Made by a program: the position numbers and the translations under genes | Assembly (NCBI GenBank): GCA_009192285.1 | Contig: WBVU01000004.1 | Coordinates: 4,300,001 to 4,364,000 of the forward strand | Reading direction: 5' to 3' | Origin: Morchella semilibera | Lineage: Eukaryota; Ascomycota; Pezizomycetes; Pezizales; Morchellaceae | Length of the DNA: 64,000 bases | Notes under the pieces: model-generated | The model's input: the letters and a program-made list of their open reading frames with translations, nothing else | The model's database searches: none | What the model was told of the DNA's origin: nothing | Part shown: positions 1-64,000 of the stretch, one piece after another | How the letters are laid out: each line of letters opens with the position of its first letter | How positions within the stretch are numbered: position 1 is the first letter of the stretch

Positions 1-1500
1 CCAAGCTTTCACGTTGCACATACCAACATAATAACAGGTTCGACCTCCCTCGTGGCCCAGCTCTAGAAAATTTAATTAAAGTGAAGAACAAATGTGTATA
101 GGCAGCTATTGTGGCTCCACAATGATCGACAAAGGATTCGCTGCTTATGTGAAACAGTTAGTTGGCGATGAAATCTGGCAGTCTCGGAGGCAGAAAATAG
201 AGACTATAGTCAAAAGATTTATCCTTGAAAAAGAGCGTTTCGACAATAGTCCTAATGAGGAAAATTTCAATATTCTCTTTGACATAGTCGATAAAGATCG
301 TCCAGAAGACCGGCTTCCAGATGATCTAAAGAAGAAGATGAAGGGCTCATTTCTTCCTATTTCCCGGTAGGTTATTTCTGTAAAGGAGAAAAGAGGGGCT
401 CTCGGCTGATGAAGGTACCATAGGTCACATATGCAGGAACTTTTCGCTATATCCTTGAATGATATTAAAACTCTTCTGGTTAAACATATTGAGCAGTGCA
501 AGGCCAGAGGTCATACAGTGGGCGTATGTTCAACATTTTGCTTTTTCTTTATAATCAGGGATTTAAAATTTACTGATACTATCTAATATCAAAAGGCTGT
601 TTTTCTTGTAGGCGGGCTTGGTTCTTCGCCATATACTAAACAGAAGGTTGAAGAATATGTCAGGGATGTCGACCCTGCAATTCAAGTTTATCAACCCCGC
701 GATGCGTATAGACCCCAAGTCCTCGTAATACCAAACATTCTAAGATTGCGGTGCACAGGCAAGAAGCGGTTGTACGTGGCACCATTACCAAGCAAATTCA
801 GACGCTCAAAAAGCTTGAAGACCCAGTGCAATCACGACTTATAAGAAAGCATTATGGATTGGTCACGGTGAAACCTTTCAACGAGAGGAGGAATTTTGAG
901 TATGAGAAATTTGTGGACCCAGTGACAGGAATCATTATGGCAAAGGATCAAATCGAGTGGTTGACACATAAGGTATTTATATGTGGTTATATATATATAG
1001 AATGTCGATGCTTACTGGAATATAGAGTGATAAATTCATTGGGGAGAACGAAAAATGCATCGAGAAGCTTTTTAAGAGGGACTTTTTCCCCTCGAAGACT
1101 GGCAGCTACCGTTGGAAGGAGATCATTGTTGAAAGTACCAGCGATGATCCACCGTTCCGTGTTGAACCTGGTAAGCCACCTAGCCCTCTCCGCCCACCCA
1201 TCGCTGCAAGATCCTTACATATTGTCCCGAACACATGCAGGCATCAGGCGGGTCTGTACTCTGATCCCTGACCTCAGCACCTGCCCACCCCGCGAATTTG
1301 AAAAGATCAGAAAAAAGAGAGAGGGCTTCGCGCTCAGGTCGATTAGATATTATCACGCTAGATATAAAATCAAGATACATATCGGTACTGTGGGTATAAG
1401 GTCAGAAATGTTTTACAGGGATGAATATAGGCCCGATCTGATGACTACCGAGTGGGCTGAGACGGGGGATGAGAATGATGATGATAGCTCTAACAACTAA
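1..1500 (+). CDS. Hsp70-like (HSPA12-type) ATPase, left-truncated, with one frame break
   Basis: C-terminal half of a fungal Hsp70-like protein of the actin/Hsp70 ATPase fold (HSPA12 type). Exons I can join: about 85-366, 424-523, 596-972, 1026-1170 and 1241-1500. Family landmarks are GSYCGSTMIDKGF (second-lobe glycine loop), AVFLVGGLGSSPY (the adenosine-binding loop), QEAVVRG, a YGLVTVKPFNE stretch and the C-terminal VCTLIPDLSTCPPREFEK strand region; the tail is acidic. Splice phases agree at every junction I could test. Inside the 596-972 exon the frame changes between IQVYQPRDAYRP and SPRNTKHSKIAVHRQ, near the CCCC run at 713-716. One missing base there would heal it, and no intron of normal size fits. 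The N-terminal nucleotide-binding lobe lies outside the window. It could be a recent pseudogene or a sequencing error. The family call is firm; the function of these fungal proteins is poorly known. Confidence 0.78.
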
Positions 1501-3348
1501 ACAACACCTTTTTCTTCCTTTTTGATGGTTTGATCTGTCATGCCACACTCAGAACTATCATGTTAGGCATTCTTTTCTATAAAAAAACACTCCTTTGATT
1601 GTATGATAAAGCAATTTCCCTTGCCACGCTTGTTCAAAAGAAATATCTCGAAAGCAAAGTATACGTATTTGTTTAAGCTTTAGCTGTCTATGTACTCAAC
1701 CTACTCTAAGGAGGCTGAGGGTCCAAATTGCCTGAGTCCAGATAGAAATCCCCCAATCACATGCATTACAATTAGCAACTACTACCAAACCCCGGTATTT
1801 ATCACGTATTCTAGATGTTGTACGTACCTACATGAAGGACAGTCACTCTAGTACACGCAACTAGGCTTTTTTGTCATGCATGTCTCAAGTATGTGCCTTG
1901 CCCCAAATCGCTGGCACTTACTCAGCCATATAGGTATACTAGTAAAAGAGAGAAAAAATAAAGCCCCTCCAATAGGTTTGCCAAGACTAAAGACACTAGT
2001 ACTATAGAAAAAAAAACGAAAGGATGCGTCTTCCGGCTCATGAATATACAGGGCTATGTACCTACACACATGTGGCGCTTACCAGTTGGCTTCCTGACTG
2101 TGGCAAGGATCGGATCGGTTTGTGGTGCACCCATGTAGTTAGTGTAGTGACTGACAGCTTAAGCTTGGAAATAACGGTTTGACAGAGCTGAAAGATCATG
2201 TAACGTTGTCATCAGGCAGGCGTAACGTCGGGGCATCCATCACATGTAGGAATGCTGGCTTCAAATAGTTCTTTAGCCTGAGGTCCAGACTTGAGACCAT
2301 CAAACCGAGTGATGGATTATGTCTACAAATAAAAACTGTCCATGAAGGTCACAATGCAGCGTAAAGGGTGCCCTAGGGGTATAGTAGATACATATATAAA
2401 CTTTGTTTTATTCTTTGTTTTGCTTCTTTTTTGTAACATGTTCAAGGTTGATTCGTCTGGGCCCTTTGCAATTCACCCGTGTCAGGGCGCTGGGGCCGGG
2501 GATACCCATCTATTAGAACCCAATCACTATGAATAATACAGTTCATAGAAGATACATGTAGTTTACATCTGAAAACCTTTCCGAGGAAAATTTTTTTAAT
2601 CCTAGGTATTATTGATAGGATAAGAAAAATTTAAGGATCAGCTTTTCCGATATTGAATAACAATATACCGATTCTATTCTATTCTACATCTAGCCGCTAT
2701 ATGCACTATCGATCTTGATATAGGTGACTCTAAAAAATAAAATCAATTCGTACTACCTATTTAAGATATTACCCCCAAGTAGATAATAGAAGCTATTGGT
2801 CTAGTCTTGGCCAATATACCGCGCAGACAACAAAGATAAACCACCTGATACCTGATACCTGTCAATACGTTACGATAAAACACAAAACCGAGACAGAGAG
2901 GACGTCCATTTTTCAGACCGATAGGCGCACGGTGTGTGCTTGTCACTCACGGCCTAACTCTGGATCACCCTTGAACTCTCCCATTGGGATTAATACATGT
3001 AACTGGCCTTCACAAAGTTCCAGGCCGGAAGACATGATCGCGAAAACGAAGAAAATCTGTGCACTTTAGAGATCGGGCTATGAAATCCAGGGTTGGTATA
3101 TATAGCTGTAGAGATAAGCAGTACGCTATAGAGCTTGGGCCAGGAAAGTCGGTGTTCGCACAGACTACGGAGAATTTGGAACATAAAAGTCAAGATCCGT
3201 ACAGGTTGGAGGCTTCGTGTAGTGTGGGTGTTGGGCCGTGAAAGTCTAGATTCGTGAAAGTGAAAATAGTTTATGGTGACTAATAGAAGTGTATGTATAT
3301 CACTTTGGATCGTGATGATCAAATGTGTCCTTTTGCACCACGTGTTAC

Positions 3349-3466
3349 TGTACAGCGGTAGGTAATAAGTGGTGGAACACAGCAGTACCTAATTTGGTAA
3401 AACACCACCAACGCTTGGTGTTTGTGCTCCGAGTGCGTTCCATCACTTATTACTTGTCGCTGTACA
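3349..3466. repeat. Imperfect inverted repeat 1 (about 32-34 bp arms)
   Basis: The left arm 3349-3380 and right arm 3433-3466 are reverse complements over TGTACAGCG, then GTAATAAGTG, then TGGAAC. Most arm differences are G/A transitions. A second, smaller hairpin (AACACCA...TGGTGTTT, 3399-3423) sits in the loop. The structure resembles a MITE or a structured repeat, but no target-site duplication is evident. Confidence 0.7.
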
Positions 3467-3622
3467 TCGCGTCTAATGAGAACTGTGTCATTTAGACCTT
3501 TCCATACTTATTTACCAGCCAGGTCAATGTCAATCAATTGTAGCTTACATTTAGGATAAATTCGCATATAAAATTACTACTATAATAATTATATATATGT
3601 ACTAGGGTACTGTAGCGAAAAT

Positions 3623-3687
3623 TGATCAGAATCTGATAAGACAATTACACGTATTCGCCGCAACATTCACTTATCAGATTCTGATCA
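3623..3687. repeat. Perfect 18-bp inverted repeat 2
   Basis: TGATCAGAATCTGATAAG at 3623-3640 is exactly reverse-complemented at 3670-3687, with a 29-nt loop. Each arm also contains the near-palindrome TCAGAATCTGA, so each can fold on itself as well as pair with the other. Confidence 0.85.
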
Positions 3688-3722
3688 CTTGCCCTCAACA
3701 TCCGGTACTTAGGGTGTTGGGA

Positions 3723-3816
3723 TATGAGTTATCAAATCAATCAATCAGGCCGTTGGAAAGTGGTGTAAAATTTTGACTTGGCAATGCTAAATAAATTAAC
3801 TGATTGATACTTCATA
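3723..3816. repeat. Imperfect inverted repeat 3
   Basis: The left arm 3723-3748 (beginning TATGAGTTATCAA and ending ATCAATCAG) pairs with the right arm 3800-3816 (CTGATTGATACTTCATA) if an extra block of about 9 bases in the left arm is bulged out. It is weaker than repeats 1, 2 and 4. Confidence 0.5.
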
Positions 3817-4233
3817 CACGCATGCCCTAAATAAACTAAAATACCTCAATAAAATTATTGCTAGCTATAAAAGTTTCGGGTACACGATCTCTCTACTAAA
3901 ACCACAGCTGCTTAGAAACCTTTTAAGCACATAATGCTTACTTATAGGAAAGAAGACACTCCGAGTAGTAAAAACGAATGATAAAGCTCCCAGAAAAGAG
4001 CTAACAACAGACTCGTTTTTTTTAATTCCTGGCCATAAAGAGAATCTAGATGCCTACATTAACCTGTAAATACATAACCCCATGTGGCAGGTAAGGCGGT
4101 TGATAATGTATGGGCTACCAAACAATCGTAAGACCGGAGGTTGATAAGTCATCGAATATGCATCACTTTCCAGCAGCACCCTAGGTGCATGGTGATCTGC
4201 TCGAGCAGGCTTGGCTTCTTATGATACTGGTAT

Positions 4234-4350
4234 GTACTCCGGTAATATATCAAAGGTAAGTGAGTAGAACGTGGCGGTATGGCTTATGCTGTTATTATTC
4301 CTGTTCTACACCACCATGTTCTACTCACTTACCCTTAATACCGGAATACT
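4234..4350. repeat. Imperfect inverted repeat 4 (about 35-40 bp arms)
   Basis: The left arm 4234-4274 and right arm 4314-4350 share a perfect 16-bp core, GGTAAGTGAGTAGAAC at 4255-4270 and its complement at 4318-4333, flanked by CCGGTAAT/ATTACCGG-like ends. The intervening 40 bases do not code for anything recognisable. A non-autonomous element or a transcribed hairpin are both possible. Confidence 0.7.
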
Positions 4351-5462
4351 GCCGTCGAACATGTATATAACGCCGATTCTAACGCACCACAACCAGCTAG
4401 CGAAGCCAATTCATCAAACTCCAGGTAAGGTAATTGGTTCGCGAGGCATGCCACGACCATATCGTGATAAAGCGAGACAGTTAGCTAGAGCGGTGCTCTC
4501 GTTAACACACACCGGTTTTGAGCCGGTTCTAGAGTTAGCGGGACATGATTTGTGTGGTGACAAGTTGTTATTGTTAACAAGAGTACTCTTCAAACTAGTA
4601 TTTCCCACCATGATAACTATACAGGTACTGTATGCATTAGACGTCCCCAAGGTCGAGCTACAAACTCATCAAGTTTTACACCGTTGAGGTATGGTTTCCA
4701 AGCTTATGTCCTAGGATAAAGGCGTAGTCGCTAGACTGTCATTGCCGGAAGTTTTTATATTCAAATATTGCCCGGTATGTTAGGATGTAGTCACTCCTTG
4801 GCACAGCTATGTCTGGTAATGACACCGCCAAGCTAACAAGAGCGAGTGAGATTCTATGAACTAGAACTATAGCTAAAACAAGACCTACATTACCATCACC
4901 TAAATATCCCCACACTTGGATTCGAGCCCCTTCCCTCATTCTCTGTATTGATAAAAGAAAGAAAGAAAAAAGAAAAGAAAAAACTGTAACCGTTTATTGT
5001 GATCCATTCCTTTAAACAGAAGAGATAAAAGGTAAAAGAAGTAAGAACCTAGTTAAAAGTAAAAATATAGGAGACAAGAGAGAACCCGAAAAGGAAAGAT
5101 GAAAGACCCCTGCCCCACCCAATACCAGGCCAAACCTGCATCACAAATTCCAAATGACAATAAAACATACAGAAAATGAAATGGTTAAATGGAGAAAGCG
5201 GAGGCCCAGGGTAAGATAGTTGACTTTTAGTGTATGAACCGTGTTGTATATCCCTTGGCGTCCAACCCCGGAACAATACTGCAACGACAAGCTACGCCAC
5301 CATCAAACCCGGCACGAAATACAAGATAGACAAGATAGACCAGAACCGTTGCATCATAAATTCCCCATTTTCTCTAACAAAAAAAGAAAGAAAAAAAAAG
5401 AAAAATGAAAAAGAAAAATGAAAAGGGATAAGAAAAAGAAAGCTTTCATTGTACATTTCAGT

Positions 5463-7205
5463 TTACTGCGACGCACATTGGACTCTCTCACCACCCTGGT
5501 GACCTTCGTCCTCTTCGTCCATGCCTTGCGCAGAAGCCTGCACACGTGCTTGCTGGCTTTGGTCGACCTCTTCCAAGGAAACGTCATCGATCATAGCATC
5601 CGCCGGGATTTCAGGTATATTCCTTGGTGGCAAGATGGCTTCGAGAAGAGAAATCTGCTCGGGGGTGTTGAAGTGGTCCGGAGGGAATTTCACATCGAAT
5701 TGGATGTAGAGGTTACCATGGTCGTGGTGGCGGTATGAGGGCATACCTTGACCACGTACTACCTTAACGGTACCTAGTGGATGAAATTAGTTACTCGTAA
5801 GTCTAATACTTAAGAGTGTTTAACTTACCAGGACTAATGACTTCGCCAGGTGCGATGGATACTGTCAACCAGCGCTCGTCGAGATGCTCAACTGCAATAG
5901 AGCCGCCAGCCAGGGCGGTAAGCAGGTCAATTTCGGCGTGATAGTAGAGGTCATCCCCCTTTCGCTGGAATCTAGCGTGGGGCTTTTGCTCAATAAGGAA
6001 GATGACATCTCCAGGAATGATATCGGGGCCTTGATCTCCCTCTCCGTTGAAAGTAATCTTCTGGCCATCTTGCATACCCTTATCAACATGCACGTGGAGG
6101 ACCTTTCGCTCGGTAATGGTCTTCTTTCCCATGCAGCCCTTGCACTTATCCTTCTCCTTGATGATCTCTCCATCACCGTTACAGTCCGGGCAAACAGTCT
6201 GGAACCTCTGAATCATTGGTCCCATCTGACGCATCATGGTCTTCATACCCTGACCATTGCAGCCGGTACACTTCTTCATTGCGCCTTCCTTTCCACCGCG
6301 ACCATCACACTTGGAACACAGGACACTCTTTTGCAGCGCGAGCTTAGAGACCTTGCCCTTGTACAAATCCTCGAGAGATACTTTATGGGCGTGGATGATA
6401 TCTCGGCTCTGTTCGACATTAGTCTTGTCTATTTCGTAATGGACGGCTTCCGAAGTCATTCGGAAAATAGGGGAAACTCACCCTCTTAGGACCCTGCTGC
6501 TGCATCCCGCCACCGAACATACCGCCCATACCGCCACCCATGCCACCAAAAAACTGGGAGAACAAATCCTCGGCAGACATTCCACCTCCCATTCCACCAT
6601 CGCCAGACAAGCCCTCCTCACCATACTGGTCGTAAACTGATCGCTTCTGGGGATCCGACAAAATTTCATAACTATTGTGCAATCCGAAGTTAGCACTTGA
6701 AATTTGGACTATAATAGCAGAAGGGCAAGCTTACGCATGACCAATTTCTTTGAATTTTTCAGCGGCCTCAGGATTGTGCGCGTTTTTATCTGCAAGGTTG
6801 CAGCTGTTAGTCCCCCTATACTCTATAAAAGGAAACAAAAGGAAGGGGGAAAAAGAAAGGGAGAAAAAGACGAAAAGAACTTTTTGATATCTTTTCTTTT
6901 CGTTCCTCTTCTCCTCTTTCTTTATCTGCAGTCGTGCTACGATTAAGGGGTGGGGGTGGAAGATATGTTATCGCGTACCAGGGTGATATTTCTAAAACAG
7001 CCATGTACCACATTAGTATCCGGGTAAACAAGCCTCAAGAAGTTTCGTGGTCACATGAAACGGAAAGCATGAATCCTCAAGAACATGGGGAAATAAAACT
7101 TACCATAGCAAGTTTTCGGTAAGCCTTCTTGATTTCGGTCTCTGTGGAAGAAGGATCGATCTCAAGGACCTTGTAGAGTCGGTTTTTCTCTGCTTTTTGC
7201 GACAT
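5463..7205 (-). CDS. YDJ1: Type I DnaJ/Hsp40 co-chaperone, farnesylated Ydj1/Mas5 type
   Basis: Cytosolic J-protein that hands unfolded clients to Hsp70 and stimulates its ATPase. Exons in transcript order: 7205-7104, 6991-6979, 6789-6735, 6671-6482, 6408-5829 and 5773-5463, giving 416 aa (yeast Ydj1 is 409). The J-domain starts [20 protein letters not shown] and carries KYHPDKN; a Gly/Met-rich linker follows (about 70-115). The zinc-binding region has four CxxCxGxG-type motifs ([32 protein letters not shown]), then the client-binding domains. The protein ends CASQ, a CaaX farnesylation box identical to that of yeast Ydj1. The second exon is only 13 nt and supplies K-Y-H-P plus the first base of D, so the catalytic HPD motif is split across a splice junction. 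The branch-site-like TACTAAT lies in the intron before it. All introns are GT-AG. Confidence 0.96.
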
Positions 7206-10200
7206 GATGTGTATGTGGTTTTTGTGAGATTAAGATAAGAAGAGTCTTTAAGTCGCTCGGTTGAGAACTATCTCTCGACCTCGATGTGCTTCTTCAAGGA
7301 TGTGATGATTATATCTTTTTGTTGGGGATAGAAGAGTCCTATCAATAGGAGCAGCGCGGGGGAGGGGTGAATTGACTAGTGGGGAGGTTGGTTAGTTGTT
7401 ATTGTCGCGGAGAAGCAGGCAGAGGTGAGGGGTGCTGAAACGAAGCTTGAGAGAACAAATGGGGTTTTGAGAGAAGCAGAGAAGAGAGGAGGGGAGAGGT
7501 GTCCTTCCTATGTATGCAGAGAAATGAAAGAAAAAAGAAGTGGGCCCTTGACTCTCTCTTCCTCTCTGGCGGGTGGAAAAGAAGCGCAGCCGGATGGTTC
7601 CGAAAGAGGTTAGTGTGCTACCCAAGACTTTCCATCGCTTTCCAAAGACCTCCAGTCGTTCTTTGCTGTTCCATCAGCCTCATCAACAATCCTTCCGTCG
7701 ATTGTTTTTCTGTCATCTTTTGGTATTTTGGTAACAAGCAGCTTCGAAAAGCTCCTAGGCGCGTTATGTGTGTCGATATCTGCGTTAGATCACATACATG
7801 TAGTCTACAAACCTGACATGAACATAAATTTTTCGTATTCTGCGTTGTGTATTTTTGTTTTTGTTTAGTTTTTACATGTGCCATCCCGGCCCTCCTCATC
7901 CCCACACTTCAGATTTGATGTAAGAGAAATTTCCAGGTCGTTCATCTACGTAGGTATTCCTACATGATCCTATCTATCGCAGCTCCCAATCCCGTTCACT
8001 CTGATAAGCCACATAACCAAGATCTGAGACAACTATATCGGCACTGATAACGGCGCGCTCTAACCGATGCTAACAACAATCGATATTTCGATATCTCCAT
8101 CGAAACGCCTTTGGAAACATAGCTCCTTCATATATCCTCCCCGAGCCCCCCCCCTCTTGTGCCCTCTCCCTCCTTCGCATAATCCACCGGCGGGATCTGG
8201 ATTCTGGACCCTGCAGATGTGGGTATCACGGGAGTGGTGTCAAGAATTTGCCACAACGAGCAATCCCTGAAACATCTTGCGGATCGCACATCAGTTGGTG
8301 TGTCTGCCCGACCACTGAGGGTAAGAATCTGCAAAAGATTGGCCGGGGCCGGTTTTGTGGTGTGTTGACCGGGTATCTGATTACGAGTGATAGTGAGTGA
8401 TGAAGGCCCGGCCTTGACCTGCTTACAAAGCCTTGAATTAAATCAGAAATAACGGGGGGATTATCTATCCGGCGATGGGAGTTGCCAGAAGGAATACAGA
8501 GACTTGCCTTACAACCTGCATGCGTGTGCAGTCGTTCGGAACCGTGGCTAGCTGAGTATTTACCGTGCAGTCTTCTTGGGTATATGCACTGATCCATGTG
8601 GTAGATCTCTAGCCAGTGCTTCTAGGCATCACCATTTGAGGCGCAGTTAAGGCTACAGTTTGGGAATCGTTACTATGTAGGCTGATTTTGCTAGGCCATG
8701 TTATATACCACTGAGTAATCGTTTATAAAAACCTGTTCCTGCCTCGATTAAACTCTTAGGCAGCTACCACAACGGAATACAGGCATTTAGAACGCTGCTG
8801 CAGTATTTTATATTGCAAGCAGTGCGAAAACAGACATTAAAACACAAGGGCAACACATTCAGAGTACATGTACAGACGTTTCTGTCAGGGAACGACTGCC
8901 CCCCTCAAGAATGGAGAATGAAGTGGCTCATGAGTCAAGCCAGCTCAATCTTTGAGCTCAATCTTTCGGCTCACTTTGGGTGACTCACACTTCAACAAGC
9001 CTGAGCCGGCTTGAGCCTTTTACTCCAAGGCTTGAGGTTAAATGAGAAACGAGTAGTGGGTTTCTACCTGCCTGGATGCTCACTTACTTAATCTTTACAG
9101 CATCCCTCCCCGGAACGACGCTTATATCCTCCATTTTGCTACGCTCGGCAAAATATCTCCGGACCATTATATATCTAAACCATGCTCATAGTACTTCATT
9201 TTTCATAGCCACACACCACATGATCATAGGAGTGGCCAATCACAAATTCAAGTTTTAGAGCGTTAGCTATGACAATAGAGTCTTGTACGACATCCACTAT
9301 TTAAAAGGGATAGCCCGCCTTTTGGTCATTAACCACGGCCCAAGACATTTTGCGAGTCGCCACGGTGGTGGAGAATAATGACCCTCGACCTGATGAAAGA
9401 GAGCCTCGACGGGATTGACATACACGCTTATGCAACGATGCAAGCATGTTTTTAAATAGACCTTGTTTTACGGGCCAAAGGCGCAGTGGAATAAACTTCA
9501 ATGAAGCCTATTGAGATATTGGAACTGCCCTTATGGTACACAGCTTTCTGCGAGCAAGGGCCGGCTCAGCCTCTATTTTTGTGTGTACTGGGCTGGGTCA
9601 GGCTCATGTATCCTGATTCCGTTATGAGGGGGATAATCACTACCTCCATTCCATCCGCAACCAGTAATATAATGTAGGGGCAAAGCAAAGTCACGAACAG
9701 ATACAAGCCATTTGCAAGCCCAAGATAGCGGGCCCTACACCTGCATCCATGATAGACAGATACATGTAGTCTTCACATGCTATCACTCGACACCGCTGTG
9801 ATAGTAACCCCACAAAGAACTTCCAGCATCCCTAGCGCTCGCAAACACTGCCACCACCACCAGTCCCGGATTGCACTTGGGTTTTGGCTAGTGGTTGGCT
9901 TGAGCACATATGTGTGTACTCACATGGCGTTCCCCTGGACATGGCCATCCACCCAACCCGGATCGGTACCGGTGCGCAGGCTCCGCACGATAAGCATAGT
10001 AGCCCTCCAAAGTAACGTCAGCCAACAAACTGAAGGGTTAGCCTTGAAGGCGCGGGTGAGAATCAGATTGGGCAAAGTTCTAGCCTTCGCCGTGACTACG
10101 AGGGTAGGGTTCGGCCATCTTATCCCCCCACCCCCCACCAGATCAAATACAACAAAACTCCATGCACTATAAGGCCGGTCTAGGGATAGTGGGCGGTCGG

Positions 10201-11482
10201 CGGCGGGGGGGAGGTGTCCCCGCCGCGCTGCGTGGCATGGGGGCGGACTCGATCCCCGCGGCCGTCCCTGCCTGCAGCTGGTGGGCCAACTACATGTACT
10301 CCCCACCATAGCGTAAGATAAATAACCATTACATTACAAGCCGTCGACCCATCCACCAACTCAACCCGTCCCCTCACAGCCCAGGTACAACGTACCCAAA
10401 GAGCATTTAGAAGCAAGGTCACGGCGGAAATAAACCGCTTTATAGCTTGGCCTATGTATAAGCTCCGTACACCCCGATCCCCCAATCTTAGCGCCTGGTT
10501 AAGCCGGTTGCTCCATGACCCCACCCCCCGCCGCTCTGGCTGGGTGTGCTGTCTTGTCTTTTCTCCTACACTGGTGCCAAGGCCCCACCCTACCGTATAC
10601 CTGCTGCGGCCATGTGCTCTAGACAGCAATAATGGCCGGGTGCCTATCCCGGGGTGCACACACAAGCACACCTATATAAAGTAGGGAGAGGGGGGAAATC
10701 TAGACACTTGACATTGTGCCTGGCGTAGTGCGGTCCGAGTGATAGTGTATGAATGCCCGCTACCCACATGCTAGCTTCGTGGTGCCGGGGCCATGACAGC
10801 GGCAGGTGCGGGTACATGTCGTTGTATAGGTTTATCATACAGACCTTACGCACCCACTGTGGTTGTGGTAGTTAGACGTGATATGCGAGTGACGCCCCAT
10901 GACCCACACTCAACACTCACACCCCATCCTATCCCATCCTAATCAGGAAGTCAAAGTCTCTATTTCGTAAATAGCAACTTTCGGTAATTTACACTTTAGA
11001 GCAAAAAGAAAGAAGGAAAGGAAAAAAAAAAACGCCGTTTAAAATGTAAACCACATCCAGACCAGATCTTGTCTTATGCAATACATACCCCTCCTCCCCT
11101 CCTCCGCTGCTGCTGCGACGGTGGCGGCGACGGCTGTAGAATTACCGCTGAATGAATGAATGGGTGATTTGTAACCATATTCAGGACAGACAGGGAGTGG
11201 AGAAAGGGGGGACAGAAGGGGGGGATAGAGAGGGGGGGGGGGTGCAATAAGTAACAAATAGACAGTGAAAAAAAATAAGCAATCACAAGAAATAAAGAAG
11301 AATAAAAACATACACACGCTAACACCAATACCTAAATAAAAATCAAAGCAAAATCGAAGCAAATAACATACCCAGCCCCCAACCCACCCCTCTCACCATC
11401 ACATCATCACATCAGTCCAGCCAATAAACAAAAACCCAAGCCAATCCAACCCGTCAACCCGTCAACCCGTCTAAGTCAAACC
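7206..11482. other. Intergenic, no gene seen
   Basis: This holds the promoter and 5' side of the DnaJ gene (up to roughly 7.9 kb), then about 3.5 kb without a supported gene. The 8.9-9.0 kb stretch has a local repetition of GAGCTCAATCTTT-like words and GAGCC/GGCTC motifs. 10.1-10.6 kb is GC-rich with no coding signature. There are four TACATGTA sites (7795, 8865, 9761, 10291). 11.1-11.4 kb is purine/pyrimidine-skewed and is probably the 3' end of the next gene. Confidence 0.55.
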
Positions 11483-14400
11483 TCAAGCAAAAGTCATCGT
11501 CATCTCCCCCTCCCCGCCGCCGGTAAACTCGTCATCATCGTCATCGTCAGCCCACACATTCCTACTCTCCATCCCCATCCCTGCGCCGAATTCTATCCCC
11601 ATCCCTGCTCCCGCACCAGCACCGGCAGCGGCATAGCTCGGCGTCGTATACATGCTCGTGCTCCTCTGCGGCGTCCTATATGCGCCCGCCGAGCCTCTGC
11701 TGCTCTGCGCGCCCAGTCCCAGGCTCCCATACCCTCCGGAGCCAGTCCTTGGCGTCGGCGGCTGATATCCGCCCATGTCAAACGACATGGTTGCCTCCTC
11801 CTCGCCCGGCCTCCGCCGACGGTTCCCAAATTCGTCCTCGCTATCGCTGTCGGCGCCGAAGCCGTTCTTGACAGGCGAGCGGTGGTCACCAAAGCTCTTG
11901 GAGTGACGCAGGTTCGCCGTGGGCGCGCCGAGCATGCCCGTGTTGGTTTTTAGTGTCGGGAGGGTGCTATTGAGCTCTCGGACGGTTAGATGGTCTTCGC
12001 GGCCGGAACGAGCGAGTTCTGCACGGATGGCGTCGACGTCGAAGAGGACGTCGGAGTTGGAGTCCTCCTCTTCCTTCTTCTTTTTGGCGGCGGCCTCCTT
12101 GGCAGCTGTGGCAGAGGGGTCCTCATAAGTCTCCCACTCCTTCTTTTTTGCGGCATCCTTAGTGCCACGGCCAAAGAAGGTGAAGCGCTTCGGCTTCTTG
12201 TCAAGCTCCTTACGTGCCTCATCAAGTTCGCTGATAAGCTCGCGCTGGCGCTCCCGGTGCCGGTCTGGGTCCGGATCCTCAATTTCCGTGAACTCGTCGG
12301 ACAGCACGACGAAGCCGACCCTCCGTAGGAGCTTCGGGACCGCCGCACGGTACGCCATGTGCCCGTCAACGAGGTCCGTGACGTCCACGTTCTCGACGCC
12401 CGGGATACCCTCGACGGGAGCAAGGCCGGCGACACGGAGGATTCCGCCAGACGTGGCCCGGAAGAGATACCCGAGGATCCAGTCGTTGCGGGCGTAGCCG
12501 TTGACGTAGCGTCCAGCGACGGCCGAGACAGCTTTGGAGTATTCGTCCTTTTTGACGACGACGGGAGAGCCGAAGATGTAGACGTTTTGGACGAGGCCAA
12601 AGGCACGCCGGCGCTGCAGCTCCTTGAGGCAGGAGAAGATGACGCGGGCGCCGAGGGAGTAGCCCACGAGGGTGACGGGGCGAACGCCGAGGTTGCGGTT
12701 GATGAGGGAGTCAGCAAGAATAAGACCAGCGGCGTTGGCGCGGTCTAGAGAGACGGACCAGGGATTATCGAGGAGGTAGGAGAGTTTTGTAAGGACGACG
12801 GGGAGCTGGAGAGAGGCCATGAGAGCGACGAGAATGGTAGAGCCGAGGATTTGTTGGAGGGATTGTGTTAGGACCTGTTAAAGTTAGCCAAGAGGGAGAA
12901 GATGTATAATAGGGACATATATATACCTCTGTGGCGAGAATGTTGATAGTCTTCCCCATGGAGGTCAACATCTCAGGCTCCCAATGGACGGAGAATAGAT
13001 CCCCCATAATCGGATCTATCGTCGAGTACGGCAATCGGACATCGTCGACCTTTCCGCTCATCCATCTAACCCCACTTTATCAGCTCCAGTCCTCCCCTCC
13101 TCTCCCATCAGGTCACGAAAACTCACCCCGAGATGGTAATGATCAGGTTGACACGTTTTGCATTATGCAGCGGTCTATACTCAAATGTCGTCACGCTCTT
13201 CGTCCGATTATAACTTGCCTTCCCGCCAATTGCCGCCCCTGATGCAACCATCGTGCTCGCAATGACTGCCGTGCCCCCAGCTCCTGCCAAGAAGGTGCCC
13301 GTCCCCGCAACCCCGATAGTCGTGAACCCGGCCGCCAACCCCGCGCCGATAACAGGCGCCAGCAACCCACCACTCAGCCCAATTACTAAGCCTCCTCCAA
13401 TAGTTGCAAGACCCATCATCATGTACCGCATGTTCCTCGCGCGTTTCATCCGTGTCTCCATGTGTTCCTGCTCGCTCCAGTTCTGCTCGGTGGATTCCTG
13501 GATCTCGAGGGCGTCCGTCACGCGCTTCTCGAAGCGGCAGATGTCGAGCCAAGGGACACCAAGCATGTTTCCGACGCGCTCAAGCAGGACGCGGGAGCGC
13601 GCATCGTACACACTGTCGGCGATGAGCACCAGGAACAGGTCGCAGAGAACCGTCCAGCGGATGTCAATATCGAGGGTCTGGGAGTTCAACTGCGAGGGGT
13701 CCTGGACAGACGGAAGATCCTTCTCTGAATATGGGGGTGGGACTGACGCCGAGATATCACCGCTGTCCGATAGCACCGAGGACTGGCGCGGGGAACCCGG
13801 TGACCCGGCAGCCATGGGATTGGAGACTCGCGAGTTCTTGAGGAGCGTCGGCGTGAGATCACTCGAGAGCACGCCGTGCTCCGCAAGCTGCTCAATCATA
13901 ATCTGCTCTATCGCACACCGTCAGCGCTCACCCGCAATTCCCACTCCCCCAATCCCCAAGTACTCGAGAAAACTCACCAGCAGGAGATATATCCATGTGC
14001 ATATACAGGCGCACCATCATCTTCTGACTCCACATCTTCATGCTCTCCCTCGCGGCGTTCAGCTCCTTCTTTATATTCTTCCCCTTGCTGCCCTCGAGCT
14101 TAGCCACCTCCACCGTCATCTCCTCCACGGCCAGCTTGCACACACCCACATACGCAATTCGCTGCCCCTCCGTTAGCAGCTCCTTCGTCGCCTGCATCTG
14201 GCTCAGCGGGTTGCGCGACGCCTCATCGTCGTCCGTTCCCTCTTTAAACAAGTAGCTTGTGTTCTCATCCATGCTCGTTACACTCTGCGTGTCCTCGTCG
14301 TCGTATACGCGCGTGTAGCCCTTCGCCGCGCCGCCCTTGACGTCCTCGTCGTCTGAATCTAAAGCCGCTTTCGCAACCAGACGCCCATCATCGTCGTACA

Positions 14401-14784
14401 GGTCGTGGGAGGCGAAGGCCGGCATCTCCTGCCACTCTGTTTCCTCTTCAACTAGCGCGGGCTTGTGGTCGGAGTCTTCGGCGCGGCGGACAATCTGCTG
14501 GTGTGACCACTCCGAGACGGGGCCACCGGTGCCAATGGTCGACGGCGGATCTGAGGGGTCTTCGGAGAACATCTTCTTCTCGTTCCATTTCTTGTCAGAG
14601 GCGGACATCTCGGTGGGGGTGGAGGCGGCGGTGGGGGTGGAGGTGGAGGCAGCGGGGAGATTGTAACGCTAGGTTGCTTAGGAGCGGGAGATGGTGTGGA
14701 TGTGGATGTGGATGTGGATGCTGGCTCGGGCTCGGGCACCCGTCGTATTCGGAGGCCGAACTCGTCATATTCGTCTTTACCCAT
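11483..14784 (-). CDS. DUF726 (TMCO4/Mil1-like) alpha/beta-hydrolase membrane protein
   Basis: Member of the DUF726 family, to which yeast YFL034W (Mil1) and animal TMCO4 belong: a glycine-rich membrane segment followed by a lipase-like fold. Exons: 14784-14740, 14668-13978, 13907-13127, 13065-12927 and 12874-11483, giving about 1015 aa. The segment MMMGLATIGGGLVIGLSGG and what follows is a 60-residue Gly/Ala membrane region typical of the family. VTLVGYSLGARV contains the nucleophile motif GxSxG, and FGSPVV follows. The C-terminal third is Lys/Glu-rich, then low-complexity Ser/Gly. The start is a choice. ATG 14784 with a 71-nt intron keeps frame and gives MGKDEYDEFGLRIRR, but its donor GTGCCC is weak. 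The simpler start is ATG 14608 (980 aa). No substrate is known to me. Confidence 0.9.
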
Positions 14785-17700
14785 GACTAACTATAGATAG
14801 GTAGGGAAGGTGGGTGGGCCTGGGCCTGGGTCTGGGTCTGGAGGGCGCAAATATGTAATTAAGTCCTCCTCCTCCTCTCCTCCTCACGGGCACTTTAACT
14901 TGTGGTCTGTGCAGTGCCGTGCAGTTCTGTACTGTGCTGTATCGGGGGTGGGGGTGAGTGGGTGGGGGGGAACTTTAAGAATAGAACAATAGAACAATAG
15001 AACAGAATATAGAAAGCACGGAATATACAACTGGCTGGATGTGTGGCTGACTGTTGATGGAGCTGTAAATAGCTCTTCTGTCCCAGGGGTACGGATATAC
15101 GGGATCGTAATAGTAATAATGGTGGGAGAGAGAGAGAGAGAGGGTGAGAGGGTGGGTGAGCTTACGGCTTGCGTGGCCTTTTTTGGGGAGTATTGGAATT
15201 TGGAGGGGGGGGAATTTTAATGGTAAATTAGAGGTAATAGGATGAGGAGGATGAGGAGGGTCGAGGAGGTTGAGGAGATCAGGTCGAGGACAGGGAAGGT
15301 GGGTAGATGGTGAACGGACGAGGGAGGGGAGATGAGGTGATGAGATGATGGTGGTGGTGATGATGTTTTTTGTTGTTAATGTTGACGATGTTAACGATGA
15401 TGGAGGGGTAGTCAATGGTCAATAGTCAGTAGTCAGTAATGGTTATCTGTTCTCTTTCTCTTCTCTCTTTCTCTTTTTTCTCTTCTTTCGTCTGGTCCCG
15501 TCGTCTTCGTCTTCGTCGTCTTCGTCCGAAAGCGCTCAGGGGTTGTTTGTGCACATTGAAAGAAGACAGAAAGGGTCATCACACGGATCAGAAAGAACAC
15601 AGACAGAGAAAGTACAGACAGACAAGACAATCACAATCACACAATCTCACAGCTTCACTTCGCTTCGGGGAATTCAAGGGGTGATGATGTGTGTGGAGAG
15701 ACAACTTCAGGGTATTACACAACGGCCGACCCGACAGAGGGGGAAATCGTGGCTTAGCTAGTAGCCTGGTGGTACTGTAGCTAGAATTGTGTGTACCCGG
15801 TAGGTTACATGTATGTAGTGAGTGATGGATGAGCGTGAGAGATACCGGCCGGACCTACTCTAGGTGAGGAGGGGAGGGAAGGAGAGAGTGTGTGGTCTAG
15901 GGTTGTCTTGTGGGGGTAGTGTCGGTAAATGGCTTGGCAGAGGAATTGTGACAGGGATCCTGAGGAGACGAGGAAGAAGAGATGGATGATGCCCTGCTGC
16001 TGCTGGCTGCATGTGGGGGGGGGGGGGGAATGGGAACGAGAGCCGCAATACCTACTGACAGAAACCCAGAAACCCAGCAGCAGCACTTGGCTGATTTGAC
16101 TGACTGATTGACTGATTAACTGACTAATTTGCAGATTGACTTAGATACATGTATGTACCTACCTACTTACTAAACCCTACAGATTGACTGATTGACTGAC
16201 TGATTGACCGATTGACTGACTGGCATGGCAGATAAAGAACAAGACAAGATAAACCTGGGCACGGGCTTGGATGCGGAACGTGGGAGGGAAGGCAAGCCTG
16301 CAAGGCAATTGACCACCAACTGAGACTGAATCAGGTGTGTTGTGCTGGCAGATGGGTCGGCCGGCCACATGAAATAACTACATCTACATTCTTTCGGAGT
16401 GTGTGTGTCCAGGTGGTGCGCCAGGGATACGGAGAATTCATCTCTAAAAAGCTTCGATGAACCACCACCCATCGTGACGAATTCCGGGGATCTGAAAAAC
16501 AGAATTCTTATTCAGTTTTGTAACACAACCACCCCTACTTAATTATTAAAGGGTTCATCGCCTACATTACAAGAAAACATAATACAAATGCTAAAGTGGG
16601 CATGGTGGGACTGAGTGAATGTATGTAGGTAGCTCGGGCGGGCGAGCGTGGAGGGCAACCCACCAGTCATATTGGAGAGGGAGGTTGGGGTGCGCTGCAT
16701 GTGAGTACTCCGAGTTTTGTCGACTTGTTCTATGTAGCGGTACTTACTTAGAGTACATACCAGTAGCTAGATACGCGGGTGGAGAGCTCAATTCGTGGGG
16801 AGCTTGCCTTCGTGATATCAGAATCTATAACCATCACAAAAAACCTACCTCCGTCACTATTCCGAGGAACATCAAAGTCGACATCCACAAGCCTATGCCC
16901 ACCTGTCCAGGAAGGGACTGAAGCGTGTATCCGTCGCAAGCACGAAATCGGGGGTTTAGAAAAATAAAAAAATAAAAAGAGAAGAACCCAGATATACATG
17001 TTTTCTACCTATGCCAACTACCCGAGAGCCCCCCAACTACTGGTGCACGTCCACCACCATCATCCGTCCATCCCGACGGCGATCCAGCATCACCAGTAGT
17101 CATCGTCATCCATTCATGTAATATACATGTATGTAGGGTCCTCGCTCGATAGGTACTCTTAGAGAGCATGGGCGTGGAAGATAACGGAAGCCCTTCCATT
17201 TTTCCTTTTCCTGCCCTGTCTTGTCTGCCTGCTGCGGTGTGTCTGTCTGCCTATTGAAACCGATACGGTGATGGTGATGATGGTGAATGATAGTCCGTCG
17301 GATAGCACCTGCGAGCGGGTAATTACTGTCTGCTCCTCCTCCGGCTTTCACCCTCACCCCGCGCCGACCAAGAACAAAATCCAGATCTCGATGGCGGAAG
17401 AGCGATTTTTAAAAAAAATATATTGCTCGTTCCATATAGCGGGTATGTAGGTACTCGTTTACCACGGAAAAGAACCCAGAAGATACAAGTGACAGAGATG
17501 ATTTGTAGGAGAGGTCATCGCCACTCCATACAAATTATCCTTGCCCGAGCAAACTTCATTTTCTGGTTCTAATGGCGGTAAACGAGCACATAGATAAACT
17601 ACCTATCTACAAGTAGAACAGGTATCGTGGAGCCATCAGATCCGCTTTCTGGGGGGGGGGGGGGGTAATTGTGACCGGAAAAACCGATCGGAGGATGATC

Positions 17701-19005
17701 TGAGGTGTGGTGGTGGTGATGGCTTGCCAAGATGGGGGTGTGGTGGTATGTGTGTGTGGTGGGTTATCGTGCGAGTGAGGCCTAGATCTGCGGGTTTGCG
17801 GTGGTCCGTGGATTAGGAGGAGTTGTGACGGATGTGAGGAGATAGAGTAGGTTGGTAGATAGTGGAGGAGAGGAGGAGGAGGAGGAGGAGGAGGAGGAAA
17901 CATTACATCGGAATACAAATAGAATAGGAGTAGGAGATTAGGATCTTAATTTACTCTATGTAGACGATCACCAGGGAACGGAAGCGAAGAAGGGGGTACC
18001 TGGCTGTCTCTATCCGTATCTGACTGACTCTCCTCCCCCTCCTTCACTTCCGTCTACTCTCTGGATCAACATCAACATCAATACATGTAGCTACAAGAAG
18101 CTAAATACAATTGCAATTGCACATCATGTACCCTGCCTAATCCACCCTGTCTGTCATCTGTTCTGTACCTCCCACCCTGAATAACCAATTTCAATGTCAG
18201 TCCATCCAATCCATCCAACAATCATCATTCACCATTTCAGTTGGCATGAACAGCATGAATAGGGAAGCACTCCGCTCGCCAATCTCCACCCCCCACCGGC
18301 CGGCTATTGGGTGTCAATCACGCTTCTTCCTTTTTTCTTTTTTTCTTTTCTTTTCTTATTGAGGGGGTGGAGCTGGCGAAAATGTTACTCCAATGGAATG
18401 AACTCTCTTTGTTCAATGAGATTTGCTGCCATGGTTGTGTTTCTTATTGTGCCTACCACCCCCCCTCTCCCTCTCCCTCGTGGTGTGTGTGAGTAAGTGA
18501 GCTTGCTCTCTCTCTCTCTCTATCTCCCCCCCTCTCTCTCCCTCTCTCCCGCTTTTAACTTCTTGCCTGCTCTCGCACTCGCGATACTTCACCTTCTTGG
18601 TAACTGAAAGAAAGAAAGGGAAAGGTCGGTAACTTAACTTCCTTTCTCCATTTTCCATTTTCTTCTCTAGCTAGTTAATTCGGCTCGTATCTGATACACG
18701 CACTGTCTCACGGCTCAATCCATAATTTAGCGACCCGCTAGAAAAAAGATAATCAGACTCAGACCCATAAGCTAATTTACTTTACGCGGTTCCACACAGA
18801 CATAGCTTTCCTTTGCTGCTGCTACTTCTGCTGCTCATAGCTCCACATACTTATCTAACCAGCCACTCAACTAAGACACGCTACGACACTACTTTTTTTT
18901 CTCCGCAGGCACACATAATTTATTCTCCTCACGCCCTCAGAAGTTGAAGCAGAATCCACCGAACAGCACAGAGAGGAGCACAGTAACGAACAGTGCAGCA
19001 GTACA
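14785..19005. other. Intergenic, low-complexity, no gene seen
   Basis: A 4.2-kb divergent promoter region between the DUF726 gene (-) and the serine-rich gene (+). It is dominated by simple sequence: (AG)n near 15126, purine-rich and pyrimidine-rich strand switches, GATTGACT-type repeats (16090-16222), G runs at 16015-16028 and 17651-17665, GAGGAG repeats near 17870-17897, and CT-rich sequence 18320-18560. It has four TACATGTA sites (15806, 16146, 17124, 18082), the densest set in the window. Open frames here lack motifs and follow the low-complexity tracts. Confidence 0.55.
16178..16222. repeat. GATTGACT-type short tandem repeat
   Basis: Repeated GATTGACT/GACTGATT words run through 16178-16222. 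A related, more degenerate stretch lies at 16090-16140, separated by a TACATGTATGTACCTACC motif. Confidence 0.7.
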
Positions 19006-21330
19006 ATGTCACGCCGCCAGCGATACTCCCGGCCGACGCCCCTACCAGTGCAAGAGAAGGAAGAGGAGGAGGAGGAGCCTTATACGCTGCCGGCAACGGT
19101 TTATTCGCCCGAATTCGACGAGGTTGAGGAACAGCAGATCCGTCTCGACAGCCCGACAAATGTTTCTGGCCTGTTTGACGGCGACAGTGATACGAGCGAT
19201 ACTAGTAGTGCGGCAAGCTCGAGGGCGGAGAGCTTGGTGGATAATGAACGGGTCGTTTTTGTGGGGAGGCAGAAGAGGAGGGAGAGTCTGAAGAGGTTGA
19301 GTGATGAGAGGGACAGGCGGTCTGCGAGGAATAGTCGGGATGGCAGGGACGGCAGGGACGGGATAAAGACACCGAGTACGCCGGCTACGCCGCCTATGGT
19401 GCGTTCTAGACGCCCCCCCCAGACTACCAGCTGTGTAGTTGATGTTGCTGCTGAGGGCCAATTATCGTGAGGCAATGCTGATTTTGTTTTCTTTATGCAG
19501 TCACCCTACGCACCGTCAACTAGCTTCCGCCCATCATCAACCTCAAAACGCAATTCCTCATCATCTTCATCCTCGTCGTCTAGGGACTCCCGCCGTTCAC
19601 GGCTCCCGGTAAAGCATAACTACTCCAGTCTCTCTGTGCAGTCCTCCGGTGGCGGTAAAGCCAACGCAATCCTCGGTATTGGTATCGGTCACCCGCCCGT
19701 TGCTAGCTCCCGTGTCTCCACACCAATCATCAAAGACCCAATCATTGACAACTGGGACGTCTCTGACAACGAGACCCCCGCAAAGCCCATTTCACTAAAG
19801 CCCTGGGGCCCACTTTCCGTCGGCGCAAAAAAGACACCAAGTATCGGAAGCATCAGGAGCCTCGACCGCTCCATACCAGCACGTAGTACCAGCTCCTCAA
19901 GCGGCCGCTTTGTAAAACCCAAGGTTGAAAATCCTCAGCCGAAGCATGTGGTACGGGCGCGGTTCTCTGAGATGCGGGGGTATGATGACGATGGCATGAA
20001 ACGTAAAGGAAGCCCAATCGACAGTGGGGTGGCGTTCAAGCTCGTACACCACCCCACGCACTCTCAGAGCTCAGCAGACATCCTATCAGTGCCGAAGCCG
20101 CGACGCGCACAGACGATGGGGCAGATGAAGTCGAACGAGTCAAACGCTTCAAGTCGCTCTTCGTCAACGTCGTCTATTCGGCTACCTAAACGGTCACCGT
20201 CGGCACCAATTGGGCCAAGGACATCGGCGCAGAGTTTTGAGCTAACAGAGCTCCCGGTAGTGTTTAGCGCACTGCCACTAGAGGGAACAGATGCTTACAA
20301 TATCGTGCCGACGGAGTTTATTGTGCCGGAAAGCCGCTCGCCATCGCCGCCGGTGGTGCAGACAATGCACCCGGCGTGGAATAAAGCCTATGATGCCACT
20401 ACTACAAGTAACAATGCAACACGGAAGGCGGAGCTCAATGCCATGGCAGCGATGATGGATCCCTCATCATCTCAAGCAACGTCCTTCCGCACTAAATACC
20501 CGATGGAATCTGTCAGCCCGGTTAACCTAGAAATCCCTAACCTACACCACGCCAGCATGCGGCCAGATAGTAGATGGAGCGACTACTCGGAGGCCGAAAG
20601 TATCAAGGAGGGCTGGCGCAACGCTGTTCTCAACCACTTCCACCTCCCAAGCGTTATAAACGTCCGCAGAAAGCTAGACCTCCGTGTCCCCGTGGCAGCC
20701 GCAAAGGAGGGCATACGCAAAATGGGGACAAAGGAAATCCACGAAATCAAGGAGGAGGAGCCCTTCGCGGGTAACAGACGCAGCGCCGAAGCCGGAACGC
20801 TCAACCCCAACAATACAAACAGAGGCAGCACATCCTCCGGATCATCATCAAATGGAAACGGTATCTTCCGCGTCGGGTCCAGGGTTGCCACTGGCCGTTC
20901 CGGGTCAATTGTGACACTCGCCCGAAGCAAGAGCGTCCTGCGTCCCGAGTCGGCACGTATCGAAAAGGCGTCCATCTCGGCGCCTCAGCCACAGGGCACA
21001 CCTACGCCGAGCTCCTCGCGTCCAGTCTCGACGGCCACGCGCCCAGTGTCGACAGCGACGCAGCGCGGCTCTATGCGCGGGAGACCGGACTCGTCACCAC
21101 TTGCTAGCTCGACGACGGCGACGATGACACCAACGGCGACAACAATGTTGGATGTGGGCAGTCTCGGTAGTGGCGATGAGGTGACCAGTCCTGGGGCGAG
21201 GAGGTTTAAGGATGTGTTTGAGAGGTATATGGTTAAGGATCCGAGGAAGAAGGCGGTTGACGAACGGAGGAGGAACGAGCTAAAGAAGAAGATTACGGTC
21301 ATTGGCAACGGGCCGGGTGGCTTGATCTGA
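19006..21330 (+). CDS. Serine-rich protein of unknown function with conserved basic C-terminus
   Basis: Two exons, 19006-19398 and 19501-21330, separated by a 102-nt GT-AG intron ending TTATGCAG, give 740 aa. The start sits in a good context (ACAATG) and is the first ATG of the frame. The protein is mostly disordered: an acidic patch (EEEEEE near residue 20), long Ser/Thr/Pro-rich regions, and no membrane segment or catalytic motif that I recognise. The last 45 residues differ in character: a charged helix containing FKDVFERYMVKDPRKKAVDE then RRRNELKKKITVIG. This looks like a constrained interaction motif, while the body looks like a phosphorylated linker. I do not recognise the family. A cytoskeletal or signalling scaffold role would be a guess. 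Confidence 0.8.
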
Positions 21331-22839
21331 GATCTTTTTTTTTCTTTTTTTTTCTTTCTTTCCTCTTCTTTTCTTTTTTTTTCGATTGATTTTTTTCTTT
21401 TCCCTTTACATTTCGGATAGGTGGCGTTCTAACTTTGAAATTTAGCATTCTTTTTGGGAGGGTTTTTCTTACTTTTTTTTCCCTTCAGTCCTCGTTGGGC
21501 TTGATATTTTATGATAATGATGGATGGGTGGGTAGATACATGTAGTGGAGAGGTTTTATACTATACTTTACTTTTGTTTTTTTATGTTTTTTTATATTTG
21601 TTTTTTACATTTCTTTTACGACTTTCGACTATTCTTTTGTGGTAGCTCCTGTTTTAATCCTCTCCTCTCCTCCTCCTCCCTTCTTCTTTTTTTTCTTCTC
21701 TCTACTCAAGTAACTCACCTTTACGAATTTACGCCCTACTATACTGTATATCTACTCCTGTCTTTAATCCAGCTTCCCCCCCTCTACTCGAGAGGCGGCG
21801 GTAGACCATACCATAATAAAAAAATCTAAGCTACATAAACTACATGTATGTACCTACATGATACACCCACATACATACATTGCATACATACTGCACTCTG
21901 CACTCTGCACCCACCCAACCCCTCACCACTACTGGCGATGAGACGAACGCCCCTCCCTCTATCACAGCATCTCACTCGCCAGGCCTGATTCGGGTCATGC
22001 AACGGTCGCACCACGTCAGGATCAGTAATCACCAAATTAACAGTCCCCCATTATTATATTTAGAACGGGTGGGTTACACGTCATGGTGGACATGTGGTTC
22101 CAGGGAGCGGGGGGCTTTTTTTTTTTTTTTTTGAAGGGTCTGGAAAGGGGCTGGTGTGGGGGACGTGGATGGTGGGTGGGTGGGTTTGGGTTTGGGTCTG
22201 GGTTTGGGTTTGGGTTTGGGTTGGGTTGGTTGGGTTCATGGGGTGTCACTCTGGGTGTGTAACCAGGGCAGTGAGCTGATCTAGTCTAATCTGATCTAAT
22301 CTAATCAACGTGGATAGGCTGTTACACAACCGCGCCCATCCGACTGTAGTCGCTGTAGACTAAGTCGACTGAGACATTGTCATTGTCATTGTCAGTAACA
22401 GAATTAGGAGAATAAGACGGACTGTTTGGACTGTAGACTGTGGCCGGATGGACTGGGGGCCAGAAGTAGTTTATAAGCATTATGTAATATCAGGCAGACA
22501 ACAGATGCCGCGGGCATGGTCGAAGCTCTGGTCTACAATCCGAGTCTAGAACTGGCGTTGGATAGGTATTATCAAAGGCAGGATTGGATCAGATACTTGT
22601 ATTTACTTACTTCTGCTTCTAGAGCAGGTACATAATATCAATCTAATAAGTGCAAGTGAATATATGTTAGTGTGCTATGCATGCAGCTAATTGCGAAACG
22701 TTCGAGATATCGGACATACCATACTCTACGAACGTAAACTCCGCTATATACTCTAGATTAGGCTCAATCCACTACTACTACAGGGTCCACAGATCTGAAA
22801 ATACACACTCACCTTGTCTTCCCCCTCCACGCCCCCACA
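21331..22839. other. Intergenic, T-rich 3' region and promoter, no gene seen
   Basis: The first 400 bases are strongly T/C-rich and fit the 3' end of the serine-rich gene. Then come TACATGTA sites (21537, 21841), a T run near 22116-22132, a TTTGGG-repeat tract (annotated separately), and about 600 bases upstream of the F-box/ankyrin gene without other features. Confidence 0.55.
22180..22236. repeat. Telomere-like TTTGGG tandem tract
   Basis: About six to seven TTTGGG units, with TCTGGG and TTGGG variants toward the ends. They resemble the fungal telomere repeat TTAGGG but are not identical to it. The G-rich strand could form a quadruplex. Confidence 0.85.
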
Positions 22840-23961
22840 ATGTCCTTCCCCCTCTTCAACCTCCCCCCCGAGCTCCTCCTCAAAACCGCCCGCCACCTCC
22901 CACACAGGGACCTCTCGCGCCTCCTGCGCGCCAACCGCCTCTGCAACACCCTCCTCACCCCCCTCCTCTACGAGCTCCCCATCCGCGACGACGGCGGCCA
23001 CCTCCCCGCAATCTTCTGGGCCACAATGCTCGGCCACACAGCCCTCGTGGCCACCATCCTCGACCGCGGCAGCCAAAGCAGCAGCAACACAAACCAATAC
23101 GCCCACCCGGACCCCGGCGAGCGCCTCCCCGCCCCGCCGCCCGCCCAGCAGCTGGCGGGGCGCGCCGCGCGCCGCCACCCCTGCCAGAACCTGCTGCAGT
23201 GGGCCGTATGCTGCCGCCGCCTCGAGATCGTGGAGCTGCTGCTGCGCCGCGGCGCAAGCGCAAACGCGGCGCCGCACGCCGGGTGCCCTGCGCCCCGGGG
23301 GACGGCCCTCCACTATGCTGTGGGGCCGACGGCGCAGGAGGAGATTGTGGCCGTGTTGTTGGAGCATGGGGCTGACTGTAGGGCGTGTGATTGCGAGGGC
23401 GACACGGCGCTGCAGGTCCACCTCATGTCGCCGGGGCCGTCGGATAGCATTGTGCGCCGGATGCTGGACGGCGGGGTTGACGTGAATGCGGTTGGGAGCA
23501 ACGGGCTTACGCCGCTGTGGACGGCCGTCAGCGGCCACAGTGGGTATGCTGAGGCTGTTGTTGGCCTGCTGGTCGAGAGGGGCGCGGACACGGGGGTGAG
23601 GCTGTTTGGCGAGTCGCTGATGCATCGTGTGGTGCTGAAGCTGGGGCGGGACGGCATGCACCGGAGCTGGCTGGCCGCGCTGCGCTTCTTCCTCCAGCGC
23701 GCGCAGGACGTCAATGTCAGGGACTCGTGCAAGCAGACGCTGCTCCACTACGCCGTGGCAAAGATACGCGTGCATTCGTACGCTGCGGTCAAGCTGCTGG
23801 TGGAGAGGGGGGTGGACCACAGGATGAAGGATATATTTGGGAGGACGGCGCTGGACCTGGCGATCAGAGCTGGTGCTGACGGGCAGGTGGTTTGCCTCTT
23901 GAGGGGCCTTGACGACCCGGTGCAGGACATCGGGCTGGGTATGCTGAGCTTGCAGGTGTGA
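22840..23961 (+). CDS. F-box and ankyrin-repeat protein
   Basis: A single-exon gene of 373 aa. Residues 5-45 (FNLPPELLLKTARHLPHRDL, then SRLLRANRLCNTLLTPLLYE) fit the F-box-like segment that fungal ankyrin proteins often carry in front of their repeats. Ankyrin repeats follow from about residue 58 to 360, with typical GHTALVATILDRGS, RGTALHYAVGPTAQEEIVAV, GLTPLWTAVSGHSGYAEAVV, TLLHYAV and GRTALDLAIRAG cores. By analogy it may be an SCF ubiquitin-ligase substrate adaptor with the repeats binding the substrate. That role is inferred from domain order only. The coding sequence is strikingly GC-rich, with mostly C or G in third positions, unlike the AT-richer flanks. Confidence 0.88.
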   Translation: MSFPLFNLPPELLLKTARHLPHRDLSRLLRANRLCNTLLTPLLYELPIRDDGGHLPAIFWATMLGHTALVATILDRGSQSSSNTNQYAHPDPGERLPAPPPAQQLAGRAARRHPCQNLLQWAVCCRRLEIVELLLRRGASANAAPHAGCPAPRGTALHYAVGPTAQEEIVAVLLEHGADCRACDCEGDTALQVHLMSPGPSDSIVRRMLDGGVDVNAVGSNGLTPLWTAVSGHSGYAEAVVGLLVERGADTGVRLFGESLMHRVVLKLGRDGMHRSWLAALRFFLQRAQDVNVRDSCKQTLLHYAVAKIRVHSYAAVKLLVERGVDHRMKDIFGRTALDLAIRAGADGQVVCLLRGLDDPVQDIGLGMLSLQV

Positions 23962-26456
23962 TGGTTCTGATCTTTCTGCGTAGTTAGCTGGTGTCTAATG
24001 GAGTTGGATCATGGGGTGTCACTCGATGAGTTTTGTGCTCGCATGTTGTTAATTGCTACGTTCCCTGCCGTGTAGTCCGTCTTACTTCTTTATGCCTCCG
24101 AAATGGAGATGGCAGAGTATCCACAGCTAGTGTTTCCCCATATGAAAAGCCACATCCATCCAAGAAGCAGCCCAAGCCACCGCGAGAGTATAATGCTCGA
24201 TGGTATATCTCGATGCAGTATCTCACATGTACCTACACCGTTCATTTTATTAGTGTTGAAGGCATATATCTGTGCATCTGGCCCGATCCACAAACCCCGC
24301 TCACCATCCGATCTGCTCAACTCAACCGTCCCGTCCCAAACTTCTGCGTTTGAAGCACTCCCCGGGTACCCCCCCCAGGAAGCTACGAGCCTGGGGGTCT
24401 TACAGCTAGGAGCAGGCGGCAGACACATGGTTGGGCACCTACAGCCACATAATTAGCTCGCGCCGGGCCACCAGCACCTGGCTTTTGCCGCGGGAGCTAC
24501 AATAGTTACCTCCACGAGCGGGCGCGGCAAAGATCGAGATCGGGTTAAAATCGGGCAGGCTGTAGTACTGTAGTGGTAGCTGTTTGTAAGCTTGGCAATA
24601 TCGTATGTACGAGAAGAGGTATATACCCTCACATTGGAGGACCACCAAGATCGAATCCGGGGGGGGGGGGTATAATTTATATCTCTATTTCCTAGGCTGG
24701 CCGTCGGAGATACAATGCAGCCAGCTTGGCACACACGGAAGCGAGTGACAGCTCATGAATCGCAAGTGCAACCGCGATCCCAGTTAGCTATGTAAGCATG
24801 TAAGTACATGTAAGTAGTCACATAAGGCCCACACAGTACAGTACAGTACAAGAACACCCCCCCCCCCCATCATAACTCCTAACGCCTACGCCGGTAGGTC
24901 CCTGAGTACAAGTATAAGTACATATAACCAAGTATCCCCCCCACCCCCCCCCCCCCCGCCGTGTTAATACCCACACCACACCACCACACCACCACGAGCA
25001 GCGCCCTAAGATCGACGTAAGGCCCCCGCATGCGCACCCCGCCCCCGATTACGAGCTACACACATCAGCCTTACGATACACGCACGCCCCGAGCAAGACA
25101 ACACTCACCAACGACAGCATCCACCGGCGTCTTCACAAGCACCCTATCCCTGAACCTCGGAGTCCTTGCCAGTCCCGCCACGAAGCTTCTCTGTCAGCCT
25201 CGCTCACACACACACACACACACGGATCGAGAGAGAGAGACATACAAGCTCCACAGACACAGCCCCGCAACAACCTTGACGCCCGACATTCTGCGATACT
25301 GCCGCACAGAGACGGGACCAAGGCCTGCCTTTATAGAGGTTAGGAGCGGTGTGTCGCTGATGCCTGGATGCCTGAGATCACCAACGGAGTCGTCATCACC
25401 GCTGCTACCTGGGTACATACATTAGGTTCGTTGTTACCAGCTGCCCCTTAATTTACTTCTTTAACGACATTTCTCTGGCGCTTGGGGAGAGGGTGTGGGT
25501 TTAGGCTAAACGTGCATACAAGGTTATCGCCCGTTATATAGGGCTGCTGTATCTACTACTACTACATGTATGTACTATATCAGCATGTCTTATCGTGACC
25601 GTGACATATTTTTCTATGCGTGACTGCAGAGGGAGTTATGTAGGTACTTGTTCCGTAGCTAGCTAGTGCGGTAGCAAGCGTTACTATTTAACGCACAACA
25701 ACCACAACCACAACCACACACCCCCGCCTCCCCCCCACTGCCGCCCCCACCCACGTGGATCTGCGATATCCCGTCGCGGCGGGCCGTTACATCTGAGTCA
25801 GGCGAATCTCGGTCAACTCGATCATTTCCATAACCAGGGTTTGGGACATACATCAGTGCTTTTCCTGTGGAGTTGCTTTTATTTTTTGCGCTCTCTAAAA
25901 GTACAAGGGTAAATGTGCTGTGCTGGGTGCATAAACAAACAAAAAAAAAAAAGGGAAAAAAGGAAAAAACCCCAGTGACGGAAAAGAAAGAAATACGAAA
26001 ATAGACCAAATTCTCTTTTTATTTTCTTGCCCCGGCCCGTGACCGCCTCGAGATGAAAGTGCCCTAGGCAGGTTGTACGATCTAGATTTTTCACTCCAAT
26101 AGGTAAAAAAAAAAAGACAAAGAACTAGATATCGGGAAGGGAGATAAAGAGTGGGGAAAAAAAGGGGAGGGGAACATAGATTCCAACCCAAAATCAAATT
26201 CACAGAAGCTCCATCCAAACAGACCCCATGAAAAAAAAAAATGAAAAAAGATAAAATCCCCTTCGTAACCAGTTTCGTTTCGAATAAAATTACAGAAGGA
26301 AAAATAATAGTATGCGTCAAAAAACCTATCAGTAAAGGGGGAAAAAAAGTCAATCAAGATGAAATAATAGCAACCAAGAAAACCCCAGAATAGAACATAA
26401 TAAATAAAAAAACATCCCTCGCTCATTACTCTCAAAACAAAAATCTAATATCAAAA
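23962..26456. other. Intergenic, no gene seen; several C/G runs
   Basis: Contains the 3' ends of the converging F-box/ankyrin and SNT2 genes. There are homopolymer runs G 24659-24670, C 24857-24868 and C 24944-24956, a (CA)n stretch near 25208, and TACATGTA at 24805 and 25563. 25930-26450 is A-rich on the plus strand and is probably the SNT2 3' UTR. No open frame shows a recognisable domain. Confidence 0.55.
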
Positions 26457-29400
26457 TTAATGTAAGAGATTTGCCAAGGCTGGGCTTCCCGAAGCCCCCG
26501 ACATGACTCTCTGGGGTGGGGGTGGTTGAGGAGGTTCCTGTGGTCTCCCCTGAGATATTACCGCCGGCAATCCTTGCTGTTGATGCTGATGCTGCTGTTG
26601 CTGTTGGTGCGGCGAATGCTGCTGCTGGTGCTGCTGGTGCTGGTGCTGTTGGTGCTGTTGGTGGTGCTGTTGCTGTTGGTGCGGTGAATGCTGCTGCTGC
26701 TGCTGTATCATTGGCACCGGTTGCATGGTGACGGTGACCGCGTTCGTGCGGCCCATGTGAGCTGATACATGTGGTGCATGTGTCACCATGTGTTGAAGTG
26801 GCATCTGTTGAGGCAGAGGACCCCGTGGAGACATCAGGGGGGTTTGATGGTTTGGAACATGAGGAACATGTTGTGGCTGGAGCGGTTGGTGTGCCTGATG
26901 AGGGGCCGCATGAGATTGATGGGGAGTTACATGCTGTTGGTGTGGTGATACATGCTGCGGCTGCCGAGGGGAAACCTGTGGTTGGTGTGGAGACATATGT
27001 TGAATATGCGGGGATACATGGTTGGGAGGCGGAGGCGGAGCAGCATGATGCTGTAGCACAGAGATGTGACTCTGGGCTAAGTGCGGTGATATGTGCGGTG
27101 GTGGCTGAAGTGGTGACATATGGGGGTGGGGATGGGAAGGCTGGTGGGGCATCGGATGGTGTGGCAAGGGATGGGATTGAGGGCCCGGGTGAGGAATCTG
27201 CTGCGGGATCGGCGGCATTTGAGCCATTTGTGGCTGTCCAATCTGAGAAGGAATCCCTGATTGCATATGGACAGGATGTATCGGGCTTGGTATAGCACTG
27301 ACAGGCGGAATGGGCTGCGGGGGGGCGGTGGGGGTTGTACTGGTTGTTGCGCGGCCAAAAATACATGTAATGGAGGTAAAGGCGTGTACTTGCTTGGTTC
27401 CGGTTGGCCATTCACCCCTACAAACGGAGATTGGCGTTCCGATTCGGGTCTTGAAAACTCCTTGCAATGGCATCGGTTGCACAATAGCCCCACAGCGTCA
27501 GAACGAGAGTGGCAGACCGGGTGTGTATTGTCGTGTGTACTAGGGTCTCCATTAACCAGAACTCCGTTTGTTGCCGGCGAAACACTTCCATTCGTCAAGT
27601 GCACATTTCCATTCTCTTTTGGACGTGGGACTGGCATTTTCCACCATAAAGGACTGATATCGGTGTGGCAGTTGAAGCATCTCTTGGGCCCATCCCCTCC
27701 CACATGATCGTTGAGAAGGCCCTCTATTCCACCAACTTTATCTTCCAGACCCTCCGTTTTAATATAAACAGTGGTGGGCGAACAAGTAATCTCTTTACCA
27801 CTAGCACCCATAGCGGAGGAACCCCCTGCGCTGTTTCTTCGGTGGGATTGAGACGCCTTGGTCGAGATCGTCATGAGATTAGCCTTCCTCACGGTTCCAG
27901 TGAGTCCCAAGTCAGCCTGTTTATAAGTGGCGACATAGAGTTGGAGAGCATTCTATAGGGACTGTTAGCCTTATTAACTTACTGGTTTTCTTGTGGTTCA
28001 CCATACCTGCCCGGTCTCCTCTACGGATTCACCAATTGGATGGATAGTGGACTTGACATCATGCTCTGGGCACCAAACTGCAGCAGTCATGGCACCTGTT
28101 TCTGTCCCCAACTTGACAATTTCTTTCATATCCCTTCTTGACTTGACTGGTTGAATGTCAAATCCCATGGGCCATCCAGCTTTATGTGCACACCCAACAT
28201 GTACTATATCTATTGTCAGTCATAACATCTCACCCGTGAAAGGGAAAGGACCTACCACTAGCGTGGCAGACTTGGCATCCAACACAAGCTCCATTGTCTT
28301 TGCCCTTGCAAACCCTGCATGTTTGTGTCCATTTCGCTGCTGGAATCGTACCGACCCCTTCTACTATCTTCATTGATTTTGCATCCGAAAATTTGACTTC
28401 TGGTGTCCAAACCGCACAAACGACATGCGCCCAATTGTTTCCGGAAGTCTTTTTCAGTGGTTCTCTGGGGTGTTGGGGACGACGTTTATCGGCCTCCTTA
28501 GTCTTTCGACCATCTTCATGATGGTTGCTAGCAATAACAACCTGTTTTTCCCTTTCCCTTTCCTTTTCCTTTTCATTCCCAGTTTTCCCTTTCTTCTTAT
28601 CAGAAGTTTTAGGCTGCGAATCGTCCTTTTTCAGATCAATCACCTCTTCCGGTTCTGGGATACCATGACAAGGACATAAAACGCATTCGTAGTTCTAAGG
28701 CATCATTAGTAATTATGCAACAAACACCGGGATCCAAGAAGGTAATATACCGTAGAGACCGTGGGGTTTTTATCGTTGGCACACATCTCACAAACCCATT
28801 TATTGGCACTTCTGACTTCTCCAACCCCATAGCACCCCCTATGAACAGTCATCCTACAATCTCTACATACTAGATGTGCATTTTCAAGTGGTTCGAGTTC
28901 TCCACATACTGCACATGGCAAAAGCTTCGGTTTGGGGGGTTCCGGCGGTGGTGGGGGTGGCTCCTTCGGCTTTTCAACCTTCTCCTTTTCTTTACCCTTC
29001 TTGTTGGTCCCATTTGTCTCAACTTTTAGCTTCTTACGCGGGGGCTCTTTCTTCTCTTCCGGTGTTTCCGGGATCGATGCAATCCCGAAGGAAACGGGTT
29101 GCGGGCTGGCCGTCCTCGCTGCAATTGCCGCGGCCTCAGCCTTAGCATCCTCTTGTGCCGCATTCAGCTCCTTAAGCAGTTCCTCGTCGATTCTCCGTTT
29201 CCAGGCTCTACCACCTCCGGCGCTGACCTTCTTCTGTATCTCATCAGGATCCTCCCACTGGATACCATAACGCCTCCATAACTCTGCGCAGCGTCGGCAT
29301 AGCGCGCTGATGAGAAATTTTTCCTCCCCTTGCTTCTTTTTACTGCTTCCACCTTTGTCGGCCGGTATTAGTGTCCCTGGTGGCACTCCCGGTGCTCGCC

Positions 29401-31830
29401 TCCATTGCCTACTACTCCTAGTATTGCAAAACTTGCATTCAAAACCACGTTTTTTATCGATGGCTTTATTGCCGTCGAAAGCGGAATCGTCTTCATCATC
29501 TGCCACATCGTCCACAAGTTTTGTTCCAGTATCCTTGTCCTTCATTTTGGCCTCCTTTTTCCCTTTCCTCCCTTCAAAATTTCCCCAGATTTGTTTTCCC
29601 TTTTCGGTCTTTTTCCAAACATAATAGAACCTGACAATTTCTGCTTCTTTTCTTGTTTTCACGTATTTTGCAACACTATGAAGCTCACTTCCATACCTTG
29701 CCACACCTTCCTCAAATCTTTTCAGTTCGTCTGGCTTTAGCTTTGGTTCTCTCAAATCCTTGTTGACATGGACCTTCTTCAAGAGGTCGAGTGATGTGTC
29801 TGTATCAAAATCATTTTCATAGAGCAGTTCAATTGCCTTATCTTGGAAGTTTACCGAGGAACCATCACACCCAGGACCTGCTATTGTCGAGCCCGGGAGA
29901 CTGCGACTGATGTCGCGGGTATGTTTCATGTATTCATCTACAATCTGCAGCTTTTCCTCCTTCGTTTCGTCCTCGGGAATCTTGAATAGTAGAGTTGAAG
30001 TTGTTCCATCATCTTCACCTCTCTTGATATACCCAGGAGGTTCGTCCATAACCCATTTAGGCCGTTTTTCCTTTGCAGCTGCTTCCGCTTCCGCAGCTGC
30101 CGCTGCACTCTTGGCATTCTTACTACCGCCCTTCACGTACTTCTTTTTGATTTCCACGGGTTTCACATATTCAACGGGTCGGCCATGCCATACATTAACG
30201 TTTGCTTGATGCCGAGGACCAATTCGCGAGGCTGCTCTGGGAAAAATACGATCATCCGGGTCGAGTGCGTCCTCGACACGGCAATGCTGGCCAAGGTATC
30301 TCATCGGCCACATCTGCGCCCAATGTGCCTGCTCGGCGGTCGGAATCCTTTCAATATCTGCTGATTCGGAGGCTGTTTCTGTCTCGATTCCACCACTGCT
30401 GCAACCTCCTCCCCCGGGAGACATGTCCTCGTCCTCGTCGTCGAAATTCTCCTCGTCTGCGTCGCCATTGGCGGAATTCGTCAAAGTCGGAGTATTCCGC
30501 TGCTCAAGCTTTCGTTCCTGTGCTCGGTTACAGGGTCCGCACGCCCAAGCAAAGCCCCTGCTAGGTTTCTTTAGCAACGGCGGTCGTACACAATTCATGT
30601 GGTATGTATTTCCACAAACTGCACAATGAACAGAGTCGTTGCTAAAAACCAATAAAATCAGCGTTCCCGTACAGTTAGCGCCCCTAATATAGGATTAGCA
30701 ATTGAAATGTACCTAGCACAAAATCCTGTACATCGCTTGCACTCCTTCATTTGACTACAAAGCTCTTTTGCCCTTTGTGGTTCTACCAGGAGATACTTCC
30801 ACCGGTCGACCAATACTTTCCGTACCTTCTCAGGAACATTGCGGACCTGGTTGGTTGGGATGACGTCGTAGTAACGATGAATATAACGATCAAACATCTT
30901 TTCGAAATAGAAGCTATCCCGGCGCTTACGGAACTCGTCGACATCCTGAACCTCTGATCGGTGAAGGATGTAGCACTTGCCACGAATTGCGGCAAGCGGA
31001 CAGCTATCTGAATGCATTGATGAGAAAAGCACGCGTGTGTCGGTGACTTTCCGTTGAATGTCCTTAGGCCTATAGTACCAGTTGACTCGGATGGAATCAA
31101 TAGGCTGAGAAGGATCGTTGTTTGTGTGAAGAAACTCCATGATTCTTGCGAGATAGTAGGGCTCGCCCGGGGGCTCGCAAACGAGGTAAATGTGATCTGC
31201 AACGCATTGAATGGGTTAACCAAAGAGCTTTATAAAGAAAAAGTCACGGATGCGGCAGAAATCCCGAAACTCTACGGAAAAACAAGCTTTTAGGTTTAAA
31301 GAACTGAGGTTCGAACCATTTACCGATAGTGTTGTACCATCATCTGCAATCAACTGTCCATTTTTCAGGTTTGGGCTCTCAAAACTAAGCATATTTGACA
31401 ACCCCATATCTTTCGGCATTACGGGCGCAATATGCTCTTTCTTCCTCTTCTTATTAGTTGCTGTTGTGGTTGCGACTACCGCGGTGATCTCCTTTGCCCC
31501 TTCCTTATCCTTGCTTGTAGTCCCCCCCACAGCCGATGCCCTCCTGGATGAGGTAGTTGTGGGAACAACAATCTCAGCAACCGCCCCAGCAGGTGATTTA
31601 CTAGAAGACGCAGATGTGGTTGTGTATTCGTAGTCCATATCATTATCTTTATCCTCGGCATAGTTCACGCGTGACCCACGATTCCGAGAACGTGTGCCAT
31701 AGGGAGACGTGGACCGAATATTCGAAGCGCTCGGGGTCTGGGTGACTGAACTTGAACTCAGTGTCTCTGTGGTAGATGCGCCATTGCCAGCGGGAGCGCG
31801 GGAAGCCGTTGATGACTTACGATCGGCCAT
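26457..31830 (-). CDS. SNT2: Snt2-type chromatin reader (BAH, PHD, SANT, GATA-like fingers, extended PHD)
   Basis: Fungal Snt2 reads histone tails and is known in yeast as a partner of Ecm5 and Rpd3 in stress-responsive transcription. Exons: 31830-31317, 31196-30713, 30641-28751, 28694-28256, 28203-28007, 27952-27365 and 27314-26457, giving 1656 aa with consistent phases. Approximate order: disordered N-terminus (1-165); BAH (172-320, SVNDHIYLVCEPPGEPYYLA); PHD1 (HCAVCGNTYHMNCV); SANT (near 640, RFEEGVARYGSELHSVAKYV); a GATA-like finger (CKFCNTRSSRQWRR...CRRCAELWRRYG); PHD2 plus extended PHD (905-1175, with WAHVVCAVWTPEVKF and HVGCAHKAGWPMGFD); the NALQLYVATYKQADLGLTG motif; a second GATA-like finger (CFNCHTDISPLWWK...CNRCHCK); and a His/Gln/Pro-rich tail ending SPALANLLH. 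The first donor (GTTCGA) is atypical but gives the conserved BAH sequence. Confidence 0.95.
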
Positions 31831-32545
31831 CGAGGCTTGAGATTAGAGAACAGCAGTCAAGTAGAAAAGTGGAATGTTTGACTGTTGAGAAGATGGATGT
31901 AGTGAGGGAAGAAGTGAAGGAAGTAAGTGGGTTGGGCCAGGCAGGTGCTGCTGTACCAACCCGGCGGATTTACTTTATTAATGAACGAATATGTAGGGGT
32001 GGGGTTAGATGTATTCCAGGGAGAGATGATGAAATAGTAAGGTAATGGCGTGGAATATAAATAAGAAATCCCACAAGAAGTGCGCAGGAGATGTTAGGTT
32101 ATAGGTCTATGACAAAGGTGTAAAGCAAAGCGTTCTTTAAAGGAAGAGAAGCAATGCGTGTGGTTTATGTAAGAGGAGGGGGGGCTAAAGGGTAGTTATA
32201 GAAACGGTGTTTTTTGCCTAGTCAAATGATGCAAAGCAAAGAAAACGGACTAGATACGTCCGTCCCAGCTATAGGGCTATGGCAGCCCAAGCGAAAGGTG
32301 GGAAGTCCTAGAGACAGATCAAACTAATGTGCCCAGGCCCAATAGTTTGTATCTCTAACAGTTTCAGTATCGCACTTCAAGCATAAAAACTATGGACTAT
32401 TGGTTGTGAAATTGAGGTCGTTTGATGAATGGAAGAAAAAAACAGAGGGGTGAGAAAGGAATGTGAGGGGGAGGGGGGGAGGGGGGGGGGAGAACACGAG
32501 GAAGGAGCGAGATATATGTGGTAGAGAGGGTGTGGGTGGGGAGGC

Positions 32546-32585
<40 letters not shown>

Positions 32586-33605
32586 GGCCCGGCCACACGT
32601 CAGGGAGTCGCGGGAATCGGACAGATGCCCATGCAAGTTAGAAAGATCTTAAGAACAATGTCAGATATTACATATGTATTTACTCAGACGGAGTGGAGTA
32701 TAAAACTGTAGTAATGTCTTCGTTATTGTTAAGATAGGCATGGTGTACTTTACATCCTGAGGTTTTAAGTCGCGTGCAATTGTGTAATGCGACGTTCACT
32801 ACGATCAGTAGAGATGTAATAAGGGAAACTGCTGCGACTCGGTTTACATATATCGACGTGCCACCTTGGACGCGACATAACACTAAATACCAACAGAATT
32901 CAACTACCCAAACATGACATAAGAAATCGAGATATCTAGTCATGAATCAGCGCTGAATCGATGGCAGTCGTAAAATAGTGAGTCCATTCAGTCAGAATTG
33001 GGGGCGTTCTGCGCCCTGGAACACCTGTCGTCCAAGATCGGCGGACGCCCAGAGAAAGCAACCTGAACTCCGATGTTACACGCTAAGGTCCCCGGGAGAG
33101 ACACACACTAACACAACTTCACCTTGCGAAATTCCAAGGACAGCACTACTAAACTCAAGACGAGAGCGTAGACAGCTTCACGCATAATAATACTTTCATG
33201 AATAAGACAATAACGCTTTCCCACGACGCAGATCAAATACATGTACTTTATGATATTACAGGGATAGTGATGTTCTGTCTCCTCTACGGGAGCCTGTCGT
33301 TCTGCAGGCAGCGGCTCTGCCCAGACTGGCCCCGATCGGGTCCCTGTGGCTCTTGGGCGCCGCCATCAATAATGCCAAGGATCCTCGTCACCTGTCAGAT
33401 TACTAAGCCAATTCAGGGTCAGGGTTTATTTCTTAGGGCTTACCCTAAGACTATCCCCCCGGCAGTCCTCAGCAGAACCACACACTACAACTGAGGTAGT
33501 CAAATCGATGTCACGAAATTTCTCCTTTAGAAATTAACACCAAATACATCAAACAAAACCACTATCTTGAACCTTAAATATCCTCTCTTCAGCAAATAAG
33601 AAGAA
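31831..33605. promoter_or_regulatory. Divergent promoter region between SNT2 and RPP0
   Basis: A 1.8-kb head-to-head spacer. It holds a (GA)16 microsatellite at 32549-32580, G-rich sequence 32465-32492, and one TACATGTA (33238). The 80 bases before the RPP0 start are pyrimidine-rich, as usual for ribosomal protein genes. I see no gene inside. Confidence 0.5.
32549..32580. repeat. (GA)16 microsatellite
   Basis: Uninterrupted GA dinucleotides, sixteen units, in the SNT2/RPP0 divergent promoter. Confidence 0.95.
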
Positions 33606-34738
33606 ATGGGGGTCAAGACTAACAAGCAAGAATACTTTGAGAAGTTGAAGGGTCTCCTCGAAAGCTACAAGAGTATTTTCATCGTCACCGTCGACAATGT
33701 GAGCATTTCCTAACCGATCCTAAACAGTTACATGTTATCTGGTCACAGATGGCTGATTCTTTGGTTTTTTCCCAATATAGGTCTCTTCTCAGCAGATGCA
33801 CGAGATCCGCCTTGCCTTGAGAGGCGAGGCTGTTGTCCTTATGGGCAAGAACACTATGGTCCGCCGTGCCCTCCGTATCTTGATGTCTGAACGCCCTGAG
33901 TACGAGCGTCTTCTTCCTCACGTTAAGGGTAAGCTCGAGACCCCGTTAACCTTGGACGTCTCCTAACAGTGGTCATTACAGGCAACATCGGCTTTGTTTT
34001 CACCAACGAAGACCTTAAGGCAATCCGTGAGAAGATCTTCGCCAACAAGGTCGCTGCTCCCGCTCGTGCCGGTGCCGTCGCCCCCGGAGATGTCTATGTC
34101 CCTGCCGGTAACACTGGTATGGAACCCGGAAAGACTTCCTTCTTCCAGGCTCTCGGTATCCCAACCAAGATTGCCCGTGGTACCATTGAAATCACCAACG
34201 ACCTCAAGCTTGTTGAGGCTGGTAACAAGGTCGGAGCTTCCGAGGCTACCTTGTTAAACATGTTGAACATCTCCCCCTTCACCTACGGAATGGGCATTGC
34301 CCAGGTTTACGACCAGGGTCAGGTGTTCCCCTCTTCCGTCTTGGATATTGAAGAGAGCCAGCTCCTCAAGAGTTTCATGTCCGCTGTTAACACCATTGCT
34401 ACCATCTCCTTGGCTGCAAACTTCCCAACTCTCCCGTCAGTTCCTCACTCGCTCATCAACGGCTACAAGAAGTTGATCGCCGTTGCTCTTGGGACCGAGT
34501 ACTCCTGGGAAGCGATTGACGAGCTCAAGGACCGCATTGCCAACCCGGATGCGTACGCTGCTGCCGCCCCGGCTGCTGCCGCCACTACTTCCAGTGAAGC
34601 TCCTGCCGCATCCAAGGCTGAGGAGAAGGCCGAATCGGAGGCTGAGGAGTCTGATGAGGGTAAGACACTCAAAACCCTACCGATGATTTGATCAATAACT
34701 AATGGTTTATAGGTGGTTTCGGTGGTATGTTCGACTAA
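33606..34738 (+). CDS. RPP0: 60S acidic ribosomal protein P0
   Basis: P0 anchors the ribosomal P-stalk, binding 28S rRNA and two P1/P2 dimers and recruiting translational GTPases. Exons: 33606-33698, 33781-33928, 33982-34659 and 34713-34738, giving 314 aa (yeast 312). [20 protein letters not shown] and [12 protein letters not shown] are near-invariant N-terminal signatures. [12 protein letters not shown] and [17 protein letters not shown] mark the body. The Ala-rich hinge ([18 protein letters not shown]) and acidic [14 protein letters not shown] stretch precede the tail. The last exon is only 26 nt and encodes the end, GGFGGMFD. The usual eukaryotic tail is close to SDDDMGFGLFD, so here the final segment departs from the consensus while keeping GF and FD. 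No alternative splice gives the consensus tail. Confidence 0.96.
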
Positions 34739-36007
34739 ACGTTTACAATGTTTTGAAACAATATCAATAGAAACAAAAGAATTTGGTCTTGGGTCCAACA
34801 ATTTCCTCATGTAATTTGTGATTTCACTCATATCCTACAGTACTAAGTTAGCAAAACCGCTTGCCCATATCAACAGGTTAGTCATTTACACTTTTATTTT
34901 CTACTACCCTATCCTTCCATCCGGTACCTGGTTGTGGCGAAGGATTATAATATTTTTAACCCCGAGGGTTTTCGTAAATCTGTTGAAGATAAAAACGCAA
35001 CAACACTCTAATTTTTTCATGACGCCTCTATAAGCTCATTCTATCAGATTTTCAGCAACTATTGTTAGAAAATATGCTAATCGATTAGTAGTGAAATAGA
35101 TCCTCCTAAAGTTCTCTGATCACATCGCACTTGAAAGAGCCTTGCCCTGTGTTAAACTAGTAATGCCAAATACGTGAATTTAAATCAGGCCAGATTCAGA
35201 TTTGATCACTAGGGGTTGTTACTAGTACTACCACGGATCTTAGTTTGTGATTATCCCAATTTCAGGCCCATACCGTCAGGACGGCAAGTGCTAGAATAGA
35301 AATAAATGAGAAAGCAATCATTCAAATTGTATTATTAACCTTATACCGTGTGTCCTAACGAACCCCCAAAACAAAAGGCTTTAAATACCCTCTGCTTTTC
35401 CTGGGCATAGCCAAATATCTCATTATAGTATTGAGGAATCGATGGTCATATGGCTAAATACGTACTGTAGCCTTCACCATTCGTGCTACTACAATCCCAC
35501 TCATAAATAGTATCTCAGACTTACTATTCTTATCCAATTTAGGCAACGATATGCTCATGTGTTGTGGTTAATCATGAGACATCACTCGGCATATACTAAA
35601 CATGTATGTATCATTGAGATTAGATCGTCTGTTCTACACGCCAATTTGGTTGGTTACATCGTGCCTAATATTCCTATATCTAGAAGTAATAACCCCCACG
35701 AAGGTAAATGATCAACACCAGCCATTCCATTCAATTGGCCACCATGACCACCTGTCTCCGCTACCTAAATTCAATAACAATGTGGGGTGGAATATGTATC
35801 AAAAAGTGCATAACTATCAGTATTGGGTACCGAAGTCCCACAACGAATCAAAATTGGGCCGAGTCATATGCTGTGATTCGCACAACCCTACATGGGGGGG
35901 GTCTGTGTCCTACTATTTCACAGCAGCCAATTACTTCTAGGCGCCTAGGCGTTGCCAAGGTACATACATGTAGGGTAGATTTAAAGTCATCATTTGCATG
36001 TGAATTT

Positions 36008-36120
36008 TAGTTGTCCAGTGGATAGAGCGGTCGCCAAGTCGCCCGCTTCAATTAATTATGTTTTGGAATTGAGAGATACTCAAGTGGTAATGATCCGAGA
36101 AACGGGTTCGATATTACGTA
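36008..36120 (+). other. tRNA-like relic (possible SINE head)
   Basis: TTGTCCAGTGGATAGAGCGG resembles a tRNA D-arm with an A-box. About 75 bases downstream, AACGGGTTCGATATT resembles a T-arm with a B-box. I could not fold a convincing acceptor stem, and the T-stem partner is degenerate, so this is not called a functional tRNA. Confidence 0.3.
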
Positions 36121-38562
36121 AGATATCAACGGGATTAAGACGTCAGAATAAGTCACGGCAGTGGCTGGAAAAGGGGATTATGGGGGTGATCCCATATCAT
36201 GGAGTACATGCAGCTACCACGTGTAGAGAGACTCTGGTCCGCTGACTGGCTGGGCATTAATGATATTGATCATACACAGGTAATACCCAAAACATTAATT
36301 CTTAGCCAATGTAACTGTGCACATATACCCCCGTGTCTAAATAATTCGAGCTACTGAAGTAACGGTACTGGTCTTTGACATAAGATATGCTCTTATTCCT
36401 ACCTTTTAGGTACTTGTATTTATCTGAATATTCATTACTAGCTCCTTGTATCTCCACTAGTAAATTAACATCAACGGTAGAATTTCCAGTGGTGCTCAGT
36501 GGTACTGGGTTTGGGGGGGAGTTGCGGGAGCTAGCACTTGGGCAAGAGTGCACACATTAACACAAAGCTCTGGTGCTAAACATTGCTTTCTGCAACCCTT
36601 AAGCCCGGTAGACACAAAAATTACAAACTGCAGTCCTAGTAACGATGGCCTTTTTTGTAGCATACTAGTGTTGTTTTAGGGGGTGAAGATGGTGATGTCG
36701 AAGCCCAATTCAGCTAGCGGGCTTGATTGATGCTACCCAAGTTTCCACCCACGATTGAAGATCGATGCTACGTGCGCAACTGGCCATTCCTGACAATGAT
36801 TCATCTCTCAAACACCACACACGGAGCCCCCCACCCCGTCGTGACCGCTTTTGTGTAAGTTGGGAATACGGGGGCAGTGTGTTTTGACCCGGCAGCGATG
36901 AGAATCTATGATTTTAGTTTTTTCCACAGGGCCCTGGTGGCCCTCGCCCCTCTCAAAAACACCAAATAGGGTGTAATACTGACCAGTAACACCAGAATTC
37001 TCCATTGACAAAAACCCATACCCACCCACAGGCCACCTATTCAAAACCAACCTGCCTGCCCCTACCCGCGAACCTCAATGCCTCAATGCCACCGGATGTG
37101 TTTCGGGCGGGCCAACTATATATCCCCAACGGCGGATGTAGCAGGAAGAAAGGGAAAAAAAAAGTATGTTATGATTGCGGATGTGGTCAGTGATTATATA
37201 TGCACTTTATGCTTAAATTAGGCTGGTTGTAACATGTGCATGACCTGAGGTTGTAATGCTTGCTCTCTGTGCGACAACGCACTTTTAGCAGACAAAGCAG
37301 GTGGGAGAAGGGAGGTAGAGCACAAATGGTAAATGGTAATGTATGTGTGCTGTAGTGGAGCGGCGAGGTGTTCCCTAACAAGAACTAAGGAGGGGAGAGT
37401 CGTAGTCTTATGTGCACTTCTGCTGCTGCTGTTGCCTAGCTAGCTGTCTATCTGGTTTTCTCCTTAACTCAGGCGTACTCTCTCTGAGCGTGTAGAGAGA
37501 TTTGTGTGTGTAGTGCTCGATTATGAAAAGAGCATCCATCCAGTGGGCAGTGGGTGTAGAGAAGGAGATGGATCCCCGGGTTGAACGAGCTTCAAGATTT
37601 GGTTGGTAGAGGTCCTAAGCAGATTGATAACAGACAGGGGTCAGTCAGCATCGGTTCGGGTTGCAGCTCGTATAGAATGACGTCGAGATATGGCATGCGT
37701 AAGGAATTACATTTAACAGCGTAAGCATCAACTCATGAACGTGCGGGGGTAGTGGTTTCAGTTTCGCTATCTAAATGCATGTACCTACATACTCAACTTC
37801 TCGACAAGCGAATAGGTGCTTGTTTGTAAGGGACCTACATGTATCTCTATCTGTCGAGCGTACCGCCGTACCCCAGGTGTCTGTCTGTCCATGTCGTCGG
37901 CAAATTGATGTATGCAGGGCTTGGCTGCCGAGTGTTTGTAAGAAACAGGGATATTTTCGTAAGCCATCCGACACTGTCCTGCATACCAAGCTTCTTCAAA
38001 TCGCACCCCCCATGATTACGACATGATACCTAAGCCAGATAGTAAAGATTCGAAATCTAACCCCCCCCCCCCCTCTTGCAGACAACCTGCCCACGGACCA
38101 CAGACATCAGAAACTTAGAAAGGTTTTGCTGCAAATTCTTTTACGAAGCACTTGTCAATACTGGCTGTACAGGGACCACTCTTGCTAGGCTCGATTCTAG
38201 ATCAATCGCCCAGGCAAAAATTCCTCTAATGGATGATTGGCAACCGTGACAAATCGGAAAAACCCCACTATATCAAACCCTTGCACGTGCGTCAGAGGTG
38301 GTAGCGCCAAGCCACTCCCCTTCTTGATCATCAAGACTCTGCTAAGCAGGCCGTAATAATCAAATTTCTGCAATCAGAAAACCAGTATGCAAATAGTGTA
38401 GAGAAATTTCTGGCACCCTACATGTGTGGTGGAAATTTAGCCTCTTAGTAATTAAGTGTTATTGGATCCCGGAAAGGTCCTGGTCCATAGAGAGGACAGC
38501 GGGGCAAAAAAAGGTCGTTACTAGTGCCGGCCGGTATGGGTTGTGGCCCAAGGGACCTACCA

Positions 38563-38570
38563 TATATAAA
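38563..38570 (+). promoter_or_regulatory. TATA-like box upstream of the flavodoxin gene
   Basis: TATATAAA, 140 bases before the start codon at 38710, followed by a CT-rich leader. The position fits a core promoter of a well-expressed stress gene. Confidence 0.5.
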
Positions 38571-38709
38571 GATCTCTGTATCCCCCCCGTCCTCGACAAT
38601 CCTCTATCCAACTCACAGCTCTCCCAACCTTGATCACCCATCCTTCATCTTTAACACCTCACCATTTCGCCAGAAAGTTAATTAGACCTAAAATCCCACA
38701 ATTAATACA

Positions 38710-39461
38710 ATGGCTCCCCGCGTTGCTATCATTATCTACTCCATGTACGGCCACATTGCCCAGTTGGCCGAGGCTGAGAAGGCTGGTATTGAGTCCGCTG
38801 GTGGTTCTGCTACCATCCTCCAGTAAGTATTCGTAAAAGTTTTGCCATTGAAGCAGTAGCATTGCTTCAAAAGCTAGGCCCTTGCTTACATTTTTCTTTA
38901 GGGTCCCTGAGACTCTTCCCGATGAGGTTCTTGCAAAGATGCACGCACCACCCAAGCCTGCCTACCCAATTGTTAGCGCTAAGGACCTGAAGAACTACGA
39001 TGCTTTCCTCTTCGGTATCCCTACACGTTACGGAAACTTCCCGGGGCAGTGGAAGGCTTTCATTGACACCACCGGTGGTCTCTGGGGCGAGGGTGCTCTC
39101 ACCGGAAAGTACGCTGGTGTCTTCATCTCCACCGGTACCCAGGGTGGTGGACAAGAGGTTACTGCCTTGAACGCCATGTCCACTTTTGCTCACCATGGAA
39201 TCATCTTCGTTCCCTTCGGATACAAGCACGCTTTCCCAATCCTTGCCTCCAACGAGGAGGTCCGCGGCGGATCCCCATGGGGTGCCGGTACCTTTGCTGT
39301 AAGCTTTCACCCCATTGCCCATTAAACTTCCGTCTGCAGCTTGCTAATTAAGTTCATAGGGTGCCGACGGTTCCCGCCAGCCCTCAGCAAAGGAGCTCGA
39401 GATTGCCACCATCCAGGGCAAGACGTACTACGAGACTGTCGCTCGTGTCAACTTCGCGTGA
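38710..39461 (+). CDS. PST2: Pst2/WrbA-type flavodoxin-like NAD(P)H:quinone oxidoreductase
   Basis: FMN-dependent two-electron quinone reductase of the WrbA/Pst2 family. In yeast the Pst2, Rfs1 and Ycp4 members sit at the plasma membrane in eisosomes and protect against quinone and oxidative stress. Exons: 38710-38822, 38902-39298 and 39360-39461, giving 203 aa, the same size as the Alt a 7 group. Seen motifs: [17 protein letters not shown] (phosphate-binding loop for FMN), [29 protein letters not shown] and [11 protein letters not shown], ending [11 protein letters not shown] and TGA. The frame stays open directly after this TGA for 55 further codons (separate entry). A TATA-like box lies 140 bases upstream. 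Confidence is high for the family; localisation is inferred from yeast. Confidence 0.95.
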
Positions 39462-39629
39462 CTGCATGGCACCCCCGAGAAGCTAGCAGCCACCGCGGAG
39501 GCGCCAGCAGCATCAACATCAAAAACAGAAAACACAGAAAAGAAAGATGTCGTCCCAGAGAAGAAGAAGAAGGATATTGATGAGGAGGGTGGTCCCTGCG
39601 GGCTACCAGCCAAATGCGATATCATCTAG
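39462..39629 (+). other. In-frame 55-codon extension after the flavodoxin stop, ending in a CaaX-like motif
   Basis: Immediately after TGA (39459-39461) the same frame reads CTG CAT GGC and stays open to TAG at 39627-39629. It encodes LHGTPEKLAATAEAPAAST, a Lys/Glu-rich linker (EKKDVVPEKKKKDIDEEGG) and the end GPCGLPAKCDII. The composition looks like an ordinary tail: Ala/Pro/Thr, then charged, then two cysteines with the last in CaaX position. It does not look like 3' UTR. TGA followed by CT is a known leaky context. No intron of normal size would remove the stop. A TGA sequencing error is the main alternative. Confidence 0.6.
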
Positions 39630-41038
39630 GGGGGACAAAGAGTAAGAGCAATAATTATAATGTATAGGTGCTAGCCGGTGTGCATACAAACTCTTATCTT
39701 TTGTTTCTTCTGATGTACTTTTTGCTTCCCTTTGGTCTTTTCGGGCATTGGTAATTTTTTTTGTTTTGTGTTTAATAGCGTAGCGTCTTTACTATTGGTA
39801 CCAATTAAAGTAACTTCTAAAAAATGCTTGTTGAGTGATGATTATATGTGGTCGGGCCTCCATTAGTTGTGCGACACTGTCAGCATATTCCACCTTCTTC
39901 AACTCTTACATAGCAGCTACTGGAAGGCTCAGACCCAACACCGTTCCTCTTGTAGCTCAACAGACCCCTAAGCGAACCACTTGCCGCGCCCGATGTGTAC
40001 TCAGCCAAACCCAGCCCTGCAGGACAGGGATCCTATATTCCATTGTACCTATTCGCTGTACAACGGTTCCGGACAGAGAACATTGGCATGCGCTACGTAG
40101 AACATTTCGCAATTACGAGCAGGATCGCGATATCATTCATGGACACCTGGATCATCGGAGCGGGGTTTCGGCACGGAGAACGTGTGGTGTCTGAGATGCC
40201 CGTTGTAAGGAGATAAGTACATGTACATGTACTCTATGCATGCGGCCCAAGGCTGACAGGTTTAGAGTAAACGGTCTGCAGGGTGCATGTCTTTACGGGG
40301 GCGAGCGTAACCGAGTGATGGGGGGTGATTAAGGAATTATTTAGAGAAAGATAAAATGGAGTGAGTGAGGACCCGCTTGGGTTTGATTGTTGATGGGGTG
40401 CTTGAAGAAGTTGATCTGTGGTCGTAACGATTGTGGTTGTTACCTGTTTGCATGTAGGATTTCGCAGTCTTAATAGAGGACACTCATTATTTAACCCTAA
40501 CGTCTATTGGTCCACTCTTCCTTCAATTCAGGCATCAGTCCTTATACGTGTAGTACACCCTTCGCCAATTCTCCTCAGCTCAGAGCTCCCGATAAAAAAA
40601 AGGCCTCCTATACACTATAGCTAAGGGACTGATTCTCTGCCTAAGCTCAGTGTCCCTGTTGAACTCACTGGCATAAACGGCGCGTTAAGAGGGGGCGCCC
40701 TGAAAATATCTATCTAGAACACATTCACATTATGATGCATCGGGAACTGGACTCCTCGATATCAGCATAAACACATAAGTCAATCTAGGCCCCGAATCAA
40801 GCTTCTCATTCCAAAAGCCCCCATCTTCCTTCCCTAGTTCGCCAGAGCTACATATGCACACTCCCTGCGCTGCCTCAAGCCCGCATAGCCACAATAAAAC
40901 AAATAATAACAACTCTAGCTTTGAGGGTTAGGGTTGCAAAACTTGGCTTCAACACAGCGCACTCCCGCGATTGGCTTTTTTCACAGGCACCAGCGCAGGT
41001 ACCGAATTCCACCCACAAACGCATCCACGCCACACCCA
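39630..41038. other. Intergenic, no gene seen
   Basis: The T-rich 3' region of the flavodoxin gene, then about 1 kb without coding signature. Two overlapping TACATGTA copies lie at 40218-40231. The MSH1 promoter, with TTAGGG-like words, lies near 40924. Confidence 0.55.
40922..40935 (+). promoter_or_regulatory. Telobox-like AGGGTTAGGG upstream of MSH1
   Basis: GAGGGTTAGGGTTG lies about 105 bases before the MSH1 start. TTAGGG words in promoters can be bound by Tbf1-type factors in fungi. Only the motif is seen here; the function is inferred. Confidence 0.3.
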
Positions 41039-44000
41039 ATGCGCTCGATATTGGCATCCTCACGTCCCCGGACACCACATTTGCGCCCCAAATATCGCTG
41101 TCACTACAGACCCCCCACTGCCGGCGCCCCGCGCGGTAATCTCAGCCCACTACAAGCGTGTCGGTGGCAGCCGTTGCTACCATTGTGTAAATCGCAGACT
41201 CGCGGCGCAAAAGTAAAGTCGAAAATGCGCTTAGATGAGCTCCCTCAGGGCCTTCTGAGCTCGGGGGGCCTTCCACCGCTACCAGAGAGCGAGGGCGAGA
41301 AGGCTGGCGGGGAGAGCTACTCGACAGTCATTCAGCAGGCACGGAATAATATGCGGCGGTTCCCACAGTGTGTGCTGCTGACGAGGGTCGGTGGGTTCTA
41401 TGAACTATATTTTGAGCATGCAGAGGAGGTGGGCCCGTTGTTGGGGCTCAAGGTGGCAAAGAGGAGGTCGGGCGGGGGGAGGGCACCGGTTTCTATGGTG
41501 GGATCCTATTTGTTTGGTGTGGTGGTGGTGGTGGTGGTGGTAGGGTACTGACGAGTGTGGTAGGCTGGGTTCCCGTTTTATCAGCTCGACCGGTTTTTGA
41601 AGGCGCTGGTCCAGGAACATGAGCTCTATGTCGCGATTAGTGAGGAGTTTGAGAACCCGGACAAGAGCGGTCTCAATTGGGACAGGAAGGTATCACGAAT
41701 TATTACTCCCGGAACACTAATTGACGAGAAGTTTATGAACCCCTATGAGAACAACTTTCTTCTTTCTGTGTCGGTGCCACAGCTTCCTGGCCTGGTTTCA
41801 TCACTTGGCACCGAAGTAGGGCTAGCATGGCTGGATCTGTCCACAGGCGACTTTTTCACCCAGCAGAGCACCGTTGGCATGCTCAGTGGGGACATCGCCA
41901 GGATTGGACCCCGCGAGATTCTCTTTCCTGAAAGGCAGTCGGTGGAGATTGAGGGTGAGGGGCAGAGAGATCTGCTGCAGGAGCTTGAGAGGGAGGGGAA
42001 CCTCATCACGTATCACTCGGAATCGAAATATCCTGGGAGTGATGAAGTATCTATAAATTGCGTAGATGATTGGAACCAAATGCTGGAGGCGCCTGTCCCA
42101 AGCGATGTCAAGGCATCTATGAGCACTCGGGAAATTGAAGCTGGCAATCTATTATTGAGCTATGCGCAAGCTAGACTACCGGGGATACATATGAAGCTTC
42201 AACCTCCGATTAGAAAAACTATTGAAGATACAATGTTGATTGACTCTAGGTCGATGAAGGGCCTGGAAATCAAGACTACTTTGAGAGACGGTCTACAAGT
42301 CGGAAGCTTACTGCACACAATCAAAAGAACAGTAACAAAATCCGGGACCCGGTTATTAAGTAGTTGGCTAAGTACACAGACCACCCTCCCAATAATCGGC
42401 ATTTCAATCATTTCCACTCACTGACCCGCATCACAGCATCCCCCGTCACATCCGTCAGCATAATCGACAACCGCCTGAACCTTGTCGAAACATTCCGCTA
42501 CAACTTCCCACTCCGAGAAAACGCAACACTTCTCCTCAAAAAGACCCACGACTCCCAAAGGATCGTCCAGAAATTCACTCTAGGTCGCGGAGATGCCGAC
42601 GACCTCATAGCCCTCGCAGCGACCATAAATATTACTAATGAGCTTAAAGACCTACTAAACTCTAGCATGGCATCATCACCCCTAGAGACACCCGACGCTA
42701 AACACCCACACCAGGCGAGCATGAAGGCGCTTCTCCGCAGACTGGACATTCCACTGGCACTGGCCAAGAAAATCAACAAATCTATCGACGAGGAAGGGCT
42801 AATGCAGCAGCAGCGTAACGAGCAGTCGGAGGCCGCAGAGATGATCGCGAGGGTCCATGAGGCCATCAAAGACATTAGAGACGATGATGGCAGCGGGAGT
42901 ACCCTTGAGGACGCAGCTTCAATGGAGTCAAAAGAGATACTGAGCTCTGCGGCCGCGGGGCTGCGGAGACGCAGGATACTATCGGGGAAAGATCAGGAGC
43001 GACAGGAGGCGTGGGTCATGAAAAAAAGGTTTGCTACCGAAAGCCATAGCTTGTTATTGTTACTACAAAAGAGAATAGTACTTGTTGTTAGAGATATAAT
43101 GTCTTTCTTTTCTTCACCACAACCTTTTATCGTATCAAATTGGCTTATACAATTCTGTGCTCTGGGGGGCGGTAACCCGTCCCCATTCCCACTAGTAATC
43201 GCCGTGATTTCTCAGTGCTTCGACTACACTGACGAAACTCCATAAGACACTGGAGAGACTGGACCAACAGCGAGGAGAGCTAGAGGAGAAGCTACGTAAC
43301 ACTTTAGGTACACACACACATATATATATGATTTCTGACGCCGTTTACATGTGCATGTGCTGATTATGATCCGTAGAAGCGCCATCGCTGACTTTGCGCT
43401 GGAACCCGGGCTACGGTCACATCTGCCACGTAAAGGGTAAAGACATAAACTCATCGCACCCAGTCCTCGAAGGCGCCCAGTCCGTCAGCATCAGCAAGAC
43501 CACTCGCTCCTTCCACCTACCGGTAACACCCCCCCCCCCCAATCACGGCATCACAATTGCTGATAACAACGTGCGGTAGGAATGGACAGAACTGGGTCGC
43601 GATATGGATATGATCCGCCAACAGATCCGCGGCGAGGAACAGAACGTCTTCAAGTCCCTCCGCGGCGCCGTATGTCCTCTTCTTCTCCCGCTTTATATTG
43701 GCTAGGTGCCTGACCGAGGGGGGGGGCAGGTAATCAAAGTACTCGTCAAACTGCGCAGGAACGCCGCCGTGCTGGACGAGCTTGATATCGCATGCTCATT
43801 CGCCGCGTTGGCGCAAGAGCAAAACTTCACTCGTCCCATTCTGAACCTTGGGTAAGTTAGAGTAGATGATACTTTTCTCCACAACGGTCAGTCCTGACAA
43901 TCGGGAATCCCAGTGTAACCCATAAGATCGTCGGCGGCCGCCACGCAATGGTGCAGGCCGGTTTGCAAAGCAAGGGAAGGTCATTCACGCCCAACGACTG

Positions 44001-45088
44001 CTTCGTCGGGGGCAAGGAGAGGCTCTGGATTGTTACTGGGTTTGCCTACTTATCCCTTCTTTCCCTTCCTCTATGAGCTGGGCTGAGCTAAATCGATATG
44101 TGCCAGACCAAACATGGCGGGGAAGAGCACGTTCCTGCGCCAGAATGCACTCATCTCGATACTGGCACAAACGGGCTCGTTTGTGCCGGCCGAATACGCA
44201 GAGATTGGTATCGTGGACAGGATATTCAGTCGGGTATGATCCGTTCCTCCCCTTGGCTTTATTCGTTGGGATGTTGAGCTTGGATCTAATAGGTAATGTG
44301 TAAGGCAGGTGGGCAGCGCGGATAATCTCTTTCGCGATCAGTCGACGTTCATGGTGGAGATGCTAGAGACTGCGCAGATCTTGAAGCTGGCGACGCCGAG
44401 GTCTTTTGTGAGTAGCGACCCCGCCCTATCCAATTTGGTCCCTTCGCTTGCGGTGGGGAGGGGGCGTAAGCACCATATCTATATCTAGGGAAGAAGAAGC
44501 TTTCCGATACCTGCAGGGGTGGAAATGTCACCGGGTACAGGGAAGGAGGGCCTATCCGACCCCTCTCGATCCTTCAAGCCCCTCCATTCCAACCTACATT
44601 TATAAGCACCATATTAATAATATACTCAATAGGTAATCATGGACGAAGTCGGCCGAGGTACCACGCCCCTCGACGGTTTAGCAGTGGCATACGCTTGTCT
44701 CCACCACCTCCACAGCATCAATCGCAGCCGCGCTCTCTTTGCCACACACTTCCATGATCTCGCAGACATGGTGCGTGACTTTGAGGGCGTGGGATGCTAC
44801 TGTACGGATGTCGAGGAGGAAGAAGATGGATCATTTGCGTATATACATAGGTTGCGTAAGGGAGTGAACAAACAATCGCATGCATTGAAGGTTGCGATGC
44901 TGGCTGGTAAGTCTGCCTTGGAAAGGGATTGTAGTGGAGAAAGGCTGATTAATTGTATTTTAGGTATTCCAGAAAGCGCGATTAGGGTTGCGGAGGAAAC
45001 TTTGGGGAGACTGCAGGCGGGGATGGTAGAGAATGAAGGAAACGAAGGGAATGAAGGAAATAAAGTGGGGGCGGAGGCGGAGGGGTAG
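41039..45088 (+). CDS. MSH1: Mitochondrial DNA mismatch-repair ATPase MSH1 (MutS homolog)
   Basis: MutS-family mismatch-binding ATPase that maintains mitochondrial DNA. Twelve exons: 41039-41497, 41564-42371, 42437-43028, 43216-43307, 43377-43522, 43580-43669, 43730-43851, 43914-44039, 44107-44233, 44309-44407, 44633-44906 and 44964-45088, giving 1019 aa. The first 60 residues are Arg/Ser/Pro-rich with almost no acids, as expected for a mitochondrial presequence; [19 protein letters not shown] follows. The mismatch-binding domain has [20 protein letters not shown] (the GFYEL loop) and [13 protein letters not shown]. The ATPase has Walker [10 protein letters not shown] (split by an intron after GG), Walker [16 protein letters not shown] and the [10 protein letters not shown] loop. 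The start is the first ATG; the frame is open upstream to 40925 but without ATG. Introns 3 (187 nt) and 10 (225 nt) are long for this window. Confidence 0.95.
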
Positions 45089-46005
45089 TTCGGGGTGGAT
45101 GAATAGTAGTTAGTTAGTTTTTCGGCGCACCAATATACCTATTCTTATTATCGTTACCATTGAGTATATGTACTTATAAATCCGTCTGTATTCATGTACC
45201 GTCAACGAGCTGCAGTGTGACGGCATTCGTAGATACCCGGGCTTATTAGAGCTGTTTTGGGGAAGGTTGTCGCACGAAAGGAAGTCTTATTTGCATTCTT
45301 CAGATAGGGCGAGTGCTGCAGTGTGACCCGTGCTTGACCACCACACAAATTTGACAAATACTTGCCTTGCAAACCCAAACTTTACCTTGTACACGTCGTT
45401 AAGTTAGCCCAATGGTAGATAATTATTAATCCTTAGAGCAATTAATCAATTCTGCAATCAGAATACATTCCTTATTGTCGGTCTCTAATACTAATATGAC
45501 GTACTATCTAGTCCATTGCTCTGAAATCAGTGCATTATAATTACGCCGTGTATTTGTCAGTGAGAGACGATATTTGTATTTTTTTGTCTGGGTTTTAGAA
45601 CTCTCTGCCCTCATAGGCCCGAGTCATGGTGAGATCCAGTTGCCTGTTTCTGGGTGCTATACCCACAATCTCAAGTAGATGCACGTAGACGTTAAACAAA
45701 CAGGTTCGATCGAGAGTCATTCATGTGGCACAATTACAAATTGGTTGTACAGGCTTTCCACATAGTGCTTTTGAACCGTTCTCCGCGGATGCAGGTACAT
45801 TATAAAGCACTCCAGTATTCGTATGTAAATGTTATAAGTACAAGCACTTAAGAAGCCTCTCCCGCTCTTTCTTCTACTCACTCATCAGGCCTCCAGTTCA
45901 TCGATTCTCAAACCAGTGTCATTCAGTCTAAAGAAACAGATAGTCAATATCTCGCGCATTACTCAATCAGATTGAATCCGGTTTGATCTCAAACTTCCTC
46001 ACACA
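45089..46005. other. Intergenic, no gene seen
   Basis: Spacer between two genes in the same direction. A B-box-like GGTTCGATCGAG occurs near 45703 without a convincing partner A-box. A TATAAAG word lies near 45801, about 200 bases before the hydrolase start. Nothing else is supported. Confidence 0.5.
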
Positions 46006-47180
46006 ATGCTTCTCCAGAAGTTTCTCACGCTTTCTTTTCTCGCACTACCCTCCTCCGGGTTTCAATGCAACACTACCAATTATAGCTGTACTCCTGGGCT
46101 GCCTATCCCACCTCTCGAGCCCTCAACGCAGGCCGTGGCAGACTACCTAGCTTCGCAAACGCCCCTAAACAACTACAGCTATTCCGACTCCCGTGTGGTA
46201 TTCGACAACTTCAATATACCTACTAACCCGAGCCTCGACACAGTCATATACAACGAGATCAATGTCCCGCGGGGGCCAACGGGGAATCTCAATCTCCATA
46301 TTTATAAGCCGAAGGACATTGGAACAAAGATAGTGCCGGCAATCTTATATCTTCATGGTTAGTAGTTGTTTACTATCCCAACGCTGGGGCGTGGCTAATA
46401 GCTGTTGAAAACGGTAGGCGGTGGGTGGATCCTAGGGGACCCAGTGGCCTACCAGAGGGCGATTATCAGTCTCGTAAAGGACACTGGTGCGGGTGTTGTA
46501 TTTGTTAACTATACGAGGGCTCCAGAAGCACAATATCCTACCCCCATTGAGGAAGCATACTCGGCCCTGCAGTGGCTCTATGCTGAGGGCGGAAGCTATC
46601 AGCTCGACACCGAGAAGGTTGCCTTTGTCGGTGACAGTGTCGGAGGTACGCCAATTCAATTCCTGTAGATGCCAACTACTTAAGCTGACACATTATATAA
46701 CCAGGCCATATGTCTATCGGCCTCAGTCTCCTCTCCGTAGAACGCAACACCACTCTCCCTCTGTACCAGGTCCTGATATACCCCGTCACCGATATCGCCT
46801 GCGAGAGCTTTACATACACCCTCTTCCGCGACGGCCCCTTCCTCACTGCCGATCTTATCCGATGGATGATCGATGCGTGGACCCACGACGTCAGCCGGCG
46901 GAGCGAAGTACTTGCCTCGCCGCTCTACGCGACCGAGGACCAGATCAAGGGCTTCCCTCCAACCCTCGTCATCACAGCAGAGTCGGACCCACTACGTGAG
47001 GAAGGCGAGCAGTTTGCAAGGAACTTGGCGGCGGCAGGAGTCGATACAACAACGCTCAGGGCTGGTGGAACGTTCCATGGGTTTTGGTCGGTGAACGCAT
47101 TAAGCGAAACGCCTGCCGCGAGGGCGGCGAGGGAATTGGTGACGGTGAAGTTGAGAGGGGTGTTTAGAACGGGGTATTGA
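46006..47180 (+). CDS. Secreted alpha/beta hydrolase, HSL/acetyl-hydrolase type
   Basis: Carboxylesterase/lipase-like serine hydrolase of the HSL (Abhydrolase_3) family. Exons: 46006-46357, 46418-46645 and 46705-47180, giving 351 aa. The N-terminus MLLQKFLTLSFLALPSSGFQ is a typical signal peptide. The oxyanion-hole motif HGGGW is assembled across the first splice junction (LYLHG + GGW). The nucleophile is in GDSVGG, split across the second junction. The acid is in ESDPLREEGEQF and the histidine in GTFHGFW. There are several N-glycosylation sites (NTT, NYS, NYT). The substrate is unknown; short-chain esters are typical for the family. No biosynthetic cluster surrounds it. Confidence 0.93.
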
Positions 47181-48589
47181 GCTGATATTATAAATACATA
47201 TATGTAGATACACGACATATGTGTCATTATATATATAGTTGAGAATTTATGTGCCAAATTATAGTGTATCGATATCCAAGGGTCCAGCAGCGGCGAAGGT
47301 GCAGATGTAAATAACCTTTGGTTGTTTAGGCTCCCGTATGGCTTCAATCGGCCCGTTATGGCGCGGATGATCGCTGGTGATATATATGACGAGTGATCAG
47401 CCGTGACTAATGCGCGCGTGGGTTGGTCTCGTAATCGTCATATCCTATCACTCGCAGCCGATAGGTCTGGCTAGCTCCGTAGCCACTCTCATCCCCTATA
47501 TCTTCACAATATACAGAGAATCATCGACTTACAGCTAAGATTCGCGATGCACCCCCTATTATCCTTCCTGCGGGATAATACCCTCGGGACAGCGCTGCTG
47601 TAAAAAACAGCGGTGGTAAAGGTGAACCAACCAAAAAATATGGCCGTATTAGCCAGTACTGGCATTTGAAATGTGAAAGAAATTGAAAACAGACAAATCC
47701 TTCCCCCAGCAATAACCGTAAGAGCAAGTGTTTTCACAAAGAAGTAAACACGACGCACAAACCGCCCCGATCATGAATAAAGTCGATCCAGCAGCCAACC
47801 GACAGCAATGGCCACCCGCCATAGCTAATTTTCAACAGATGGCAAACCCTTATAAAGATGATCTCTTAATTAACTGCAAATATGGAGAAAGGTGGGTGAT
47901 GAAAAAAGACCGAGTGATAGCTTGTGATTATCCCCTTCATAGCTCCACGTGAGCTAGGATTCAAAGTCTCGCCGCAGGCCGGTCACCTCAACGTGGACTC
48001 TTTAAGAACAACTACCAAGCCCGCCCATTTCTTCCTATTACATGGCGACATCCATGTTAGCATATTGGAAATGTATCTGCCCCACCGATGCATGATGATG
48101 TTGGCTCCCACTTACAGTTTATATTGATAATAACCAATGACCACCAAAACTGGAATAACTCCCTATTCGCCCCATAAGCGAGATCTTTGCTGTTTCCACG
48201 ACCCGCACAAGCTCCCGTAGTGACATAATGTTGCAGACAGTGGACCAACCGGGATGATGGCAGGAGCGGATGGTTTGGGATGATGGCTGCGATGTGGAGA
48301 TGAATGGCACAGCGACAGGGGAAAGGATTGGGTGTAGGAGGTATCTGAGAAATGATCACTGCAAGGATGTTCGGGCAAATCGCGTGGTGCAGAAGTTTAT
48401 TAACGGATCTTATAGATTATATCGAATACGCAGAGAAATATACCAGGAAAAAAAAAACAGAAGAAGCAGGCAATTTATCAATCTAAAGTTGACAATCTAA
48501 CTCAACACAGGCTAGTACAGGTATTGGCACTACCCTCCAAAGTTATTATTACTAAATTTACTCATAACAATACCGCTGTAGTTACCAAT
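47181..48589. other. Intergenic, no convincing gene
   Basis: AT-rich spacer between converging genes. It contains a short hairpin near 47592-47613 (GCTGCTGTAAAAAACAGCGG) and a weakly BTB-like fragment (47773-47952, separate entry). Confidence 0.5.
47773..47952 (+). pseudogene. Possible BTB/POZ-domain fragment
   Basis: A 59-residue open frame includes DDLLINCKYGERWVMKKDRV, which resembles the start of a fungal BTB domain (SDL-I-CG-R-W-VHK). Nothing after its stop continues the fold convincingly in any frame. It is either a remnant or a chance match. Confidence 0.22.
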
Positions 48590-49093
48590 CTATGCATTAC
48601 CCTCCTCCTCCCCTTCCTCTTCTTCCTCCTCTGTCAATGGTACCATCGCCTCGCTAGATTTTGACATCCGTATAAGCTGCTCCTGATCATAGGCTTCACA
48701 ATAGATCTTATCCGCACGATCCATCAATTCCTCCTTCATCTCATCAGCCGCCACCAAGCTACGATCCGTAATCACGAACCGCCTCCTCAACAAGACCTCA
48801 GCACTTCCCGGGAGCTCGTCAAGTTTGAATCCGATCTCGACAAGTTTCACACACAGCGTATGGGTAGTGGCCTCCGCGCTCTCGAGGCCCCTGAAGACGA
48901 CAATCGCTTGATCCTTGAGAACAGCCGGTGGGGCGGTCTCTTTGAGCTCTTCAAGGGCAGTCAGTGCCTCGCGATGCGTGAAGAGGTCGTTTTCGAGGTA
49001 TGCGGTTTCGAGCTCGAGGTTAATGATAGCCGCAGGGAGATTCTCGAAAGTGAGTTTCCGTGAGGCGGTTGGGAATGGGGCGGTTTCAGACAT
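48590..49093 (-). CDS. Small hypothetical protein with acidic tail
   Basis: A single open frame of 167 aa from ATG 49093. An upstream ATG at 49312 would give 240 aa, but the extra segment is Ser/Pro low-complexity and looks like 5' UTR. The sequence is strongly helical and amphipathic: FENLPAAIINLELETAYLEN, LTALEELKETAPPAVLKDQA, a Leu/Arg-rich middle, and an EEEEEEGEEEGNA tail. There is no signal peptide, membrane segment or known motif. I do not recognise it. Regular codon usage and helical periodicity support a real gene. Confidence 0.55.
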   Translation of the reverse strand: MSETAPFPTASRKLTFENLPAAIINLELETAYLENDLFTHREALTALEELKETAPPAVLKDQAIVVFRGLESAEATTHTLCVKLVEIGFKLDELPGSAEVLLRRRFVITDRSLVAADEMKEELMDRADKIYCEAYDQEQLIRMSKSSEAMVPLTEEEEEEGEEEGNA

Positions 49094-52000
49094 TGTAATG
49101 TTTGTATGTGGGATAGTTCTTGGGGACGAGGGTGGTGGGCGTGAGAGGGGGGAGTACGAGGATGAGAGTGAGAAGGGTGAGTATGGTGGTGAGACGGGCG
49201 AGGTGTCCGGGGTTAGGCACCAGTCACTAGGATGTGGGATGGAAATAGTCAGCCGCAAGTTGATTAGAAGTGAGCATGGCGAAGACAAACTATGCGTTTT
49301 TGTGTGATACATATATCTTTTATAGGGGGTGTTCTATTCAATTCTATTCTAATACTTGATGAGTTGTAAATTATATGGCAGTTGATTCCTCACGAAGAGC
49401 GTTATCTATATTATACTTAGGCACATACGCCACAAAATTTCAAATTATCTCTAATAGAGCAGCTTGTATCCCTCAAGATTGAAGCCCAAACCCCCCCTTC
49501 ACAGCTTTCAAGTGCTCGAGTGATATCTCGTGACCATGTCTTGGCACCTCAACCCGAATTGCAGGAAAAATGAGAAAGAAAAAAAAACTCTAAATGGCAT
49601 ACCAATAGACAAAGATACAATTCTACATCCAAATCTACACTTGTACGATAGATCCACCCGCTGGTACATGTTGATTACTCTACCTCTGAAGTATCAGTCG
49701 AAGCACGTGGAGGCTGCAGAGATAATGCTCCGAGATGAGCATGCACTGCAACTAGGACCCTGAAACATGCTACCCACTACCGATTCGTCATAGTGTATGT
49801 ATGCAGGTGGTACTTTTTGCTTCGCTGTGCCATTGGCTGCTCATGGGCACGGCGACTAATCGCTTGTATTGTGTGGGTAAGGGGTGTGGGGAGCCGTTAT
49901 GCTCTCATAACGGGTAGACGTCAGGAATATTGAAATGGGCGTTCACCAATCATCATCAATCATTATGACCGGGACTAGACGGAAAAAGGACTAGAACCCC
50001 TGCCTGCTTATCTTGTCTACATGTAATCAACCCAACAATATGCTAGCACCAGGACCACCTTTTTTTTTTTTTTTTTTTTTCCTTCAACCGTATGCAGCCA
50101 GCACAACGTCGTCGCAAATGCGCCCTGGAAGGAAAGAAAATTTCATACATCCGTTTGACTTTCAGTTTGGGTTGTGCATTTTGCATTTTGCACAATACAC
50201 ATTGTGGCAGAGTCAACCTTGTATGGGGAGAGGGGGCAGAGAGGGGAGAGGGGGAGGGGGAGCTTCACCAGTAATATTCATTCAACAGCATGTTCAAGCC
50301 ACCATGAAACTTCTGAGTGCTGCAGTGCCAACAAGCCAACCTCTCTGGCACGACCACGCCTCTCTCGACGGTTTTCAACCCCCCCTCCCCCCTTGTGCAT
50401 AGACATAGATTTGATATCAGAACGTTCGCAACCGAAACCTTAACTCCCATTGCGTTAACGCAGGTAAACCACGAGTTGTCTGTTACCGCGGCGGTCGGTA
50501 GGTGCGTATGGCACAACGAGACGCCCAGCGACGTCATAATTCAAAGTCATGAACTGTCAATAGAAGGAGGCGTTTGAGGCTTGGTCTCAACTACATGTAA
50601 GGGTCGATGGAGAAGTGGAAAGGGCACAACGGTCGAAGAAAAAAAAAACATATCCGAACCATGGCTCATGATTCAAGCACTTGGCTTGGTTGCTGTGGCC
50701 GCGGCCGTGGTTGTGGGGGGGCTAAAAATGGGGTTCTCGGCGTGGCGTCGCTAGCGTGGGTGTCAAGGATGCGGCTTGACGAAGATCAAGGGTTTCAAAC
50801 GTTGTTGAGGCTCACTCAGAGTGCTCGGAAGGAAAAGAAACAAGAAAGAAGAAAAAAAAGAGCACCTTAGAAATGCCCTTTCAAGACATGAATAAAGGAG
50901 TAGTGTCTACCAAACACAAAAGAAACGATTTGAAAATAGACGGCGACAAGCGTATTGAAATCGCGATAGGGATGAGGCCGGCCGCACTCCGTGGCCTTAG
51001 CATGCAAGAAGGGCGCTAACGGAAAAGAGGGGTGGCTGGTTGGCCACAATAAAATATCTACGGAGGTTCGGTATCCTCTCAAAAGATCAATCAATCAATT
51101 GCTACCATTTCGGCTCGTCTCCAGTTCACAGTTGAGCCACTCAAGCTCTCTTCTTTGCGCCCGTCATAATAGAAGAACCTCTCACATTGCACCGCCTCCC
51201 ACCCTCTTTCCCGTTAGCTCTCACCATGATGCAGGGTATACAGATGGTTGAGGGGGTAGGTAATATGGGCGCCTATATTCAATCGGCTTCTCTAGGGGTA
51301 ATAGGCCGATTAACCCGTGGAGCGTCAACAATTCCTTGGAAGTCGAACGGTGTGATCGGTGTTACTATGAGATCGTGAGGGGGAATGAGTAACTATTGCG
51401 GGGGCCAGCGATGGTGGGGAAAAATGGTATTCCTTGATAAAGGAGAAAGCCTCGGAAGAACGACCGTAACGGCCGGGCTTAAGTTCTGGAAAAGCTGCTG
51501 AGATCGTGAGTAATCTGGCTACTCCATGAACGCTCGGTTGAGAAAAGGTTTGAAACTCAAACTTGAAGGATAACGCTAATGTACTGGGTAGTTACTGCAC
51601 CTTGCGTGCAGAACTAGTACTTACCTCTACCTACCAGAAGTTACTCCACTTATTCGGTATTGCTATTACTATCCCCTATTTGCTTCTCTACTGATCTACT
51701 CCTTGACTTCCAAACATCAAGAATGTTGTTTAACCCTCTTTTGTTTCGTCCCTCCTACCAAGCTGAGGACGGAGGTGAGGCAACCAGTCAAGCCCAAGAA
51801 TGATTGAATAATCACGCTTTGGCAAGCTCAGCTGGGTGAATAATTCTGAAACAAGAAATACAGTAGTCCCTGATCATCAACATTACCCCCCTTGCGCTCG
51901 AACCTTGACCACCGCCACCCATGAGCTGCTCGAGGTTGTCAACGCTTGTGTAAGGGCAAAGGAAGAAGAAATACTGGGGAGAATTTGGGATGCAACTTTC

Positions 52001-53702
52001 CTTGCGGCGGGGAGTCCCGGAAAAAAAAGCAATACCCCCCGAAACCGGGTGCTCCGAATAAAGATTTCGGGAAATGCGCGCCGTCACGGGTTTCTTCACG
52101 TATAGTACTCTAACTAGGTACCGTAATATATTCTTGTCGGGGCCAGGCCACAAAGCCTACAATTGATTCCGTCATGATTATTGCAAGTCTTGATTCTCAA
52201 GCAATGGGTTTGTTTACTATTTGCAAAACAAAAAAAGATGCGTGGGGTCTGATAATTATTAGATACTTGACAAATCCGGACAAAAGTCCTATAGAATATT
52301 CCTAGCTCCAAGCAGGGAAACATGCTGTACTTTCCTGAGGCGGAGTATGGCAAATACAGAAACAACAGCACAAATAGACGATACAAACCTTGACACAGTT
52401 ATCCGTCGCGCGCGCGTGAATGAGTACTATATGCCCACTATGCGTGCTGCTCCACATACACACGTTGAACTATAATAACTAGCATTCAAGCAGTCGGAAC
52501 TTAAGAGGTTCCTTTTAAGAGCGATCCAAGAGCGATCCAACAAACTCTCTGATGGCCAGAAAAAAAAGAACCCACAAAAATCCCAGCAGTTTGGTGATTG
52601 TTTATCTAGAGACAATGGGCATCGCAATTGTTGCACCAACAAACCTCTGGCGCATCACACTAGCTGGGTAACTGGGGCGAGAAAAACCTTCTCTTGTTAC
52701 CTCCCCCTGGTGCTAGCTGCCCCTTGTTTCGCGAACATAATAGTTCAATTTGCCGGCGCCGAGACCTGATTGGCCATTAGGACGAGGTGTGATATGCAGA
52801 TGCGAGGGCAGCTGGGCGTGGGACGAAGGGTTGACCAATAGAGCCTGTCAGCCCCCTGCCGCCGTCGTTTCGGGGAGCACTAACTAGACGCACCCACCAC
52901 ACTTTAGGCTGCCTGCGATGATTTTTTGGGCGAGAGATGTTTGGCACCCTAAAGGAAAACGACCCACCCCCACACCCAATCCGCAGGCTCTCCCTTCTCG
53001 ATCCTCCATTTAATTCACTCCTTCTTTTATTGTCCACCTGCACAGCACCCCCGACGCTTCTTCATATTCGCTGTGTTCTCTTCTCCGACGGGCCGGGTCC
53101 TCTTCCATTCATTCCTTTCGTGCTCCTCCACTTTACACCATTGTGCATCGTCACTAGCTAGGACGCCCTTTTTTTTCTTACCATCTTTACTTTCGATTCT
53201 ACATTCATTACCCACCATTGATAGCCTGCTTTACACGTTGCTAGCCAACGTATCGATCCACCCTCAGGAAAGGAAAAAAAAAAAAAAAAGGGAAAATAGG
53301 AGCATATTCCAAGTAGAAGCTTAAGAATATATACGACTTCTTGTCACATTGCAGGTTTCGAAATCCTCCTAAATTGCCGTCGCCCTGCCACTACACACCC
53401 TTTCGGGCCACTCTTTAGCAGGAAAACCCCGCACGCATTATCTTCACGCCTTCTTTCTCCTTCGGAACCTCGCAGCGCCTCCTACTCCACCCTCCTGATA
53501 GTAGTCTAGGCGGCCTTGTAAAAACCCGTCTCTGAAAAACCTAATCTTCCCACCCCCGCAGTTTCCCCAGATATAAACCGGGAATTACGCTCTCTGATCT
53601 ACTTCTGAGTGAAACGTTCAATTCTCAAAAGGATCTTTTGGGATATAACCTACACATTTAGCTGTCGTCGAGCCAAACTACCACCACAAAGCCAAAGACA
53701 AA
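49094..53702. other. Intergenic, no gene seen
   Basis: A 4.6-kb space. It has a T22 run near 50060, two TACATGTA sites (50018, 50592), and a G/A-rich block 50222-50262. 52.9-53.7 kb is a long CT-rich stretch with an A17 run (53274), probably the promoter and leader of the next gene. The open frames are short and motif-free. Confidence 0.5.
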
Positions 53703-54428
53703 ATGGCCCTTGGAAGATCAATCACTAAGAAGAGCTCTAAGTATGGATTCTCCTCCGATAAGTCAGAGAGACGCTCCTCGATATCGAAGATCCAGATTTC
53801 TTCACCCGTCGAATTGATATCCACAACCAACATGATATCATACACTTCGCCGTCACTGAGATGCTCCATGTCCCATAGCTCCATGTCTTCAAACGGATCA
53901 CCAACATCCCGAAGCTTCCCTTCCTCACCCTCTTCACCCTCTTCACCATGTTCGCCATCATCTGGTGAAGAGACAGATTTGTCGTCAGCTGAGGATTCAT
54001 ACAACCCCAAGCACAACCACCTATCCACCTACTTCTCGCCCTCCACTATTCCCTCGCCCCCACCTCGAAGAAGCCACAGCACAAAGTCCAGTTCTACTTC
54101 ATCGTCGCGGAAGCACCGTCCCACTGCCGACACCACTCCGGCACCACTGAACCGTAGCCCTTCGCGAAACAAGTCCAGCCCGCCCTCCGCCCTCCACTCT
54201 TCCAGCTCCCGCAGCGGCCGCACCTCCCGCTCCAGTTCCAACCCCTTCGGCGCGGAATTGGCCAAAGTTGCGGAGATCGCCGAGGAGATGGGCACAGATA
54301 TTCGGGATGCGGAGGAGGAGTTCATGTCTCTCCACGGGCTCCACAAATTTTCGGCAGTGGACTATACGAGCGAGATAGGGGGTGTCTTTGAGGATGAGCT
54401 ACCCGTTATGGGCGCCGGATGGATATAA
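53703..54428 (+). CDS. Serine-rich fungal protein with conserved NPFGAELAKV...MGAGWI C-terminus
   Basis: A single exon of 241 aa. The first 175 residues are disordered and Ser/Pro/Arg-rich (SSPSSPSSPCSPSSG; basic SRKHRP and SRNKSS). The last 65 are ordered: NPFGAELAKVAEIAEEMG, acidic DAEEEFMSLHGLHKFSAVDY, then EIGGVFEDELPVMGAGWI. I recall similar C-termini from Pezizomycotina proteins of unknown function, so this is probably a conserved fungal family, but I cannot name a role. The ATG follows a long CT-rich leader and has a good context (AAAATGG). Confidence 0.8.
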   Translation: MALGRSITKKSSKYGFSSDKSERRSSISKIQISSPVELISTTNMISYTSPSLRCSMSHSSMSSNGSPTSRSFPSSPSSPSSPCSPSSGEETDLSSAEDSYNPKHNHLSTYFSPSTIPSPPPRRSHSTKSSSTSSSRKHRPTADTTPAPLNRSPSRNKSSPPSALHSSSSRSGRTSRSSSNPFGAELAKVAEIAEEMGTDIRDAEEEFMSLHGLHKFSAVDYTSEIGGVFEDELPVMGAGWI

Positions 54429-55915
54429 CGCGATCGACCAGATGCAGGTACTGACTATGGTCAGCTCGCTTATTTTTCATTCGTGTGTTTCTAATTACGG
54501 CGCTATGGGTTTTTCAAGGTTCGGTTAGATGTGGTTCTTGCGATTTTTTTCTGCCGTCCCGATCATTGGATGGCGAAAAGCGGCTCGTTCTGATTGGTTG
54601 ATTGGATTGACACTCGTTTTCATCTAGCTATCTTTCTTTGAGTTGATCTCTCTGTGCTTTTTTTTTTCTCTTCTCCTATTGCAGCATTGGCTTTGCAGCC
54701 TGTTGCCCTTTTTTTTTTTTTTTTTCCACCCCGGGGGGATGGAATATTCCGAGTAATTGTTTTTTCTTACTCGGCAATCCCACACAACCCCCCGTTTTGT
54801 ACTTTACGCAAGCCGTTTTACCCCATACCCACTACAAAAGAGAAGGGGAAAAAATCATTTTACGGATGGGGGGGGACTGCATGTAGTGGGGGGTGGGGGG
54901 AAAACTTTGTTCACGTTTGGACGACGCTGGGGGGATTTTTGTCTTTTTTTTTTCGTTTCTTTTTTTTCTCATACCCGCCAGTAATCCGTGTTTTGGGGGG
55001 AGGATAGCCCTGATTCGCCCCCTCTTCATTTCTCAGCGCGCGGTTCATTGATCGACGATTGTTTTTATGCTTCTTTCTTCCTTCCTTCCTTCTTTTTTTT
55101 TTATAGCGGATTATCTTCTACTTTACCACTCTCATTGATATACCTTATTTTTTTATGTCTTTAGCGATGAATCTCTTCACTGCTACCTAGCGTGCAGACC
55201 CTGGAAGCCTAGGGAGAGGGCCTGAGAAAGCGGGGCGGAGAAGGACGGAGGGGGGGGGGTGGTCTGCAAGGCTGTTTGTAGTACATTGTTGATTTTGTAC
55301 TGTATATACGCACACGGCTATAGCTAGCAGATTCGTCCATTTAGTTTTAGTTTTAGGCATCCGTAGCAATTATTATACCCTATTTTTTTTTATATATGTA
55401 TCTCTTAACTTGACGTCGATCGATGGTTCAACCCAACTGTAGGTACTGCGGTAGTAATCGCGAATTATATTTATAAGACCTGCCCGTCGAGCTGCAGCGC
55501 GCCTTGCATGCAGCGGGCAAATGTCTCACTAGTGAGAATCAAGATCGGCCCATCGAGGTTATTAGGTTTGGTTGGGCTGCAGCATGCTAGGATTTGTCAC
55601 TACAGCAGCAGTAACCTCCTTGATCAATCGATCTAGTCAGCCACTAGACAAACTACAAAATACAAACTAATTATGCCGGGCATTACATGTAGTGTTATCT
55701 TATTAGTTGCCCCGGGCAACTATCGGTACATTTAACCGTGCTCTCGTCTCGTCTCGTCTCATTAATGTCCGCGGACGGGCGGACGGACGGGCGATCCCCC
55801 GGTGTTTCTAAAGTCTCGCGCTCGGGCCAGTCAAAGTACATATATTGTTATTAAGACGCACGGCATGGGGCAGCGTTTGTTTGTAGCTAATATATGGCAC
55901 TCCAACCCGGCTTTC

Positions 55916-55939
55916 GGCGGCGGCGGCGGCGGCGGCGGC
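55916..55939. repeat. (GGC)n triplet repeat
   Basis: About eight GGC units in non-coding sequence. Confidence 0.85.
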
Positions 55940-57085
55940 GATAAAGCCGGGCGGTCGGGCTGCTTTCTCGGGGTTAGGATTCGTGCTAGTAGGGTATTAT
56001 GTCCGGAGGGCACATTCCTGACGATTACGAGTAGGCATAGTGGGGGATAGTGGGGTACATGTAGGATGTAAGGAGTCCTAGCAGCTCGAGGCCCCCCGAG
56101 AGCTGATGACCATAGATGCAAGGGGAGGGGGGGACGCCACGAAACGTGCAAGGCGCATCTGTTCTAGCTGCGAGGTTATTTTGTCGGGACCGGTCCGGCC
56201 TGATGTAAGGAGTCTTGACGTTTGGTATGGGTGCGGGGTCGGAATATTGGGCTGCAGGTGGTGAGTCATGGTGTATCACTCGATGGACGATCCCCCCTTC
56301 ACCACAAAGCCACTGAAGCATACCGGAAGTGGAGGAGAGTAGGAGGTAGGCATCCTCCTCTACAAGTTGTACGTTAGGGTTAACAGACTAGGTGGGGTAG
56401 TATGTACGCACCGCGATCGAGGGCTGGCCACAGTCAGGTTAGATGTGACTGTTTGCCTGGGTGGGTGTTCTAAGGCCCTTGCTGCAGCACATATCGGAAG
56501 AAGTGTCCTTTATAGGGGGACTAAAAGACAACCACGAACGGACGAGACAGAGACACCGGCCAAGGTATCAACTGGGGACAAATGATCGGTTAGAACCTAA
56601 CATGAAGGATGCCCCCGAGGTGGGGGGAGGGGTGTACTGTGCTGAGAGTCGAGCCCTACTGGGCTACTTCCAGCTGAAAGTTTGGCATCTGATGAGAATG
56701 TCAGAAGTAAGGATCAAGGTCTATATAACCCCCAATCTATACCCTGTGATACCCGTATAAACCCCAGGAATCCCACACCAACTCCTCGAGCAGTGTGGTC
56801 GGCGATTAGCTAGATCGTGTAGGAAGTAGAGGGTGAAATCTCGATGACCTGATCAATAAAGCACCCCTGTCCCTCCTTTCTCTGTATACACCCACTGACT
56901 ATAGGACAATTGCAAAGTCCCCTTGTCTGAGCTGCGGCGAATCGTCAAGACTGGTTGGTGCATACCCGCCCGCGGCCTCCGATCCGAAATGGAAATCATA
57001 ATCTATCACTCGGTTCACGTGCTGTGGGCAAAGAAAAATGAAAGAAACAAGAGACATAAGGCCGGGGAGGTGAAGAGGGTGTTAT

Positions 57086-57125
57086 GAAATCTTGTAGACA
57101 AGAAAGAAATCTTGTAGACAAGAAA
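57086..57125. repeat. Two perfect 20-bp direct repeats containing a small palindrome
   Basis: GAAATCTTGTAGACAAGAAA occurs at 57086-57105 and again immediately at 57106-57125. Each copy contains the hairpin CTTGT-AG-ACAAG. Confidence 0.9.
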
Positions 57126-58033
57126 GATGGGTCTTGGGAGGGGGGGGAGTGTAGTGGTATCGATACGTTGCTGGTAGCGTAACCCTAACCCCACGACTCA
57201 TCTCAGAAGCGACCCACCATACTTACTACAACTAATAGCCTAACTAGAACACCACGACGGTAGTCTACTATATCCGCACAATCTCGTAAGTGCTTACCCC
57301 CCCCGTAATCCCCAAGCATAACCGCTTCTTCATCCAACTGTAGTAAAACAACCAAAAAACTGGAAGGAAAAAACAGACCCCGGACATAACATGCGGAGGA
57401 CCTATCACAGCACGCCCAGGCACGGATCGGGGGTACAGATGTTGCTCGGGACAACAGATAATGGAGAGAATAATTGGAGACCCTCGCCCCCACATCAACG
57501 AAGGTATGATAAATGTCCTATGGTTAATTGGTTAAAATGGGGAATTTCGTGGAATAAAACAATTATGTGGTGAGTTGAACTCCACCCGCCATGAGTGAGC
57601 GCCGCTATAATCATGCCGGCCGGGCATCCTCATCACTGCTCCCACCCAGGCTCAAACCAACGTGTCGTGTTATAGGGGGCGTAACAAAGTCTATCAAGAC
57701 TTACATATCAAAGTACTGTTAGCGGAAGTCCTAGCCCCTTAGAACTTATAGCGACTCACGACCCTCTACATAAGTTATCGAGTAGTTCCGTTCTATCCAC
57801 CCTTCTACTGTAGCGCCAACAGTTTCCCCAAAGGGCTATATATATTTGGTCGCCAATATTGTGAACCCTAGTTTCATGGTGTTGGGCGAGCCCAGAGTTT
57901 TTGACAAAAGAGAAGAGAATAAGTAGGTCCAAAGACTTCTATTGGCAAGATTTTGCTACTTGCGGTTTAAACCACTGAAGGAAGTCTATTCTGTGTTAGA
58001 GCAATAAATGCCATTGTCTATACCTCTATTCCA

Positions 58034-59373
58034 CTATTTCCCACCAACCCTATGAACCTCCTCAAAGAAGTGCTTCAAATCCTCCGGATCCACAAATGGC
58101 GTAATCCCTATATCCCATATTAGCACACCCCTTCATCTAGCATGAAGAGAAACTCACCATGTCCCAAGTTACAGATCCAACCTTTCTTCCCGCCTCCAAA
58201 GGCTGGCACCGTCCTCTCAACCGCTTCCGTAATCGCTTCCTTACCACCATACAGAATATTCGGGTCAAAATTCCCCTGCAGCGTGACCCTTCCATTGGCA
58301 ATCTTATACGCCTCCTCCGGGTCATGAGTCCAGTCCAGCCCAACAACCTGGTACCCCGACGTACACAGCGTCTCGAGCGCATACCACGCCCCCTTCGCAA
58401 ACACCGTCATTGGGACAGGCTCATGTCCCAGCTCTTTAAGACGCTTCGGCAATCCCTCCGCAATCGCCTTCAGATATGGGAGTGAGAAGATCTCAAAGTC
58501 TCTCGGTGAGAGCTCGCCAGCCCAGGATTCAAACACCTGTATCATCTGCGCCCCCGCCACTACTTGCTGTGCCAGGAACTCAATACAGACATCTGTGATG
58601 CGTGCGAGCAGGTGCTTACTTTCCTCGGGATACTTAAAAATCCACGTTTTGGCGTGGATGAACATCTTGCTCCCGCCGCCCTCGATCATGTAACTCATGA
58701 GCGTCCACGGCGCCCCAACGAACCCCAGCAACGGGACCCGTCCCCGCAGCTTCTTCCTAGTGAGCGTGATGGCGTCAAACACGTACCCGAGCTGCTCCTT
58801 GACATCGACGGTAGTGCGGAGCTTTTCGAGGTCGGCGGGGACGCGGAGGGGGTCGGGGAAGTGAGGACCTTTCTTCTCGATCATTTCGACGGTCATGCCG
58901 AGAGCCTGGGGGATGACGAGGATATCGCAGAAGATGATTGCGGCGTCAAGGAGGCCAGCATAGCGCTCAACAGGTTGTAGAGTGATTGTTGAGGCAATCT
59001 CGGGGTCACGACAGACGGCAAAGAAGTCACGGTTGCCTTTGGCCTCATGGTACTCTGTGGGAGTGTTAGTGGGTGGAGGGCTGGTCGGGGGGAGTGGAGT
59101 TGCGGACCAGGGAGGTAACGACCGGCTAGAGACGCATAGCAGATGTTAGTTAGAGGTTCGAAGTGTAGATTTGAGAGCTGCCTGCGTGAGTTGCAGTGTG
59201 AATGTACCTTGACGCATCACCCACATCGGTGGTCTCTCGACCGTCTCGCCTATTGTTTAGCAATCACATATTAGCTGGCTGGAGTCCGTATATGTTCAAT
59301 TCCAAGCAGAAGAAATACCTCTAGCAGCACGGAGCAGAAGATCATTCTGGAGGGGTTCAAAGCTCTCTGACAT
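58034..59373 (-). CDS. HEM12: Uroporphyrinogen decarboxylase (heme biosynthesis)
   Basis: Cytosolic enzyme that removes four carboxylates from uroporphyrinogen III to make coproporphyrinogen III, the fifth step of heme synthesis. Exons: 59373-59319, 59249-59208, 59125-59108, 59054-58158 and 58107-58034, giving 361 aa (yeast 362). The signature [17 protein letters not shown] is spread over three exons. The conserved [58 protein letters not shown] and [13 protein letters not shown] blocks are present. Exon 3 is an 18-nt microexon that completes AGRYLP and includes the active-site-region Arg. Its donor, GTCCGC, departs from the GTAAGT pattern, yet the protein is fully conserved only with this junction. 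Confidence 0.96.
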
Positions 59374-62300
59374 GATGTTGGGCGGCTTTTGTTGTTGTTC
59401 TCGTGGGTATTTGGATAGTGGGGTTGACGTTAACAGCGAAATGGCCCCACTGTCTCGGAACTTGCCGCACCCTGGTCTGAAATCCGGGGAAAAATCAGAT
59501 GCCGGACGTAATAAATACCGCGGCCTCAATTGAAAGTTTTCGATAGTAACGGGTCGGAGGTCGGAGGTCCAGCTTATTCTCTGAAAATGCAGTACATAGT
59601 TCTCGATGAGCTTAAGGCTTTTGTAGTAGGTAGGTGGACTTGTAGGTACGACACACCAGTGACGAATAGCTAAACCTCAGTCCCACTTGTAATTACAATA
59701 TCGTGCACTGGCGGAAAGAAATTCAGTCATGAGCAAAGTGAGCAGCTTAAATGGAGCGTTCAAGCTTATATCTTTATATATTTACCTACAGATAGGGCCA
59801 GATTTATAAATCTCAAGTATATTATTCAATACGTCACCGAGATTTAATATCAACAAGAACATCTGCGTTCTGAGTCGTGATACGGGGCTGCATATAAAGT
59901 ACATAGCTCACAATTCACCGAAGGGGGCCACGGAGGTATGGTATTCCAAAGAATACCTACCTTAGTAATACAACAAGCTGTAAGCCCCCTCCACAGTATC
60001 TCACTCACCCATCCCCATACTAACTATGGAATCAATGATACAAAGCCAGGCAACCGTACGATACAACTACAACGCCCTGATCTTATCCCCAGGCCAACAC
60101 CATCCACTGGCATGTAGTTGTCTCCTCACGGCCAACCGCCCCGGCCCAACCCCAACAAATCCACTCCGCGCCTACATCGGGTGCCACATCCCGAATTGAG
60201 CTCTGTTTGCCGCGCATCAAGCAAGGGGCGGGGACAAGATAAACTCTTCTCTACATACCACTAATTCTTCCTTACTTTATGGGTTTACAAGTAACGTTGA
60301 GGGGTTAAGCTTTTGGCTGTCGGGGTTATCGGGCTAAGCTTTTGTAGAAGACCTCCTTGCATACATAGTCGATCTTTCTAAGACCAAGACGGAGGGGGGC
60401 CCCGATAGAGCCGGAGGGGCGCCTTCGTATCTATCTAGATTTAAGGGAGTAGTTCAGAACTTGGCAGAAAGTTCTTTACACCAAGTACAATACTGTATGT
60501 AGTTCGCCCAGCTGCAGCCAGGGCTCCAGCCAAGAAACGCCGCGAAAGGATCCTCGCTAACTAACTTCCATACAACAGCCCGAGGACCCTTAGGATACAG
60601 AACCGCAGACCCGACAACTTCGCACTACGATTACACATATGCATAAGCGCCACTTGCAGCCTCAGTATTATTATGACCGGTCGGTCGATCACAGGCTGCC
60701 CACGAAAGCCCTCGCATCACAGCCAATCACTCGACGACCGGGGGTGCTTAGACGGTCCACACCTCCCCAGTATCGTGTCCATCTCCTATCCACTCCCAAG
60801 CCGGGCCCAGTAGAGTGCCCACATAGAGCAGAGCATGGGTTATCCGGGGCCTTGGGTTGTTGATGTTTATCTGACACGCCATGGTGGTGGCGCTTGGACA
60901 CTCACTTGACGTATGGGTGGTCCGTGATCGAGTGGGCATGATTGGGGATTACATAGCATAGAGTACCCACAGCACCCTGGAGGCCCTCAAGGAAGAGAGG
61001 CAATAAACCTCCCGAGGAGATGAGGTGAGGGGTCTCTTTCTCTACCTAGGGCACCCAACAGCTAGTTAGCAAAAGTGGTTTACCCAAAAACCCTCACCCC
61101 AAGTACAGTGGGTAGGTGATCAACCCGTCTGTCTGTGTGCAGTTAGAGTTTCTGAAAACCGAAAAAAACAAACCATTGTTTCCTGACTCTTCCACCCCCT
61201 TTCCCTTCCCTTTTTACTCCTAAAGAAGCTCAATTGTATGTATCAATGCCGTGAGTGGCCGGCTTTCTCGGGACCAGCGCAGGCAAGAAAAAGGAATGTC
61301 TCGGCGGACGCGCGGAGGCCCGTGCACATATCAAAAAAGTAAAGAATTGGGCTGGTGGAATCCCCTTTTTCTTCTTCTTTCATCTCATCGCAGAAGAAGA
61401 AGGAAAAAAGGAGCGGCTATGCATGTAGGCTACGATGGCATGATGCGTGTGTAAAGAGGTATGTAGCTATATGTATTTCAGCTAGCTTTCAAGATAGAAA
61501 ATATGTAGACTCCGAGAAACATAAAAAAAAATTTCATTTTTGATGTTTGGCTCAGGGAGCATCAGTGCTTGGACACAGAAGGAATGCTCGTAGATCTGCA
61601 GGAGAATCAGAGAAGCGGAAGGGAAGGCAAGTAGGACAGTCATAAGTGGTTAGCGGGGTCTTTCCCCCCTTGGGCTCCTCTTGGCACCGTGAACGGGGGG
61701 AGAGGCTAAAATGCTAGCTGGACCCTGACGCCAGTGAAGTGAACGAGCGAGCGATCGATAGTTCCGTCTTGACTTGCTTCATAGCTACTACCACTACTCA
61801 TCCTTCTCCTCCTCCTCCTCCTCCTTCTCCCCCCCCCCTACTCTATAGATCCCTCCTCCCTCTACCCTCCCCTAGCTGTCTTGTCTGGGTTCTCCTGCAC
61901 CTGGAGGCAAAGTGCATACGACTACGACTGACGAAGGAACGAGTGATAGCACGAGATACCCCCCCCCCCCAAATCTACCTGTCTGCCATCATCCTTTTGA
62001 ATGAATGAATGGGGAGCAAAGGGCTGATCTGATATATATCATATTACGCCACTGACTGGTACTTTCATTTTGGCCTCTTCTCCAATCGACGGTAGCGTTG
62101 CACAGATTGCATTTCAATTCCTGCCAGGCACACATTACGTTGCATACAGTTCCGTCGTCAATCAGTAGTAGTGCTCACCATCTCCTTGCTTGCCTCACTA
62201 CAGACAGACAAGACAAGACAGGCCGACAATTAGTTTCTCCACCTACAGATAAGTGGCAGATCAACAAGGATCCCCCAGCCTTAAAACCAGGATCTCAATC

Positions 62301-62605
62301 CGGGCGCGGTGGTGGAAAGGGAAAGAAAGCATCATCACGAACGAAACCTGGCCATCACCCTTTCATCGTCATCCAATAACGCACTGCACCCACCACTGTC
62401 CTTTCATTCCCAGAAGCGTCCACCACCACCACGCGCACACACACACGCCCTCTCTCATCCAACTAACGGGCCAAAAAAAAAGTCGGTACTAACCACAGTG
62501 AGCCGCAACCCTGCCCCTAACTGCCACTCTCCCGTTTCCGTCAGTCAAATCCCAAGAAGGAGGCACACCGAACCCCCCCCATCCATCACCCGTCCAGCAG
62601 TACAA
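59374..62605. other. Intergenic, no gene seen
   Basis: A divergent promoter region between HEM12 (-) and the CAP-Gly gene (+). There is CTCCTC/CCTCC repetition and C runs near 61805-61840 and 61961-61970, and a CT/CA-rich leader 62380-62600. No supported gene or RNA. Confidence 0.5.
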
Positions 62606-64000
62606 ATGTCGACCCCTCTACGCCATCCACGAAGAACCGCATCGGCCTCGGCCTTAACCGTCCCCGTCCCTCACACCTCAACACACCCTTCGCAAACGCT
62701 TCCGCGAATAACTTCTACAACAACAACAATAATAGTACCAACAACAGCAGCACCAGTGGGCTTCCACCAGCCCAAGCTATACCAGTCAGTCCTCTAACGG
62801 GCCCCTGCTGTCGCCAAGTACCATGCTTGCGCGCAAAGCCTCGCTGAACCAGTTGACACAGAACTCTTTAGCATCAATACCAGACGGTTCCATGGGATAC
62901 GGTCTTGGCCTAGGAAGCCCGACGAGGAGTATGTCAAGGGGTGGTGATGATGGCCTGAGAGGGCGAGGGAGGGGAACGCCGGTTGCGGGTATTGACGTCG
63001 ATGTGGGGGACCAGGTCAACACGCCCGGGGGAATGCATGGGACGGTCAAGTTTATCGGGCCTGTCAAGGGGAAGGCGGGCGTGTTTGTGGGTGTAGAGTT
63101 GGACCCTGATATGGCCGGTCGGGGGAAAAATGACGGTGCTGTTGACGGGTTCGTTTTTATTTTATTTTATTTTTTTGTTTTCTTTTGCACTCCCATCGTA
63201 CAAGTGTTTTATTACACCCGTTACTGTGTGTTTTTTTTTGTTTTCTTTTCTTTTCGCGGCAGCTCAATGTTTCACTTTTTTGCTCGTGACTAACAGCACC
63301 ACTCCCGAGGAGTTAGTGTACGTTACTTCACCACCGCTCATTCCAAACTCAGGGATTTTCGTACCACTCGCTCGCGCGCAGAAGAGAAACTCCGCGTCCT
63401 CCTCCAATCCTCCACCAACACCAACCCTGCTCGGCCTCAGCTCACCTACAGGGACCTCCGCGCTCTCACCGCCGTCCTACCCCACCCCCCGGCGCTCCGA
63501 GTCACCTTTCGGCTACAACAACAACAACGCCAATCGGAGCGGTATCGGCCTCGCGCCCTCGTCCCGCCCATCCTTGCCGCGACCTGAAAGTCCTGTCCGT
63601 AAAACAACCCCGGCCCCCCCTGCGCGAGGCTTGCAGCCTCCGGGAACACCACGAAATGTATCCTCAGCCATGGGAGGGAGGTTTGGGGGTCCGAGTCAGA
63701 TGGCCGGAAAGATGAGCTACGGTAGGCCAAGGGCAAGCAGTATCGCTTCTACAGTAAATGGTGGTATGGCACACCCGGAGCGTCCTGGGACTTCTACCGG
63801 ATTCTCCGGCCCTACGCCAAGGATCTCACACACCCCAAAGCACTCGGGCTCGTCATTGGGCTTGAAGCAGCCAAAGAATCCGGGACAGGGCGGTCTGCGG
63901 AGTGGGTCGTCGATGGGAATGCGCTCGATCAGCTCATTGGGACGGCACTCGGAGGGGCAGGAGGATTTACAGGAAGAGACATCACAGGGCGATTCGGGGA
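62606..64000 (+). CDS. CAP-Gly microtubule plus-end/dynactin-type protein, right-truncated, with apparent frame breaks
   Basis: The CAP-Gly domain binds the EEY/F tails of tubulin and EB proteins. Seen: VGDQVNTPGGMHGTVKFIGP, then KGKAGVFVGVELDPDMAGRG and KNDGAVDG (the GKNDG loop), an intron from about 63150 to 63315 (donor GTTCGT, acceptor GTTAG), then VRYFTT and, one frame away, IPNSGIFVPLARAQKRN. A long Ser/Pro linker follows to the window end. Upstream, the ATG at 62606 (MSTP), the segment NRIGLGLNRPRPSHLN, and SPSYTSQSSNGPLLSPSTML lie in three successive frames. Two shifts fall at CCCC (62613-62616) and GGG (near 62758), the third inside CAP-Gly near 63335. Either the assembly has small indels here or the gene is decaying. 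Bik1/CLIP versus p150-glued identity cannot be decided without the missing coiled coil. Confidence 0.75.

Follow-up and report, generated by a model that had tools for sequence, protein, structure and literature searches.

Does the TGA at the end of a Morchella semilibera quinone reductase gene terminate its protein, or is it sometimes read through to give a longer, lipid-anchored form? We analysed this question in the window, a stretch of 64,000 nt whose positions are used below, and in the genome assembly to which it belongs. The features of the locus are listed in Table 1.

Table 1. Features of the reductase gene and of the frame behind its TGA
Feature	Position	Strand	Basis
Exon 1, WrbA/Pst2-type NAD(P)H:quinone oxidoreductase gene	38710..38822	+	spliced translation; Pst2 identity; PDB 5mp4 match
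Intron 1, GTAAGT...TAG, 79 nt	38823..38901	+	inferred from frame and homology
Exon 2, flavodoxin core	38902..39298	+	homology, spliced translation
Intron 2, GTAAGC...TAG, 61 nt	39299..39359	+	inferred from frame and homology
Exon 3 through TGA, 33 residues coded	39360..39461	+	spliced translation
UGA CUG, stop then CU, core leaky context of Ustilago maydis	39459..39464	+	sequence; PMC4207609
In-frame 55-codon extension, coding composition	39462..39626	+	translation, codon scores
Predicted RNA hairpin, from the first post-stop base	39462..39510	+	folding compared with shuffles
Polybasic KKKK	39561..39572	+	translation
Second cysteine (GPC), possible acylation site	39597..39599	+	translation
CDII, cysteine in CaaX position	39615..39626	+	translation
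TAG closing the extension; coding signal and GC drop here	39627..39629	+	codon scores

The quinone reductase gene and its family

The gene extends from an ATG at 38710 to 39461 on the + strand, contains two introns and encodes 203 aa. The yeast Pst2 structure (PDB 5mp4) matched residues 3-199 of the protein with an E value of 4.4e-85, the identity to yeast Pst2 in the alignment was 67%, and the TIGR01755 profile scored 138.1 bits on exon 2 (cut-off 132.5), bearing out the flavodoxin and quinone reductase identity given in the initial annotation. Pfam FMN_red scored 43 bits on the reductase (cut-off 24). By homology across the domain, the gene is a member of the WrbA/Pst2 flavodoxin-like quinone reductases, and its product is a putative FMN-dependent NAD(P)H:quinone reductase. 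The match to S. cerevisiae Pst2 ends at residue 199, whereas the morel TGA comes after residue 203; the TGA thus lies four residues past the end of the Pst2 match, at a site suited to a genuine terminator and in line with the earlier description of this stop as a family-typical end. Pst2 is a 198-residue chain without a counterpart of the 55-codon extension.

With a protein query and the family profile, we detected a single WrbA-family gene in the genome (56,756,124 bases, 23 contigs), in a search that read the genome exon-wise and scored the best candidates alone. A second gene copy was rejected on the basis of this one match.

Other features were observed in the window and the assembly. A DUF726 protein is encoded on the - strand of the window at 11483-13920, over at least two open stretches. 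In contig C22, an SLA2-type I/LWEQ domain lies at 2,185,712-2,186,154; by these coordinates, though under another contig number, it falls barely within the mating locus published for Morchella crassipes M10M26 at scaffold08:2,185,575-2,216,748 (PMC7014384). Two contigs, C9 (2,071,371 bp) and C10 (2,071,177 bp), were identical at all 3,108 compared bases (C9:427579-430686 and C10:427619-430726), possibly reflecting a duplicated assembly scaffold or a duplicated chromosome. A 5.8S rRNA-like stretch within C19:2698087-2701258 scored 39.5 bits, below the Rfam gathering score of 42, and was the sole match reported, with 39 of 1,209 candidates scored; by eye, it carries an insertion and has no rDNA around it.

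The open frame behind the TGA

The frame between the TGA (39459-39461) and the TAG encodes LHGTPEKLAATAEAPAASTSKTENTEKKDVVPEKKKKDIDEEGGPCGLPAKCDII. The count of 55 open in-frame codons given in the initial annotation was exact. Neither an ATG nor a Met occurs anywhere in the extension, and an independent small ORF was therefore rejected. At least 55 open codons followed 8 of the 73 long-ORF stops, so the open frame alone is not evidence of coding.

We scored codon usage with a model whose training set was made up of ORFs with 300 codons or more, taken from the window and from 200 kb of the same contig. At 0.301 bit per codon, the extension scored above exon 2 (0.192); the means of 55-codon windows were 0.131 for coding sequence (n = 1,334) and -0.115 for noncoding sequence (n = 17,496). 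The score of the extension was reached by none of the 73 post-stop windows, whose reference stops were drawn from long ORFs without gene-by-gene checking and are possibly intronic in some cases, and by 0.14% of the 17,496 background windows, whose mask retains short exons, so that the tests tend to be conservative. Outside the masked long ORFs, 1,247 stretches of 45-70 codons ran from one stop to the next: one scored at least 0.30, 36 had C at -4, 7 had the pattern C.[ILVM]. and none combined a score of at least 0.30 with C at -4. The synonymous-codon score of the extension was 0.107 (coding mean 0.069, noncoding mean -0.062), a value reached by 1.9% of background windows. The successive thirds of the extension scored 0.383, 0.346 and 0.170, whereas past the TAG the score over 55 codons was -0.41; GC dropped from 0.527 to 0.345 between the extension and the 200 bases behind it. 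Because the extension scores as coding, with a positive value in all thirds and a collapse past the TAG, it is translated now or was in the recent past, and the coding boundary is the TAG rather than the TGA. The extension therefore reads like protein, as had been claimed, in its codon scores. No signs of decay such as internal stops were found in it.

No Pfam family was found for the tail and no Rfam family within 38600-40000. A paralogous tail was rejected, as the tail search returned the self-match and two weak matches (E 0.318). The 21-base stretch starting at the TGA occurred once, no relatives were found in collections of viral contigs and prokaryote genome contigs, and a literature search for the tail motif in several spellings gave no match.

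The extension is made up of a linker of Ala/Pro/Thr and Lys/Glu, which by eye reads as disordered, KKKK, GPC and a terminal CDII. At its end, a cysteine is followed by five residues and then CDII; both the cysteine in CaaX position and the second cysteine nearby, as described in the initial annotation, are thus present in the translation. CDII has Cys at -4, an aliphatic a2 and a permissive X. With its aliphatic a2 and its Ile as X, this end suits a prenylation signal, while an acidic Asp at a1 is unusual. Judged from these residues, CDII is a plausible CaaX anchor signal. Among 18,547 tetrapeptides preceding a stop, on both strands and in all frames, 0.74% had the pattern C.[ILVM].; of the 74 post-stop extensions, 2 had C at -4.

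A Ydj1-type Hsp40 is encoded on the - strand of the window at about 5300-6477, with DnaJ_C and zinc-finger domains, and the frame that follows ends in CASQ and a stop, as yeast Ydj1 does. This end is a useful control: CaaX ends in this genome look as expected.

Like the morel gene, Candida albicans Ycp4 encodes a WrbA/Pst2-type quinone reductase with a C-terminal extension ending in CAAX. Its tail of about 90 aa is described as likely lipid-modified and, in the passages of PMC4556627 on the four C. albicans FLPs, a CaaX tail is described for Ycp4 only. The Ycp4 tail is integral to the protein, whereas the 55-aa morel tail lies beyond a UGA; the sense-codon continuity of domain and tail that characterizes Ycp4 is interrupted by the TGA in this assembly. 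In addition, Ycp4 is one of four paralogues, whereas one gene was detected in the morel genome. When fused to GFP, each of the four FLPs gave a signal at the plasma membrane, together with some cytoplasmic signal that, according to the authors, may be free GFP (PMC4556627, same passages). Since FLPs without a described CaaX tail are also found at the plasma membrane, the tail is not required for localization there, and a morel anchor would reinforce membrane association rather than create it. The earlier appeal to plasma-membrane relatives thus gained the C. albicans FLPs, including a CaaX-tailed member, but not a need for the tail. Both Ycp4 and CDII are absent from PMC9231725, which deals with yeast CaaX motifs.

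Stop context and predicted RNA structure

In Ustilago maydis, a UGA followed by CU is sufficient for efficient readthrough, with the first two post-stop bases weighing most, and in HeLa cells an A as the third base increases readthrough further (PMC4207609, in the passages on stop context). The UGA-then-CU of programmed readthrough genes is found at 39459-39464 of the morel window (TGACTG), and the Ustilago data support the earlier statement that TGA-CT is a leaky context in fungi. Ustilago tpi1, art1 and rpe1, as well as MDH1 and LDHB, resemble the morel gene in that a metabolic enzyme is combined with UGA CU and a terminal targeting signal. The Ustilago and animal cases hide a peroxisomal PTS1, whereas the morel signal would be a predicted lipid-anchor CaaX, and the third post-stop base is A in the UGA CU readthrough enzymes but G in the morel gene (PMC4207609, same passages). 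TGA CT occurred at 3 of 74 reference stops, so that the context by itself is weak support. The triplet CUG is absent from PMC12233894, which deals with stop contexts.

Folding predicted a stable hairpin directly downstream of the stop. The 73-nt fold 39459-39531, one of five stretches folded in that run, had a free energy of -23.0 kcal/mol and a z of -3.13, with none of 200 shuffles as stable; a repeat with 400 shuffles gave a z of -3.48. The 50 nt past the stop (39462-39511) gave a z of -2.29 (3 of 200 shuffles), and a 142-nt fold gave -1.96 (7 of 200 shuffles). Neighbouring windows were weaker, with z values of -2.16 at 39450 and -2.23 at 39465. None of the 74 other stops reached a z of -3.0 or below (60 shuffles each), and for one of the 74 the MFE over the initial 70 nt past the stop was as low. 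Among coding windows (n = 400, 40 shuffles each), 1.5% had a z of -3.0 or below and 9.75% an MFE of -23 or below. The predicted hairpin is supportive of readthrough without proving it. Together with the single detected copy and the lack of a convincing stop-removing intron among the inspected pairs (see below), it is new here relative to the initial annotation. A second unusually stable fold was predicted within the extension (39555-39627, z -3.32).

Readthrough and the competing explanations

We consider it about an even chance (roughly 0.5) that the UGA of the quinone reductase gene is read through, which would yield a soluble form and a minor lipid-anchored form; this value and the gradings of the other explanations are judgements and not calculated. 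Three features favour a real but leaky terminator: the TGA lies near the end of the domain, it stands in a UGA CU context and it is followed by the hairpin. The first two possibly drew attention to the locus in the beginning, and both were discounted for this reason.

Readthrough and mutation each account for a coding tail. In morels the protein could normally be about 259 aa long and constitutively carry a CaaX tail of the Ycp4 type, a substitution having made the TGA in the strain or in the assembly. The full coding character of the extension, synonymous choice included, agrees with this, and codon usage equal to that of ordinary genes might mean that the whole tail was translated until recently. 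Nevertheless, the TGA adjoins the family-typical C-terminus and does not lie elsewhere in the tail, and it is directly followed by CU and then by the strong predicted hairpin, so that we regard such an origin as rather unlikely, though it is the strongest competitor of readthrough. As for a base error, substitution errors are less common than indels in hybrid Illumina/PacBio assemblies, which argues against it. The assembly is a 2020 Illumina and PacBio RSII hybrid, and a search for the word 'polish' gave no match in PMC7014384, which leaves some room for such an error. The sequenced strain, M10M26, is a monospore isolate (PMC7014384), which makes a mixed allele unlikely if the strain is homokaryotic, as its origin suggests. 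A constitutively CaaX-tailed FLP does exist in Ycp4 (PMC4556627), consistent with a mutated tail.

It is considerably less probable that the TGA terminates translation efficiently, like any other stop, and that the extension is left over from an older tail, or is a chance 3'-UTR frame, without function now. Equally long open frames do trail other stops, as counted above, but the coding score has one equal among the 1,247 comparable stretches and none that also has C at -4; moreover, the extension is free of decay and its signal stops at the TAG. The coding score and the boundary position at the TAG made a chance 3'-UTR frame in particular unlikely.

That a short intron removes the TGA, so that all transcripts or a part of them carry the flavodoxin domain fused to the tail, appears improbable. 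We scanned 372 donor/acceptor pairs that would remove the TGA, GC donors included, and inspected the top 25 together with the top 15 that keep the frame; 20 pairs of a GT-only scan that included the canonical intron-2 donor were inspected as well. No convincing stop-removing intron was found among the inspected pairs. The GC donor at 39418 (GCAAGA), combined with in-frame acceptors from 39486 (CTAG, 69 nt) on, would excise the TGA, and it scored 8 with the acceptor point (7 for the donor alone) compared with 8 and 6 for the donors of the gene, in a simple donor score that does not penalize GC. However, GC-AG introns are rare, and this one would remove 10 conserved residues at the end of the domain. 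The canonical intron-2 donor keeps the frame with 11 AG sites beyond the TGA, but the whole of exon 3 would be lost and the acceptors are AAG or GAG. The top frame-keeping GT donor within exon 3 scored -1, whereas the two donors of the gene itself reach 8 and 6. The only branch-like [CT]T[AG]A[CT] motif in 39401-39630 is TTGAT at 39577, a weak negative given that by eye one of the two real introns has such a motif. Loss of the stop through A-to-I RNA editing would have a precedent in some fungi, the Sordariomycetes, where this editing is known. The edited A is preferentially preceded by U, as in UAG, and in UGA it is preceded by G, so we give editing hardly any weight.

If the UGA is read through, most ribosomes would halt at it past residue 203 and release the soluble enzyme, and a minority, probably a few percent, would pass it, aided by the following CU and probably by the hairpin. 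Readthrough would add the flexible linker, the KKKK patch, the cysteine and CDII. CDII would be prenylated and the nearby cysteine perhaps palmitoylated, holding the reductase on a membrane as has been inferred for Candida Ycp4. The readthrough form may increase under oxidative stress; stop-codon readthrough is described as rising in oxidative stress in passages of a review (PMC11616006), and such a rise would suit an antioxidant enzyme. Slightly below even odds, in our judgement, stands the fuller proposal that one gene with a leaky UGA CU and a hairpin uses regulated readthrough to make a minor CaaX-lipidated isoform, possibly more of it under oxidative stress. As part of that proposal taken as a whole, and with the same reserve, the single morel gene would cover roles that C. 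albicans splits between Ycp4 and the other FLPs.

A literature search combining 'stop codon readthrough' and 'CaaX' gave no natural case by title among the papers listed, the two terms occurring apart in passages of two of them, and 'stop codon readthrough' was absent among the matches listed in a wider search. A hidden lipid anchor, if true, would extend the readthrough principle from peroxisomal signals to membrane targeting, and it would offer a simple way to move an antioxidant enzyme onto the membrane that it protects.
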